Source of the DNA: Bacteroidota bacterium
Lineage (GTDB): Bacteria > Bacteroidota > Ignavibacteria > Ignavibacteriales > Melioribacteraceae
Assembly: GCA_018829545.1 (NCBI GenBank)
Contig: JAHJTX010000096.1
Coordinates: 1-44,826, forward strand
Direction: 5' to 3'
Length of the DNA: 44,826 nt
Shown piece by piece: positions 1 to 44,826 of the stretch (position 1 is the first letter of the stretch; each line of letters opens with the position of its first letter). Made by a program: the position numbers and the translations under genes. Under the pieces are notes generated by a model. That model did no database searches. It had not been told where the DNA came from and worked only from the letters and a program-made list of their open reading frames with translations.

Positions 1-22
1 GTGTCTTCGTGTCTTTGTGGCA
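1..22. repeat. Fragment of a dispersed GTGTCTTTGTGGC repeat
   Basis: The first bases read GTGTCTTCGTGTCTTTGTGG and match the repeat arm at 8271-8293 (GACTTCGTGTCTTTGTGGC). The copy is cut by the window edge, so its full extent is not visible. It lies just downstream of the truncated kinase and the REP-like copy at 78-134. Bases 23-77 show no gene. Confidence 0.55.
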
Positions 23-77
23 TATTTTGAATTACAATTTATGTGGCTGCTGAGTAGTAACTTTATTTTTAATATAT

Positions 78-134
78 CGTCCTTACGGGACTAATTACAA
101 AAATGTTAAGTCACAATATTTATGAAAATATGTA
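78..134 (-). repeat. REP-like repeat, copy 1 (GTCCCGTAAGGACG hairpin end)
   Basis: On the minus strand this 57-bp segment matches 11616-11672 with only two differences that I can count. It ends in the small hairpin motif GTCCCGTAAGGACG (78-91). Its upstream edge falls directly behind the CTAAG of the kinase H-box codons, and its first bases encode the foreign C-terminal residues of the broken kinase. The short palindromic end and the intergenic second copy resemble REP-type elements; no transposase is visible in the window. Confidence 0.7.
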
Positions 135-529
135 CTTAGTTCATGCGAAACATTCCCTAAAAATTCGGTTCTAACCTGTTCAAGTTTTTTTAGATTGCCA
201 ATAATTTTCTGAGTTTGGAGAAACATTGCTCTAATTTCGAATTCAACTTCAGAAAGCTCGGGACTCAACTTAATTTCATTCGCAATTCCTATCCGATTTT
301 CTTTAATTGAGTTTAAGGCATTCCTTATTTGAAATATTTGAGACTTCCTCTGCCGCCCCAATAATAAAAGCACAGAAATCCCGATGACTATTGTGAAACC
401 AATCAGAAATAAATAATTGTAAAATGGTATTGATAGGAATGCGCTAAAAATTAATAGCGATAATGCAAAAATGAATATTGGCGGGAAGTATATTTTGGAA
501 TGCTCAAATATGGATTTTAATTCACCCAC
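95..529 (-). pseudogene. Sensor histidine kinase, truncated at the H-box by a repeat
   Basis: This is the N-terminal part of a PhoR-type sensor kinase. Two hydrophobic segments (about residues 14-34 and 38-58) are followed by a linker helix and the start of the dimerisation/phosphoacceptor domain, where TEFLGNVSHEL places the phosphorylatable histidine at residue 129. Kinases of this family continue with R-T-P-L; here the reading frame leaves the family after the leucine at 131 and runs 13 residues through the repeat at 78-134 to a stop. The ATPase domain is therefore absent from the product. The gene overlaps the response regulator by 8 bp, so it was that regulator's partner. Whether the 3' half survives to the left of the window cannot be seen. 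Inference: the gene is inactive or encodes only a membrane stub. Confidence 0.75.
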
Positions 530-1223
530 CGCTCGCGAAACGATATCCTACTCCTTTAACTGTTTCAATCAAATTTGAGTGAATGCCGAGTTTCTCGCGG
601 ATTTTTCTAACGTGAACATCAATCGTTCTATCAACTACAAAAACACCATCTCCCCAAACATCTTTTAAAATTTGATCCCTAGAAAAAACTATCCCGGGGT
701 TTTGGGCAAAATAACTAAGTATCTCAAATTCTTTTTTAGGCAGTACAATTAGTCCGCCCTCTAAATGAATTGTAAACCGATCCCTATCAATTACTAAAGG
801 ACCAGAAACAATCTTATTCGATGGATTATCAGCTTTCTTACTTTGAGCAGGCGCTGAAGATTTTCGCAGATTTGCTTTAATGCGGGCAATTATTTTTTTT
901 GTTGAAACCGGCTTCTGCACAAAGTCAGCCGCGCCGATATTTAATCCGTGAACTTCATCTATCTCACTGGATTTAGCGGTCAAAAAAATTACCGGAACAT
1001 TCTCGAAACCTTCCATTTTTCTAATGCGCTTACACGTTTCATAACCATCCATCTTAGGCATCATTACATCCAATACAACTAAATGCGGGTTATCCTTCAT
1101 CTTCTCGAGCGCTTCAATTCCATCAAACGCCTCAATAACTTCGAACCCCTCATTCCGAAGGTTGTAGGACATAAACTCAACAATATCTTTTTCGTCATCT
1201 ACTATTAATATTTTCTTTTTCAT
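522..1223 (-). CDS. OmpR/PhoB-family response regulator
   Basis: This is a two-component transcription factor of 233 residues, the usual family length. An N-terminal receiver domain (about 1-120) has the acidic pair D9-D10, the phosphoacceptor D52 in VVLDVMMPKMDG and the conserved lysine K84 in FLTAKSS. A C-terminal winged helix (about 140-230) ends with the typical RTIDVHVRKIREKLG and TVKGVGYRF motifs. It starts 1 bp after the oxidoreductase stop and overlaps the kinase gene, giving a phoB-phoR-like order. Its cognate kinase is broken, so the regulator may be orphaned or phosphorylated by another kinase. The target regulon cannot be read from the sequence; phosphate control is only a family-level guess. 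Confidence 0.93.
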   Translation of the reverse strand: MKKKILIVDDEKDIVEFMSYNLRNEGFEVIEAFDGIEALEKMKDNPHLVVLDVMMPKMDGYETCKRIRKMEGFENVPVIFLTAKSSEIDEVHGLNIGAADFVQKPVSTKKIIARIKANLRKSSAPAQSKKADNPSNKIVSGPLVIDRDRFTIHLEGGLIVLPKKEFEILSYFAQNPGIVFSRDQILKDVWGDGVFVVDRTIDVHVRKIREKLGIHSNLIETVKGVGYRFASGG

Positions 1224-1224
1224 T

Positions 1225-2232
1225 TCATCCGAATTTAATTTCGTTTCCCGATTCCGCAGATTTGTAAATACCTTCGATAATTTGCATCCTTGTAATAGCC
1301 TCCTTTAAAGGAGAAAGGAATTCTTGCTCATTTCTAATAGAAGCTATAAAATGCTTTATTTCGTTCTCATACGACTTTCTGAATAAATTTTTTGAATTTG
1401 CCGCCGATGAAGGAGTATAATCAATTATGGTTGAACCTTCACGTCTGTAAACTCTTAATGGATTTAGCTGCGCCGTACCTTTTGTGCCATAAGCAGTAAG
1501 CTCAAAAGAATCCTTGATTGAATGTAAAGCCCAACTGAATTCAAAATTAATTACCGATGAATTCTGAAATTTAATTAATCCAACGGAAGAATCTTCAACT
1601 CCTTGCGTTCTGTGATGATAGTTTTGAACAGAAATCGATTTTATCGGAGGATAATCAAACAGCCATATACTTAGATCAAGCAGAACAATTCCTAAATCCA
1701 AAGTTACTCCGCCGCCGGATTCACTCTTTTTTGAAAACCATTTTTCTGCGCTGCTTTGATTCCTGGACCAGCCGCAACGGATATAAAATATTTCTCCCAA
1801 CTCTCCGCTTGAAATTAAACTTTTCAGCAGCATGGAATCTGGTCTGAATCTAGCGTTCATTCCAACCATCACCTGACAGTTATTTTTCTCCGCGGCAGCT
1901 TTGATTTTTAGTGATTCCTCAAAAGTCCTTGTAACAGGTTTTTCAATTAAAAGATGCCTACCGTAACTCAAACAATCGAGCGCAATATCAAGATGAGTAT
2001 TGGTAGGAGTTGCGATCACTACCGCATCAAGTTCAACGTTGGCGAGCATTTCCCTATAATCTGTAAACCGATTAGGAATATTAAATTTATCTGACAGACT
2101 GTTGAGCCGGTTTTTGTTCAATTCCGCAACAGCGGCAATCTCGATCTCTTTTAATTTAGAAAAAGTCGGCAGATGAACTAACTGCCCAATTCCGCCCAAT
2201 CCAATTATTCCAATTCTAGTTTTTCTATTCAA
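1225..2232 (-). CDS. Gfo/Idh/MocA-family NAD(P)-dependent oxidoreductase
   Basis: The protein has an N-terminal Rossmann fold with the dinucleotide-binding motif GIIGLGGIGQ (residues 7-16), then the family motif IEKPVT near residue 97, whose lysine is usually catalytic, and a C-terminal alpha/beta substrate domain. At 335 residues it has the normal length. The substrate is usually a sugar or cyclitol derivative and cannot be assigned here. The start codon overlaps the dxs stop by 4 bp (ATGA), so it is probably translated with dxs, but I know of no pathway link to isoprenoid synthesis. Confidence 0.88.
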   Translation of the reverse strand: MNRKTRIGIIGLGGIGQLVHLPTFSKLKEIEIAAVAELNKNRLNSLSDKFNIPNRFTDYREMLANVELDAVVIATPTNTHLDIALDCLSYGRHLLIEKPVTRTFEESLKIKAAAEKNNCQVMVGMNARFRPDSMLLKSLISSGELGEIFYIRCGWSRNQSSAEKWFSKKSESGGGVTLDLGIVLLDLSIWLFDYPPIKSISVQNYHHRTQGVEDSSVGLIKFQNSSVINFEFSWALHSIKDSFELTAYGTKGTAQLNPLRVYRREGSTIIDYTPSSAANSKNLFRKSYENEIKHFIASIRNEQEFLSPLKEAITRMQIIEGIYKSAESGNEIKFG

Positions 2233-4148
2233 GCTACGTCTCCTTTTTCAAGGGTCTCTTTCTTTACGAAATTTTTAATTCTTTCCGAGATTCCTTCAGC
2301 GTCAATTCCAAGAATTCTATGAAGTTCACTTTGAGTGCCGTGATCTACAAAACTATCCGGCAGTCCTATCCTCAGAATATCGTTTTTATAATTCATATCA
2401 GAAATATATTCCAGCACGGCTGAACCGAAACCACCGGCTAAAGCATTTTCCTCTATTGTGACGATCTTTGAATATTTTTTTGAGATTTCATCAATTTGAT
2501 CAGTATCAAGAGGTTTGATAAATCTCATATTATTTACTGCGGCGGAAATTCCTTCTGAAATTAATTTTGCAGCGGCTTCCTTTGAATATTCAACCATGTT
2601 CCCAATTGCTAAAATTGCTACATCTTTGCCGTCAATAACTTTTTCTGATTTACCAAATTCGATCGCTGTAAAATCAGATTTCAATTCAACTCCCAAAGCT
2701 GAACCGCGAGGGTAGCGGATAGCGACAGGACCTTCCATGCATTCGACTGCGGTGTAAAGCATATTTCTTAATTCGGATTCATCCTTTGGTGACATGATTT
2801 TAATATTGGGAATCATTCTAAGATAGGAAAGATCGAATGAACCATGATGAGTAGGTCCATCGGCGCCAACTAAACCGGCGCGGTCTAAAACAAAAACGAC
2901 GTGTAAATTTTGGAGAGCTACATCATGAACAATTTGGTCGAATCCTCTTTGCAAAAATGTGGAATAAACAGCCACAACAGGAATAATACCTTGAGTTGCC
3001 ATGCCCGCTGCAAAAGTAACCGCATGCTCTTCAGCTATTCCCACATCAAAATAATTTTCCGGGAATGTCTTTTGTAAATAATCTAAACCCGTTCCATCCG
3101 GCATTGCAGCAGTTACCCCGACCACATTACGATTTTCCTTCACAATATCAACAAGCGCTTTTCCGAATATCGATGTATACGAAGGCGAGCCGCCGGGACC
3201 TTTAATTGCCTTGCCGGTAATTTTATCGAACGGAGTTGCCGCGTGCAGTTTTTGAGAATCACCTTCAGCGGGTTTATAGCCCTTCCCTTTTTCGGTGATT
3301 GCGTGAACAAGTATGGGACCGTTAAGCGGTTTTACATGATTAAATAATTTTACAAGTTGACCAACATTGTGTCCGTTCACCGGCCCAAAATAGCGGAAGC
3401 CTAAAGCCTCGAACAACATACCGGGAGTAATAATAGATTTTATTCCCGACTCGAGACGCGCTGCAACTTTGCGCAAGCGGTCGCCGAAGTTATCAAGCTT
3501 TCCGGTTAAATCCCAAATTGCTCCTTTGAATTTATTGTATTCGGGGTGAGAAATCATTTCAGTAAAATAATTAGATATCTGCCAAACGTTTGGAGCTATC
3601 GACATATTGTTATCGTTCAAAATTACAATGAGATTACTTTTCAACATACCCGAATTGTTCATCGCTTCGTAAGCCATTCCGCCAGTCATTGCGCCGTCGC
3701 CGATAATTGCAATAACTTTTTTATCTAATTTCAGCAGCCTGGATGCTTCCGCCATTCCCACCGCCGCCGATATTGAAGTAGACGCGTGTCCCGCCCCGAA
3801 TGAATCATATTCACTTTCGGAACGTTTTAGAAATCCTGAAATACCATTCAACTGCCTAATAGTGTTTAATTTGTCTCTTCTTCCGGTAACAATTTTATGC
3901 GGGTAAGCCTGGTGTCCGGTATCCCAAACAATTAAATCGTTGGGCGTATCAAAAACTCTATGTAGCGCAACGGTTAATTCTACAGTTCCTAAACCTCCGC
4001 CAAAATGCCCGCCAATCTGTGAAATAACATCAACCATATAGGAGCGAATTTCTGCGCATAACTGTTTTAAATCTACGACTTCTAATTTTCTAATATCTTT
4101 AGGAGAATCAATTTTGAATAATATTTTACAATCTTCTGCAGTCAACAT
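2229..4148 (-). CDS. dxs: 1-deoxy-D-xylulose-5-phosphate synthase
   Basis: Dxs condenses pyruvate and glyceraldehyde 3-phosphate with thiamine diphosphate, the first step of the methylerythritol phosphate route to isoprenoids. The 639-residue length fits. Visible landmarks are the HFGGGLGTVELT segment with H49, the TGHQAYPHK segment with H79, the ThDP/Mg motif GDGAMTGG (150-157) followed by N164/N165, and the transketolase-like pyrimidine domain with FDVGIAEEHAVTFAAGMA. The gene follows xseB by 23 bp; xseB-dxs adjacency is common in bacteria. The product is cytoplasmic. Confidence 0.97.
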   Translation of the reverse strand: MLTAEDCKILFKIDSPKDIRKLEVVDLKQLCAEIRSYMVDVISQIGGHFGGGLGTVELTVALHRVFDTPNDLIVWDTGHQAYPHKIVTGRRDKLNTIRQLNGISGFLKRSESEYDSFGAGHASTSISAAVGMAEASRLLKLDKKVIAIIGDGAMTGGMAYEAMNNSGMLKSNLIVILNDNNMSIAPNVWQISNYFTEMISHPEYNKFKGAIWDLTGKLDNFGDRLRKVAARLESGIKSIITPGMLFEALGFRYFGPVNGHNVGQLVKLFNHVKPLNGPILVHAITEKGKGYKPAEGDSQKLHAATPFDKITGKAIKGPGGSPSYTSIFGKALVDIVKENRNVVGVTAAMPDGTGLDYLQKTFPENYFDVGIAEEHAVTFAAGMATQGIIPVVAVYSTFLQRGFDQIVHDVALQNLHVVFVLDRAGLVGADGPTHHGSFDLSYLRMIPNIKIMSPKDESELRNMLYTAVECMEGPVAIRYPRGSALGVELKSDFTAIEFGKSEKVIDGKDVAILAIGNMVEYSKEAAAKLISEGISAAVNNMRFIKPLDTDQIDEISKKYSKIVTIEENALAGGFGSAVLEYISDMNYKNDILRIGLPDSFVDHGTQSELHRILGIDAEGISERIKNFVKKETLEKGDVA

Positions 4149-4171
4149 TTTAGCGCCTTATAACTTTCAAT

Positions 4172-4372
4172 CTAATCAGTGCCTAATTCTTTTTTTAATT
4201 CAGTGATTTTTAGCTCTGCTTCCGCTAATTTCTTATAACATTCTTTTGAAAGTTTTACACCTTCTTCGTACAATTTGATTGATTCATCGAGATCGGTTTC
4301 CGATTCAAGAAGTTCGGAAATTTTTTCTAATCGATGAAGTGAATCTTCAAAAGTTGATTTTTTTTTGCTCAT
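4172..4372 (-). CDS. xseB: Exodeoxyribonuclease VII small subunit
   Basis: This 66-residue helical protein has the family pattern FEDSLHRLEKISELLES, then DLDESIKLYEEGVKL and a charged C-terminal helix. Several copies bind one XseA subunit to form exonuclease VII, which degrades single-stranded DNA from both ends. Its ATG overlaps the xseA stop codon by one base (TAATG), indicating coupled translation. Length and position directly after xseA make the assignment secure. Confidence 0.95.
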   Translation of the reverse strand: MSKKKSTFEDSLHRLEKISELLESETDLDESIKLYEEGVKLSKECYKKLAEAELKITELKKELGTD

Positions 4373-5559
4373 TAATTTATCTCAATTTCGTCATCATAAA
4401 ATTTAATTTTTGCTTTTTTATTGTAATCATAATCTTTCGAGCGACTTACTACTTTGCTATCCTGAGAAATTATTGTGAATCCTCTTCTTAGAGTTTCCTT
4501 AAGATCGTAGGACTTAATTGTTTTATCTAAAAGCTTAAGTTGAGAATTAATATCCTTAACGGAGGAATTTATATTTGCGTTCAATTTATATAACGAGTTA
4601 TCCAAACTCTGAGAATAATTTTTGATCAAATCAAAAGGAATATTGAAACCGTAGGATTTGATTGTCTGACCAATTTTTTGATTCATTTCCTCCAGAAGAT
4701 TCTCAATATTATTTGTGCTAGTATAGGAAAAATCGCTAATAAAGGCAAAAAGTTCCCCCGAATCCGGAGTGGCTAATTCCATTGCCGCCGAAGGCGTTGG
4801 CGCTCTTAGATCAGCGACAAAGTCAGAGATGGTAAAATCAACTTCATGACCTACCGCGCTTATAATCGGGATCTTTGAATTGAACACGGCTCGCGCCACA
4901 ATCTCTTCGTTGAACGCCCATAAATCTTCAAGGGAGCCGCCGCCTCTTCCGATGATGATTACATCCACATCGGTTTCGTTATTCAACCGTATAATGTTTT
5001 CAGAAATGCTCTCTGCAGCACCGCTGCCCTGCACTCTTGTAGGAACAATAATTAGTTCAACAAGTGGAAATCTTCTCGATGCGATGTTTATCATGTCCTT
5101 AAATGCCGCACCGTCGGAAGCAGTAACTATTCCTATCTTTTGCGGCATGGCTGGAATTTCTTTTTTATAGTGAAGATCAAACAATCCTTCGGTGTGCAAT
5201 TTTTGTTTCAGCTTTTCAAATGCAGCTTGAAGTTCGCCCTGTCCGGCAGGCTGCATAAATTTTACATCCAGTTGATAGCTGCCGCGAGGCGCAAATACAG
5301 AAATCTTTCCGGTGGCTACTATTTTCATTCCATCTTGCGGGGTAAAATAGACTTGACTATTTAAACCCCGCCACATTGTGCAGCTTATTTGCGCGCCGGT
5401 ATCTTTTAAAGTGAAATACCAATGACCCGATACGTGCGGTTTGAAATTAGAAATCTCACCTATAACATTAATGCTCTGAAAACTTTCCTCAAGATTTTTT
5501 TTAATCTCGCCGGTTATCTCGGATACTGTTAAAACATTTCTATTTGAATTTCCGCTCAA
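4372..5559 (-). CDS. xseA: Exodeoxyribonuclease VII large subunit
   Basis: The 395-residue protein starts with an OB-fold that binds single-stranded DNA (about 1-110, including HVSGHWYFTLKD), followed by the nuclease domain with IGIVTASDGAAFKDM, IIIGRGGGSLEDLWAFNEE and ISAVGHEVDFTISDFVADLRAPTPS, and a coiled-coil region that takes up XseB. It is somewhat short for the family (about 400-450) because the coiled coil is compact. Translation appears to begin at a TTG, preceded by AAGGAAG inside the end of the methyltransferase gene, which stops 3 bp upstream. Confidence 0.96.
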   Translation of the reverse strand: MSGNSNRNVLTVSEITGEIKKNLEESFQSINVIGEISNFKPHVSGHWYFTLKDTGAQISCTMWRGLNSQVYFTPQDGMKIVATGKISVFAPRGSYQLDVKFMQPAGQGELQAAFEKLKQKLHTEGLFDLHYKKEIPAMPQKIGIVTASDGAAFKDMINIASRRFPLVELIIVPTRVQGSGAAESISENIIRLNNETDVDVIIIGRGGGSLEDLWAFNEEIVARAVFNSKIPIISAVGHEVDFTISDFVADLRAPTPSAAMELATPDSGELFAFISDFSYTSTNNIENLLEEMNQKIGQTIKSYGFNIPFDLIKNYSQSLDNSLYKLNANINSSVKDINSQLKLLDKTIKSYDLKETLRRGFTIISQDSKVVSRSKDYDYNKKAKIKFYDDEIEIN

Positions 5560-5562
5560 GAG

Positions 5563-6426
5563 TTATTCTTCCTTTCTGAAAACTAAACAGAATTGGTGGT
5601 GCCGATTTCCAATCCATGCATTGTTAATTCCTAATGCAATTAAGGATTTATCGTCCTGCAGCCAAATTTTTTCATCCTTCAAAACCCAGCTCTTTTTTCC
5701 GCGCTTTGTTAGCGATATAGCCGTATCGTACGCTAGTGGAAAAAGTTTACCTTCGCAATAAACGTTATTCGTAATTATTGTTAGGTAACCCTTATTTTTT
5801 GTTATATCAAATACGTTATCGAAAACCTGCGCTTGTAATTCAATAAAATTGTAATAATCTTTTTCGTTGCCTAAGTCATCTTTGCTTGTAGAATATTTTG
5901 TGTCTAATCCCTTTTCCGATCTCGGTTTTTGCCGGATGTTATTCCTCTCAAGCTGATTCCAATACGGCGGCGAAGTTATTGTGTAATCAATCTGCTGCTC
6001 AATTTTATTCTTTTTTAGAATTGATTTGATCTCAAAAGACGATCCCAATAGCGGTAAAAGTTTTTGAGTTGAAGAGAGATTTTCAATTCTCTTTTGGCAA
6101 GTGCCGAAGTATTTTTCATTTATTTCAACACCAATTCCATTTCTCTTGTTTTCTCCGGCAGCGATTAATGTGCTTCCGGTTCCAAGAAAAGGGTCGAATA
6201 CCCATTCATTTTCTTTCGAAAAAAACTTAATAAACTCTGCAACCAATGATTCCGGATATTTTGCAGGGTGAAGTATTTCATCTTCCTTTCGCCGATTTGG
6301 TCTGTGAATAAACCACGACTTCGTGAATTTAATCCATTCCTTACCGGTAAGATTATTCAGCTTATTTTTTAAACTGAATCTTCCCCTCTCGCCGAGATCA
6401 ATATAGTTATCAGTATTGTTTTTCAA
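5563..6426 (-). CDS. Solitary site-specific DNA methyltransferase (N4-cytosine/N6-adenine type)
   Basis: The protein (287 residues) has the AdoMet-binding motif DPFLGTGST (about 78-86), a motif II-like GVEINEKY (about 97-104) and then the catalytic motif TSPPYW (about 150-155). This order, AdoMet motif before catalytic motif, differs from the beta class, and the short gap between them fits a gamma-like arrangement. SPPY is most common in N4-cytosine enzymes, but N6-adenine is possible. The C-terminus ends in HHQFCLVFRK, typical of this family. No restriction endonuclease or specificity subunit lies nearby, and the gene sits 3 bp from xseA at the head of a housekeeping run, so it is probably an orphan methylase. 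The recognition site is unknown. Confidence 0.85.
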   Translation of the reverse strand: MKNNTDNYIDLGERGRFSLKNKLNNLTGKEWIKFTKSWFIHRPNRRKEDEILHPAKYPESLVAEFIKFFSKENEWVFDPFLGTGSTLIAAGENKRNGIGVEINEKYFGTCQKRIENLSSTQKLLPLLGSSFEIKSILKKNKIEQQIDYTITSPPYWNQLERNNIRQKPRSEKGLDTKYSTSKDDLGNEKDYYNFIELQAQVFDNVFDITKNKGYLTIITNNVYCEGKLFPLAYDTAISLTKRGKKSWVLKDEKIWLQDDKSLIALGINNAWIGNRHHQFCLVFRKEE

Positions 6427-6447
6427 TTTGCTTGTGGTTTTAGTATT

Positions 6448-7284
6448 CTAAAAACTGAATGAGAAAAAATTGGAATAAAGTCCAAGTGATATTTCATGAT
6501 ATTTCACTGAACCCGAAATATCATAATTATACCTATATCTGGTGAATAGCGTAAAAGCATTATAAATTTTTAATAATCCCACGCTTAACTCAGGAGATAT
6601 TGCAGTGTATCCATTGAAATCGATTGTATAATTTACTCCCGGAGCTATATACTGAATTTGATCCAACTGGAATATATGTTTGTATCCAAACCTTAAAAAC
6701 TGAGTATTTGCCTCATCAAAAAGATACGAATACTCAATGCCAAAATACCCAACCGGGAAATTATAACCTGATGAATAAAATGAAACGATAGGTATTTCCT
6801 TCGATAAACCGAAAGCGCTCTTACCGTCAATAAGATTTAAGGTTGGAGACGGGAGTCCGAATATTATTCCGCCAAAGCAGCATACCGTAAACCAATTTGG
6901 ATTTGAACTCGATAGTAATTCTTCATCATTTGGGAGAAGAATGTCAAATTCATCGCTTTCATGAAAAATACCCGCGCGGTCTTCTGCAATTATGCGGTAT
7001 GGTATTACGAGCGAATCAAATTCCAAATCAGATAAATTCAGTTCAAACCGGTGCTCATCATTATATTTTTTCGACACATTAAACTCGGTCTCATCGGCAA
7101 AAATAACTTTTGATTTTGTGTCCTCGCTCGTGTAAAACATCAACATAATTTTATACGGTTTGTCGGGAGTAACATAGGAATCAATAATAAAAAATTCTAT
7201 TTCTGTCTGCGATTCCTCTTGAGCAATCGCGTTTGAAAAAACAACAGTTAATAAAAAAATGAGCGTTAAATATATTCGATTCAT
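6448..7284 (-). CDS. Secreted protein, probable outer-membrane beta-barrel
   Basis: I do not recognise a named family. The start has a clear signal peptide (MNRIYLTLIFLLTVVFSNAIAQ). Residues about 25-120 look like a beta-sandwich region. The C-terminal half alternates polar and aromatic residues in short strands and ends in SLGLYSNFFSFSF, a terminal phenylalanine like the beta-signal of outer-membrane barrels. It is the first gene of the minus-strand run and is followed by the methyltransferase after 21 bp. Its upstream region holds a TAATTTTG element that fits the Bacteroidota -7 box. Function unknown. Confidence 0.7.
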   Translation of the reverse strand: MNRIYLTLIFLLTVVFSNAIAQEESQTEIEFFIIDSYVTPDKPYKIMLMFYTSEDTKSKVIFADETEFNVSKKYNDEHRFELNLSDLEFDSLVIPYRIIAEDRAGIFHESDEFDILLPNDEELLSSSNPNWFTVCCFGGIIFGLPSPTLNLIDGKSAFGLSKEIPIVSFYSSGYNFPVGYFGIEYSYLFDEANTQFLRFGYKHIFQLDQIQYIAPGVNYTIDFNGYTAISPELSVGLLKIYNAFTLFTRYRYNYDISGSVKYHEISLGLYSNFFSFSF

Positions 7285-7404
7285 TGCGATTTAACATTGT
7301 GTTTGATTACGCCAAAATTAAGCAATTCTTGTTAAAAATCTTATTTGTAAAAAAATTAAAAAATGTTTAGCCTAAAATTGATCAAATAGGAATTCATTTT
7401 TAAC

Positions 7405-7412
7405 TATATTTG
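7405..7412 (+). promoter_or_regulatory. Candidate -7 element (TATATTTG) upstream of surE
   Basis: TATATTTG matches the Bacteroidota -7 consensus TAnnTTTG and lies 29 bp before the surE start. A TTG sits about 24 bp further upstream, slightly too far for the usual -33 box, so the assignment rests mainly on the -7 match. Confidence 0.4.
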
Positions 7413-7441
7413 GCACTTCATAATACATAACCGGAGTAAAG

Positions 7442-8203
7442 TTGAAAATTCTTGTTTCCAATGATGACGGTATAGATTCTTTAGGAATATATGTTTTAGC
7501 GAACGCCCTCAAGGAAATTGGGGATGTAACAGTTGTAGCTCCGCGCACTGAGCAAAGCGCTGTTGGTCACGCTATAACAATGAAAATTCCATTGCGCGTT
7601 ACTGAATATTATAGGGACAATCAGTTCTTTGGTTATGCAGTTGATGGAACTCCTGCAGACTGTATAAAAATGGGAATAAGAAATATTATGAAAGAAGATC
7701 CTGACTTGGTCGTTTCAGGAATAAATCAAGGTTCTAATACAGCAATAAATATTATTTATTCGGGAACGGTTTCCGCAGCGCGTGAAGCTGCAATAATGGA
7801 TGTTCCAGCAATCGCGGTTTCCGTTACCAGCCACGATGCAAACAATTATATTTATGCAGGTAAAGTTGCAAAGCAGATTTCGAAACTAGTTTTAAAAAAG
7901 GGTTTGCAGAAAGGAACGCTGTTAAACGTAAATGTTCCCAATCTTTCCGAGGAGGAAATCCAAGGAATTCTTTTGACTAAGCAAGGTAAATCAAAGTGGG
8001 ACGATATTTACGAAGAACGACATGATCCTTATGGTAAAAAATATTTCTGGCTTACAGGAAAATTAATGGAAGTTGATACTTCCCTTGAAGACGATCAATT
8101 TGCCGTTAAAAGCAATTATGTTTCGGTTACTCCAATTCACTTTGATTTAACGGATTATGATACATTCAATTCAATGAAATCGTGGGATCTAAAAAATATT
8201 TAG
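7442..8203 (+). CDS. surE: 5'/3'-nucleotidase SurE
   Basis: SurE is a metal-dependent phosphatase of nucleoside 5'- and 3'-monophosphates linked to stress survival. The 253-residue protein opens with ILVSNDDGIDS, in which the adjacent D8-D9 bind metal, followed by VVAPRTEQSAVGHAIT with the conserved serine, the GTPADCIKMG segment and the VVSGINQGSNT motif with the conserved asparagine. Translation begins at a TTG preceded by GGAG at 6 bp spacing. It is a single gene between the minus-strand methyltransferase run and the VWA gene. Confidence 0.95.
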   Translation: MKILVSNDDGIDSLGIYVLANALKEIGDVTVVAPRTEQSAVGHAITMKIPLRVTEYYRDNQFFGYAVDGTPADCIKMGIRNIMKEDPDLVVSGINQGSNTAINIIYSGTVSAAREAAIMDVPAIAVSVTSHDANNYIYAGKVAKQISKLVLKKGLQKGTLLNVNVPNLSEEEIQGILLTKQGKSKWDDIYEERHDPYGKKYFWLTGKLMEVDTSLEDDQFAVKSNYVSVTPIHFDLTDYDTFNSMKSWDLKNI

Positions 8204-8270
8204 ATCCTTACTTAATTAATAATTCACGTTACGCATGTATAGGATTCCGGTGAATTTTCCTTTACAAATT

Positions 8271-8336
8271 TAGTGACTTCGTGTCTTTGTGGCTCAATTT
8301 GTTGTCTTTTCTTTTGCCACCAAGTCACAAAGACAC
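8271..8336. repeat. Inverted dispersed repeat (GTGTCTTTGTGGC / GCCACCAAGTCACAAAGACAC)
   Basis: Between surE and the VWA gene (8204-8389) the arm GACTTCGTGTCTTTGTGGC at 8275-8293 is followed by an opposing GCCACCAAGTCACAAAGACAC at 8316-8336. The second arm holds an extra 8 bases, so they form only an imperfect hairpin. The first arm recurs at the left edge of the window. No coding sequence is seen in the gap. Confidence 0.6.
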
Positions 8337-8389
8337 AATGGAACCAAGAAGTGCGTAACAACAGTTAATAAATTCCATAAAAAGCTATA

Positions 8390-10513
8390 GTGTTAGAATC
8401 GGTTAAAATATTTTTCTCCGAAAACGTTTTATTCCTATCAGCGGGAGCAATTGCTCTTGTACTGTTCACGTGGTTCGTTTACAAAACAACCGAAACTTTT
8501 ATTTCGAACAGATTAAAACTGATATTAATTGTTCTTCGTAGCGCTGCAATTATTCTTATATTTTTACTGATATTTGAACCGCTTCTGAATTTGATTTACA
8601 AAAATGAAGTCATTCCGCAGAACCTTGTTTTTATTGATAATTCCAGATCAATCACTCTAAAAGACAGCGCCGGTAATTTCAATTCAATTAGTCGGTTCAT
8701 GGAATCATTCGATGATATTGATAAAGATAAATTTGCTTTCTATTCTTTTGGGGAGGAGGTTCAGAAGATTGATATTGAAAACTTGGAAGCGCCAAAAATC
8801 GTCGGAGATATAACAAATTATCAGATGATTCTTGATACGCTAGAAAAAGCGCAGAATCTGCAGAGCGTTTCAATTTTGAGCGATGGAATTATTAACGATG
8901 GCAGCAATTCCGTTTTTTCATCGGAGAGATTTGGGATTCCATTTTATACTATCGGTTTTGGAGACAGCTCCATTTCAAAGGATATTTCGGTTACTAAAAT
9001 CACTTACAATAAATTTGTTTATGCAGGCAAATCTACTCAGATAAACGCCTTAGTTAAAGCTGAAGAAATAACCGGCGGAACTGTTTCCGTTAAACTAGTT
9101 GAAGACGGTAAAATTGTTGAGTCCAAAATTGTTGCACTCGTAGACGGAAACTTAAAAAACGTTCTTTTTGATTATACACCAACAACTGCGGGCATTAAAA
9201 AATTATCGGTCGTTGTTGATTACGTTGAAGGCGAGGAAAACATAGCAAATAATTCAAAATATTTTACATTGAATGTACTCGAGAGCAAGGTGAAAATTAT
9301 CTTAATCGGCGGCGCGCCTTCAAGTGATTTTGCTTTTACATACCGCGCGTTAAAGTCTAACAAAGAATTTGACGTTAATAGAATAATTCAAATATCCGCT
9401 AATAGTTATACGAATAATTCTGCTTCAATCAGCGCACTTGATAGCGCTGATGTTTTGATATTAATTGGATTCCCCAAATACCCCAATGCCGCAATCAATA
9501 AAAAAGTTTTAAACCAAATTAATAATAGAAACAAACCGTTTTTTATTTTAAGTGATGGTTCCGATCGAAGTGAATTAAAAAGATACGAGCCGTATCTTCC
9601 TTTTCAACTGAATAATAACCGACTAACAAATATGCAAGCGCAATTGAATGTTGTTGATAAATATAATCCACTATTCAAATCCGGCGGCGCCGATGCGCAA
9701 ACTTGGGAGACTCTTCCTCCAATTAGCGTGGAAGGAAACGGAATAAATGTAAAACCAGGAAGTTCATTACTCGCTTCCGCAAGTGTGAGAGGCGTTGATT
9801 TAGAAATCCCGCTAATTATTAGCCGGGTTCAAGGTTTAAGAAAATCAATTTCAATTTCGGCTGCAGATATCTGGAAGTGGAAAATGAGACCGTCTTCTTC
9901 TTCAACAATGCTCTTCGATAACTTTATGTTAAACTCTGTTAAATGGCTAATGTCCGATACAAATAACGAATTTTTTTCTATCGAATTTAATAACAGCATA
10001 TTTTATTCCGGACAGACGATAGAGTTAATTGCTCAATTGTATGACGATAGTTTTAATCCTGTTTCAAACGCAGATGTTAAGTGCATTATCACGGGTAATG
10101 ATTTTAATGTTGAAACCCGCTTGATTTCAAAGAGTAGCGGAATCTATGAAGGAGAAGTAAAAATAAGTTCTCCCGGCGATTATTTTGTTAAAGGCATCGC
10201 AATTGAAAACGGCAGCGAAAAAATATCGAAAACAAAATCATTTAAAATTCTGCCGCAGGATTTAGAAAGTTTGGACACAAGAATGAATTCCGCTTTTCTT
10301 AAACATCTTGCAGAAGTAACCGGCGGTAAGTATTTCGGGAAAGACGAATTGAACGATTATTTCGAAGAATTGGAAAAGTTAAATTCGGTTCCTCCAAAAT
10401 TTGAATCTGAAGCAAATGATTTTCAAGTTTGGAATGAAGAAATGATTTTAATCCTAATTGTCTTGATGTTTTCTCTTGAGTGGTTCATCAGAAAAAGAGT
10501 TGGTCTGTTATAA
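8390..10513 (+). CDS. VWA-like membrane protein
   Basis: The 707-residue protein begins at a GTG. It has two N-terminal membrane segments (about 14-31 and 43-62), an extracytoplasmic von Willebrand A-like region opening with a MIDAS-type DNSRS (D83) and continuing with VSILSDGIINDGSNS, beta-rich domains, and a C-terminal membrane segment (about 683-699) followed by RKR. The layout is similar to Bat-type and DUF4159-neighbour VWA proteins of Bacteroidota, which usually sit with MoxR ATPases; no MoxR gene is nearby. The role is probably in the envelope, but the partner is unknown. Confidence 0.75.
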   Translation: MLESVKIFFSENVLFLSAGAIALVLFTWFVYKTTETFISNRLKLILIVLRSAAIILIFLLIFEPLLNLIYKNEVIPQNLVFIDNSRSITLKDSAGNFNSISRFMESFDDIDKDKFAFYSFGEEVQKIDIENLEAPKIVGDITNYQMILDTLEKAQNLQSVSILSDGIINDGSNSVFSSERFGIPFYTIGFGDSSISKDISVTKITYNKFVYAGKSTQINALVKAEEITGGTVSVKLVEDGKIVESKIVALVDGNLKNVLFDYTPTTAGIKKLSVVVDYVEGEENIANNSKYFTLNVLESKVKIILIGGAPSSDFAFTYRALKSNKEFDVNRIIQISANSYTNNSASISALDSADVLILIGFPKYPNAAINKKVLNQINNRNKPFFILSDGSDRSELKRYEPYLPFQLNNNRLTNMQAQLNVVDKYNPLFKSGGADAQTWETLPPISVEGNGINVKPGSSLLASASVRGVDLEIPLIISRVQGLRKSISISAADIWKWKMRPSSSSTMLFDNFMLNSVKWLMSDTNNEFFSIEFNNSIFYSGQTIELIAQLYDDSFNPVSNADVKCIITGNDFNVETRLISKSSGIYEGEVKISSPGDYFVKGIAIENGSEKISKTKSFKILPQDLESLDTRMNSAFLKHLAEVTGGKYFGKDELNDYFEELEKLNSVPPKFESEANDFQVWNEEMILILIVLMFSLEWFIRKRVGLL

Positions 10514-10542
10514 AATTATTTAAATCAAACGTGAGTATAATA

Positions 10543-10947
10543 ATGAACTTAATAGAACAGTCGGCTGAATTGGAAACAAGCGATCCCTTAATGGATTCAC
10601 AGCACACAGAGTTTGTTGAAATCATCAATCTTCTTTATCGTTCAATGAGCGCTATTGACAAGGAAATTGAAATTGAATTAATGAGAAATCTGTTGGATTC
10701 GTTAAAAACTCATTTTGACTACGAAGAAAGCATGATGAAAGAAAAAAAATATGTAAACTACTTTTCTCATAAACTTGATCACGATCAATTCTGCAAAAAG
10801 ATTTCCGATTTCAATGAAAAAATAATAGACGGCACTCAAAGGGTAAATCTGGAGATATTGAATTCCTTAAAAAATTGGTTTGTAAATCACCTTGAGCTGA
10901 ATGATAAAAAACTGGGCAAGTTTTTAGCAGAAGTAAAATTGAAATGA
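10543..10947 (+). CDS. Bacteriohemerythrin-like protein
   Basis: The protein keeps the di-iron ligand set of hemerythrins: H in DSQHTEF, HFDYEE, HKLDHDQF and the final NHLELND. About 134 residues from this ATG give a single-domain protein that reversibly binds O2 (or NO) in the cytoplasm. The frame is open upstream through the end of the VWA gene, and an in-frame GTG at 10531 is an alternative start; I prefer the ATG because hemerythrins start close before the first ligand. Its stop overlaps the comF start by 4 bp. Confidence 0.88.
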   Translation: MNLIEQSAELETSDPLMDSQHTEFVEIINLLYRSMSAIDKEIEIELMRNLLDSLKTHFDYEESMMKEKKYVNYFSHKLDHDQFCKKISDFNEKIIDGTQRVNLEILNSLKNWFVNHLELNDKKLGKFLAEVKLK

Positions 10948-11615
10948 TTTACGAAATTTTTAATTTTTTCCTGCCGAATGAATGTTTGATCTGCAGAACT
11001 TATCTTCCACAAGGCAGGCAGATATTATGCGCAGAATGTCATGAATCTCTTCCCATCGCAACTGAAGAAGAAAAGGAACGCCAATTCAATAAAGCTTTCA
11101 GAACAAGCGATATTGAAAATTTTGAATCACTTTACTCGTTTACGAAAAATTCCGCGCTTCAGGATTTAGTGCACGAATTGAAGTACAATCAAAGATTCAC
11201 ATTCGGCAAATTTTTGGGTAAATGTGTTGCGGAAGAATTACGTACAAAACTAAATGAATGGAATATCGATTGCTTATTGCCTATTCCGCTTCATCATGTA
11301 AAAAGATCGGAACGCGGATATAACCAGGCTTATTATATTGCGAAGGGATTATCAGAATCGTTTTCTATTCCTGTTGATACGAATTTAATTAAAAGAGTAA
11401 GATTCACACAGACCCAGACGGCGCTTAATTCGGAGCAGCGTAAATTGAACGTAATGGATGCTTTTAGAATAAATAAAAAGAAGAAGATAAAAATCAAAAC
11501 CGTAGCTTTAATTGATGATGTGATAACGACAGGTTCCACGATGAAAGAATGCGCCAGAATATTAAAGTCCGCCGGTGTCGAAAAAATCTACGCCATCTCC
11601 GTAGGATTAGCTTAG
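10944..11615 (+). CDS. comF: ComF-family phosphoribosyltransferase-like protein
   Basis: The N-terminus carries a four-cysteine zinc site (C14, C17, C29, C32) and the C-terminal part a type I phosphoribosyltransferase fold with the PRPP motif VALIDDVITTGSTM (about 183-196). Also typical are LPIPLHHVKRSERGYNQA and the TQTALNSEQR segment. Members act in DNA uptake in competent bacteria, but many hosts are not known to be competent. The gene overlaps hemerythrin by 4 bp, so the pair is probably cotranscribed. A REP-like repeat starts at the base after the stop codon. Confidence 0.9.
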   Translation: MIYEIFNFFLPNECLICRTYLPQGRQILCAECHESLPIATEEEKERQFNKAFRTSDIENFESLYSFTKNSALQDLVHELKYNQRFTFGKFLGKCVAEELRTKLNEWNIDCLLPIPLHHVKRSERGYNQAYYIAKGLSESFSIPVDTNLIKRVRFTQTQTALNSEQRKLNVMDAFRINKKKKIKIKTVALIDDVITTGSTMKECARILKSAGVEKIYAISVGLA

Positions 11616-11722
11616 TACGTATTTTCATAAATATTGTGACTTAACATTTTTGTAATTAGTCCCGTAGGGACGTGATATTTATAGAAAGAATAATCAATAT
11701 AAATCAAAGTCCCGTAGGGACG
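11616..11722 (+). repeat. REP-like repeat, copy 2, with two GTCCCGTAGGGACG hairpins
   Basis: The first 57 bp match the repeat at 78-134. Hairpin motif GTCCCGTAGGGACG occurs at 11659-11672 and again at 11709-11722, 50 bp apart. Bases after the second motif (ATATATT then AAAATAAA) match the flank of the single motif at the left window edge, as if the left copy had lost one unit. The remaining intergenic DNA to 11918 contains one degenerate GTCCCG motif near 11780 and no convincing gene. Confidence 0.65.
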
Positions 11723-11918
11723 ATATATTTAAAATAAATTTCTGTAAAATGTATTAGCCCATAGCATCATCTATTTCGTCCCGCGTCAGAACCGGGCAAA
11801 CTTACTGGATAATTGAAGAAGTAATTAGTTATTGTACTTTTTCTTTAACTTATCGACAGCGTTAATACATTTAGCCATTATTTTATACGTCACTGTATTT
11901 GTGAAATGATGCACTTAA

Positions 11919-13547
11919 TTACATTCTTTCCGGAGCGGACAAACCGAGCATTTTCAAACCATTTGCAATTACGATTCTCACTGCAGTAATTAAAGCAATT
12001 CTTGCTTCGGCTAAATCTCTTTCAGAACCTATTATCCTGCACTCATTATAAAATCGATGGAACAATCCGGCAGTTTCCTCTAAATAGTTTGAAATTTTGT
12101 GAGGTTCAAAATTTTCTGCGCTGTATAAAACTTCTTCGGGAAATTGAGATAATTTTTTAATTAGGCTCTGCTCTGTTTCAGAATTTAATTTATCCACGTG
12201 TTCGGTTGAGAGTATTAAGTCTTGTTCCGCCGTCATTCTAAGGATTGAACAAATACGCGCATTGGCATATTGAAGATAAAAAACCGGATTCTCGTCAGAG
12301 TGCTTTTTAGCCAATTCGAGATCAAAATTTAGATGACTTGACATATTGCGCATTATAAAAAAGTACCTAACAACATCGATGCCAACTTCAGCAACTAATT
12401 CATCCAACGTGATGTAATTAGCTTTGCGGGTTGACATTTTAACTATCTCACCTTTTTCGGTTATCGTAACAAATTGGTGAATAAGTACTTTAATTGTCAA
12501 TACGTTATAACCCAAGCCTGCGCATCCAGCAAGAACATCAGGATATGTGGCGTTATGATCCGACCCAAATAAATCAACAATCAGATCATAATTTCTCTCA
12601 AGTTTGTTTATGTGATAGGCTATATCCGGCAGCCGATAAGTGGGCTCCCCAGTTGATTTTACAATTACCTTATCCTCTTGATTTCCTAGCTCTGAAAGTT
12701 TGAGCCAAATAGCGCCGTCTTTTTCGTAAGAGAGATTCTTCTTCGAAAAATCTTCGAGAGTTTTCTGGATGTTGTTCTGTTCATATAAACTATATTCATT
12801 AAAATATTTCTTGAATACTATGCCGATACTTTCGAGTGACTTTTTAATATCGCTGAATATTTCTTCTTCGGCTTTCTGTTTAAAAATTCCTTCTTCGGAT
12901 TCATTTGCTAAATTATCGCCAAATTCCACTTGTAATTTCAAAGCAATTTCTTTTATGTATTCACCCTGGTAATATTCTTCAGGAAAGGAAATTTGCTCAC
13001 CTATTAATTCCAAATACCTCTTTTTTACTGAATCGCCCAGAACGCGCATTTGCCTTCCGGCGTTGTTAAAATAATATTCTCTATCAACTTCGTAGCCAAC
13101 TGCTTCCAGCATGTTTGCAACTGTATCTCCAATTACGGCGTTTCTTCCGTGTCCAACTGTAAGCGGTCCGGTTGGGTTTGCCGAAACAAATTCAACATTC
13201 CCGCGTTTACCCGAATACTTATTTGATCTACCGAAATTTTCTTCCTCTTCAATAATTTTAGAAATTATCCCGGAAGAATAGTTCGGATTGAAAAAGAAAT
13301 TAATAAATCCAGGTCCTGCAATTTCAATTTTGTCCAGAATAGAACTGTCATATTCAAGAGTATCTACAATTTCTTTAGCAATATCGCGTGGCGATTTATT
13401 AAGAGGCTTTGAAAGAAGCAAAGCAATATTGGTACTTAAATCGCCGTGCCCCTGAATTTTAGGAATAGAAAAAATTGGCTCGACTGAACTTAGATAACTC
13501 AGTTTAATAGCTGCATTTCCAATTAAGCTAATAAGATAATTTTTCAC
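11919..13547 (-). CDS. argS: Arginyl-tRNA synthetase
   Basis: ArgS charges tRNA-Arg. The 542-residue class I enzyme has the N-terminal Add-1 domain, the signature SANPTGPLTVGHGRN (about 122-136) containing the HIGH-equivalent TVGH, a KMSK-type KMSTRKANY near residue 381, and a C-terminal DALR anticodon-binding domain (about 430-542) that ends with LGLSAPERM. It leads a minus-strand block but follows rsfS by 40 bp in the direction of transcription, so it may be read with rsfS and the LytR_C gene. Confidence 0.97.
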   Translation of the reverse strand: MKNYLISLIGNAAIKLSYLSSVEPIFSIPKIQGHGDLSTNIALLLSKPLNKSPRDIAKEIVDTLEYDSSILDKIEIAGPGFINFFFNPNYSSGIISKIIEEEENFGRSNKYSGKRGNVEFVSANPTGPLTVGHGRNAVIGDTVANMLEAVGYEVDREYYFNNAGRQMRVLGDSVKKRYLELIGEQISFPEEYYQGEYIKEIALKLQVEFGDNLANESEEGIFKQKAEEEIFSDIKKSLESIGIVFKKYFNEYSLYEQNNIQKTLEDFSKKNLSYEKDGAIWLKLSELGNQEDKVIVKSTGEPTYRLPDIAYHINKLERNYDLIVDLFGSDHNATYPDVLAGCAGLGYNVLTIKVLIHQFVTITEKGEIVKMSTRKANYITLDELVAEVGIDVVRYFFIMRNMSSHLNFDLELAKKHSDENPVFYLQYANARICSILRMTAEQDLILSTEHVDKLNSETEQSLIKKLSQFPEEVLYSAENFEPHKISNYLEETAGLFHRFYNECRIIGSERDLAEARIALITAVRIVIANGLKMLGLSAPERM

Positions 13548-13587
13548 TCAAACTCCAAAATGAAATAAACGGGAAAGAAGAATACAA

Positions 13588-13947
13588 TTAATTATTATCG
13601 GCAGTGTCTTCGATAATAGTAACGGGCGCGTCACCCCAAAGCTTTTCCAAATTATAAAACTGCCTCGCCTCTTTTCTAAATATGTGAACCACTACATCAA
13701 AATAATCCAAAAGAACCCAATTCAATGAATCATAACCTTCTTTATAATAGCACTTGATTCCATTTTTTCTTAACTGTTTATCTATTTCGTCCGCAATTGC
13801 TCTTACCTGAACGTCAGAATCAGCCGAACAGATCAAAAAGAAATCTGCAATGCTTGATACAGCGCTAAGGTCAAGAATTTTAATATCGCTTCCTTTTTTC
13901 GAGAGAATTATTTCCGCAATTGCTTTTGCAAAATTTATAGATTCCAT
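13588..13947 (-). CDS. rsfS: Ribosomal silencing factor RsfS
   Basis: The 119-residue protein matches the RsfS/Iojap family, including KKGSDIKILDLS, SSIADFFLICSA and the LLDYFDVVVHIF motif. RsfS binds ribosomal protein uL14 and blocks 30S-50S joining under nutrient limitation. It lies 7 bp after the LytR_C gene, an adjacency also found in other Bacteroidota/Chlorobiota. Confidence 0.93.
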   Translation of the reverse strand: MESINFAKAIAEIILSKKGSDIKILDLSAVSSIADFFLICSADSDVQVRAIADEIDKQLRKNGIKCYYKEGYDSLNWVLLDYFDVVVHIFRKEARQFYNLEKLWGDAPVTIIEDTADNN

Positions 13948-13954
13948 TTCTATC

Positions 13955-14440
13955 CTATTTCAGTGGTTCTAATTTATAATAATCTTTTCCAATAATTACG
14001 GACACATCCAAAAAGTATTCTTTGTTCAACTGCCGGATCACATTCTTTTTATTTACTCCCAAAGATTGGGCAACTTTATTAGCATTTGCAAGGTTTCCAA
14101 TTCTATCTATCACCAATGTTTCTTCGATAGTAAAGGAAGAATAATTCCCCGAATTTACTACGTCAAATTTGTTAGCCCGCAAATAATCTGTGAATCTATC
14201 TGCAATCCCGCTTACACCGCAGCCATTTAATACTTGTAGTTGAATTATTTCAGAGGCAACTTCATCCGAATCTGCTTCACTTACTATTTTCTCTTTTGAT
14301 GTAAATTTCAGGAATAATGAGTACGACATGTAAATAATCAGCGCAGCAAGAAGAAAAATAATAGCGTTAAGAAAAATATTAGCTAATGCCTTATTCCTGG
14401 AGCTAGAAGAATTACGATTTTTACCGGATTGTACTGACAA
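13955..14440 (-). CDS. LytR C-terminal-domain membrane protein
   Basis: The 161-residue protein has a short basic cytoplasmic start, one membrane helix (about 24-46, ANIFLNAIIFLLAALIIYMS) and a periplasmic LytR_C domain (about 68-160) with the hallmark LQVLNGCGVSGIADRFTDYL. In other bacteria this domain occurs at the end of cell-wall glycopolymer ligases; here it stands alone without the catalytic LCP domain. A role in envelope assembly is plausible. It is upstream of rsfS, and a terminator at 14455-14489 separates it from the previous gene. Confidence 0.85.
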   Translation of the reverse strand: MSVQSGKNRNSSSSRNKALANIFLNAIIFLLAALIIYMSYSLFLKFTSKEKIVSEADSDEVASEIIQLQVLNGCGVSGIADRFTDYLRANKFDVVNSGNYSSFTIEETLVIDRIGNLANANKVAQSLGVNKKNVIRQLNKEYFLDVSVIIGKDYYKLEPLK

Positions 14441-14454
14441 TTTAATATCTGCTT

Positions 14455-14489
14455 TTTAAAAAAATAACCGAGCGCTTTTTTACTCGGTT
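14455..14489 (-). terminator. Rho-independent terminator after the 14524-15021 gene
   Basis: On the minus strand a stem AACCGAG/CTCGGTT (14465-14471 with 14483-14489) is followed by a T-rich run. It closes the transcript of the secreted protein upstream and isolates the LytR_C-rsfS-argS block. Confidence 0.7.
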
Positions 14490-14523
14490 ACCAAACTTAC
14501 TAAAAATTCAAAACTTTTCTGTT

Positions 14524-15021
14524 TTACCTGATAAATCTGTATCCCCGGCTGAGAGGAGAATAAGAATTAAATCCATATGGGTTATAATAATTATTTGCGC
14601 CGCCGAGGTATTGAAATGTAATAAAAAAGTTTTCCGAAGGCTGATAATTGATTTGAGCCCGGCTAAGGTAAATTCCACTCAAACTTTTTGCGTGCTCTTC
14701 TCCAAAAGAACTGTAAGGTGAATTGACAAAACTAGCGTCAACTTCAATATCAATATCTTCGCTTAACCGGTAAGCCATACTGTTCGTGTAAACGCTCATC
14801 GCTATGCCATTGTTGCCGAAAGCAGAATAAGACATGTTCACAGAATGGCTCATGTTAAAATTAGTAGGATTAATAAAACCAAGGTAAAGCGAAGACGGAT
14901 TTGCGTTAGTTATACTCGATTTTATATTCTCCGGTTTTGTTGGTGCATCACGAAATTGTGAAAACACAGCGCCCGCAGTAAAAATTATAAAGAATGCTAT
15001 TTTCATAATTATATTTTTCAT
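14524..15021 (-). CDS. Secreted protein of unknown function
   Basis: From the chosen ATG (preceded by AAAAGG) the product is about 165 residues with a signal peptide ending near AGAVFSQ. The mature part has several short beta-strand-like segments rich in N, S, Y and F. I recognise no family. An upstream in-frame start exists nine codons earlier, but the ribosome-binding site favours this one. It is a single gene bounded by a terminator, which suggests independent regulation. Confidence 0.65.
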   Translation of the reverse strand: MKNIIMKIAFFIIFTAGAVFSQFRDAPTKPENIKSSITNANPSSLYLGFINPTNFNMSHSVNMSYSAFGNNGIAMSVYTNSMAYRLSEDIDIEVDASFVNSPYSSFGEEHAKSLSGIYLSRAQINYQPSENFFITFQYLGGANNYYNPYGFNSYSPLSRGYRFIR

Positions 15022-15092
15022 TTTTTTTCCTTTTACCATACCCTGCAAATAAAGTTTCGGAAATAATAGTTGTTTATTCGATTAACATCAAG

Positions 15093-15551
15093 TCAATTTT
15101 TAACTTTGGCTATCATTTCAATTTCTACCGGCGCATTTATTGGCAGTTCATTCACGCCAACGGCGCTGCGTACATGCTTCCCATTCTCTCCGAAAACTTC
15201 AACAAGAAATTCGGATGCGCCATTTGCAACTTGCGGCTGCTTAGTAAATCCGTCCGCGCTGTTTACAAATACGGTCAACTTAATTATTCTTTCAATATTA
15301 TCAATATTCCCAATTTCAAATTGTATTGCACTTAAACAGTTGATTGCGCAAATTTTTGCAGCTTCTTTACCTTGTTCCAGGGTCACGTCCGCGCCAATTT
15401 TACCTTCATATTTTAGTTTACCTTCAACAAACGGTAACTGACCTGCAGTGAAAATTGAATTTCCCTCTCTTAAAACAGGAATGTATGCCGCAAGTGGTTT
15501 AGGCGCTAAAGGCAATGTAATTCCCAATTCTTGCAATTTTTTTGAATACAT
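15093..15551 (-). CDS. RidA/YjgF-family protein
   Basis: The product has about 152 residues from the ATG that follows GGAG at 5-bp spacing; the open frame reaches further upstream but crosses the promoter. It shows the YjgF fold pattern, with GNSIFTAGQLPFVEGKL near the start and IERIIKLTVFVNSADGF and a VNELPINAPVEIEMIAKVK end. It is closer to the longer LAPKPLAAYIPV subgroup than to canonical RidA, which hydrolyses reactive 2-aminoacrylate. Imine deamination is a family guess. Confidence 0.85.
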   Translation of the reverse strand: MYSKKLQELGITLPLAPKPLAAYIPVLREGNSIFTAGQLPFVEGKLKYEGKIGADVTLEQGKEAAKICAINCLSAIQFEIGNIDNIERIIKLTVFVNSADGFTKQPQVANGASEFLVEVFGENGKHVRSAVGVNELPINAPVEIEMIAKVKN

Positions 15552-15571
15552 ATTTTCTCCAATTTTTGTTA

Positions 15572-15604
15572 CAAATATAGACACTGATTCAGTCAATTTT
15601 CAAA
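15572..15604 (-). promoter_or_regulatory. Bacteroidota-type promoter for the RidA-family gene
   Basis: On the minus strand TTTG (15601-15604) is separated by 21 bp from TATATTTG (15572-15579). Both boxes and the spacing fit the Bacteroidota sigma-A consensus TTTG/TAnnTTTG. The -7 box lies 20 bp before the chosen start codon, which supports the shorter start. Confidence 0.55.
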
Positions 15605-15670
15605 TGCCGCAACTAATTTATATTTTTATGCATTAAATGAACAATACACTTGCACCTATCTGAGGAATGA

Positions 15671-16432
15671 ATGACCGGGAAAAAATTTAACGACCTTGTT
15701 GAAATAATGAGAAAACTACGCAGGGAATGTCCATGGGATGCAGAACAGACGCACGAATCTATAAAATCCGCTACTTTGGAAGAAGCATACGAAGTAGTTG
15801 AGTCGATTGACGATAAAAATTTAGAAGAGCTAAAATCGGAGTTGGGTGATTTGCTTCTTCACATAGTTTTTCACTCTGTAATTGCGGAACAGGATAATAA
15901 TTTTACAATTGATGAAGTTATTGATTCCATTAAAGATAAATTAATAAGAAGGCATCCGCACGTATTTGGAAACGTGGAAATAAACAGCAATAAAGATATT
16001 ACAAGAAATTGGGAAGCTATTAAACTTTCCGAAGGTAGGAACTCGGTTGTTGAGGGAATTCCAAAAAATCTTCCTGAACTTCATAAAGCATTCCGAATTC
16101 AGGAAAAGGTTTCTAAAGTGGGTTTTGATTGGGAAGATAAAAAGGATGTTTGGAAGAAAGTTGAGGAAGAGATTCAAGAATTTAAAAATGCAGAGAATTC
16201 CGGTAATCTTTCTGAAATGGAAAAAGAAGCCGGAGATATTTTATTTGCCTTCGTTAATTATTACCGTTTCCTTGGAATCAACGCAGAAAATGCGCTGCGT
16301 AAAACAAATGAAAAGTTCACGAAAAGATTTGGTTATATTGAAGAAAAATTAAAACTCGAGAATATATCGATCATAGACGCTTCATTAACAGAGATGGACA
16401 AATACTGGGAAGAGAGTAAAAAAATATTTTAG
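15671..16432 (+). CDS. mazG: Nucleoside triphosphate pyrophosphohydrolase
   Basis: MazG hydrolyses NTPs and dNTPs to monophosphates and pyrophosphate, cleaning damaged nucleotides. The 253-residue protein has the two tandem MazG domains, the first with the metal motif LEEAYEVVE (E37, E38, E41) and ELGDLLLHIVFH (E57, D60), the second with EIQEF and KEAGDILFAFVNYYRF. The CPWDAEQTHES and RRHPHVFG segments are characteristic. Its 3' end overlaps the convergent phoH gene by 4 bp. Confidence 0.95.
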   Translation: MTGKKFNDLVEIMRKLRRECPWDAEQTHESIKSATLEEAYEVVESIDDKNLEELKSELGDLLLHIVFHSVIAEQDNNFTIDEVIDSIKDKLIRRHPHVFGNVEINSNKDITRNWEAIKLSEGRNSVVEGIPKNLPELHKAFRIQEKVSKVGFDWEDKKDVWKKVEEEIQEFKNAENSGNLSEMEKEAGDILFAFVNYYRFLGINAENALRKTNEKFTKRFGYIEEKLKLENISIIDASLTEMDKYWEESKKIF

Positions 16433-17415
16433 TCTCCGTTATTATATTTTTCATACGCATCAATGATATCTTTAACTAATTTATGACGAACAACATCGCC
16501 TTTGTTGAAATAGATAAAATCTACGCCGTCAACATTTTTCAGAATAGATTGAATTTCTACTAACCCGCTGGTGGCTCTTGAAGGCAAATCAATTTGGGTA
16601 ACGTCTCCGGTGATTATGGATTTTGAGTTGGGGCCAAGTCTTGTTAAAAACATTTTCATTTGCATCGAAGTTGCGTTCTGAGCTTCGTCAAGTATAACGT
16701 ATGCGTTATTTAATGTTCTGCCGCGCATGAAGGCAAGAGGAACAATTTCTATCACATCTTTTTCGATGTAATTTTTCAGTTGATCCGATGGCAGCATGTC
16801 TTGAAGAGCATCATAAAGCGGTCTAAGATAAGGGTCAATTTTATCTCTAAAATCACCGGGTAAAAATCCCAAACTTTCTCCAGCTTCAACTGCAGGTCTT
16901 GCTAAAATTATTTTTTGAACTATTCCCTTTTTTAACGCCGCAATTGCAAATGCCACGGCAAGGTAGGTTTTCCCAGTTCCAGCCGGACCAATCGCAAAAC
17001 AAATATCATTTTTCCAAACACTTTCCGTATACTTATGCTGTGTGGGAGTTTTGGCTTTTATTACGTCTCTTTTGGAGTAGAGAATAATATTATTAAAATC
17101 TTTGTCCGTAATTATTTCCTCACCTTGCTTGGTGAGTTCGATAATTGTGTTTACATCGTTTACGCCTAGTTTACCGGAAGTGTTCAAAACGTAAATCATT
17201 TCTTTAATTATTTTTTCTACAGCTTTTACTTCTTCAGAATTGCCTTTAATGTAAGCGCTCTCTCCACGGAATGTAACTGCAACACTAAATCTTTCTTCGA
17301 TCGGTTTAATATTTTGGTCTTTAAGACCGAGCAGCGAAAGCATATCCACATTTTCGATTTTCAGAACTTTTTCTATTTCCGTATTTCCTCCATAAATAAT
17401 AAAGCCCCTTTTCAC
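16429..17415 (-). CDS. phoH: PhoH-family ATPase
   Basis: The protein has a Walker A motif GPAGTGKT (about 143-150), a Walker B region VILDEAQN and the family segment ATSMQMKMFLTRLG, preceded by a KH-like N-terminal region. At 328 residues from this GTG it has family length. PhoH ATPases are linked to RNA metabolism. The start is uncertain: the only open upstream start is a GTG inside the arm of the terminator hairpin at 17401-17435, and a good GGAGG nearby (about 17391) has no in-frame ATG at normal distance. Internal starts near codons 23-25 (GTG, ATG) are alternatives. Confidence 0.93.
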   Translation of the reverse strand: MKRGFIIYGGNTEIEKVLKIENVDMLSLLGLKDQNIKPIEERFSVAVTFRGESAYIKGNSEEVKAVEKIIKEMIYVLNTSGKLGVNDVNTIIELTKQGEEIITDKDFNNIILYSKRDVIKAKTPTQHKYTESVWKNDICFAIGPAGTGKTYLAVAFAIAALKKGIVQKIILARPAVEAGESLGFLPGDFRDKIDPYLRPLYDALQDMLPSDQLKNYIEKDVIEIVPLAFMRGRTLNNAYVILDEAQNATSMQMKMFLTRLGPNSKSIITGDVTQIDLPSRATSGLVEIQSILKNVDGVDFIYFNKGDVVRHKLVKDIIDAYEKYNNGD

Positions 17416-17435
17416 TCTAGGTGAAAAAGGGCTTT
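17401..17435 (-). terminator. Strong terminator hairpin after the LysM gene, overlapping the phoH start
   Basis: AAAGCCCcTTTTCAC at 17401-17415 pairs with GTGAAAAAGGGCTTT at 17421-17435 around a TCTAG loop. On the minus strand it is followed by TTTATTATTT. It lies 31 bp past the LysM stop. The putative phoH GTG is read from bases 17415-17413, inside the stem. Confidence 0.75.
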
Positions 17436-17465
17436 ATTAAAATTTTCATTTAAACAAGATAAAAA

Positions 17466-18161
17466 TTAGTTGCCTTGTGATGGTGGAGCTGGTTTGTAAT
17501 TTCGTCTTGCTTTCTCATATTTTTCTTTTTCTTCGTCAGAAAGATTAGGAATCTTAAAAACTTGTTTTGGATAAATCAGGTTAGGATCTTTAATCTGATC
17601 TCTGTTTGATTTGTAAATTACCGGCCAAGCAAATGGATTACTATAGTGTTCTTTCTTCTTGGCAATTCCCCATAAATGATCGCCTTTAACTACGCTGTAA
17701 TTAATTTCTTTTGGTTTTTCAATCCAAGCATCCAAAGCTCTTTGCATTTGATTGTGAACTCTATCGTAGAATTCAGGAAGAGCAGATAATTTGTTTTGTT
17801 TTAGTCTATCTAAAGCAGCTTGTAGGTCAGCTTTTTCACCTGCTCTAGCTTTAATTTTACCATCTAAATCATCAACTGCTTTTCTGAATCTTGCGATATC
17901 AGCTTCTGTTCCGCTTAACATTGCATTGAGTTCATTCATGCAATCATCAAAAGTTTGCAGACCAGCTTTTACTGATTTTAGATTGTTTACTTCACTTTGA
18001 AAAGCGTTAACATCTGCAGTTAAATTTGCTTTCTGTTCGGTAAGCCTGTTAACTTCCGCTTGCCATTCTTCAATTGTCATTTCTTCTTCTTGAGCAAATA
18101 AATTTAAATTGCTCACGAGAAGAATGCCGAATAATACTACTAAAAATTTTTGGAATTTCAT
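17466..18161 (-). CDS. Secreted coiled-coil protein with C-terminal LysM domain
   Basis: The 231-residue protein has a signal peptide ending near NLFAQ, a long coiled coil (about 28-130) with heptad-like EVNRLTEQKANL repeats, and a LysM-type domain (about 153-205) with YSVVKGDHLWGIAKKK and ending in YPKQVFKIP. LysM binds peptidoglycan, so the protein probably spans part of the periplasm. It directly follows a small coiled-coil lipoprotein (31 bp gap), suggesting that the two form an envelope tether. Confidence 0.88.
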   Translation of the reverse strand: MKFQKFLVVLFGILLVSNLNLFAQEEEMTIEEWQAEVNRLTEQKANLTADVNAFQSEVNNLKSVKAGLQTFDDCMNELNAMLSGTEADIARFRKAVDDLDGKIKARAGEKADLQAALDRLKQNKLSALPEFYDRVHNQMQRALDAWIEKPKEINYSVVKGDHLWGIAKKKEHYSNPFAWPVIYKSNRDQIKDPNLIYPKQVFKIPNLSDEEKEKYEKARRNYKPAPPSQGN

Positions 18162-18192
18162 TTAATCCTCCGTGAATTATTGAAAATTTAAA

Positions 18193-18468
18193 TTATTTAC
18201 TCATTTTTTCTAGGTTAGCTGCTGCTGCTGCTTTTTTGGCTTTGCATTCGTCCAATTTAGCATTTTGCTCAGCAATTTCTCTTTCGAGTTTAGTTTTTTC
18301 ACTTTTTAGTGAATTGGATTCTTTGGTTAAAGCGGTTACTTCAGATCTTAGAGCATTAAGTTCAGCAAATTGCTCTTCGCTAACACCGCTACAGCCAGTA
18401 AGACCAAAAACACCAGCGAGCAACAAAACTGCGACTGCCATCTTGATGAGCTGTTTAATATTAGTCAT
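18193..18468 (-). CDS. Small coiled-coil lipoprotein (Lpp-like in layout)
   Basis: The 91-residue product has a lipoprotein signal peptide with lipobox LTGC (C near residue 26), then a single coiled coil with regular leucines and lysines (LRSEVTALTKESNSLKSEKT) and a KKAAAAANLEKMSK tail. It looks like a Braun-lipoprotein analogue, but homology is not claimed. A good AGGAGG precedes the ATG. Cotranscription with the LysM gene is likely. Confidence 0.82.
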   Translation of the reverse strand: MTNIKQLIKMAVAVLLLAGVFGLTGCSGVSEEQFAELNALRSEVTALTKESNSLKSEKTKLEREIAEQNAKLDECKAKKAAAAANLEKMSK

Positions 18469-18557
18469 TTGAAACCTCCTATGAGTGTTGATAAGTTAAT
18501 AATATGGTTGTAATATAAATATTTTTTTTTTGTTAAGGAATAAAAATATCATTTTAT

Positions 18558-19238
18558 TTAATAAATAAGCCTTTTTTGTACAAAACTCGTAAACTCATTT
18601 CCCGCTACAATAATGTGATCAAAAATTTGAATATCCATTATTTTACCGGCATCAACTAACTTTTTTGTAATCTGAATATCTTCGTTGCTCGGTTCCGGAT
18701 TTCCACTCGGATGATTATGCAATAATATAACATTTGCTGAGTTATTGTCAATCGCAAATTTAAAAACTTCCCGCGGATGTATTAAACTGCTGTTTAACGT
18801 TCCAACAGAAATTACTTCATGCTTGATAATCTTATTCGCAGAATTAAGACAGATAACAATGAACTTCTCTTTTACTTCGTCTCTTAAGAGAGGTATAAAA
18901 ATTTCCGCTACGTCTTCGGGAGAAGTAATTTTAGAATCAGAAATATATTTATTCTGTGAATTTACACGTCTGCTAATTTCGAATGCTGCAGCCAATGCAG
19001 CCGATTTATCATTGCCGATACCTTCAATATTTTTAAGAGCGCTTGGCGATTGTGCCGCCAGTGTTGACAGATTACCGTATTTAGTTATTAAATCTTGTCC
19101 GACTTCAATAACTGACTTTCCTTTTATGCCAATCCTTAGTAAAATTGCTAGGAGTTCAGCATCACTAAGACTTTGAGCGCCGCGAAGCAGCAGTTTCTCT
19201 CTCGGTCTATCATCCAGAGGTAGTTCTTTTACTTTCAG
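18558..19238 (-). CDS. radC: RadC-family JAB/MPN metalloprotein with a CTG start
   Basis: In-frame translation from a CTG at 19238 gives about 226 residues, the normal RadC length, beginning KVKELPLDDRPREKLLLRG. It continues through a helix-hairpin-helix segment (SALKNIEGIGNDKSAAL) to the JAMM zinc motif HNHPSGNPEPSNED. The frame has a TAG just upstream and no ATG, GTG or TTG before the conserved DDRPREK motif; the nearest TTG (18995) would remove the first 80 residues. The CTG overlaps the preceding gene's TGA (CTGA), the same geometry as an ATGA overlap. RadC's function is uncertain; it is not a proven repair enzyme. Confidence 0.85.
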   Translation of the reverse strand: MKVKELPLDDRPREKLLLRGAQSLSDAELLAILLRIGIKGKSVIEVGQDLITKYGNLSTLAAQSPSALKNIEGIGNDKSAALAAAFEISRRVNSQNKYISDSKITSPEDVAEIFIPLLRDEVKEKFIVICLNSANKIIKHEVISVGTLNSSLIHPREVFKFAIDNNSANVILLHNHPSGNPEPSNEDIQITKKLVDAGKIMDIQIFDHIIVAGNEFTSFVQKRLIY

Positions 19239-20125
19239 TTTACACCATGTATAATGTAAAAACTATTTAGTTCCTTAATACCCGTAACAGCCATGTAATT
19301 TTGTGGATCTAATTCAAGAGCTTTTTTAAAGTACTTCTCCGCGCCGATTTTATTCTCATTAAATAATTTTATTACTCCGAACATAGAAAAAATTTCTGAA
19401 TCCGTACACCCCATTGATATACATTTATTCAAATAATTTTCGGATGATTGATAATCCTGCATCCTAAAAGAAATTTTTGCAGCCCATTCAACTGCAATAA
19501 TCTCTCTCGAATTTAATTTCAAAGATTTTTTTATACATTCAAAAGCATGAAGAAACATTTTTTTGTGATTATAAATAATAGCTTTTACTAAATGAACTTC
19601 GCTGTTTTGTGTAAAAAGCATCTCCGATCTATTTGCCGCTTCAAGCGCGCGCTGATAATCTTCCTTTTCAATATAAATTTTTGCGAGAAGAATTTCCGCA
19701 TGAGGCAGAAGCTGCGAACTCGGATAATCTTTACAAAAACCTGAGAGTATTACAAGGCAATCATCAAAATGTTCCAAGTTAAAGAGAGAATAGCATTTAA
19801 TAAATTTGCTCTGCGCATCTTCTACTAAATTCGGATTATCTAAAAGCTCAAGAGCTTCGTTGTAGAAATTGTTCTTCACTAAAACACTTGCAAAAGCATT
19901 TAGGACTAAAGGTTTAGCATCTGAATATGATCCGTAGGCAACGCATAAATTCAGAAGCGCTTTTGGATGACCCATTTTTTCCAGCAACAGGGAATATCCA
20001 ATCAGTGAATCTTCATCTTCGGGGTGAGAGAATAAAATTGACTTATAAATTTGAATAGCATGCAAATATTTTCCGTCCAATTCAAAATCGGAAGCTTTTT
20101 GCAGTTTGTAGCTGATATCATTCAT
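19235..20125 (-). CDS. Tetratricopeptide-repeat protein
   Basis: The protein is about 296 residues long from an ATG preceded by GGGA at good distance; an upstream TTG would overlap guaA. It consists of TPR-like helix pairs such as YQRALEAANRSEMLF and AEKYFKKALELDPQNYMAV, and no signal peptide or membrane segment, so it is probably cytoplasmic. It is placed 1 bp after guaA and overlaps radC by 4 bp. No specific partner can be named. Confidence 0.82.
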   Translation of the reverse strand: MNDISYKLQKASDFELDGKYLHAIQIYKSILFSHPEDEDSLIGYSLLLEKMGHPKALLNLCVAYGSYSDAKPLVLNAFASVLVKNNFYNEALELLDNPNLVEDAQSKFIKCYSLFNLEHFDDCLVILSGFCKDYPSSQLLPHAEILLAKIYIEKEDYQRALEAANRSEMLFTQNSEVHLVKAIIYNHKKMFLHAFECIKKSLKLNSREIIAVEWAAKISFRMQDYQSSENYLNKCISMGCTDSEIFSMFGVIKLFNENKIGAEKYFKKALELDPQNYMAVTGIKELNSFYIIHGVN

Positions 20126-20126
20126 T

Positions 20127-21668
20127 CTATTCCCATTCAATTGTTGAAGGAGGCTTGGAACTTATATCGTACACTACTCTATTAATCCCTGAAATATTTC
20201 GTATAATTTTATTTGAAACAGTTTCAAGAAATTCGTGATCAAATCTAAACCAATCGGCAGTCATTCCATCTGTTGAAGTAACCGCTCTAAGCGCTAGAAC
20301 GTTTTCGTAAGTTCTGGAATCTCCCATTACGCCAACGCTCTGAACCGGAAGCAGAACCGCGAACGCCTGCCATATTTTATTGTATAATCCGGATTTTATA
20401 ATTTCTGTAATGTAAATATCATCAGCTTCTCGCAGTAAGTCAATTCTTTCTTTTGTAATATCGCCTAAAATTCTAACAGCGAGTCCGGGACCAGGGAATG
20501 GATGCCGTGCAATAAATTCATCCGGTAGACCTAGTTCTCTTCCAATTTCTCTAACTTCATCTTTGAATAATTCCCGGAAAGGTTCAATAAGTTTTAAATT
20601 CATTTTTTCCGGTAAACCGCCAACGTTATGGTGAGTTTTAATTGTAACCGATTTCCCCTTAACGGAAACGGACTCAATAACATCGGGATACAAAGTTCCC
20701 TGAACTAAAAATTCGGCATTCAGCAAATCCGCACTTTCCTTTTCGAATATTTCAATAAAGCAATTGCCGATAATTTTTCTTTTCATTTCAGGATCGGAAA
20801 CTCCTTTCAAGCGATTCAGAAATAAATCGGAGGCATCAACGTGTTTAATTTTTAAGTCATAATTTTTATTGAACAATTCGATAATGTTTTTACTTTCATT
20901 CTTTCTCATCAAACCGTTATCGATGTGAATGCAATAGAGCTGCTCATCAATTGCCTTCTGCATCAAAAGCGCTGCAACGGATGAATCCACGCCTCCGCTT
21001 AGAGCGCAAATGGTATTGGAGCTGCCAATTTTTTTCTTAATTTCATTTATACTTTGTTCAATAAAATTTGCGGATGTCCAATTAGGTTCGCACTTACAAA
21101 TATCAAAAAGAAAATTTTGAATAATTTTATTTCCCTCAACTGTGTGAACAACTTCAGGATGAAATTGAACTCCGTATATATTTAATTTTTTATTTTCAAT
21201 TGAGCAAATGGGAGAATTGGCTGTTCTGCCAGTTATCTCGAACGTGCTTGGAAGATTTGTAATTAAATCACCATGACTCATCCAAACAACAGAATCTTTT
21301 CGAACATTTTTTAACAGCTTCGAATCGCCCACAATTTTAATTTCTGCTTTCCCATATTCTCTGAATTCTGCCTGCTCAACGCCGCCCTCGAATTTTTTGC
21401 AAATCAACTGTAACCCGTAACAAATACCAAAAACGGGAATATTAAGATTGAAAAGCTCCGGATCAACTTGTGGAGAGTCCTCATCGTAAACGCTCATCGG
21501 TCCGCCGGATAAAATAATTCCTGCCGGATTAAGCTCTTTTATCCGCACGATGGAAAAAGTATGAGGATGAATTTCGGAATAAACTTTTTGCTCTCTAATT
21601 CTCCTGGCAATAAGCTGTGTATACTGAGATCCGAAATCTAAAATTAAAATTGTATTGTTCTGATTCAT
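20127..21668 (-). CDS. guaA: GMP synthase (glutamine-hydrolysing)
   Basis: GuaA converts XMP to GMP with glutamine and ATP. The 513-residue protein has a class I amidotransferase domain (about 1-195) with nucleophile C83 in FGICYGLQ and the [10 protein letters not shown] histidine-glutamate pair, an ATP-pyrophosphatase P-loop in [14 protein letters not shown], and a dimerisation domain ending in KPPSTIEWE. Only the TPR and radC genes follow it. Confidence 0.98.
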
Positions 21669-21690
21669 CTATTTAATTGGAATGTCATTA

Positions 21691-21723
21691 TAAAAAAAAC
21701 CTCGCTTTGTATGGGCAAGGTTT
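21691..21723 (-). terminator. Rho-independent terminator after gcvH
   Basis: On the minus strand a stem of AAACCTTGC against GCGAGGTTT with a short loop is followed by TTTTTTT. It lies 11 bp past the gcvH stop and separates the acc-gcvH unit from guaA. Confidence 0.75.
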
Positions 21724-21733
21724 CAATAATAGT

Positions 21734-22111
21734 TTAAGTTAATAGGCTGCTATATGCCTCTGCATCAAGCAGATCATCAAGTGCGCTCAAATCAGCAATT
21801 TCGAATTTAATCAGCCAACCTTCTCCGTATGGATCAGAATTTAATAACTGCGGCTCATTTTCAAGTTTGGAATTAATTTCGAGAATTTTTCCCGTGCTTG
21901 GCGCAAAGAGTTCGCTTACGGTTTTTACAGCCTCAATTGTTCCAAATGATTCGTTTGCGGTAATGCTATCAAGATTCGGATCAATATCAACAAACACAAC
22001 GTCTCCTAATTCACCTTGGGCAAAATCAGTAATTCCAATCGTTCCAACGTTACCTTCAACTTTTATCCACTCGTGTTCTTTAGTATATTTTAGTCCACCA
22101 GGAATATTCAT
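21734..22111 (-). CDS. gcvH: Glycine cleavage system H protein
   Basis: This 125-residue lipoyl-carrier protein has the lipoylation site K63 in FGTIEAVKTVSELFAP and the C-terminal PYGEGWLIK motif. H protein shuttles methylamine between GcvP, GcvT and Lpd, but none of those genes are here. It is 15 bp after accC, so it is cotranscribed with a fatty-acid carboxylase; it may also act as a lipoyl donor. A terminator follows. Confidence 0.96.
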   Translation of the reverse strand: MNIPGGLKYTKEHEWIKVEGNVGTIGITDFAQGELGDVVFVDIDPNLDSITANESFGTIEAVKTVSELFAPSTGKILEINSKLENEPQLLNSDPYGEGWLIKFEIADLSALDDLLDAEAYSSLLT

Positions 22112-22126
22112 CTTTACCCCTTTAAA

Positions 22127-23464
22127 TTAACTTTGAAATAATTTATCAATTGAATTTGTATCGTAGTCAAAACTAATAAAATGTTCGTTTTCCAAAACTT
22201 GTTTATGGAAAGGAATTGTAGTTTTAATTCCTTCAATTGTAAACTCCTCGAGCGCTCTTTTTGCTCTCGCAATTGCGTGATTTCTATCAGTTCCCCAAAC
22301 AATTAGCTTCGCTATCAAAGAGTCGTAGAATGGAGGAACTACATAATCATTATAAATGTGAGAATCGACTCTTACACCAAATCCGCCGGGAACGTGCAAA
22401 TACTCAATTTTTCCGGGCGATGGTCTAAATCCATTATCCGGATCTTCTGCATTAATTCGGAACTCAAAGCTGTGTCCTATAGGTTTACGCGGCAAATCTC
22501 TTACTTTTTCCCCAGCTGCAACTAGTATTTGCTGCTTAATTAAATCAACATTATTCACCATCTCAGTAACCGGATGTTCGACTTGTATTCTTGTATTCAT
22601 CTCGATGAAAAAGAAATTTAAATATTTATCAACAAGAAATTCAATTGTACCAGCCCCTTCATAATTAACGGACTTTGCACCGTCTACCGCAGCTTTACAC
22701 ATTTTTTCTCTAACTGCTTCTGTAATCACTGGCGAAGGAGATTCTTCAATTAATTTCTGATGTCTGCGCTGAACTGTGCAATCTCTTTCACCATAATGGT
22801 ATACGTTTCCAAATTGATCGCCCATAATTTGCACTTCAACGTGGCGGGGACTTTCTATAAATTTTTCGAGATATAATTCAGGATTACTGAAAGCAGCTTC
22901 AGCTTCAGAGCTTGCGGTTTGAAATGCTTTTTGGACTTCGCTTTCATTCCAGACAATTCTCATGCCTTTACCGCCGCCGCCTGCGGACGCTTTTAGAATT
23001 ACCGGATAACCAACTTCTGCGGCAATTGTTTTGGCTTCCTCTATGCTTTTAACAGCGCCTGAACTACCCGGCACAACCGGAACACCAACCGCGCGCATGG
23101 TTTCTTTAGCAACTGCTTTGTCGCCCATTCTTCTAATCATATCGGGCGATGGACCTATAAATTTTATATTCGAATCTGCGCAGATTTCAGAAAAGCCGGC
23201 GTTCTCTGCAAGGAATCCGTATCCTGGATGAATTGCATCAGCGCCTGTAACTTCTGCAGCGGCTAATATGCTGGGAATTTTTAGATAACTTTCTTTGCTG
23301 CTTGGCGGACCAATACAAACAGCTTCATCGGCAAAAACAACGTGAAGAGAATCTTTATCCGCGGTTGAGTAAACAGCTACCGTTGGAATACCGAGTTCCT
23401 TGCACGTTCTGATTATGCGTAAAGCAATTTCGCCTCTATTGGCTATAAGAATTTTTTTGAACAA
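22127..23464 (-). CDS. accC: Biotin carboxylase subunit of acetyl-CoA carboxylase
   Basis: AccC carboxylates biotin on AccB, the first half of malonyl-CoA formation. The 445-residue ATP-grasp protein starts [15 protein letters not shown], has the glycine-rich ATP loop [12 protein letters not shown], the catalytic segment [17 protein letters not shown] and the family C-terminal domain. It lies 20 bp after accB in the efp-accB-accC-gcvH unit. Confidence 0.98.
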
Positions 23465-23484
23465 ACTTTCCTCAACGATTAATT

Positions 23485-23949
23485 TTAATTCTTTTCGATC
23501 AAAAATAGAGGCTGATTATATTCGACCGGAGTGGCGTTCTCCACTAAAATTTTAACGATTTTTCCACTTGCGTCAGATTCGATCTCGTTCATTAACTTCA
23601 TAGCTTCAACTATGCAGAGAACATTGCCTTCGGTAATCTGATCCCCAACCTGAGCATAAGCATCTGCATCGGGAGCGGGAGCTCTATAAAAAGTTCCAAC
23701 AATAGGTGAACGAACCTCATGAAGGTTTGCGGCAGAAACGGGAACAGATTCTTTTGTTTCCTTAGCCGGAGCTTCAACTACACTAGGAGCTGCAACTGTA
23801 AAATGATGCGGTTGAGGAAAACCTTGAAATGAATTTGAATTAGTGTTTTTAGAAATCTTTACTTTCAAATCCCCTTCTTGAACTGAAAACTCGGTAATCT
23901 TACTTTGTTCAACTACCTTGATCAGTTTTTTAAGTAATGCTATATCCAT
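23485..23949 (-). CDS. accB: Biotin carboxyl carrier protein
   Basis: The 154-residue protein has a helical N-terminus, a Pro/Ala linker (about 45-75) and a biotinyl domain with the biotin site K118 in [32 protein letters not shown] segment carries the AccB 'thumb'. It follows efp by 9 bp and precedes accC. Confidence 0.98.
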
Positions 23950-23958
23950 CTTGTTTCC

Positions 23959-24525
23959 TTAGTTTTTTACTCTTTCTGAATACTCACCGGTTCTAGTATC
24001 AATCTTTAACTTGTCGCCTTCGTTAATAAACAGAGGGACGTTAATTACAGCTCCAGTCTCAAGCGTCGCTTGTTTCATCGCGTTAGTTGCGGTATCTCCG
24101 CGGAAACCGGGCTCCGTTTGAACAACTTCTAAATTTACAAATACTGGCAGCTCTGCAGTAATAATATTATCGTCCTGATCCAGCAGCAATTCAACTTCTT
24201 CACTTTCTTTTAAAAACTTTTCTCCGCCTCCAAAGTTTTCCGCTTGAACATTAATTTGTTCAAAAGTTTCGTTATCCATTAAGACTAAACTGCCTGAATC
24301 TTTATAGAGAAACTGATATTTTTTCCTTTCCACTCTTACAACATCCACGCTTTCGCCGGAACGGAAGGTATTATCTAGAACTTTTCCATTACGCAAATTT
24401 TTTAATTTTGTTCTAACAAAAGCTCCGCCTTTGCCCGGTTTAACGTGCTGAAATTCTATAATAGCGTATAAGCCATGCTTAAAATTGATGATTAGTCCAT
24501 TCCGAAAATCCGATGTACTTGCCAT
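23959..24525 (-). CDS. efp: Elongation factor P
   Basis: EF-P relieves ribosome stalling at polyproline. The 188-residue protein has the three OB-like domains; the tip loop carries K32 in HVKPGKGGAFVRTKLKN, the site that many bacteria modify. The C-terminus GEYSERV is typical. Its gene leads the accB-accC-gcvH unit after a 61-bp gap from the membrane TPR gene, and the gap contains a TATATTTT element, a near match to the -7 box. Confidence 0.97.
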   Translation of the reverse strand: MASTSDFRNGLIINFKHGLYAIIEFQHVKPGKGGAFVRTKLKNLRNGKVLDNTFRSGESVDVVRVERKKYQFLYKDSGSLVLMDNETFEQINVQAENFGGGEKFLKESEEVELLLDQDDNIITAELPVFVNLEVVQTEPGFRGDTATNAMKQATLETGAVINVPLFINEGDKLKIDTRTGEYSERVKN

Positions 24526-24586
24526 AATTCCTTCTTTATATCTACTGAGTTAAAATATAGTCGTTCGTAAAAATAAATGCAACAAA

Positions 24587-25273
24587 TCAATTTACCTGAG
24601 CCAAATATCTTTCTACTTGAGAAAAAGTCTGAGTGGTTTTGTAATCATTTTTTATTATTTCAAACACTTCTTTGGCTGTTTTTTTATCATTGGTCTTTAA
24701 GTAATTTATTCCTGCGGCAAGTAAGTATTCTGCATTCTGGGGATTGTATTTGCTGATGTTAGCTGCTTTATAAAAATTCTTAGCAGCTTTTGCAAAATCA
24801 TCTTTTGCTTCGTAACATGCTGCTGCGCCTGCTAAAGCGGAAGCTACTAAATCTTTATTGGAACCGGAATAATCTTCGTAGTTTTCCAATGCAGCGTCGA
24901 CATTGCCGAGAAAATATTGCGCATTCGCTAAATAAACTCTTGCAAGTTCGCCCTGCTCGGTTCCGCCATAATTTTCAGCTATTTCCGCTAGTCCAACTAC
25001 ATTTGTGCCTGGTCTTCCATCAATGGATTCCTGATATGCGCCTGCATTATAAAGCGGTAAAACTCTTGATAGTTGTGTAGTTGCAGCTAAGTTATTTTCC
25101 TTTACCTTTGATGTATAAAAAAGCACAGCAAGAACAACAACTGCTACGGCGGCAACGCCAATAATAATTTTTGTTTGATATTGTTCGTAAAAAGATTGAG
25201 CCTGATAAAAAGTAGTTACCAGCTTATCTTCCTTAATTTGTTTTTTTGATAATTTTTTCTTTTTTGCTAACAC
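24587..25273 (-). CDS. Membrane-anchored TPR protein (YfgM-like)
   Basis: The 228-residue protein has a basic cytoplasmic N-terminus, one membrane helix (about 34-52, IIIGVAAVAVVVLAVLFY) and an extracytoplasmic TPR region. This layout matches the tetratricopeptide-like YfgM/TPR_21 group, which in E. coli acts with the Sec translocon and PpiD. The product probably sits in the inner membrane facing the periplasm. The gene precedes efp by 61 bp. Confidence 0.82.
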   Translation of the reverse strand: MLAKKKKLSKKQIKEDKLVTTFYQAQSFYEQYQTKIIIGVAAVAVVVLAVLFYTSKVKENNLAATTQLSRVLPLYNAGAYQESIDGRPGTNVVGLAEIAENYGGTEQGELARVYLANAQYFLGNVDAALENYEDYSGSNKDLVASALAGAAACYEAKDDFAKAAKNFYKAANISKYNPQNAEYLLAAGINYLKTNDKKTAKEVFEIIKNDYKTTQTFSQVERYLAQVN

Positions 25274-25330
25274 ACTCGCTCCTATAAATAGTCGTGATTC
25301 AAATAAAATTGACGGTAAAATTACTAAAAA

Positions 25331-26374
25331 TTATACTCCAATTCTAATATGATTTGAATATATCCAGGGTAATCCTTCTAAGTAAACTTCAATTCGGTAA
25401 ACCCCAATTTGCGAAACCAGAAACTCAGCGCCGCTATTTTCAACTGTATCTGCTAATTCTCCGTTCCTAATAAACCTTATAGTTCCACTAATATTTGGAA
25501 GGATAACCTTGAGATAAATTTGATTGGAAAATGGAATAGTTTCACCCATTTGATAAACCTTTTTCGATTCCTGAGCAAAAAACCTGAACCCTTTTGCATC
25601 AGCCCTGTAATAATTTGAAAAGAAACACTGCCCTTTTTCCAGAGAATTTAATATTAATTTTTTAGCATTTTTTTTTGAAGTCTTTGCCGTATCTATTTTT
25701 TTTTCAGTTAGAACGTGCGTTCTTATAGATTTGAATAATATTTTATACGGAAAAACTTCTACTTCAAAAAATCCGAGTAAATTAACTCTGTGTGCGTGGG
25801 CGTCAATTCCACCTATTCCAACCACTTTTCTTTCTAATGATAAATCATCCCATAGCCTAAGTGTTTTTTCCTGTGGACCGACAATTGACCTCAATGGATG
25901 AACAAAATAATTATACTTGTTTTGTTCTGTTAAGCCTTCCATCCATTCCGACATATGATTCCAGATTTCTATTCCTGTAAAATCAGAAGTGTCCCACTCA
26001 GTCCAAGGGTAAGCAGGGTGTTCCTTCATTGAAGTGCGGCTTTCGTGCGGATGTGCAAGGAAACCAATTCCGCCGGATTCTTTAATCTTTTTTACATACT
26101 CTTTTGCCGGCAATCGCGTAGAAAAAGTTTTCTCAATCCCCAAAGCTATGTAGTGATTTTGATTCTCTTTGTCGTTGATTTCACACCCGATTAACACAAA
26201 AGTATTACCGTACCAGCCCTCAAATCCTTCGTCAAGAGGACGCAGCGTATTATGATCGGTCATAATTATGAAGTCGAGATCAACTTCATTTGCAAATTGA
26301 GCGATCTCGTCAATCCTACCTGACCCATCAGAATAAATTGAGTGTATGTGAACTGCACCGACGTATTCAAACAT
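25331..26374 (-). CDS. PHP-domain metal-dependent phosphoesterase-like protein
   Basis: The N-terminus has the PHP metal motif VHIHSIYSDGS (H9, H11, D16) and IIMTDHNTLRP, with later HPHESR and GGIDAHAHR segments supplying further ligands. The last ~70 residues form a beta-rich region, probably a small Ig-like domain. The product is about 347 residues, without a signal peptide. The substrate is unknown; related proteins act on phosphate esters or cyclic nucleotides. Confidence 0.85.
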   Translation of the reverse strand: MFEYVGAVHIHSIYSDGSGRIDEIAQFANEVDLDFIIMTDHNTLRPLDEGFEGWYGNTFVLIGCEINDKENQNHYIALGIEKTFSTRLPAKEYVKKIKESGGIGFLAHPHESRTSMKEHPAYPWTEWDTSDFTGIEIWNHMSEWMEGLTEQNKYNYFVHPLRSIVGPQEKTLRLWDDLSLERKVVGIGGIDAHAHRVNLLGFFEVEVFPYKILFKSIRTHVLTEKKIDTAKTSKKNAKKLILNSLEKGQCFFSNYYRADAKGFRFFAQESKKVYQMGETIPFSNQIYLKVILPNISGTIRFIRNGELADTVENSGAEFLVSQIGVYRIEVYLEGLPWIYSNHIRIGV

Positions 26375-26412
26375 AAATTTTCTTTCGATTGTTAGAATGA
26401 GTTTGTATGAAT

Positions 26413-26709
26413 CTAAACTTCAAATAGAGTAGCGTATTCAGTCGAGTGCTGTTTTACCATATCGCTCAATTTATTCATTAAAATGTTTACTCTTTCACTT
26501 GGGTCGTCATCAAAATCTTCGTATGCTTGTGCGTTAGCGAACGTATAAATTTCTACAAAATGATTTTTTTTATTCTTTTGTTCGTAAACAGTATAACTTT
26601 CGATCCCCTCGGAACCGATGAGAGATTTTAGTTCTTTAATTACGGTTAAATACTCTTCCCGTTTTTCAGGTTCGATGTCATACTTGATAGAAAATATTAC
26701 TTTTGGCAT
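26413..26709 (-). CDS. Small dimeric alpha/beta-barrel (ABM-like) protein
   Basis: The 98-residue protein shows beta-alpha-beta-beta-alpha-beta order with KVIFSIKYDIEP, a helix near residue 20, ESYTVYEQKNKKNHFVEIYTF and a C-terminal helix, consistent with the antibiotic-monooxygenase-like fold. Many such proteins are heme-degrading or of unknown function, and no catalytic residues can be assigned. It lies 11 bp after dapF and is probably cotranscribed. Confidence 0.6.
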   Translation of the reverse strand: MPKVIFSIKYDIEPEKREEYLTVIKELKSLIGSEGIESYTVYEQKNKKNHFVEIYTFANAQAYEDFDDDPSERVNILMNKLSDMVKQHSTEYATLFEV

Positions 26710-26720
26710 TAACTTCCTCT

Positions 26721-27554
26721 TTAATTAGATAATAAAATTTCACCGTTAAATACAATTTTTGCCGGACCCTGCAATGTAAGTTCTTCAAACTCTCCATTGG
26801 AATAGTTAAAACTAACGCTTAAAAAATCCCCGCCCCACGTTTGCAGAATTACCGGAGATTGAACTAATCCTTTTAAGTAAGTCGTAATTGCAGCGGCAAC
26901 AGAACCCGTTCCGCATGCTAGAGTTTCGTCTTCAACACCGCGTTCGTATGTTCTTATTTTTATTCCGGCATCTTCAATTTTTATAAAATTTACGTTTACA
27001 CCTCCAGGCGCAAATTCATCCGAATATCTTATCTGTCTTCCAATTTCAAAAACATTGAAAGAGTTAATATCGGACTTGTCAAATTCATCAACAAAAAAAA
27101 CAGCATGAGGCGAACCCGTATCGGCGTAACAATAAGGAATTTCTACGCCATCAATTAATATTCTTCCATCCAAATAAATATTTTTAGGCGGATTAAGTTC
27201 GAAGCAAATTTCATTTTCATCAACAATGCTGCCCCGGAATTTTTCACCATTGCAGAAAAAGTTTATATGAGCATCCGAAATTCTGGAAGAATATTCAGAA
27301 TAACGAATTGCACATCTGGCGCCGTTGCCGCAAAGCGAACCTAAACTTCCGTCACTGTTAAAATACAGCATGCTAAAATCATATTCGGGATTATCGTCGA
27401 TTATAATAATGCCATCAGCGCCTATTCCAAACCTTCGATCGCAAATTTTTACGATTTCTTCGGAAGTGAGGGTCAGACCGTCATTAAATTTTTTATCAAC
27501 AAGAATAAAATCGTTGCCGGCTCCTGTTAATTTTGTAAATGTAATTTTCTTCAT
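26721..27554 (-). CDS. dapF: Diaminopimelate epimerase
   Basis: DapF interconverts LL- and meso-diaminopimelate for lysine and peptidoglycan. The 277-residue protein has both catalytic cysteines, C75 in LCGNGARC and C214 in ACGTGSVAAA, and the N-terminal FTKLTGAGNDFILVD motif. The length is normal. Confidence 0.97.
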   Translation of the reverse strand: MKKITFTKLTGAGNDFILVDKKFNDGLTLTSEEIVKICDRRFGIGADGIIIIDDNPEYDFSMLYFNSDGSLGSLCGNGARCAIRYSEYSSRISDAHINFFCNGEKFRGSIVDENEICFELNPPKNIYLDGRILIDGVEIPYCYADTGSPHAVFFVDEFDKSDINSFNVFEIGRQIRYSDEFAPGGVNVNFIKIEDAGIKIRTYERGVEDETLACGTGSVAAAITTYLKGLVQSPVILQTWGGDFLSVSFNYSNGEFEELTLQGPAKIVFNGEILLSN

Positions 27555-27665
27555 AATGCTTCGAAATTTAAGGTAATCAGAGTATCAAATCAATAAAAAT
27601 TGTGCCAATCTAATTTAATTTTGGCAGTTATATTCTTTTCTCTTTAATAATGGGCTTGGACTTTA

Positions 27666-27673
27666 TATATTTG
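27666..27673 (+). promoter_or_regulatory. Candidate -7 element only 4 bp before the NHL gene
   Basis: TATATTTG fits the TAnnTTTG consensus and ends 4 bp before the ATG at 27678. If it is a -7 box the transcript would start at or near the start codon. No ribosome-binding site is seen, so the message may be leaderless. Confidence 0.4.
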
Positions 27674-27677
27674 CGCC

Positions 27678-28520
27678 ATGAAGAGTATAATTATTACATT
27701 CCTTTTATCTTCAGCAAGCTTGATTGCACAGAATTTTATTTTCGTGAATGAGATCGGTGACTTTGAAGAAGCATCCTCGTTTTCAATTAATCCATCCGGT
27801 TTCATTTATGTTGCGGATGTGGAATCGAATGAAGTTGCTAAACTTGATACGTTAGGTAATGTTAATAAATTCGTTGGAGGATACGGATGGAGTATAAGTT
27901 CCTTCGATGAACCGGTTGATGTGTTTGCAAATACTCTGCATGTTTATATTGCCGATAAAAACAACCATCGTATTCAAATTTTTGATAAGGACTTGAATTT
28001 TCTATCCGAATTTGCTTCTTCAAATGTGGATCGCGAAGAGAATAAGTTTGCATATCCCACAAGCTGCGGAGTCTCTAAACAAGGCGATTTTTTTATCCTC
28101 GATTCAGATAACTCCCGCATAATCAAGTACAATTTGAACGGCAACTACATTCTCCAGATTGGAAGCTTTGATGCGGGGCAATATGCCTTGAACGATCCTA
28201 AAAAATTTGCTGTCTCAAATTCAGAAAAAATATTTGTCGCTGAAAAAGAAAAAATAATTGTGTTCGATGTTTATGCAAATGCGCTCAATAATTTCCTAAC
28301 CGGAATAGAAAACAAAAATATTAATATCACCGCCGAGCATCTCTGCATTAATAGTAATAATGAAATAAAGATTTTGACACTCACATCAAATTCACAAAGT
28401 TTAATTTCTTTTATTCCGGAAAATCTTATGAAAAACGAAAACATCGTCGAAGTTTCACTTTTTAGAAAAAAACTATACGTGCTAACAGAGAAGAGAATTC
28501 TAATCTATACGAGATTGTAA
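27678..28520 (+). CDS. Secreted NHL-repeat beta-propeller protein
   Basis: The 280-residue protein has a short signal peptide ending near SLIAQ and repeated NHL-like blades such as VYIADKNNHRIQIFDKDLNF and FFILDSDNSRIIKYNLNGNY. These form a propeller used for binding, and no enzyme motif is visible. It starts a plus-strand unit with three membrane proteins and is 3 bp before the next gene. Confidence 0.85.
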   Translation: MKSIIITFLLSSASLIAQNFIFVNEIGDFEEASSFSINPSGFIYVADVESNEVAKLDTLGNVNKFVGGYGWSISSFDEPVDVFANTLHVYIADKNNHRIQIFDKDLNFLSEFASSNVDREENKFAYPTSCGVSKQGDFFILDSDNSRIIKYNLNGNYILQIGSFDAGQYALNDPKKFAVSNSEKIFVAEKEKIIVFDVYANALNNFLTGIENKNINITAEHLCINSNNEIKILTLTSNSQSLISFIPENLMKNENIVEVSLFRKKLYVLTEKRILIYTRL

Positions 28521-28523
28521 TTA

Positions 28524-28985
28524 GTGCAATACTATCGAGCAATCCACAGCGCCCTATTTTTTTTAGTCCTTTTACTTTTATTTGTAATATCAATTGAATT
28601 TGTTTCTTCACTTTTCCCGGAATTAATTTTTCTTCACCCTCTGTTTAATAAGATGTGCTCGTTAATTTGTCATCAAGAGCGTTCTAAACTTATTGTGATT
28701 GATCCTTATTCAAGCTTAGTTTGCTCCCGTTGTTTTGGAATATATGCCGGAGCGCTGCTAACAGCATTTGCCGGAATTTTTTTGCCGACAAAATTAAAAC
28801 CGAGTTTTAAATTTCTTTTAATAGTTTTTGGATTTATGTTGTTGGATGTTCTTTCCTATAATATGGGTATCAGAAATTACTCAAAACTTTTTGCGCTGTT
28901 ATCAGGTTTGTTTTTCGGATGCGCAGCTTTTTTATATATTTCAAAAGGTGTTGTCGATTTTTATTCAGAAATAAAGCGAAGCTAA
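28524..28985 (+). CDS. DUF2085 membrane protein
   Basis: The 153-residue protein starts at GTG and has about four membrane segments. Between the first two lies MCSLICHQERS followed by SLVCSRCFGIYAGALL, the cysteine/histidine signature of DUF2085, suggesting metal binding near the membrane face. The function of the family is not known. It is placed between the NHL protein and an unknown membrane protein. Confidence 0.85.
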   Translation: MQYYRAIHSALFFLVLLLLFVISIEFVSSLFPELIFLHPLFNKMCSLICHQERSKLIVIDPYSSLVCSRCFGIYAGALLTAFAGIFLPTKLKPSFKFLLIVFGFMLLDVLSYNMGIRNYSKLFALLSGLFFGCAAFLYISKGVVDFYSEIKRS

Positions 28986-28986
28986 T

Positions 28987-29499
28987 TTGAAAAAGTATAT
29001 TTCATCGTTTGTATGTGGATTCGGGGCAGGAGTTTTGCAAGTTGTTCCGATTGCAAAAAGTTTATCATGTTGTTTGATTATGCCTGCGGCAGTATTCCTC
29101 GCCTTAATCCTGGATAGAAAATCAAAAAAGATGACCTGTATTCTCGAAACAAAAACTGCGGTTATGATTGGTTTGTTCACCGGATTGTATGCCGCATTGT
29201 TTGGTACTTTTTTCGATTTATTCATCACGTTCATCACAAAGAATAACGATCTAATAGTTCTTTTCCCGCAGCTTCAAGAAATGATTTCAGAAATAGTTTC
29301 CGACACAGAGTTAGCAGATCAAGTGATAGCCATTTATGCAAAAGTAATTGAGGACATTCAGCTTTATGGATTTTCTGACATGTACGCTCTATCGGTATTT
29401 TTGAGCAATTTTATCATAAATTTAATTTTCAGTCTGATCGGCGCCTTAATTGGAGTGCAGATTATCAATTCAAAAATGGGCGGTAAAATAAGTGGGTAA
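28987..29499 (+). CDS. Multi-pass membrane protein of unknown function
   Basis: The 170-residue protein begins at a TTG directly after the DUF2085 stop. It has about four hydrophobic segments, with a polar stretch (about 85-125) between the second pair. I recognise no family with confidence; a superficial likeness to DUF4199 proteins is too weak to name. Its end overlaps the next gene by 8 bp. Confidence 0.6.
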   Translation: MKKYISSFVCGFGAGVLQVVPIAKSLSCCLIMPAAVFLALILDRKSKKMTCILETKTAVMIGLFTGLYAALFGTFFDLFITFITKNNDLIVLFPQLQEMISEIVSDTELADQVIAIYAKVIEDIQLYGFSDMYALSVFLSNFIINLIFSLIGALIGVQIINSKMGGKISG

Positions 29500-29911
29500 C
29501 ATTTTAATTTTTCTTTTGCACATAATTTTCGCGATTGTTCTCTTTTGGAAATTCTATAAATACGAAGGTAAATCGGCGGCTTTTCAAAATTTGCTTTTTA
29601 TTGTTCTCATCTTTGCAATAGGCTGGCCCATTGCAACTATGATTGCCAAATTACTTTTTACTTCCGATGGATTGGGAATTCCCCTCGATGTTGATAAAAT
29701 ATCGATCACCATTCAAAGCACAATTGAATCGTGGACCGGAATTTCTTTAACAAAAAGCGCCTCAGATCTTTTTGATGATTCAGAAAATTTAAACAGACTA
29801 ATAGACTTCGATACAATTCCATTGCTGATATTAACAATCGGAGAGTTTTTGTTATACAGGGTCTATTACAGAAAAGAGTTTTCTATTGCAGGCGGAAAGG
29901 AAAAACAATAA
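29492..29911 (+). CDS. Small membrane protein of unknown function
   Basis: The 139-residue protein starts at a GTG overlapping the previous stop by 8 bp. It has two N-terminal membrane helices (about 4-20 and 30-52), a soluble middle and a C-terminal hydrophobic segment (IPLLILTIGEFLLYRVYY). No family is recognised. Its 3' end overlaps the tonB-like gene on the opposite strand by 29 bp. Confidence 0.55.
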   Translation: MGNILIFLLHIIFAIVLFWKFYKYEGKSAAFQNLLFIVLIFAIGWPIATMIAKLLFTSDGLGIPLDVDKISITIQSTIESWTGISLTKSASDLFDDSENLNRLIDFDTIPLLILTIGEFLLYRVYYRKEFSIAGGKEKQ

Positions 29912-30542
29912 CTGCAGATTGAACTTTCTGTTCATTCTTTTGAGGTAGTGGTTCAAATCTCCATTGACGAAGAGAATTAATTGCCGCCGACTCTAGTTTG
30001 GAATCGGCTTTCAATAATGGAATTATCCTTCCAACTGTGCCGTCCGGGAGAATTGTAAATCGAAGTTTTACATCTATCTCCTTTGATACGCCTTCTGGAT
30101 AAGAAGGTAAAAAATAACTGTAAATTTTTCTGATTCCCTTCCCGCCGAAATCAATATCGAAACCAAATTTTCCTTTTGATACTCCGTCGTTTTCGCTGCC
30201 GCTTTTACTCTTTAATCTAGCGCTTTCGAGATCAGCCTTTAAACTGCCGGATTGAGAAACTTCATTAGTTTCGTCAGCGTTTTTTACCTTTGGAACAGCA
30301 ACATCGGATTTACTATCCTTCATCAATTCAGCATTTTTATCGGATTCAGATAAATCCTTCTCAATTTCATTTTTCAATAAACTTGAGGCGCTCGATTTTC
30401 CTAATGAACCGAATCCGATTGTAACAAAATCGTCGGTTCCAAATTCCGGTGTAAAAGTGAATGCCATAAAAATTAGAGCGATTGCTGAATGGATAGCAAC
30501 TGAAATTGTAAGAGATAGTTTACGCGAGTTTCTGTAAATCAT
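29883..30542 (-). CDS. TonB-family energy transducer
   Basis: The 219-residue protein has an N-terminal membrane helix with an S-x3-H motif (S14, H18) like the one that couples TonB to ExbBD, a charged periplasmic linker (about 60-120), and a C-terminal TonB domain with LPSYPEGVSKEIDVKLRFTI and AAINSLRQWRFEPLP. The start overlaps the exbD stop by 1 bp (TAATG). It is the last gene of a seven-gene unit, and its 3' end overlaps the convergent gene by 29 bp. Confidence 0.92.
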   Translation of the reverse strand: MIYRNSRKLSLTISVAIHSAIALIFMAFTFTPEFGTDDFVTIGFGSLGKSSASSLLKNEIEKDLSESDKNAELMKDSKSDVAVPKVKNADETNEVSQSGSLKADLESARLKSKSGSENDGVSKGKFGFDIDFGGKGIRKIYSYFLPSYPEGVSKEIDVKLRFTILPDGTVGRIIPLLKADSKLESAAINSLRQWRFEPLPQKNEQKVQSAVIVFPFRLQ

Positions 30543-30946
30543 TAATGTAACTCTTTTTCTGTTTCAATTGTGAATTTGCTTATCCCCGCTCCTTTGGCAG
30601 CATCAATAACTTGAATTACAGAATTGATGTCCGTGTTTTTGTCCGCTCTAATAATCAGGTTTTCATCGCCATTCTTTTTAAAAAGCCCGCCAAACTTAGA
30701 GCCAAGAGCCGCTAGCGGAACTTCATCCTTACCGATATATATTTTTTTGTTTTCAGTAATTGTTACTACAACCCTAGATGTAGTAACCTGCTCGTTATTT
30801 TTTGCGCCCGGCAGTTTTACTTTTACACCGGATTGAATTACAAATTGTGAAGTAAGCAAAAAGAAGACAAGCAGCAGCATCACAATATCTGTAAGTGATG
30901 CAAGGCTAAAAGTGCTTAAAGGCTTGTTTGACATTTCAAATTTCAT
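30542..30946 (-). CDS. ExbD/TolR-family transporter subunit
   Basis: The 134-residue protein has one membrane helix with the essential aspartate in SLTDIVMLLLVFFLL and a periplasmic domain ending in an alpha/beta region. With ExbB it forms a proton-driven motor that energises TonB. It lies 7 bp after the exbB-like gene and is translationally coupled to tonB. Confidence 0.93.
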   Translation of the reverse strand: MKFEMSNKPLSTFSLASLTDIVMLLLVFFLLTSQFVIQSGVKVKLPGAKNNEQVTTSRVVVTITENKKIYIGKDEVPLAALGSKFGGLFKKNGDENLIIRADKNTDINSVIQVIDAAKGAGISKFTIETEKELH

Positions 30947-30953
30947 TACGAAC

Positions 30954-31583
30954 CTACAACTTATTTTCTATTGACTGCTCTTCGATGATGTCTACAACAT
31001 CATTTGAAATAACTTCCATATCGAGAACTAGTTTATTTATAGAATTGACCAGGTAATTGTAAAACGTAAACGTAATAATTCCAACGGCTAATCCGAAAGC
31101 TGTGGTAAGAAGCGCTTCCCAAATTCCTCCAGCCAAATCACTTGGATTTGCCGATCCCTGCAAATCTTCAATTTTCATGAATGCAGTTATCATTCCGGTT
31201 ACTGTTCCCAAAAATCCAAGAAGAGGCGCAACTCCGGAAATGGTTGCGAGAACAGATAAGCCTCGTTCAAGTTTTCCTATTTCTTGTTTACCAGCAGATT
31301 CGATTGCTTCTTTTACGCGTTCATGACCAAGCTTATATTTCTTCAAACCCTTTCTGATGATATTTGCAGCCGGGGATTTTTCTTCCATGCAATAATCTAT
31401 TGCGCCGTTGATATCGCTCTTTTTTAATAACCCGCGTATTTTAACTAAAAATGCGGGAACGTTTAATTTTGATCTTCTGATTACAATGTAGCGCTCGATA
31501 ATAATTGCCAACCCTATAACCGACGATAATAAAATCGGTATAAGCAGCCAGCCGCCTTTAATTACAATTGAAAGAATGTTCAT
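30954..31583 (-). CDS. ExbB/TolQ/MotA-family proton channel
   Basis: The 209-residue protein has three membrane segments (about 7-26, 112-133 and 154-175), with the conserved SGVAPLLGFLGTVTGMITAF region between. It is the stator partner of the ExbD-like protein. Its position behind an SPOR protein and an outer-membrane barrel ties this motor to that envelope assembly. Confidence 0.93.
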   Translation of the reverse strand: MNILSIVIKGGWLLIPILLSSVIGLAIIIERYIVIRRSKLNVPAFLVKIRGLLKKSDINGAIDYCMEEKSPAANIIRKGLKKYKLGHERVKEAIESAGKQEIGKLERGLSVLATISGVAPLLGFLGTVTGMITAFMKIEDLQGSANPSDLAGGIWEALLTTAFGLAVGIITFTFYNYLVNSINKLVLDMEVISNDVVDIIEEQSIENKL

Positions 31584-31603
31584 ACTAGTCCTATGTTTAC
31601 GGA

Positions 31604-33316
31604 TTAAAATTTATTTGTCAATAAAAAATCTTCCGCTTCAGCAATCGATTTAAAATACCCGATTCGCACGCGGTTCCAAATTCCCTTTTTCTCTAAAGAT
31701 ATTTGGAATATAAACGCATCATAACGTTTTTGCTTCAATCTATTTACTTCTCTTTCAGCTATTTTCTCATTCTGCCAGGAAGATAATTGTATAGTGTACT
31801 GTTTCCCATCAAAATAGATTTGATTTGCAACCCGCCTATCGTTCTCAATTACTCTATAAATTCCACTCTTCTTAGTTTCTGCAGCCTTGGGTTTTTCAGA
31901 TTGAGTAGAAGATATAATCTGCTGCTTTGCCTGCTCAATCTTTTCGCTTTCTTCGGGAGTTAATTTTGAATCTGCAGTTTTTGTGGTTTCAGTCTGCTCG
32001 CCATCATCCCTTGACACGGTAATATTGTTTGGCGAAAAAATAAAATACGCGCCAATAATCGAAGCCGCAATAAATCCAATTAGAATTGGTTTTTTATACC
32101 AGGGTTTCTTTTCAATGATAATTTTTTCTTCATCTTCTTTCTCGAATTCCGGCGTATCCTTAAAATCCTCCATAGTCATGAATGAACTGCCCAAGACGTG
32201 ATTCTCTTTTGGTGACTGATATGATTTTGAGGATTTCTCCGGAACGAAGTCAGTTTGAGCGCTTCCATCAAGGACTAGATGTTCAACCTGCTCTGCCGGA
32301 TCATCCTCACGAAGGTAATCGTCAAGCTGGTCGAACAAGCTTTTCTTTTTATCGTCACTTTTGGTAGTATCGAATTTCCTTGTAACCTCAGGCTGCGGGC
32401 TCATTTCAGAAATTAAATCCTCACTGAATCCCCAATCCATTTTCTTTTCAGTTGCATCTTCAGTCTTAACTTTTTTGTCTTTATCTAAAACTTTTTCTTC
32501 AATGATTTTTTCTTCTTTAATTTCCGGGCGTTTTTCAATTACAGGTATTATTTCTTCCATCTCGTCTGACTTAACCTGCTGATCTTCAAACAGGGCGTCA
32601 AGGTCCAAATCCTTTTCTAGATCGTCAAGATCATTAGATGCATCAATCGGATCAAGCATATCTTCTGTTTGAATCTCTAGCAGTTTGGATTTGCTTGGCG
32701 CAGCTTCTTCAGAAGATTGCTCAACTTTCAAAGATTCTTGAACTCCAATTTGATCAACAATATTCTCCAAGGGCTCTTTTACTGTCTCAGATGAACGAGA
32801 GCTGAAATCGGCTTCTAAAAATTCATCCCAAATGTTATAATTTTTTAAAATTGTTCCGCTTGAAATTAGTCCATCAAGTTTTCGGTCTAATTCCGCGTAA
32901 ATGTTCTCAACCGGATTGGCGGATTTAACAATATCTGCCGAAGGAGAAAAATTAATTAGAGGTTGATTAAATCCAAGACTGAATACTTTTTCGTTAAATG
33001 TACTTGAATCTGTAGAATGATCATCCAATTCAATTGTTAAAAATAAGTTACGAGTGTCGCTATCAATTTTATCTTTTTGCGGAGTGAAAACTAGGTTAAT
33101 TCTTTCGGTTTCTTTTGTCAGTAATGATTTTCTTTCTTCTCGAGTAAGAGGTTCTCGTTTTTTTTGAAAGACTCCAATTCCGTTTAGTTTTATTGCTTCA
33201 TCAACTTCTAATTTGGCTGAAATATTTTTAATCAATGACGAATAAGCATATTCTCCATATGAGCCTGAATAGTTTAGCGATTTTTCAATTATATTAATTA
33301 AAGAAGTTCGAGTCAT
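31604..33316 (-). CDS. HU-like (CCDC81-type) N-terminal domain, membrane helix, SPOR domain protein
   Basis: Residues 1-82 follow the HU/IHF pattern: an N-terminal helix pair, then the AIKLNGIGVFQKKRE hairpin and the RINLVFTPQKDKI end. A long acidic low-complexity stretch (about 150-400) leads to one membrane helix (about 418-436) and a C-terminal SPOR domain (about 490-570) with QYTIQLSSWQNEK and WNRVRIGYFKSIAEAEDF. SPOR binds denuded peptidoglycan at division sites. HU-CCDC81 plus SPOR is a known Bacteroidota combination thought to link DNA or a cytoplasmic partner to the cell wall. The spacing to exbB is 20 bp. Confidence 0.85.
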   Translation of the reverse strand: MTRTSLINIIEKSLNYSGSYGEYAYSSLIKNISAKLEVDEAIKLNGIGVFQKKREPLTREERKSLLTKETERINLVFTPQKDKIDSDTRNLFLTIELDDHSTDSSTFNEKVFSLGFNQPLINFSPSADIVKSANPVENIYAELDRKLDGLISSGTILKNYNIWDEFLEADFSSRSSETVKEPLENIVDQIGVQESLKVEQSSEEAAPSKSKLLEIQTEDMLDPIDASNDLDDLEKDLDLDALFEDQQVKSDEMEEIIPVIEKRPEIKEEKIIEEKVLDKDKKVKTEDATEKKMDWGFSEDLISEMSPQPEVTRKFDTTKSDDKKKSLFDQLDDYLREDDPAEQVEHLVLDGSAQTDFVPEKSSKSYQSPKENHVLGSSFMTMEDFKDTPEFEKEDEEKIIIEKKPWYKKPILIGFIAASIIGAYFIFSPNNITVSRDDGEQTETTKTADSKLTPEESEKIEQAKQQIISSTQSEKPKAAETKKSGIYRVIENDRRVANQIYFDGKQYTIQLSSWQNEKIAEREVNRLKQKRYDAFIFQISLEKKGIWNRVRIGYFKSIAEAEDFLLTNKF

Positions 33317-33351
33317 GTTTTTGCTCTTTTACTTTTAGTGCAATAATTTAA

Positions 33352-34971
33352 TTACCAACGGTAATCAATTCCAAATATTATATCAAATGGTTTTTCTTGA
33401 TATCCTTTCAGAATATAATTATCTCTATTCAACAGATTTTCAAATCCAAAAGTAATATCGAAATTTTTTACGAGACTATAATTTAAATAACACGCCAAAT
33501 TATAATAATTCGGCAGCTTTTCTGAATTTGTTAAATCCGTATAAGGACTAAACGCAGCATTCACCTTTGTTTTTATAGTGAATCCAAAATCATAATTATA
33601 ACCATATTCCAAAGCTGATTTGGCAATCGGTATATAAGGAATGCGCTTACTACTCTCTTCAGTCGCATACCGGAAAATCAAATCACCATAGAAATATCCA
33701 TAAGGTCCCTGGTGAAACATAAATTTCAAAAATGCGCTAATATCGTTTACATTATTCGATGTGTACAATTCAAATCTGCCATCGTTATTCAAATCCTGCA
33801 TGAAATATAACCCGTCTATTTCAGCAATCGTCATACCTCCGTCAATCTCAAAATATTTTAAGTACTCAAACTTAAGAGCGACTTTGGCGAATTTTTTGTA
33901 CTTGGTGAAAATTGTTTTGAAATAATCTCCAGCAAAATAAGGGTTAGAATCAATAAAATCTCTCATGGTATTAAATTGAGTGTGAGGCGAATACTCGGCA
34001 ATCAAGTGAATGCTTTTATCGAAGCTGTACACAAAATTTATTTTAGGAGCCAGCAAATTATTTGTATCCTGCTTTGAGTAATTTACGCCCAAATTTAGTT
34101 TAAGATTTTTAATTGCTGTGAATCCCAAATTGAATTCAGTATCGTAATAATTTTGCGTATCGTTAATCAGAAATTTGCTGTCAAAACTTTGTGAAGTAAT
34201 TCCACCGCTTCCACCGAGACTTAAACCCCAAAAATTAAACTCAATCGAAGCGCTGCCTTTGTAAACGCTCTCTTCAATATTTTGAGGTTTTAAATCGATG
34301 AAAGTACCGTATAGGTTAAGTGAGTATTTAAAAGATTTATTCAGAAAATTGGAAAGCAGAACGTTTCCAAAAATATTATCCGTCTCGCGAAGCCAATAAT
34401 TCCCAAGTGAGTTATAAAGATTATACTTATCACGATAAAGTTTCCCCTTCACAGAAATATTTAGTCCGGGGAGAAAATCACTTTTATTGCTGACAAATAT
34501 ATTGGCAATTGCTGAGGCGCCGGAAACATTATACCCGGCATAATCGACATATTCCTTAACGTCGGAGCCCCAGACGTGCGTATTCAGCATAAAATTTTCC
34601 CAGCCGGTTGAATAAATGAATTCACCCAAGGGCAAGGTGCGGATTCCGGCGCCTAGCTTTAATATTCCGTTATTCACTTCAAAATTTTCAAGAAGTTCTT
34701 TTTCTTTTTGAATTGGCTCGGTTCTATCAAGATCGGAAAATTCTTCGTTAATTAATTTTGGTCTGAAAAATTCATCCGATATTGTTGAAATAAAAGACGG
34801 CTTGTTTTTTTCCATTTTGGGGATTGTAACACTCTGCACGCCGGTAATTACAAAATCCGGAAGTTCGATACTTTGACCTTGATTATCCTGCTGCGAATAA
34901 ATCCCAGCAGGCAGCGTAGCCATAAATACAGCTATAAAAATAAGTGAGCGGGTTAAATAGTTTTTCATCAA
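33352..34971 (-). CDS. Outer-membrane beta-barrel with a TonB-box-like N-terminus
   Basis: The 539-residue protein has a signal peptide (about 1-26) and then IELPDFVITGVQS (about 35-47), like a TonB box of a TonB-dependent receptor. The residues up to about 110 are too short for a full plug domain, and the rest is a run of aromatic-flanked strands ending in FGIDYRW, a terminal tryptophan as in the barrel signal. It is likely an outer-membrane partner of the downstream TonB. Whether a plug exists elsewhere is unknown. It lies 17 bp after the TPR gene. Confidence 0.7.
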   Translation of the reverse strand: MMKNYLTRSLIFIAVFMATLPAGIYSQQDNQGQSIELPDFVITGVQSVTIPKMEKNKPSFISTISDEFFRPKLINEEFSDLDRTEPIQKEKELLENFEVNNGILKLGAGIRTLPLGEFIYSTGWENFMLNTHVWGSDVKEYVDYAGYNVSGASAIANIFVSNKSDFLPGLNISVKGKLYRDKYNLYNSLGNYWLRETDNIFGNVLLSNFLNKSFKYSLNLYGTFIDLKPQNIEESVYKGSASIEFNFWGLSLGGSGGITSQSFDSKFLINDTQNYYDTEFNLGFTAIKNLKLNLGVNYSKQDTNNLLAPKINFVYSFDKSIHLIAEYSPHTQFNTMRDFIDSNPYFAGDYFKTIFTKYKKFAKVALKFEYLKYFEIDGGMTIAEIDGLYFMQDLNNDGRFELYTSNNVNDISAFLKFMFHQGPYGYFYGDLIFRYATEESSKRIPYIPIAKSALEYGYNYDFGFTIKTKVNAAFSPYTDLTNSEKLPNYYNLACYLNYSLVKNFDITFGFENLLNRDNYILKGYQEKPFDIIFGIDYRW

Positions 34972-34988
34972 CTTTTTACTTTTGCCAA

Positions 34989-37961
34989 TTATAAGTTTCT
35001 AAGTTTCTTTTTTGCTTCTGCGCCGAGTTCATCCCCGGAATGACGATTGATAACCACTTGATACATTTCTCTGGCCTGTTTTTTATCTTTAAGTTCCTTA
35101 TAGCAATCGCCAAGAAGAATTAAAGATTTTGAATACCAATATTCGTAATTAGAAAAAACCGAACGAACACGGACTAAAGCAGAAATTGCATCATTATATT
35201 TTTTCTGTTCAAATAGAGTTTCACCGAATAAACATTGTGCTCTCGCTCCGATGTCATCGGTTCTATTCTCGCCCAATTCGCGGAAATACTTTTCAGCTTC
35301 CAAATAATTTTTAGCCAGAAGTTCAAGCAGTCCCAATTCTATTTTCGCTTGAGCAGAAAACACGGATTTCTCGTAATAAACAATTATATAGTTAAATGTC
35401 TGATGCGCACCGGAGTAGTCCTCAAGTTCAATTTGAACCATCCCCTTTAAAAATTCAACTTCCGCAGCTCTGTTTGAAAATGAAATTGCTTTCAGAGTTT
35501 TATCATACAGATTAAACGCAGAGATAAAATCTTTTTGCCCGGAATATATTTTCCCTAATTCGATGACTGCGTCTATTCCATAATCAGAATTCAAGTACTT
35601 TTCAATTACGGTCAAGAAATTTTGCTCTGCGTTTTTAGGCTGCTTCATATTTAAAAAACTTTTACCAATCCAATAATAAGCCTCACTTAAATGCTTCCCT
35701 CTCGAATACGCCGCCAGATAATTTTTATAACCTTCTACTGCATTTTTATAATCCGCAAGGCTGTAGAATATTTCGCCCTTCATTAGCAATAATTTTTCGG
35801 AATATTCGGATTTCGGGTTATTCTTCAGAAACAAATCAACTTCATCAATCGCTTTTTCCGGATTATCAATTGCGATGTAACAATATTGAATTCCGTTGAG
35901 CGCATCAAATACAAATTGAGTTTTTGGATAAGACGAAATTAAATGCTTGTAAACTGAAATTGCCTTATCGTATTCGCCAAGATTATAGTATGCATCTCCA
36001 ATAGAGTACAATGCAATTGGTTTTATAGAAGAAGTGGGATATTTCTTTTCCACTAATTCATAATTTGTGATGGCAGATTCAAAATCGTTCTTTTTAAAAT
36101 GAATCCACCCTATCATATATTGGGAATCATCCGCATATTTTGATTTTGTGAATCTGCTTTGAAGCAGCTCAAACTGTTTTATAGCTTCGTTGGATTTACC
36201 GGTTTGGAATAACGACTGCCCGTACTGATAATACGTAAAATCGTCTCGAATCTTATTTCTGTTCTCAGCAAATAATTCACCGTAAATTTGTGTTGATTTT
36301 GCAAAATCCTTAAACCCAAAGTAGCTGTCGGCTAATCTTTGTTTTGCGTCCAAATAGTTTTTGTCTCTCTTAAAATCCGAAACAAACTCAGAAAAATAGA
36401 ATGATGCATTCACAAAATCCTTTTGATTAAAAAAGCTGTACGCCTTTCCGTATAATGCTTGTGAATAAATCTCGTTATTGACCTTATCTACCCTGTGAAA
36501 TCTATTTGAAGCTTCTGAATATTTTTCTTGCGCAAATAGTGATTCACCCAAATAGTAATTTACTCTATCTTTTTCAAATCTCGGATCATCCGATGATAAT
36601 TGCTTCAAGCCACTTTCGGCTTTTTTATAATTGCCAAGAAAATAATTTGACGCCGATATACCGAGCGCAGCTCGGTTCTTTATTTCCTTTTGAACTTCCG
36701 TAACTTCCAACACCTTGCTGAATAATTCGCCTGCTTTTCGAAATTCATTTTTATTAAGATATAACTCGCCAAGCAGTACGTAAGCATTCCCGCGTGTATT
36801 ATTGTCGTAAGACCTTACCGCCAGATTGAAATATTCCTCTGCTTTGCTAAAATCTTTTAAGTCATACTCAATTAGCCCGAGACTGTAGTGCACGGTATGC
36901 ACGAGGGAATGACCAGGATACTTTCCTAAAAACAACTGATATAACTGCGAAGCAATCTTTCGGTTCCCTATATTCCTTTGCGATTCCGCAGCCCAATAAA
37001 GAGAATTAATGGCTAATGTATCGCTTCCGGAATTCGCCAATTTTTCAAATTCTATAAATGATTTCCCAAAATCGCCCAATTGAAAATTGATCCACGCCAA
37101 ACCGTACTTAATTCTTCTAACGTCTTTTTCACCGGTAAATTTTCCGAGCAGAGAATTATAAATTATCTCAGCATCTTTTAGTTGATTCAATTGAAAATAC
37201 GAATTGGCAAGCATATAGAGCGCTTGACTGTATTGTTCTTCTGCAAGTTCTTCAATTAGCGGACTAGATAATTCTAAAATGGCGTTGTCGTATTCACGCA
37301 GTTGAAAATAGCATATTGCAATCCTTAGCTGCGCGAGCGGCGCTAATTCACTTGCTTTATGGTAGGCAAGCAATTCATCGTAATAAGAAATTGCTTCCGA
37401 AAAATTTTCCGTTTTCTCGTAGACTCCCGCAAGACTGTATAACGAATAAACAAGATATTCATTAGGTGCCGCTTCACCGATTGCGCTAAGGAAATACTCC
37501 TCTGCTTCAAGAAATTTATTTTCGGATTGAAACGATTTTGCAATCCAATATTGAGACTCTTCACGGAATTCACTTTTAGGATACTCGGTCAATAAAATTA
37601 AAAATTTCTCTCTGCTCTTTCTAAGCAAGTTCTGCTTATAATAAATTGTTCCTAATCTATAGAACGCAATGTGTCTAAAATTAGAGTTTTTATAATTATC
37701 CGAAAAATTCTCATACTCTGTAACTGACGCTGAAAATTTTGAAAGATTAAATAGGCACTCGGCTGAATAAAACTTTGCGGATGAATATATTTCTTCATCA
37801 ACAAAATTTTCTGAGGAAACGCTATTGAATAAAAGCCATGCCTGAGAATATTCCTTTTGTGAATAATACTCCATTGCGAGATTGTAATTGTCGCTAACTT
37901 GAGCAGGAAGGGTGCCGAACATCAAAAGCAAAACAAGTATGATTAACTTTTTCATAGTCAT
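34989..37961 (-). CDS. Large periplasmic TPR-repeat protein
   Basis: The 990-residue protein has a signal peptide (MKKLIILVLLLMFGTLPAQ) and then TPR units to the end, with the repeated shape A..F..V...YP.S....A.Y.IG..Y. The design is like a long chain of BamD/CpoB-type repeats. Such proteins act as scaffolds for outer-membrane or periplasmic complexes. The ATG overlaps the preceding stop by 4 bp (ATGA), and the beta-barrel gene follows by 17 bp. It may be a lipid-free periplasmic adaptor. Confidence 0.85.
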   Translation of the reverse strand: MTMKKLIILVLLLMFGTLPAQVSDNYNLAMEYYSQKEYSQAWLLFNSVSSENFVDEEIYSSAKFYSAECLFNLSKFSASVTEYENFSDNYKNSNFRHIAFYRLGTIYYKQNLLRKSREKFLILLTEYPKSEFREESQYWIAKSFQSENKFLEAEEYFLSAIGEAAPNEYLVYSLYSLAGVYEKTENFSEAISYYDELLAYHKASELAPLAQLRIAICYFQLREYDNAILELSSPLIEELAEEQYSQALYMLANSYFQLNQLKDAEIIYNSLLGKFTGEKDVRRIKYGLAWINFQLGDFGKSFIEFEKLANSGSDTLAINSLYWAAESQRNIGNRKIASQLYQLFLGKYPGHSLVHTVHYSLGLIEYDLKDFSKAEEYFNLAVRSYDNNTRGNAYVLLGELYLNKNEFRKAGELFSKVLEVTEVQKEIKNRAALGISASNYFLGNYKKAESGLKQLSSDDPRFEKDRVNYYLGESLFAQEKYSEASNRFHRVDKVNNEIYSQALYGKAYSFFNQKDFVNASFYFSEFVSDFKRDKNYLDAKQRLADSYFGFKDFAKSTQIYGELFAENRNKIRDDFTYYQYGQSLFQTGKSNEAIKQFELLQSRFTKSKYADDSQYMIGWIHFKKNDFESAITNYELVEKKYPTSSIKPIALYSIGDAYYNLGEYDKAISVYKHLISSYPKTQFVFDALNGIQYCYIAIDNPEKAIDEVDLFLKNNPKSEYSEKLLLMKGEIFYSLADYKNAVEGYKNYLAAYSRGKHLSEAYYWIGKSFLNMKQPKNAEQNFLTVIEKYLNSDYGIDAVIELGKIYSGQKDFISAFNLYDKTLKAISFSNRAAEVEFLKGMVQIELEDYSGAHQTFNYIIVYYEKSVFSAQAKIELGLLELLAKNYLEAEKYFRELGENRTDDIGARAQCLFGETLFEQKKYNDAISALVRVRSVFSNYEYWYSKSLILLGDCYKELKDKKQAREMYQVVINRHSGDELGAEAKKKLRNL

Positions 37962-39484
37962 AATATAATTCCAGAAACAACAATTGCAAAAATGCCTCCG
38001 AATATTCCCGCAAATAAATTTACCATATCGTTATCTAGCCACCCTAACCCTCTGAACCGAAGTGATTCCTTATTGCAATGATTTTTCTTTTCAGTAATTC
38101 TGTCGCATTCACCGCATTTATATTGAATTTGAAATTTAGCGCCTAAAAAACTATCGAACAGACTTCCAGCAATTCCCGCTGATGTTATTAAGATTAGCGA
38201 AATAAGTAAATTGTTATCGAACCAAAAATAACCAGAGAGCGCAATAATTGAGCCTCCAACCATCCCGCCCAAAGTTCCGATAAGTGAAATTCCTCCTGAC
38301 ATTCCTTGTTCTATCTTTTTGAAATTCAAGATATTATACGTATCCGTTTCCTTCAATGTTCCAATCTCAGTAGCCCAAGTATCTGAGCACACTGCAGCTA
38401 ACGATGCCAAATAAATTATATAATAAATTGGATTATCATCAAATACATTTAGAATAACCAGCAAACCACCAAGACCGCCATTTGCTGCGACTTGTAAATA
38501 ATCTCTTACACCTGATTTGTTAAAATAACTTTCTACTTTAAGATTTACTTTCAACCTTAGTTTTGAGAGCAGACTCGATAAAATAAAAAACAAAAGTATC
38601 GGTACGCTCCACTTCCACCCGCCGAGTCCGAAAATAAATCCAGCTAATAGAAACGTAGCCGCCGCACCACTTGCAGTTAAAAATTTTACTCTATACGAAA
38701 CAACAGCCACAAAGGCAGCAAGCAGCATACCCTGAATGAAATTAATGAGTAATTCTTTGTTCGGATTTTCAAACAGTATACTCAACAATACTGCGCTGAA
38801 CAATGGAATAAGTAAATTATCAAGACCGGAGGAAGAAAGAGCTTCGATTACAGTTAGTATTGCTGCAATTAATATTGAAGCCGCAAAAAGATAATACACA
38901 TCAGCATTAATCGTTACATTAGATTTAATTCCAAATAATGATTCAAGTCCAACTCCCCAGAAAAATAGCACAAGGAATGTTACAATGAAAAATATGAGCG
39001 ATCCTATAAATGATTTTTTATCTCTTGAAAGAATAAAATAGTTTTTTGAGAATCTTGACCCGAAGAACGCAGCGAGCGAATCGCCGAATGATAATATCAA
39101 TATACTGAATGAAATAATCCATGCACTATTCCCCCAGACAAGAAGTAAAACCAAATATGATAAAGGAAAATAAAAAATGCCCCAGCTTTTTAGATGCCGC
39201 GGATCGATAGATTTAAGAATTGAATTCTTGACTAGAAAAAATGTAAGTATGGCGAGTAAAAAAGAAATCACAGTAAGTGTAATAATATCATCATAAATCA
39301 AAGGCGCAATTGAAGCGGCGCTGCCCGCAATAATATGTAGTGCATTTCTCGCGGTACCGTGTTGAATAATATTTTTGCGCCCCAACATTTCTAGAGATAT
39401 TAGAGAAACAACAATGAGTAATAATAGGATTACAATTGATTCCAAGTTTAAATTCTTAATTATGAGTCCACTCTGAAAAGTCAT
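37958..39484 (-). CDS. Two-domain polytopic membrane protein: VTE5/dolichol-kinase-like plus DUF92 (VTE6-like)
   Basis: Residues about 15-235 carry the CTP-dependent lipid-alcohol kinase pattern, with FGDSLAAFFGSRF (about 133-145) and KKSFIGS (156-162), as in dolichol kinase and phytol kinase VTE5. Residues about 245-508 match DUF92/TMEM19, the VTE6 phytyl-phosphate kinase family, with CSDTWATEIGTL and GSLFDSFLGAKFQ. The fused protein could make an isoprenoid diphosphate from an alcohol in two steps. The first start codon (39484) is inside the MITE at 39464-39582 and encodes MTFQSGL. A TTG after the element is an alternative start. It opens the envelope operon. Confidence 0.8.
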   Translation of the reverse strand: MTFQSGLIIKNLNLESIVILLLLIVVSLISLEMLGRKNIIQHGTARNALHIIAGSAASIAPLIYDDIITLTVISFLLAILTFFLVKNSILKSIDPRHLKSWGIFYFPLSYLVLLLVWGNSAWIISFSILILSFGDSLAAFFGSRFSKNYFILSRDKKSFIGSLIFFIVTFLVLFFWGVGLESLFGIKSNVTINADVYYLFAASILIAAILTVIEALSSSGLDNLLIPLFSAVLLSILFENPNKELLINFIQGMLLAAFVAVVSYRVKFLTASGAAATFLLAGFIFGLGGWKWSVPILLFFILSSLLSKLRLKVNLKVESYFNKSGVRDYLQVAANGGLGGLLVILNVFDDNPIYYIIYLASLAAVCSDTWATEIGTLKETDTYNILNFKKIEQGMSGGISLIGTLGGMVGGSIIALSGYFWFDNNLLISLILITSAGIAGSLFDSFLGAKFQIQYKCGECDRITEKKNHCNKESLRFRGLGWLDNDMVNLFAGIFGGIFAIVVSGIIL

Positions 39485-39582
39485 ATTGTTATTAACCCCA
39501 CGTTTTAACGTGGGGTTAACAAGTTAAAAACAAACTTTCCCAAACGGGTTTTAACCCGTTTGGGGCTTTTCGGAGTGGACTC
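39464..39582. mobile_element. 119-bp MITE-like element, copy 1
   Basis: The element has 17-bp terminal inverted repeats with one mismatch (GAGTCCACTCTGAAAAG at the left; CTTTTCGGAGTGGACTC at the right) and two internal palindromes sharing the core GTTTTAAC: a CCCCACGTT type (39497-39516) and a CCCAAACGGG type (39539-39564). It differs from copy 2 at three positions. No clear target duplication flanks it. It overlaps the first codons of the VTE5-VTE6-like gene. Confidence 0.85.
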
Positions 39583-39654
39583 AATTGTAAATAATCTTTT
39601 TTTTAGCGGTAAACTTAAGAAATAGATGTGATAGTTATAAGGTTTGAATAGGAT

Positions 39655-39682
39655 AAAAAAATCCCGCAATTGCGGGATTTTT
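39655..39682 (-). terminator. Terminator hairpin after the TPR gene
   Basis: AAAAATCCCGC and GCGGGATTTTT form a near-perfect palindrome (39657-39682) with A/T runs on both sides, so it could act in both directions. It lies 10 bp past the TPR stop (39692). Confidence 0.8.
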
Positions 39683-39691
39683 CTAAATTTA

Positions 39692-40462
39692 TTACTTAAG
39701 CAGTTTTAATTCATATTCACTGTTAAGTTTATATTCTTTATCTGCTAAGGCAACTTTAAAACTTTCTACTGCTTTATCCTTTTCACTCATGCCTTTGAAA
39801 GCAAGCCCTTTGTAATAATAAGGAGCGCCCTTAGAAATTTTTGAATTCGAAGGTCTAAAATTTATTGCTTTATCGGCTGCTTGAAGCGCCTCGTCATAAT
39901 TCCCAATTTCAATATTTGCCTGAGCTAAATAAAGATAGGCTGCATCATAGTCGTAATAATTAACGGCTTGCTTCAAATAGTTGATTGCTTGATCGTGTCT
40001 ACCATTACTCTTTGCATTCTGTCCTAATTGTGTGTAAGAAAGCCCGATAAATTTACGGATCTTGTCGTTTTCTTTTTCGTTCTTATTCAATTCAGTATAT
40101 TTCGTAAAATTTTCAATTGCTTTATCATATTGCTGAAGTGAATAATACGTTGTTCCAAGTCCGCTATAAGCGTTAGTAAACTTGGGATCGATTTTCACGC
40201 ATTCGTGAAGAGTTGCTTCTGCTTCATCAAATTTTCTTAATTTCTTTAAAGCTACGCTTTTTTGATAAAGAATATTTGTGTGCACATCTATTTTTAATGC
40301 TTGGTTGTATTTTGTAACCGCACCTTCATACTGCCCGGATTTTACGAGTTTATTACCTTCGTTGTATAATTTTGCAGCTTCAGGATCAAGTTCTCCGTTT
40401 TGAGCATTGATTGTTACTACTGTTAAAAAAACCAGTAATAAACTAGATAAGATTATTTTCAT
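39692..40462 (-). CDS. Secreted TPR protein
   Basis: The 256-residue protein has a signal peptide ending near VTINAQ and six or so TPR units, including AVTKYNQALKIDVHTN and AYSGLGTTYYSLQQYDKAIENFTKY. The start is the ATG at 40462; the frame continues upstream into the tRNA gene but that extension is not coding. It is probably periplasmic with an unknown partner. It is 34 bp downstream of tRNA-Leu on the same strand and ends before a terminator. Confidence 0.85.
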   Translation of the reverse strand: MKIILSSLLLVFLTVVTINAQNGELDPEAAKLYNEGNKLVKSGQYEGAVTKYNQALKIDVHTNILYQKSVALKKLRKFDEAEATLHECVKIDPKFTNAYSGLGTTYYSLQQYDKAIENFTKYTELNKNEKENDKIRKFIGLSYTQLGQNAKSNGRHDQAINYLKQAVNYYDYDAAYLYLAQANIEIGNYDEALQAADKAINFRPSNSKISKGAPYYYKGLAFKGMSEKDKAVESFKVALADKEYKLNSEYELKLLK

Positions 40463-40496
40463 AGTAAATCCTATTTTTGTTTGTGTTACTACCATG

Positions 40497-40580
40497 TGCG
40501 GAAGACGGGACTTGAACCCGTACACCCTTGCGAGCACTACCCCCTCAAAGTAGCGTGTATACCAATTTCACCACTTCCGC
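40497..40580 (-). tRNA. tRNA-Leu (anticodon GAG)
   Basis: On the minus strand the acceptor stem GCGGAAG pairs with CTTCCGC, the T-arm shows GGTTCAAGTC, and the anticodon stem-loop reads CTACT-TTGAGGG-GGTAG with anticodon GAG. A long variable arm (TGCTCGCAAGGGTGT region) is typical of class II tRNA-Leu. The 84-nt length fits, and the CCA end is not encoded. Confidence 0.93.
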
Positions 40581-40729
40581 AAAAAATTTGGTATAAAAGA
40601 TATACTTCGAATCAAACAAAATCAATAGATAAATTCATCCCCATCGATTTTTTCTGAGTTCGTTTTTTTAACAAATTCACTTTCGATTAAGTTCCAAAGA
40701 ATTTTCTTAGAGGTATTATAAGTGAATAT

Positions 40730-41440
40730 TTACAAATCACCTTTGATTGGTCTGAATGTTATTTCTTCGGGAATGGCGCTTCCCTTTACTTTGTAGAGAC
40801 TGAATATAACTTCTGCTAAATCGTCCGGCGACATCATGCGTGAAGAAAATTTTGAAAGCGCTTCTCCCTGCCAAATTGGCGTTTTGGTAGCTCCCGGCAA
40901 TACATTCGTGATGCTAATACCGTTGGAGCGCAATTCTTCCCGCAACACATTTGAATAAGCCAAAAGTCCCGCTTTTGACGCCGAATACACACTGCTGTTT
41001 ATAAATATTTTTTTTGCGGCAACGGAAAGTATGTTGAAAATTTTTCCTTCTTTTCTTTTAATCATTCCATTAATTGTAGATTGAATTGTGTAAATCGCGC
41101 CCTTAAGATTGGTATCAATTATGTCATCAATTTCTTTGTATGAATTTTCAGTGGCATTTTTGAACGAAGTTAATCCTGCATTATTTATCAATCCTGAAAT
41201 CACAAACGATTTAGAAATTTCTTTTGAGGTTTTGATTATACTTTCGAGATTGCTGACATCCATCGGGAAAAGATGAATACTGCCGGCAAAACCGGAATCA
41301 TTTTTCATTCTTTCTAAAAGCTCAATTCTGCGGGCAGAAGCAGCAACATTAAATCCCCGGCTTGCAAAACTGTAAACCAGAGATTTCCCTATTCCGGAGG
41401 AGGCTCCGGTAATCCATACTATTTTTTCTTTTTCAGGCAT
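40730..41440 (-). CDS. Short-chain dehydrogenase/reductase (candidate sepiapterin-reductase-like)
   Basis: The 236-residue SDR has the cofactor motif TGASSGIG (11-18), NNAG (86-89) and the catalytic YSASK (Y152, K156), with a conserved serine just before. R38-R39 after the second strand suggests NADPH. It overlaps folE by one base (TAATG). The SDR fold alone does not give a substrate; the context behind PTPS-like and GTP cyclohydrolase genes makes a pterin ketone plausible. Confidence 0.85.
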   Translation of the reverse strand: MPEKEKIVWITGASSGIGKSLVYSFASRGFNVAASARRIELLERMKNDSGFAGSIHLFPMDVSNLESIIKTSKEISKSFVISGLINNAGLTSFKNATENSYKEIDDIIDTNLKGAIYTIQSTINGMIKRKEGKIFNILSVAAKKIFINSSVYSASKAGLLAYSNVLREELRSNGISITNVLPGATKTPIWQGEALSKFSSRMMSPDDLAEVIFSLYKVKGSAIPEEITFRPIKGDL

Positions 41441-42006
41441 TAGATTCTTCTGTGTGATAATAATTCAAGAAATTCCGAACGCGTTCTCGCATCCTCTTTG
41501 AAAATACCGTGCATAGCGCTGGATGTGGTCGTAGAATTTTGCTTCTCAACCCCGCGCATCATCATGCACATGTGATAAGCATCCGAGACCACTGCAACGC
41601 CGATTGGATCAAGATATTTGTCAATTGTATCTGCAATTTGCTGCGTCATTCTTTCCTGCACTTGAAGACGGCGCGCAAACAAATCCACAATCCGCGGGAG
41701 TTTGCTCAGCCCAACTATTTTCCCATTAGGAATATATGCTATGTGAACTTTGCCGTAAAACGGAAGCATGTGGTGTTCGCATAGGCTGTAAAAATCTATG
41801 TCCTTTACAATCACCATTTCATCATACTTTTCGTCGAATATTGCGCCGTTGATTACTTGCTCAACTGTCTGAGAATAACCCCTTGTGAGATGTTTGTAAG
41901 CGAGCGCAACTCTTTCGGGAGTTTTTAGAAGCCCCTGCCGCTCTGTATCCTCTCCAATCTCAGTAATAATTGACTTAACATTTTCTTCAATCTTCCTAAA
42001 ATTCAT
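41440..42006 (-). CDS. folE: GTP cyclohydrolase I
   Basis: From the ATG at 42006 the product is 188 residues. It opens GTP's imidazole ring to make 7,8-dihydroneopterin triphosphate for folate, pterin or queuosine synthesis. The zinc site is visible in [11 protein letters not shown] and [11 protein letters not shown], and the active-site region [12 protein letters not shown] is conserved. The ATG lies in a good GGAG context and overlaps the PTPS-like stop by 11 bp; a longer in-frame start is not supported. Confidence 0.96.
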
Positions 42007-42415
42007 TTGCTTCTCCGCGATATTCAACGTAATTATTTTCGGTTTCATACAATTTTACCGAATATAATTTTCCTTCATTAATTTTTCCATTTAACCGATC
42101 CCAAATTGCAACCGTTATATTTTCTGCTGTGGGGTTAATTCCTTTCATAAAATCCACGTCATGATTAAGATGTTTATGATCAAGTTTTGAGATAACATTT
42201 TCCTCAATAATACTCTTCAGTACTTTCAAGTCAATTACGTAGCCAGTTACCGGATTTACTTCGCCGGCAACAACAACTTCTAAAGTATAGTTGTGACCGT
42301 GACCGTGATAATTATTACACTTATCGAAAATTTCTTTGTTTTCTTCTTCGGAAAGATTTTCGTTATTCAGCCTGTGCGAAGCGCTGAATATGGCTCTTCG
42401 CGTAACATAAAGCAT
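41996..42415 (-). CDS. 6-pyruvoyl-tetrahydropterin synthase / QueD-family enzyme, PTPS-like
   Basis: The 139-residue T-fold protein has metal histidines H14 and the HGHGHNY cluster (37-43). Because the sequence reads C33-N-N-Y-H-G-H-G-H it meets both spacings: C-x3-H-G-H (QueD) and C-x5-H-G-H (PTPS). The [19 protein letters not shown] and [12 protein letters not shown] segments closely follow those of animal PTPS from memory. No queC or queE is nearby; folE and an SDR follow. PTPS is favoured but QueD cannot be excluded. It starts 2 bp after bcp. Confidence 0.85.
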
Positions 42416-42417
42416 AA

Positions 42418-42879
42418 TTATTTCCCCTTAATTGCTTTCAAAACTTCATCAACGTGTCCATTTACTTTTACTTTTGGAAATATCTTTTCAACTTTTCCGT
42501 TTTCATCTATGATAAAAGTTGTCCGCTCAATTCCCATGTACTTTCTGCCGTACATACTTTTTTCTTTCCACACGCCATACTTTTCGCATACGTCTCCATT
42601 CTCATCGCTTAATAATGTGAATGGAAGATTAAATTTCTCAATAAACTTTTTATGCTTATCAGCAGAATCTTTGCTTATTCCAATTACCGTTGTTTTAAGT
42701 TTTTTGAAATTAGGGAAAGCGCTCCCAAATTCGCATGCTTCCTGTGTGCAGCCGGAAGTCATATTCTTTGGATAAAAATATAACACAACTTTTTTTCCTA
42801 AAAAATCTTTTAGCGAAACTTTATTTCCTTCAGAATCCGGCAGTTTAATAGCCGGAGCTTTTTTTCCAACTTCGATCAT
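42418..42879 (-). CDS. bcp: Thioredoxin-dependent peroxiredoxin (Bcp/PrxQ type)
   Basis: The 153-residue protein has peroxidatic C44 and resolving C49 in TSGCTQEACEFG, and the YFYPKN segment before it. It reduces hydrogen peroxide and lipid hydroperoxides. It begins the bcp-ptpS-folE-SDR unit. MITE copy 2 lies 61 bp upstream. A Fur-family gene is nearby on the other strand, but no operator was identified. Confidence 0.94.
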   Translation of the reverse strand: MIEVGKKAPAIKLPDSEGNKVSLKDFLGKKVVLYFYPKNMTSGCTQEACEFGSAFPNFKKLKTTVIGISKDSADKHKKFIEKFNLPFTLLSDENGDVCEKYGVWKEKSMYGRKYMGIERTTFIIDENGKVEKIFPKVKVNGHVDEVLKAIKGK

Positions 42880-42940
42880 TTTTCTCTCAAATTTACAAGT
42901 AAAAATAGTTAATTAATTTCGTCTGATTTGGAACAATCTT

Positions 42941-43059
42941 GAGTCCACTCCGAAAAACCCCAAACGGGTTAAAACCCGTTTGGGAAAGTTTGTTTTTAGC
43001 TTGTTATCCCCACGTTAAAACGTGGGGTTAATAACAATATGACTTTTCAGAGTGGACTC
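42941..43059. mobile_element. 119-bp MITE-like element, copy 2, with 9-bp target duplication
   Basis: This copy is inverted relative to copy 1 and identical at 116 of 119 positions. It has the same terminal repeats and the two palindromes. The bases AACAATCTT occur immediately to the left (42932-42940) and right (43060-43068), a perfect 9-bp target duplication. The right duplicate covers part of the dodecin stop codon. No transposase is encoded, so mobilisation would need a partner elsewhere. Confidence 0.9.
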
Positions 43060-43066
43060 AACAATC

Positions 43067-43261
43067 TTATAATTTTCTTCCGATCTTCACAGTCACTTGA
43101 AACTCTATTTCATTTTCATTTGTAACTCTTCCGCGTTGTTCAGCTACCTCAAACCACGCAACTTTTTTTTCTTTGTTCGCTTCGTTTACAGCGTTTTGAA
43201 CTGCTACAGTTAAACTTTTTGTTGAAATTCCGACCCGCTCAATAATTTCGAATGATGCCAT
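43067..43261 (-). CDS. Dodecin family protein
   Basis: From the ATG at 43261 (GGAG at good spacing) the product is 64 residues: MASFEIIERVG, then a helix with AVQNAVNEANKEKK and the last strands EVAEQRGRVTNEN and FQVTVKIGRKL. This is dodecin's beta-alpha-beta-beta fold, a hollow dodecamer that stores flavin, or binds coenzyme A in some members. An upstream extension is not supported. The MITE target duplication overlaps the stop codon. Confidence 0.9.
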   Translation of the reverse strand: MASFEIIERVGISTKSLTVAVQNAVNEANKEKKVAWFEVAEQRGRVTNENEIEFQVTVKIGRKL

Positions 43262-43308
43262 AAATACTCCAATGAATGGTTTAAAGTTTATTGTCTTGAT
43301 TAGTGTAA

Positions 43309-43316
43309 CAAATATA
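43309..43316 (-). promoter_or_regulatory. Candidate -7 element for dodecin
   Basis: On the minus strand TATATTTG lies about 47 bp before the dodecin ATG. A TGTG about 22 bp further upstream is a weak match to the -33 box. The divergent fur-family gene begins 80 bp away, so its promoter probably overlaps. Confidence 0.4.
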
Positions 43317-43396
43317 AAACATGAAAAGTTTATCTTCAGCACACCTTTTGTTATATTGCGGCTAAGTTATATTGTTTTCACTAAAATTAGATTATT

Positions 43397-43849
43397 GTGG
43401 AAAAAGAAAAAGCTCACGATCAGTTCAAAAAATTCTTAAAAGAAGGTAAGCACAGAATTACGCCTGAAAGATTTGAGGTTTTAGACTATGTTCTCGAATT
43501 CAAGGGTCATTTCGGCGCGGACGAACTTTTTGTTGAAATGAAAAATAACAATTCCAATGTTTCGCGGGCTACAGTTTACAACTCTTTGGAACTGCTGGCA
43601 CAATGCGATTTGCTGTCAAAGCGCAATTTTGGTGAAAATAAATCTTATTACGAATCGGCGTTTAACAGAAAGAACCATGACCATTTGATATGCACGGATT
43701 GCGGTTCCATTAAAGAATTCAGCACGGCTAAAATCACGGATATCGTGGATAAAATCTGCACGGATCTTGGATTCGAAAGTTCCGGTTATTCGTTCAATAT
43801 ATTCGGCAAGTGCAGTAATAATACAAAATGCAGTCATCATAAAAAGTAG
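43397..43849 (+). CDS. Fur-family transcriptional regulator
   Basis: The 150-residue protein has the winged helix with HRITPERFEVLDYVL and SRATVYNSLELLAQC, then the metal-binding core with NHDHLICTDCG (first CxxC) and a second cysteine pair in KCSNNTKC. It starts at a GTG and has no obvious ribosome-binding site. The exact class (Fur, PerR or Zur) cannot be fixed; the neighbouring peroxiredoxin makes PerR possible, but no binding site was found. The MBL gene follows after 18 bp. Confidence 0.9.
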   Translation: MEKEKAHDQFKKFLKEGKHRITPERFEVLDYVLEFKGHFGADELFVEMKNNNSNVSRATVYNSLELLAQCDLLSKRNFGENKSYYESAFNRKNHDHLICTDCGSIKEFSTAKITDIVDKICTDLGFESSGYSFNIFGKCSNNTKCSHHKK

Positions 43850-43867
43850 AATGACTGTTAAATAAAT

Positions 43868-44584
43868 ATGAATAAAAAGTATATCCAAAAATATCCGCTG
43901 GTATGGCAAAAAGATGATTTGTATTTGGAAATTTTTTGCTCCATTCCAAATATTGCTACCGGAATAGTTTTAACTACCGATGACAGTAAATTCGTAATTG
44001 ATCCGGGTGACGGTATTTTGCGCGATTTGAATAAAAATTTTTCCAAAGAAGATATTCTGGATTTTTCGGACGTATTTATAAGTCATGGACATCACGATCA
44101 TGTAGGCGGCGTGTGGTCTTTTTTAACGTATTTATTTGTAATGAAAAGAACGAACCCATTAAACATTTATTTTCCTGAAGGCTGCAAAGAAATCATCAGT
44201 ATTCATAAAGCTTTTACGGAAGTTTATGCTGCCGAACTAACTTACAGAATAAATTTGAGTCAAATCGATTCTGCGGTTAAAATTAAAATCGGAGAGATAA
44301 CTGTTGAACCGTTTGAAGTAATTCATAAAGAGCATGGAGAAAGCGGAGATGCGGAGTTTGTGCCTTCCTTAGGTTACAAATTTAATTATGCAAAAAAATC
44401 AATTTGTTACGGCGGCGACACTGCATATTGCAAAAACCTTGTGGAAATGGCAAAAGGAAGCGATTTAGCAATAATTGAAGCCGGCGCCGAAAATGAAGAC
44501 GATGACATGCATATGACAATTGAACAAGCCGTTAAAATCGGTAAAACCGCAAAAGAATTTTTTCTTGTCCACGTCCCAGAATAA
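43868..44584 (+). CDS. Metallo-beta-lactamase-fold hydrolase
   Basis: The 238-residue protein has the zinc motif ISHGHHDHVGG (H73, H75, D77, H78) and the later GDTAYC aspartate and C-terminal LVHVPE histidine, which completes an RNase Z-like site. The fold covers many hydrolases, so the substrate is unknown. The stop falls shortly before the hexamer repeat array; the terminal residues fit a natural end, so I do not call it truncated. It is probably cotranscribed with the regulator. Confidence 0.88.
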   Translation: MNKKYIQKYPLVWQKDDLYLEIFCSIPNIATGIVLTTDDSKFVIDPGDGILRDLNKNFSKEDILDFSDVFISHGHHDHVGGVWSFLTYLFVMKRTNPLNIYFPEGCKEIISIHKAFTEVYAAELTYRINLSQIDSAVKIKIGEITVEPFEVIHKEHGESGDAEFVPSLGYKFNYAKKSICYGGDTAYCKNLVEMAKGSDLAIIEAGAENEDDDMHMTIEQAVKIGKTAKEFFLVHVPE

Positions 44585-44608
44585 TCAATTTCCCTTCTGG
44601 AAAAGCCT

Positions 44609-44808
44609 TAATCCTACTCATAATCCTAATCTTGGTCTTAATCTTAATCCTACTCTTACTCTGCCTACAAACAAATACGAGTACGATTATGACTATGATT
44701 ATGATTAAGATTATGATTAAGATTATGATTAAGATTATGATTAAGATTATGATTAAGATTATGATTAAGATTATGATTAAGATTATGATTAAGATTATGA
44801 TTAAGATT
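44609..44808. repeat. Hexamer/12-mer tandem repeat with inverted arm
   Basis: Bases 44609-44662 are nine degenerate hexamers of type TAATCC/TACTCT, followed by a 16-base spacer. From 44679 the opposite-sense hexamers GAGTAC, GATTAT, GACTAT and so on lead into nine perfect copies of the 12-mer ATGATTAAGATT (44701-44808). The two halves are reverse complements in type and could fold into a long imperfect hairpin. No gene is seen from 44585 to the window end. Confidence 0.85.
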
Positions 44809-44826
44809 TAGAAAAACACCTAAATA

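Follow-up and report, generated by a model that had tools for sequence, protein, structure and literature searches.

SPOR domains bind septal glycan in the proteins in which they have been characterized, and several exporters, namely PgaA, BcsC, AlgK-AlgE and Slam, combine TPR with a β-barrel, in their case of 14-16 strands and, to our knowledge, devoid of a TonB box. As far as we know, the mechanism of surface lipoprotein export in Bacteroidetes is open. The same holds for outer-membrane invagination at division in this group, since it is reported to lack identifiable tol-pal loci, other systems being expected to be found (2025 study, PMC12204202).

Here, we analyzed a stretch of DNA of 44,826 nt (the window) from contig JAHJTX010000096.1 of assembly GCA_018829545.1, which originates from a Bacteroidota bacterium (Melioribacteraceae). 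It harbors an operon that likely encodes a proton-driven, envelope-spanning machine acting on a plugless outer-membrane barrel. Every component can be assigned to a known family or fold; what appears to be new is their assembly and the combination of TonB addressing with a barrel lacking a plug, neither of which was found described in the searchable literature, which left out preprints and most subscription papers. The cluster provides a conserved and testable candidate for division-time outer-membrane constriction or for surface lipoprotein export, and poses a physical puzzle, namely a barrel addressed by TonB yet deprived of a plug.

Operon organization

The ORF listing contains seven open reading frames, all on the minus strand, spanning 39484 to 29883 and separated by overlaps or by gaps of at most 35 nt, in agreement with the genes, order, overlaps and spacing given in the original prediction. 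In transcribed order they encode the DUF92, TPR, barrel, HU/SPOR, ExbB, ExbD and TonB proteins; the first and last pairs overlap by 4 and 1 nt, respectively, and the intervening gaps measure 17, 35, 20 and 7 nt. The features are the following:

37958..39484, minus strand: DUF92 membrane protein, 508 aa (DUF92, 3e-61); overlaps the TPR start; membership of the machine unlikely
34989..37961, minus strand: giant TPR protein, 990 aa (TPR_6, 2e-53); signal-peptide-like N-terminus; presumably periplasmic
33352..34971, minus strand: plugless barrel, kin of TonB-dependent transporters, 539 aa; signal-peptide-like N-terminus; about 22 strands (AF2)
34840..34866, minus strand: TonB-box-like motif ELPDFVITG, barrel residues 36-44, in a region with pLDDT < 50
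31604..33316, minus strand: HU-like/one-TM/SPOR protein, 570 aa; HU 1-63, TM 409-430, SPOR 504-565
30954..31583, minus strand: ExbB/TolQ-like motor subunit, 209 aa (MotA_ExbB, 1e-34); three TM
30542..30946, minus strand: ExbD/TolR-like motor subunit, 134 aa (ExbD, 1e-27); one TM
29883..30542, minus strand: TonB-like force transducer, 219 aa; one N-terminal TM; C-terminal TonB_C (5.8e-8)

Hydropathy agrees with the expected topologies. Four plus-strand genes at 27678-29911 converge on the operon, encoding an NHL-repeat protein, a DUF2085 protein, a DUF4199-like protein and one protein without assignment; neighbors of similar size recur in relatives, e.g. at locus L033. Elsewhere in the window, 8390-10510 corresponds to an ORF of 707 aa without Pfam match.

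A plugless barrel with a TonB-box-like tail

A Pfam scan of the barrel returned no family match. The AlphaFold model, built on a 74-sequence alignment, reached a pLDDT of 83 and a pTM of 0.75; about 22 strands were counted from its strand list, preceded by a disordered tail of about 70 residues (residues 26-97 mostly below a pLDDT of 50). The 50 best fold matches in the PDB were all TonB-dependent transporters (BtuB, E 2.6e-16, TM 0.63), and the sequence profile of the barrel matched the C-terminal barrel of these transporters with an E-value of 2e-7. Of 35 phylum-wide members, 5 matched the barrel model of TonB-dependent transporters. The original prediction had described a near-plugless barrel, and this description stands: the AF2 model contains no standard plug, and the Plug domain (PF07715) was detected neither in the window protein nor in any of the 35 relatives.

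The tail carries ELPDFVITG. No other 9-mer of the protein is as conserved (relative entropy 3.99, versus a mean of 1.68), and 5 of the 14 invariant columns fall within it. Distant members display other but similar β-like motifs at the same place. The same genome encodes 27 plug-bearing transporters, whose boxes, such as LDEVIVTAN, resemble ELPDFVITG, which we infer to be a TonB-binding box. Because a plugless barrel of the TonB-dependent transporter type bears this putative box, the barrel is likely a client of TonB, as previously proposed.

The giant TPR and HU/SPOR proteins

The NCBIfam model tol_pal_ybgF matched the TPR protein with 280 bits in eight stretches, the PorW/SprE model NF052312 gave 135 bits for a cut-off of 250, and the TPR_Slam model remained below its cut-off. 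In the HU/SPOR protein, SPOR was recognized at 1.1e-11 and Bac_DNA_binding (PF00216) weakly, at 6e-5. PF18174 had no match in the source genome, Bacteroides ihuae serving as the named positive control. In distant families, the gene at the SPOR position encodes HU-CCDC81 (PF18174/PF18175) and/or SPOR domains, so the predicted one-TM protein with an N-terminal HU-like domain would occupy the same position there. In family f24, the HU gene instead lies beside genes read as dprA and a hotdog thioesterase; at L222, L223, L227 and L230, the HU-CCDC81 gene adjoins an apparently divergent dprA and a hotdog acyl-CoA thioesterase. The tol-pal operon of Escherichia coli likewise starts with a hotdog thioesterase gene, ybgC.

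An ancient motor, largely dedicated

The tolQ and tolR models outscored exbB and exbD on the motor genes while staying below their cut-offs; for the operon ExbB, the TolQ model gave 101 bits and the ExbB model 74 bits, both sub-threshold. The TonB family profile matched the C-terminal domain of E. coli TonB (3e-9). The source genome encodes two ExbBs and contains three TonB loci above cut-off. In an ExbB tree of 73 rows, the 36 operon ExbBs all fell into one clade of 38 rows (support 97/95), to the exclusion of the further ExbBs that these genomes encode; the remaining two rows came from families where the TPR-barrel pair stands alone. Since all operon ExbBs form a single clade, the motor is ancient and largely dedicated. 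The original prediction of an operon with its own motor thus holds for this clade but not everywhere: ExbBD is missing from the operon in several families of the same class, and the tested genomes of f6 and f8 encode a single ExbB, located outside the operon, so the motor can be shared.

Conservation of gene order

The sample comprised 198 genomes of the phylum (f, L and G denote family labels, loci and genomes, respectively). The barrel protein search gave matches in 39 of these genomes, and the loci around them revealed that the TPR-barrel-SPOR-ExbB-ExbD-TonB order is largely kept within the same family and taxonomic order. Scanning named genomes yielded 79 loci, labeled mostly Melioribacteraceae, Ignavibacteriaceae and Ignavibacteriales. 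Counting only loci with enough flank, TPR immediately precedes the barrel in 64/65 testable cases (median overlap 4 nt), and downstream of the barrel are found SPOR (62/71), TonB (53/54) and ExbB (48/54).

Full-length TPR homologs of about 1000 aa were retrieved by profile search in most families of the phylum. The barrel adjoins or lies near TPR in 31 of 40 distant loci, directly downstream in 27, beyond a stretch of 444 or 1074 nt in two, the last two being L173 and L174; many also contain SPOR-ExbB-ExbD-TonB. In eight further loci, all from f25/f26 (L154, L157, L159-L163 and L166), the barrel is away from TPR, and L158 was assigned to neither group. L070 is the barrel-SPOR-ExbB-ExbD-TonB cluster of one of the f25/f26 genomes in which TPR is located elsewhere. 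The SPOR and TonB genes are sometimes away from the TPR-barrel pair (f24, f25, f26 and several f28). The gene-neighborhood comparison across Ignavibacteria and Bacteroidota hence places the order far beyond the source genome, and the core cluster is, as judged from sequence, ancient and conserved over nearly the whole phylum. The genes are packed as an operon and, with the exception of DUF92, would constitute the single unit originally proposed.

Among individual loci, the gene following TPR reads as EPSP synthase (aroA) in L154 and L159, L173 (family f31) encodes a Mur-ligase-family protein after TonB (15968-17257), and the TPR ORF of L054 (10727-15850) reaches 1708 aa, about 660 residues more than its relatives.

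The first gene of the operon behaves differently. DUF92 is found upstream of TPR in 33 named-scan loci, i.e. about half, and is rarely seen outside this taxonomic order; we therefore regard it as a lineage-specific neighbor. The proposal that this 'lipid-kinase-like' gene is part of the machine is not borne out, DUF92 being absent upstream of TPR in most lineages of the phylum. The DUF92 proteins occur in two forms, one of about 265 aa and one of about 500 aa with an extra N-terminal membrane half, in the latter of which two polyprenol or phytol kinase activities may have been fused.

Distribution relative to Tol-Pal

Pal exceeded its cut-off in 43 of the 198 genomes and TolB in 41, all from f20, presumably Chlorobiaceae; in the other two f20 genomes, TolB fell just below its cut-off. 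In the source genome, the best TolB propeller match (3e-22) and the Pal lipoprotein match (7.9e-22) were both under cut-off. A strong giant-TPR match was obtained in 141 of the 198 genomes, none of which has curated-level TolB or Pal. Conversely, the class to which f20 belongs, sampled with 61 genomes (f18, f20 and f33), lacked the giant TPR, and none of eleven tested genomes of this class contained a full-length barrel. Several f20 genomes have as their best TPR match a gene of about 250-300 aa beside pal, at the position expected for cpoB; the f20 loci L240, L241 and L279 are of the Tol-Pal type, with tandem Pal matches and an adjoining TPR gene of about 270-280 aa. As f20 is one clade, this complementarity amounts to one event and not to a statistical proof. 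Moreover, 14 genomes have neither system at the cut-offs used (f14, f15, f18, f33, f37, and one each of f4 and f28), so that replacement need not be obligatory; one of them, G162, has a barrel.

In the ExbB tree, the TolQ of f20 lies outside the operon ExbB clade, on a long branch. Its candidacy as an ortholog of the operon ExbB is unsupported by the tree, bearing in mind the length of this branch; since the two are not sisters, the two systems would not be simple orthologs.

Discussion

The dedicated energized envelope complex put forward in the original prediction is retained for the conserved unit, the motor clade and the plugless barrel, but loses DUF92 and a motor of its own in every lineage. 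As for function, the likeliest candidate, at a little under an even chance, is a Tol-Pal-like job in which the machine would tie the outer membrane to both the inner membrane and the septal wall during constriction. Proton flow through ExbBD would cause TonB to pull the tail of the barrel; the TPR protein would dock on the barrel from the periplasm and may cap it; and the SPOR domain would retain the assembly on denuded septal peptidoglycan. The TPR protein would correspond to CpoB, and the barrel and SPOR protein together to TolB-Pal. The TPR protein may act as a scaffold, as originally proposed, and the HU domain may contact DNA. The distribution of the giant TPR relative to TolB and Pal fits such a division-site role without proving it. 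Several points weigh against it: a pure tether needs no pore-sized barrel, the complementarity with Tol-Pal is, from the genomes searched, in effect that of one clade, 14 genomes have neither system, the f20 TolQ is not sister to the operon ExbB, and in some families the SPOR and TonB genes lie apart from the TPR-barrel pair.

As the main rival reading, the barrel could be a TonB-energized export channel passing surface lipoproteins, polysaccharide or protein outward, with TPR as gate and TonB as drive. A barrel of about 22 strands without plug would, according to the model, form a large pore, the phylum distribution would also suit surface lipoprotein export, and the layout recalls that of the TPR-barrel exporters mentioned above, although these differ by their smaller barrels and the missing TonB box. 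In Myxococcus, protein secretion reportedly requires Oar, a TonB-dependent transporter (PMC6434023). However, the locus has no linked substrate gene, and the adjoining HU/SPOR protein points to peptidoglycan and division; we consider export on the whole unlikely and favor the Tol-Pal-like role over it. An odd nutrient importer, with the plug function supplied by another protein, would account for the importer-type fold and TonB-box-like tail, but it is quite improbable: the barrel keeps the same partners over the whole phylum, unlike typical importers, none of the 35 members has a plug, the same genome encodes 27 plug-bearing transporters, and the operon lacks a gene for a lid, a binding protein or an ABC transporter. 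Equally hard to credit is a system of outer-membrane lipid or polyprenol homeostasis tied to DUF92, which overlaps the TPR start here and adjoins TPR at roughly half of the loci but, over most of the phylum, does not accompany the cluster.

Returning to the Tol-Pal-like role, a bolder and more doubtful proposal is that Ton and Tol are joined by a third class of proton-driven trans-envelope machines, represented by this cluster: TonB would pull a plugless transporter-type barrel, the giant TPR would bridge to septal peptidoglycan, and outer-membrane constriction would be achieved in place of Tol-Pal in Bacteroidota.

Comparison with known systems

The cluster borrows features from several described systems. 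Like type IX secretion, which includes periplasmic proteins with large TPR (PorW/SprE) or with a TPR-propeller-OmpA arrangement (PorE), it involves a large TPR protein, but the PorW/SprE model stays under its cut-off and no core gene of that system was recognized in the operon. It differs from the Slam and exopolysaccharide TPR-barrel exporters by its barrel of about 22 strands, versus 14-16, and by a TPR protein that stays under the cut-off of TPR_Slam. With the HU-CCDC81/SPOR proteins of Bacteroidetes, it has in common HU-like domains and a C-terminal SPOR, and their Pfam families match distant cluster members; the window protein, however, matches only Bac_DNA_binding, weakly, and the TPR-barrel-TonB operon setting is absent from the literature searched. 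TonB-dependent transporters share the fold of about 22 strands, the C-terminus, the TonB-box-like tail and the C-terminal domain of TonB, whereas the operon barrel has no plug, is partnered with TPR and HU/SPOR genes, and has its own motor clade. Tol-Pal also features a PMF motor of the TolQ-TolR family, a single-TM transducer, a TPR protein with YbgF/CpoB-type repeats and, as is probable here, a link to septal peptidoglycan. In contrast, the operon system lacks curated-level TolB or Pal, its TPR protein spans about 1000 aa versus about 260, a SPOR protein lies within the cluster, and its outer-membrane client would be a barrel with a TonB-box-like tail.
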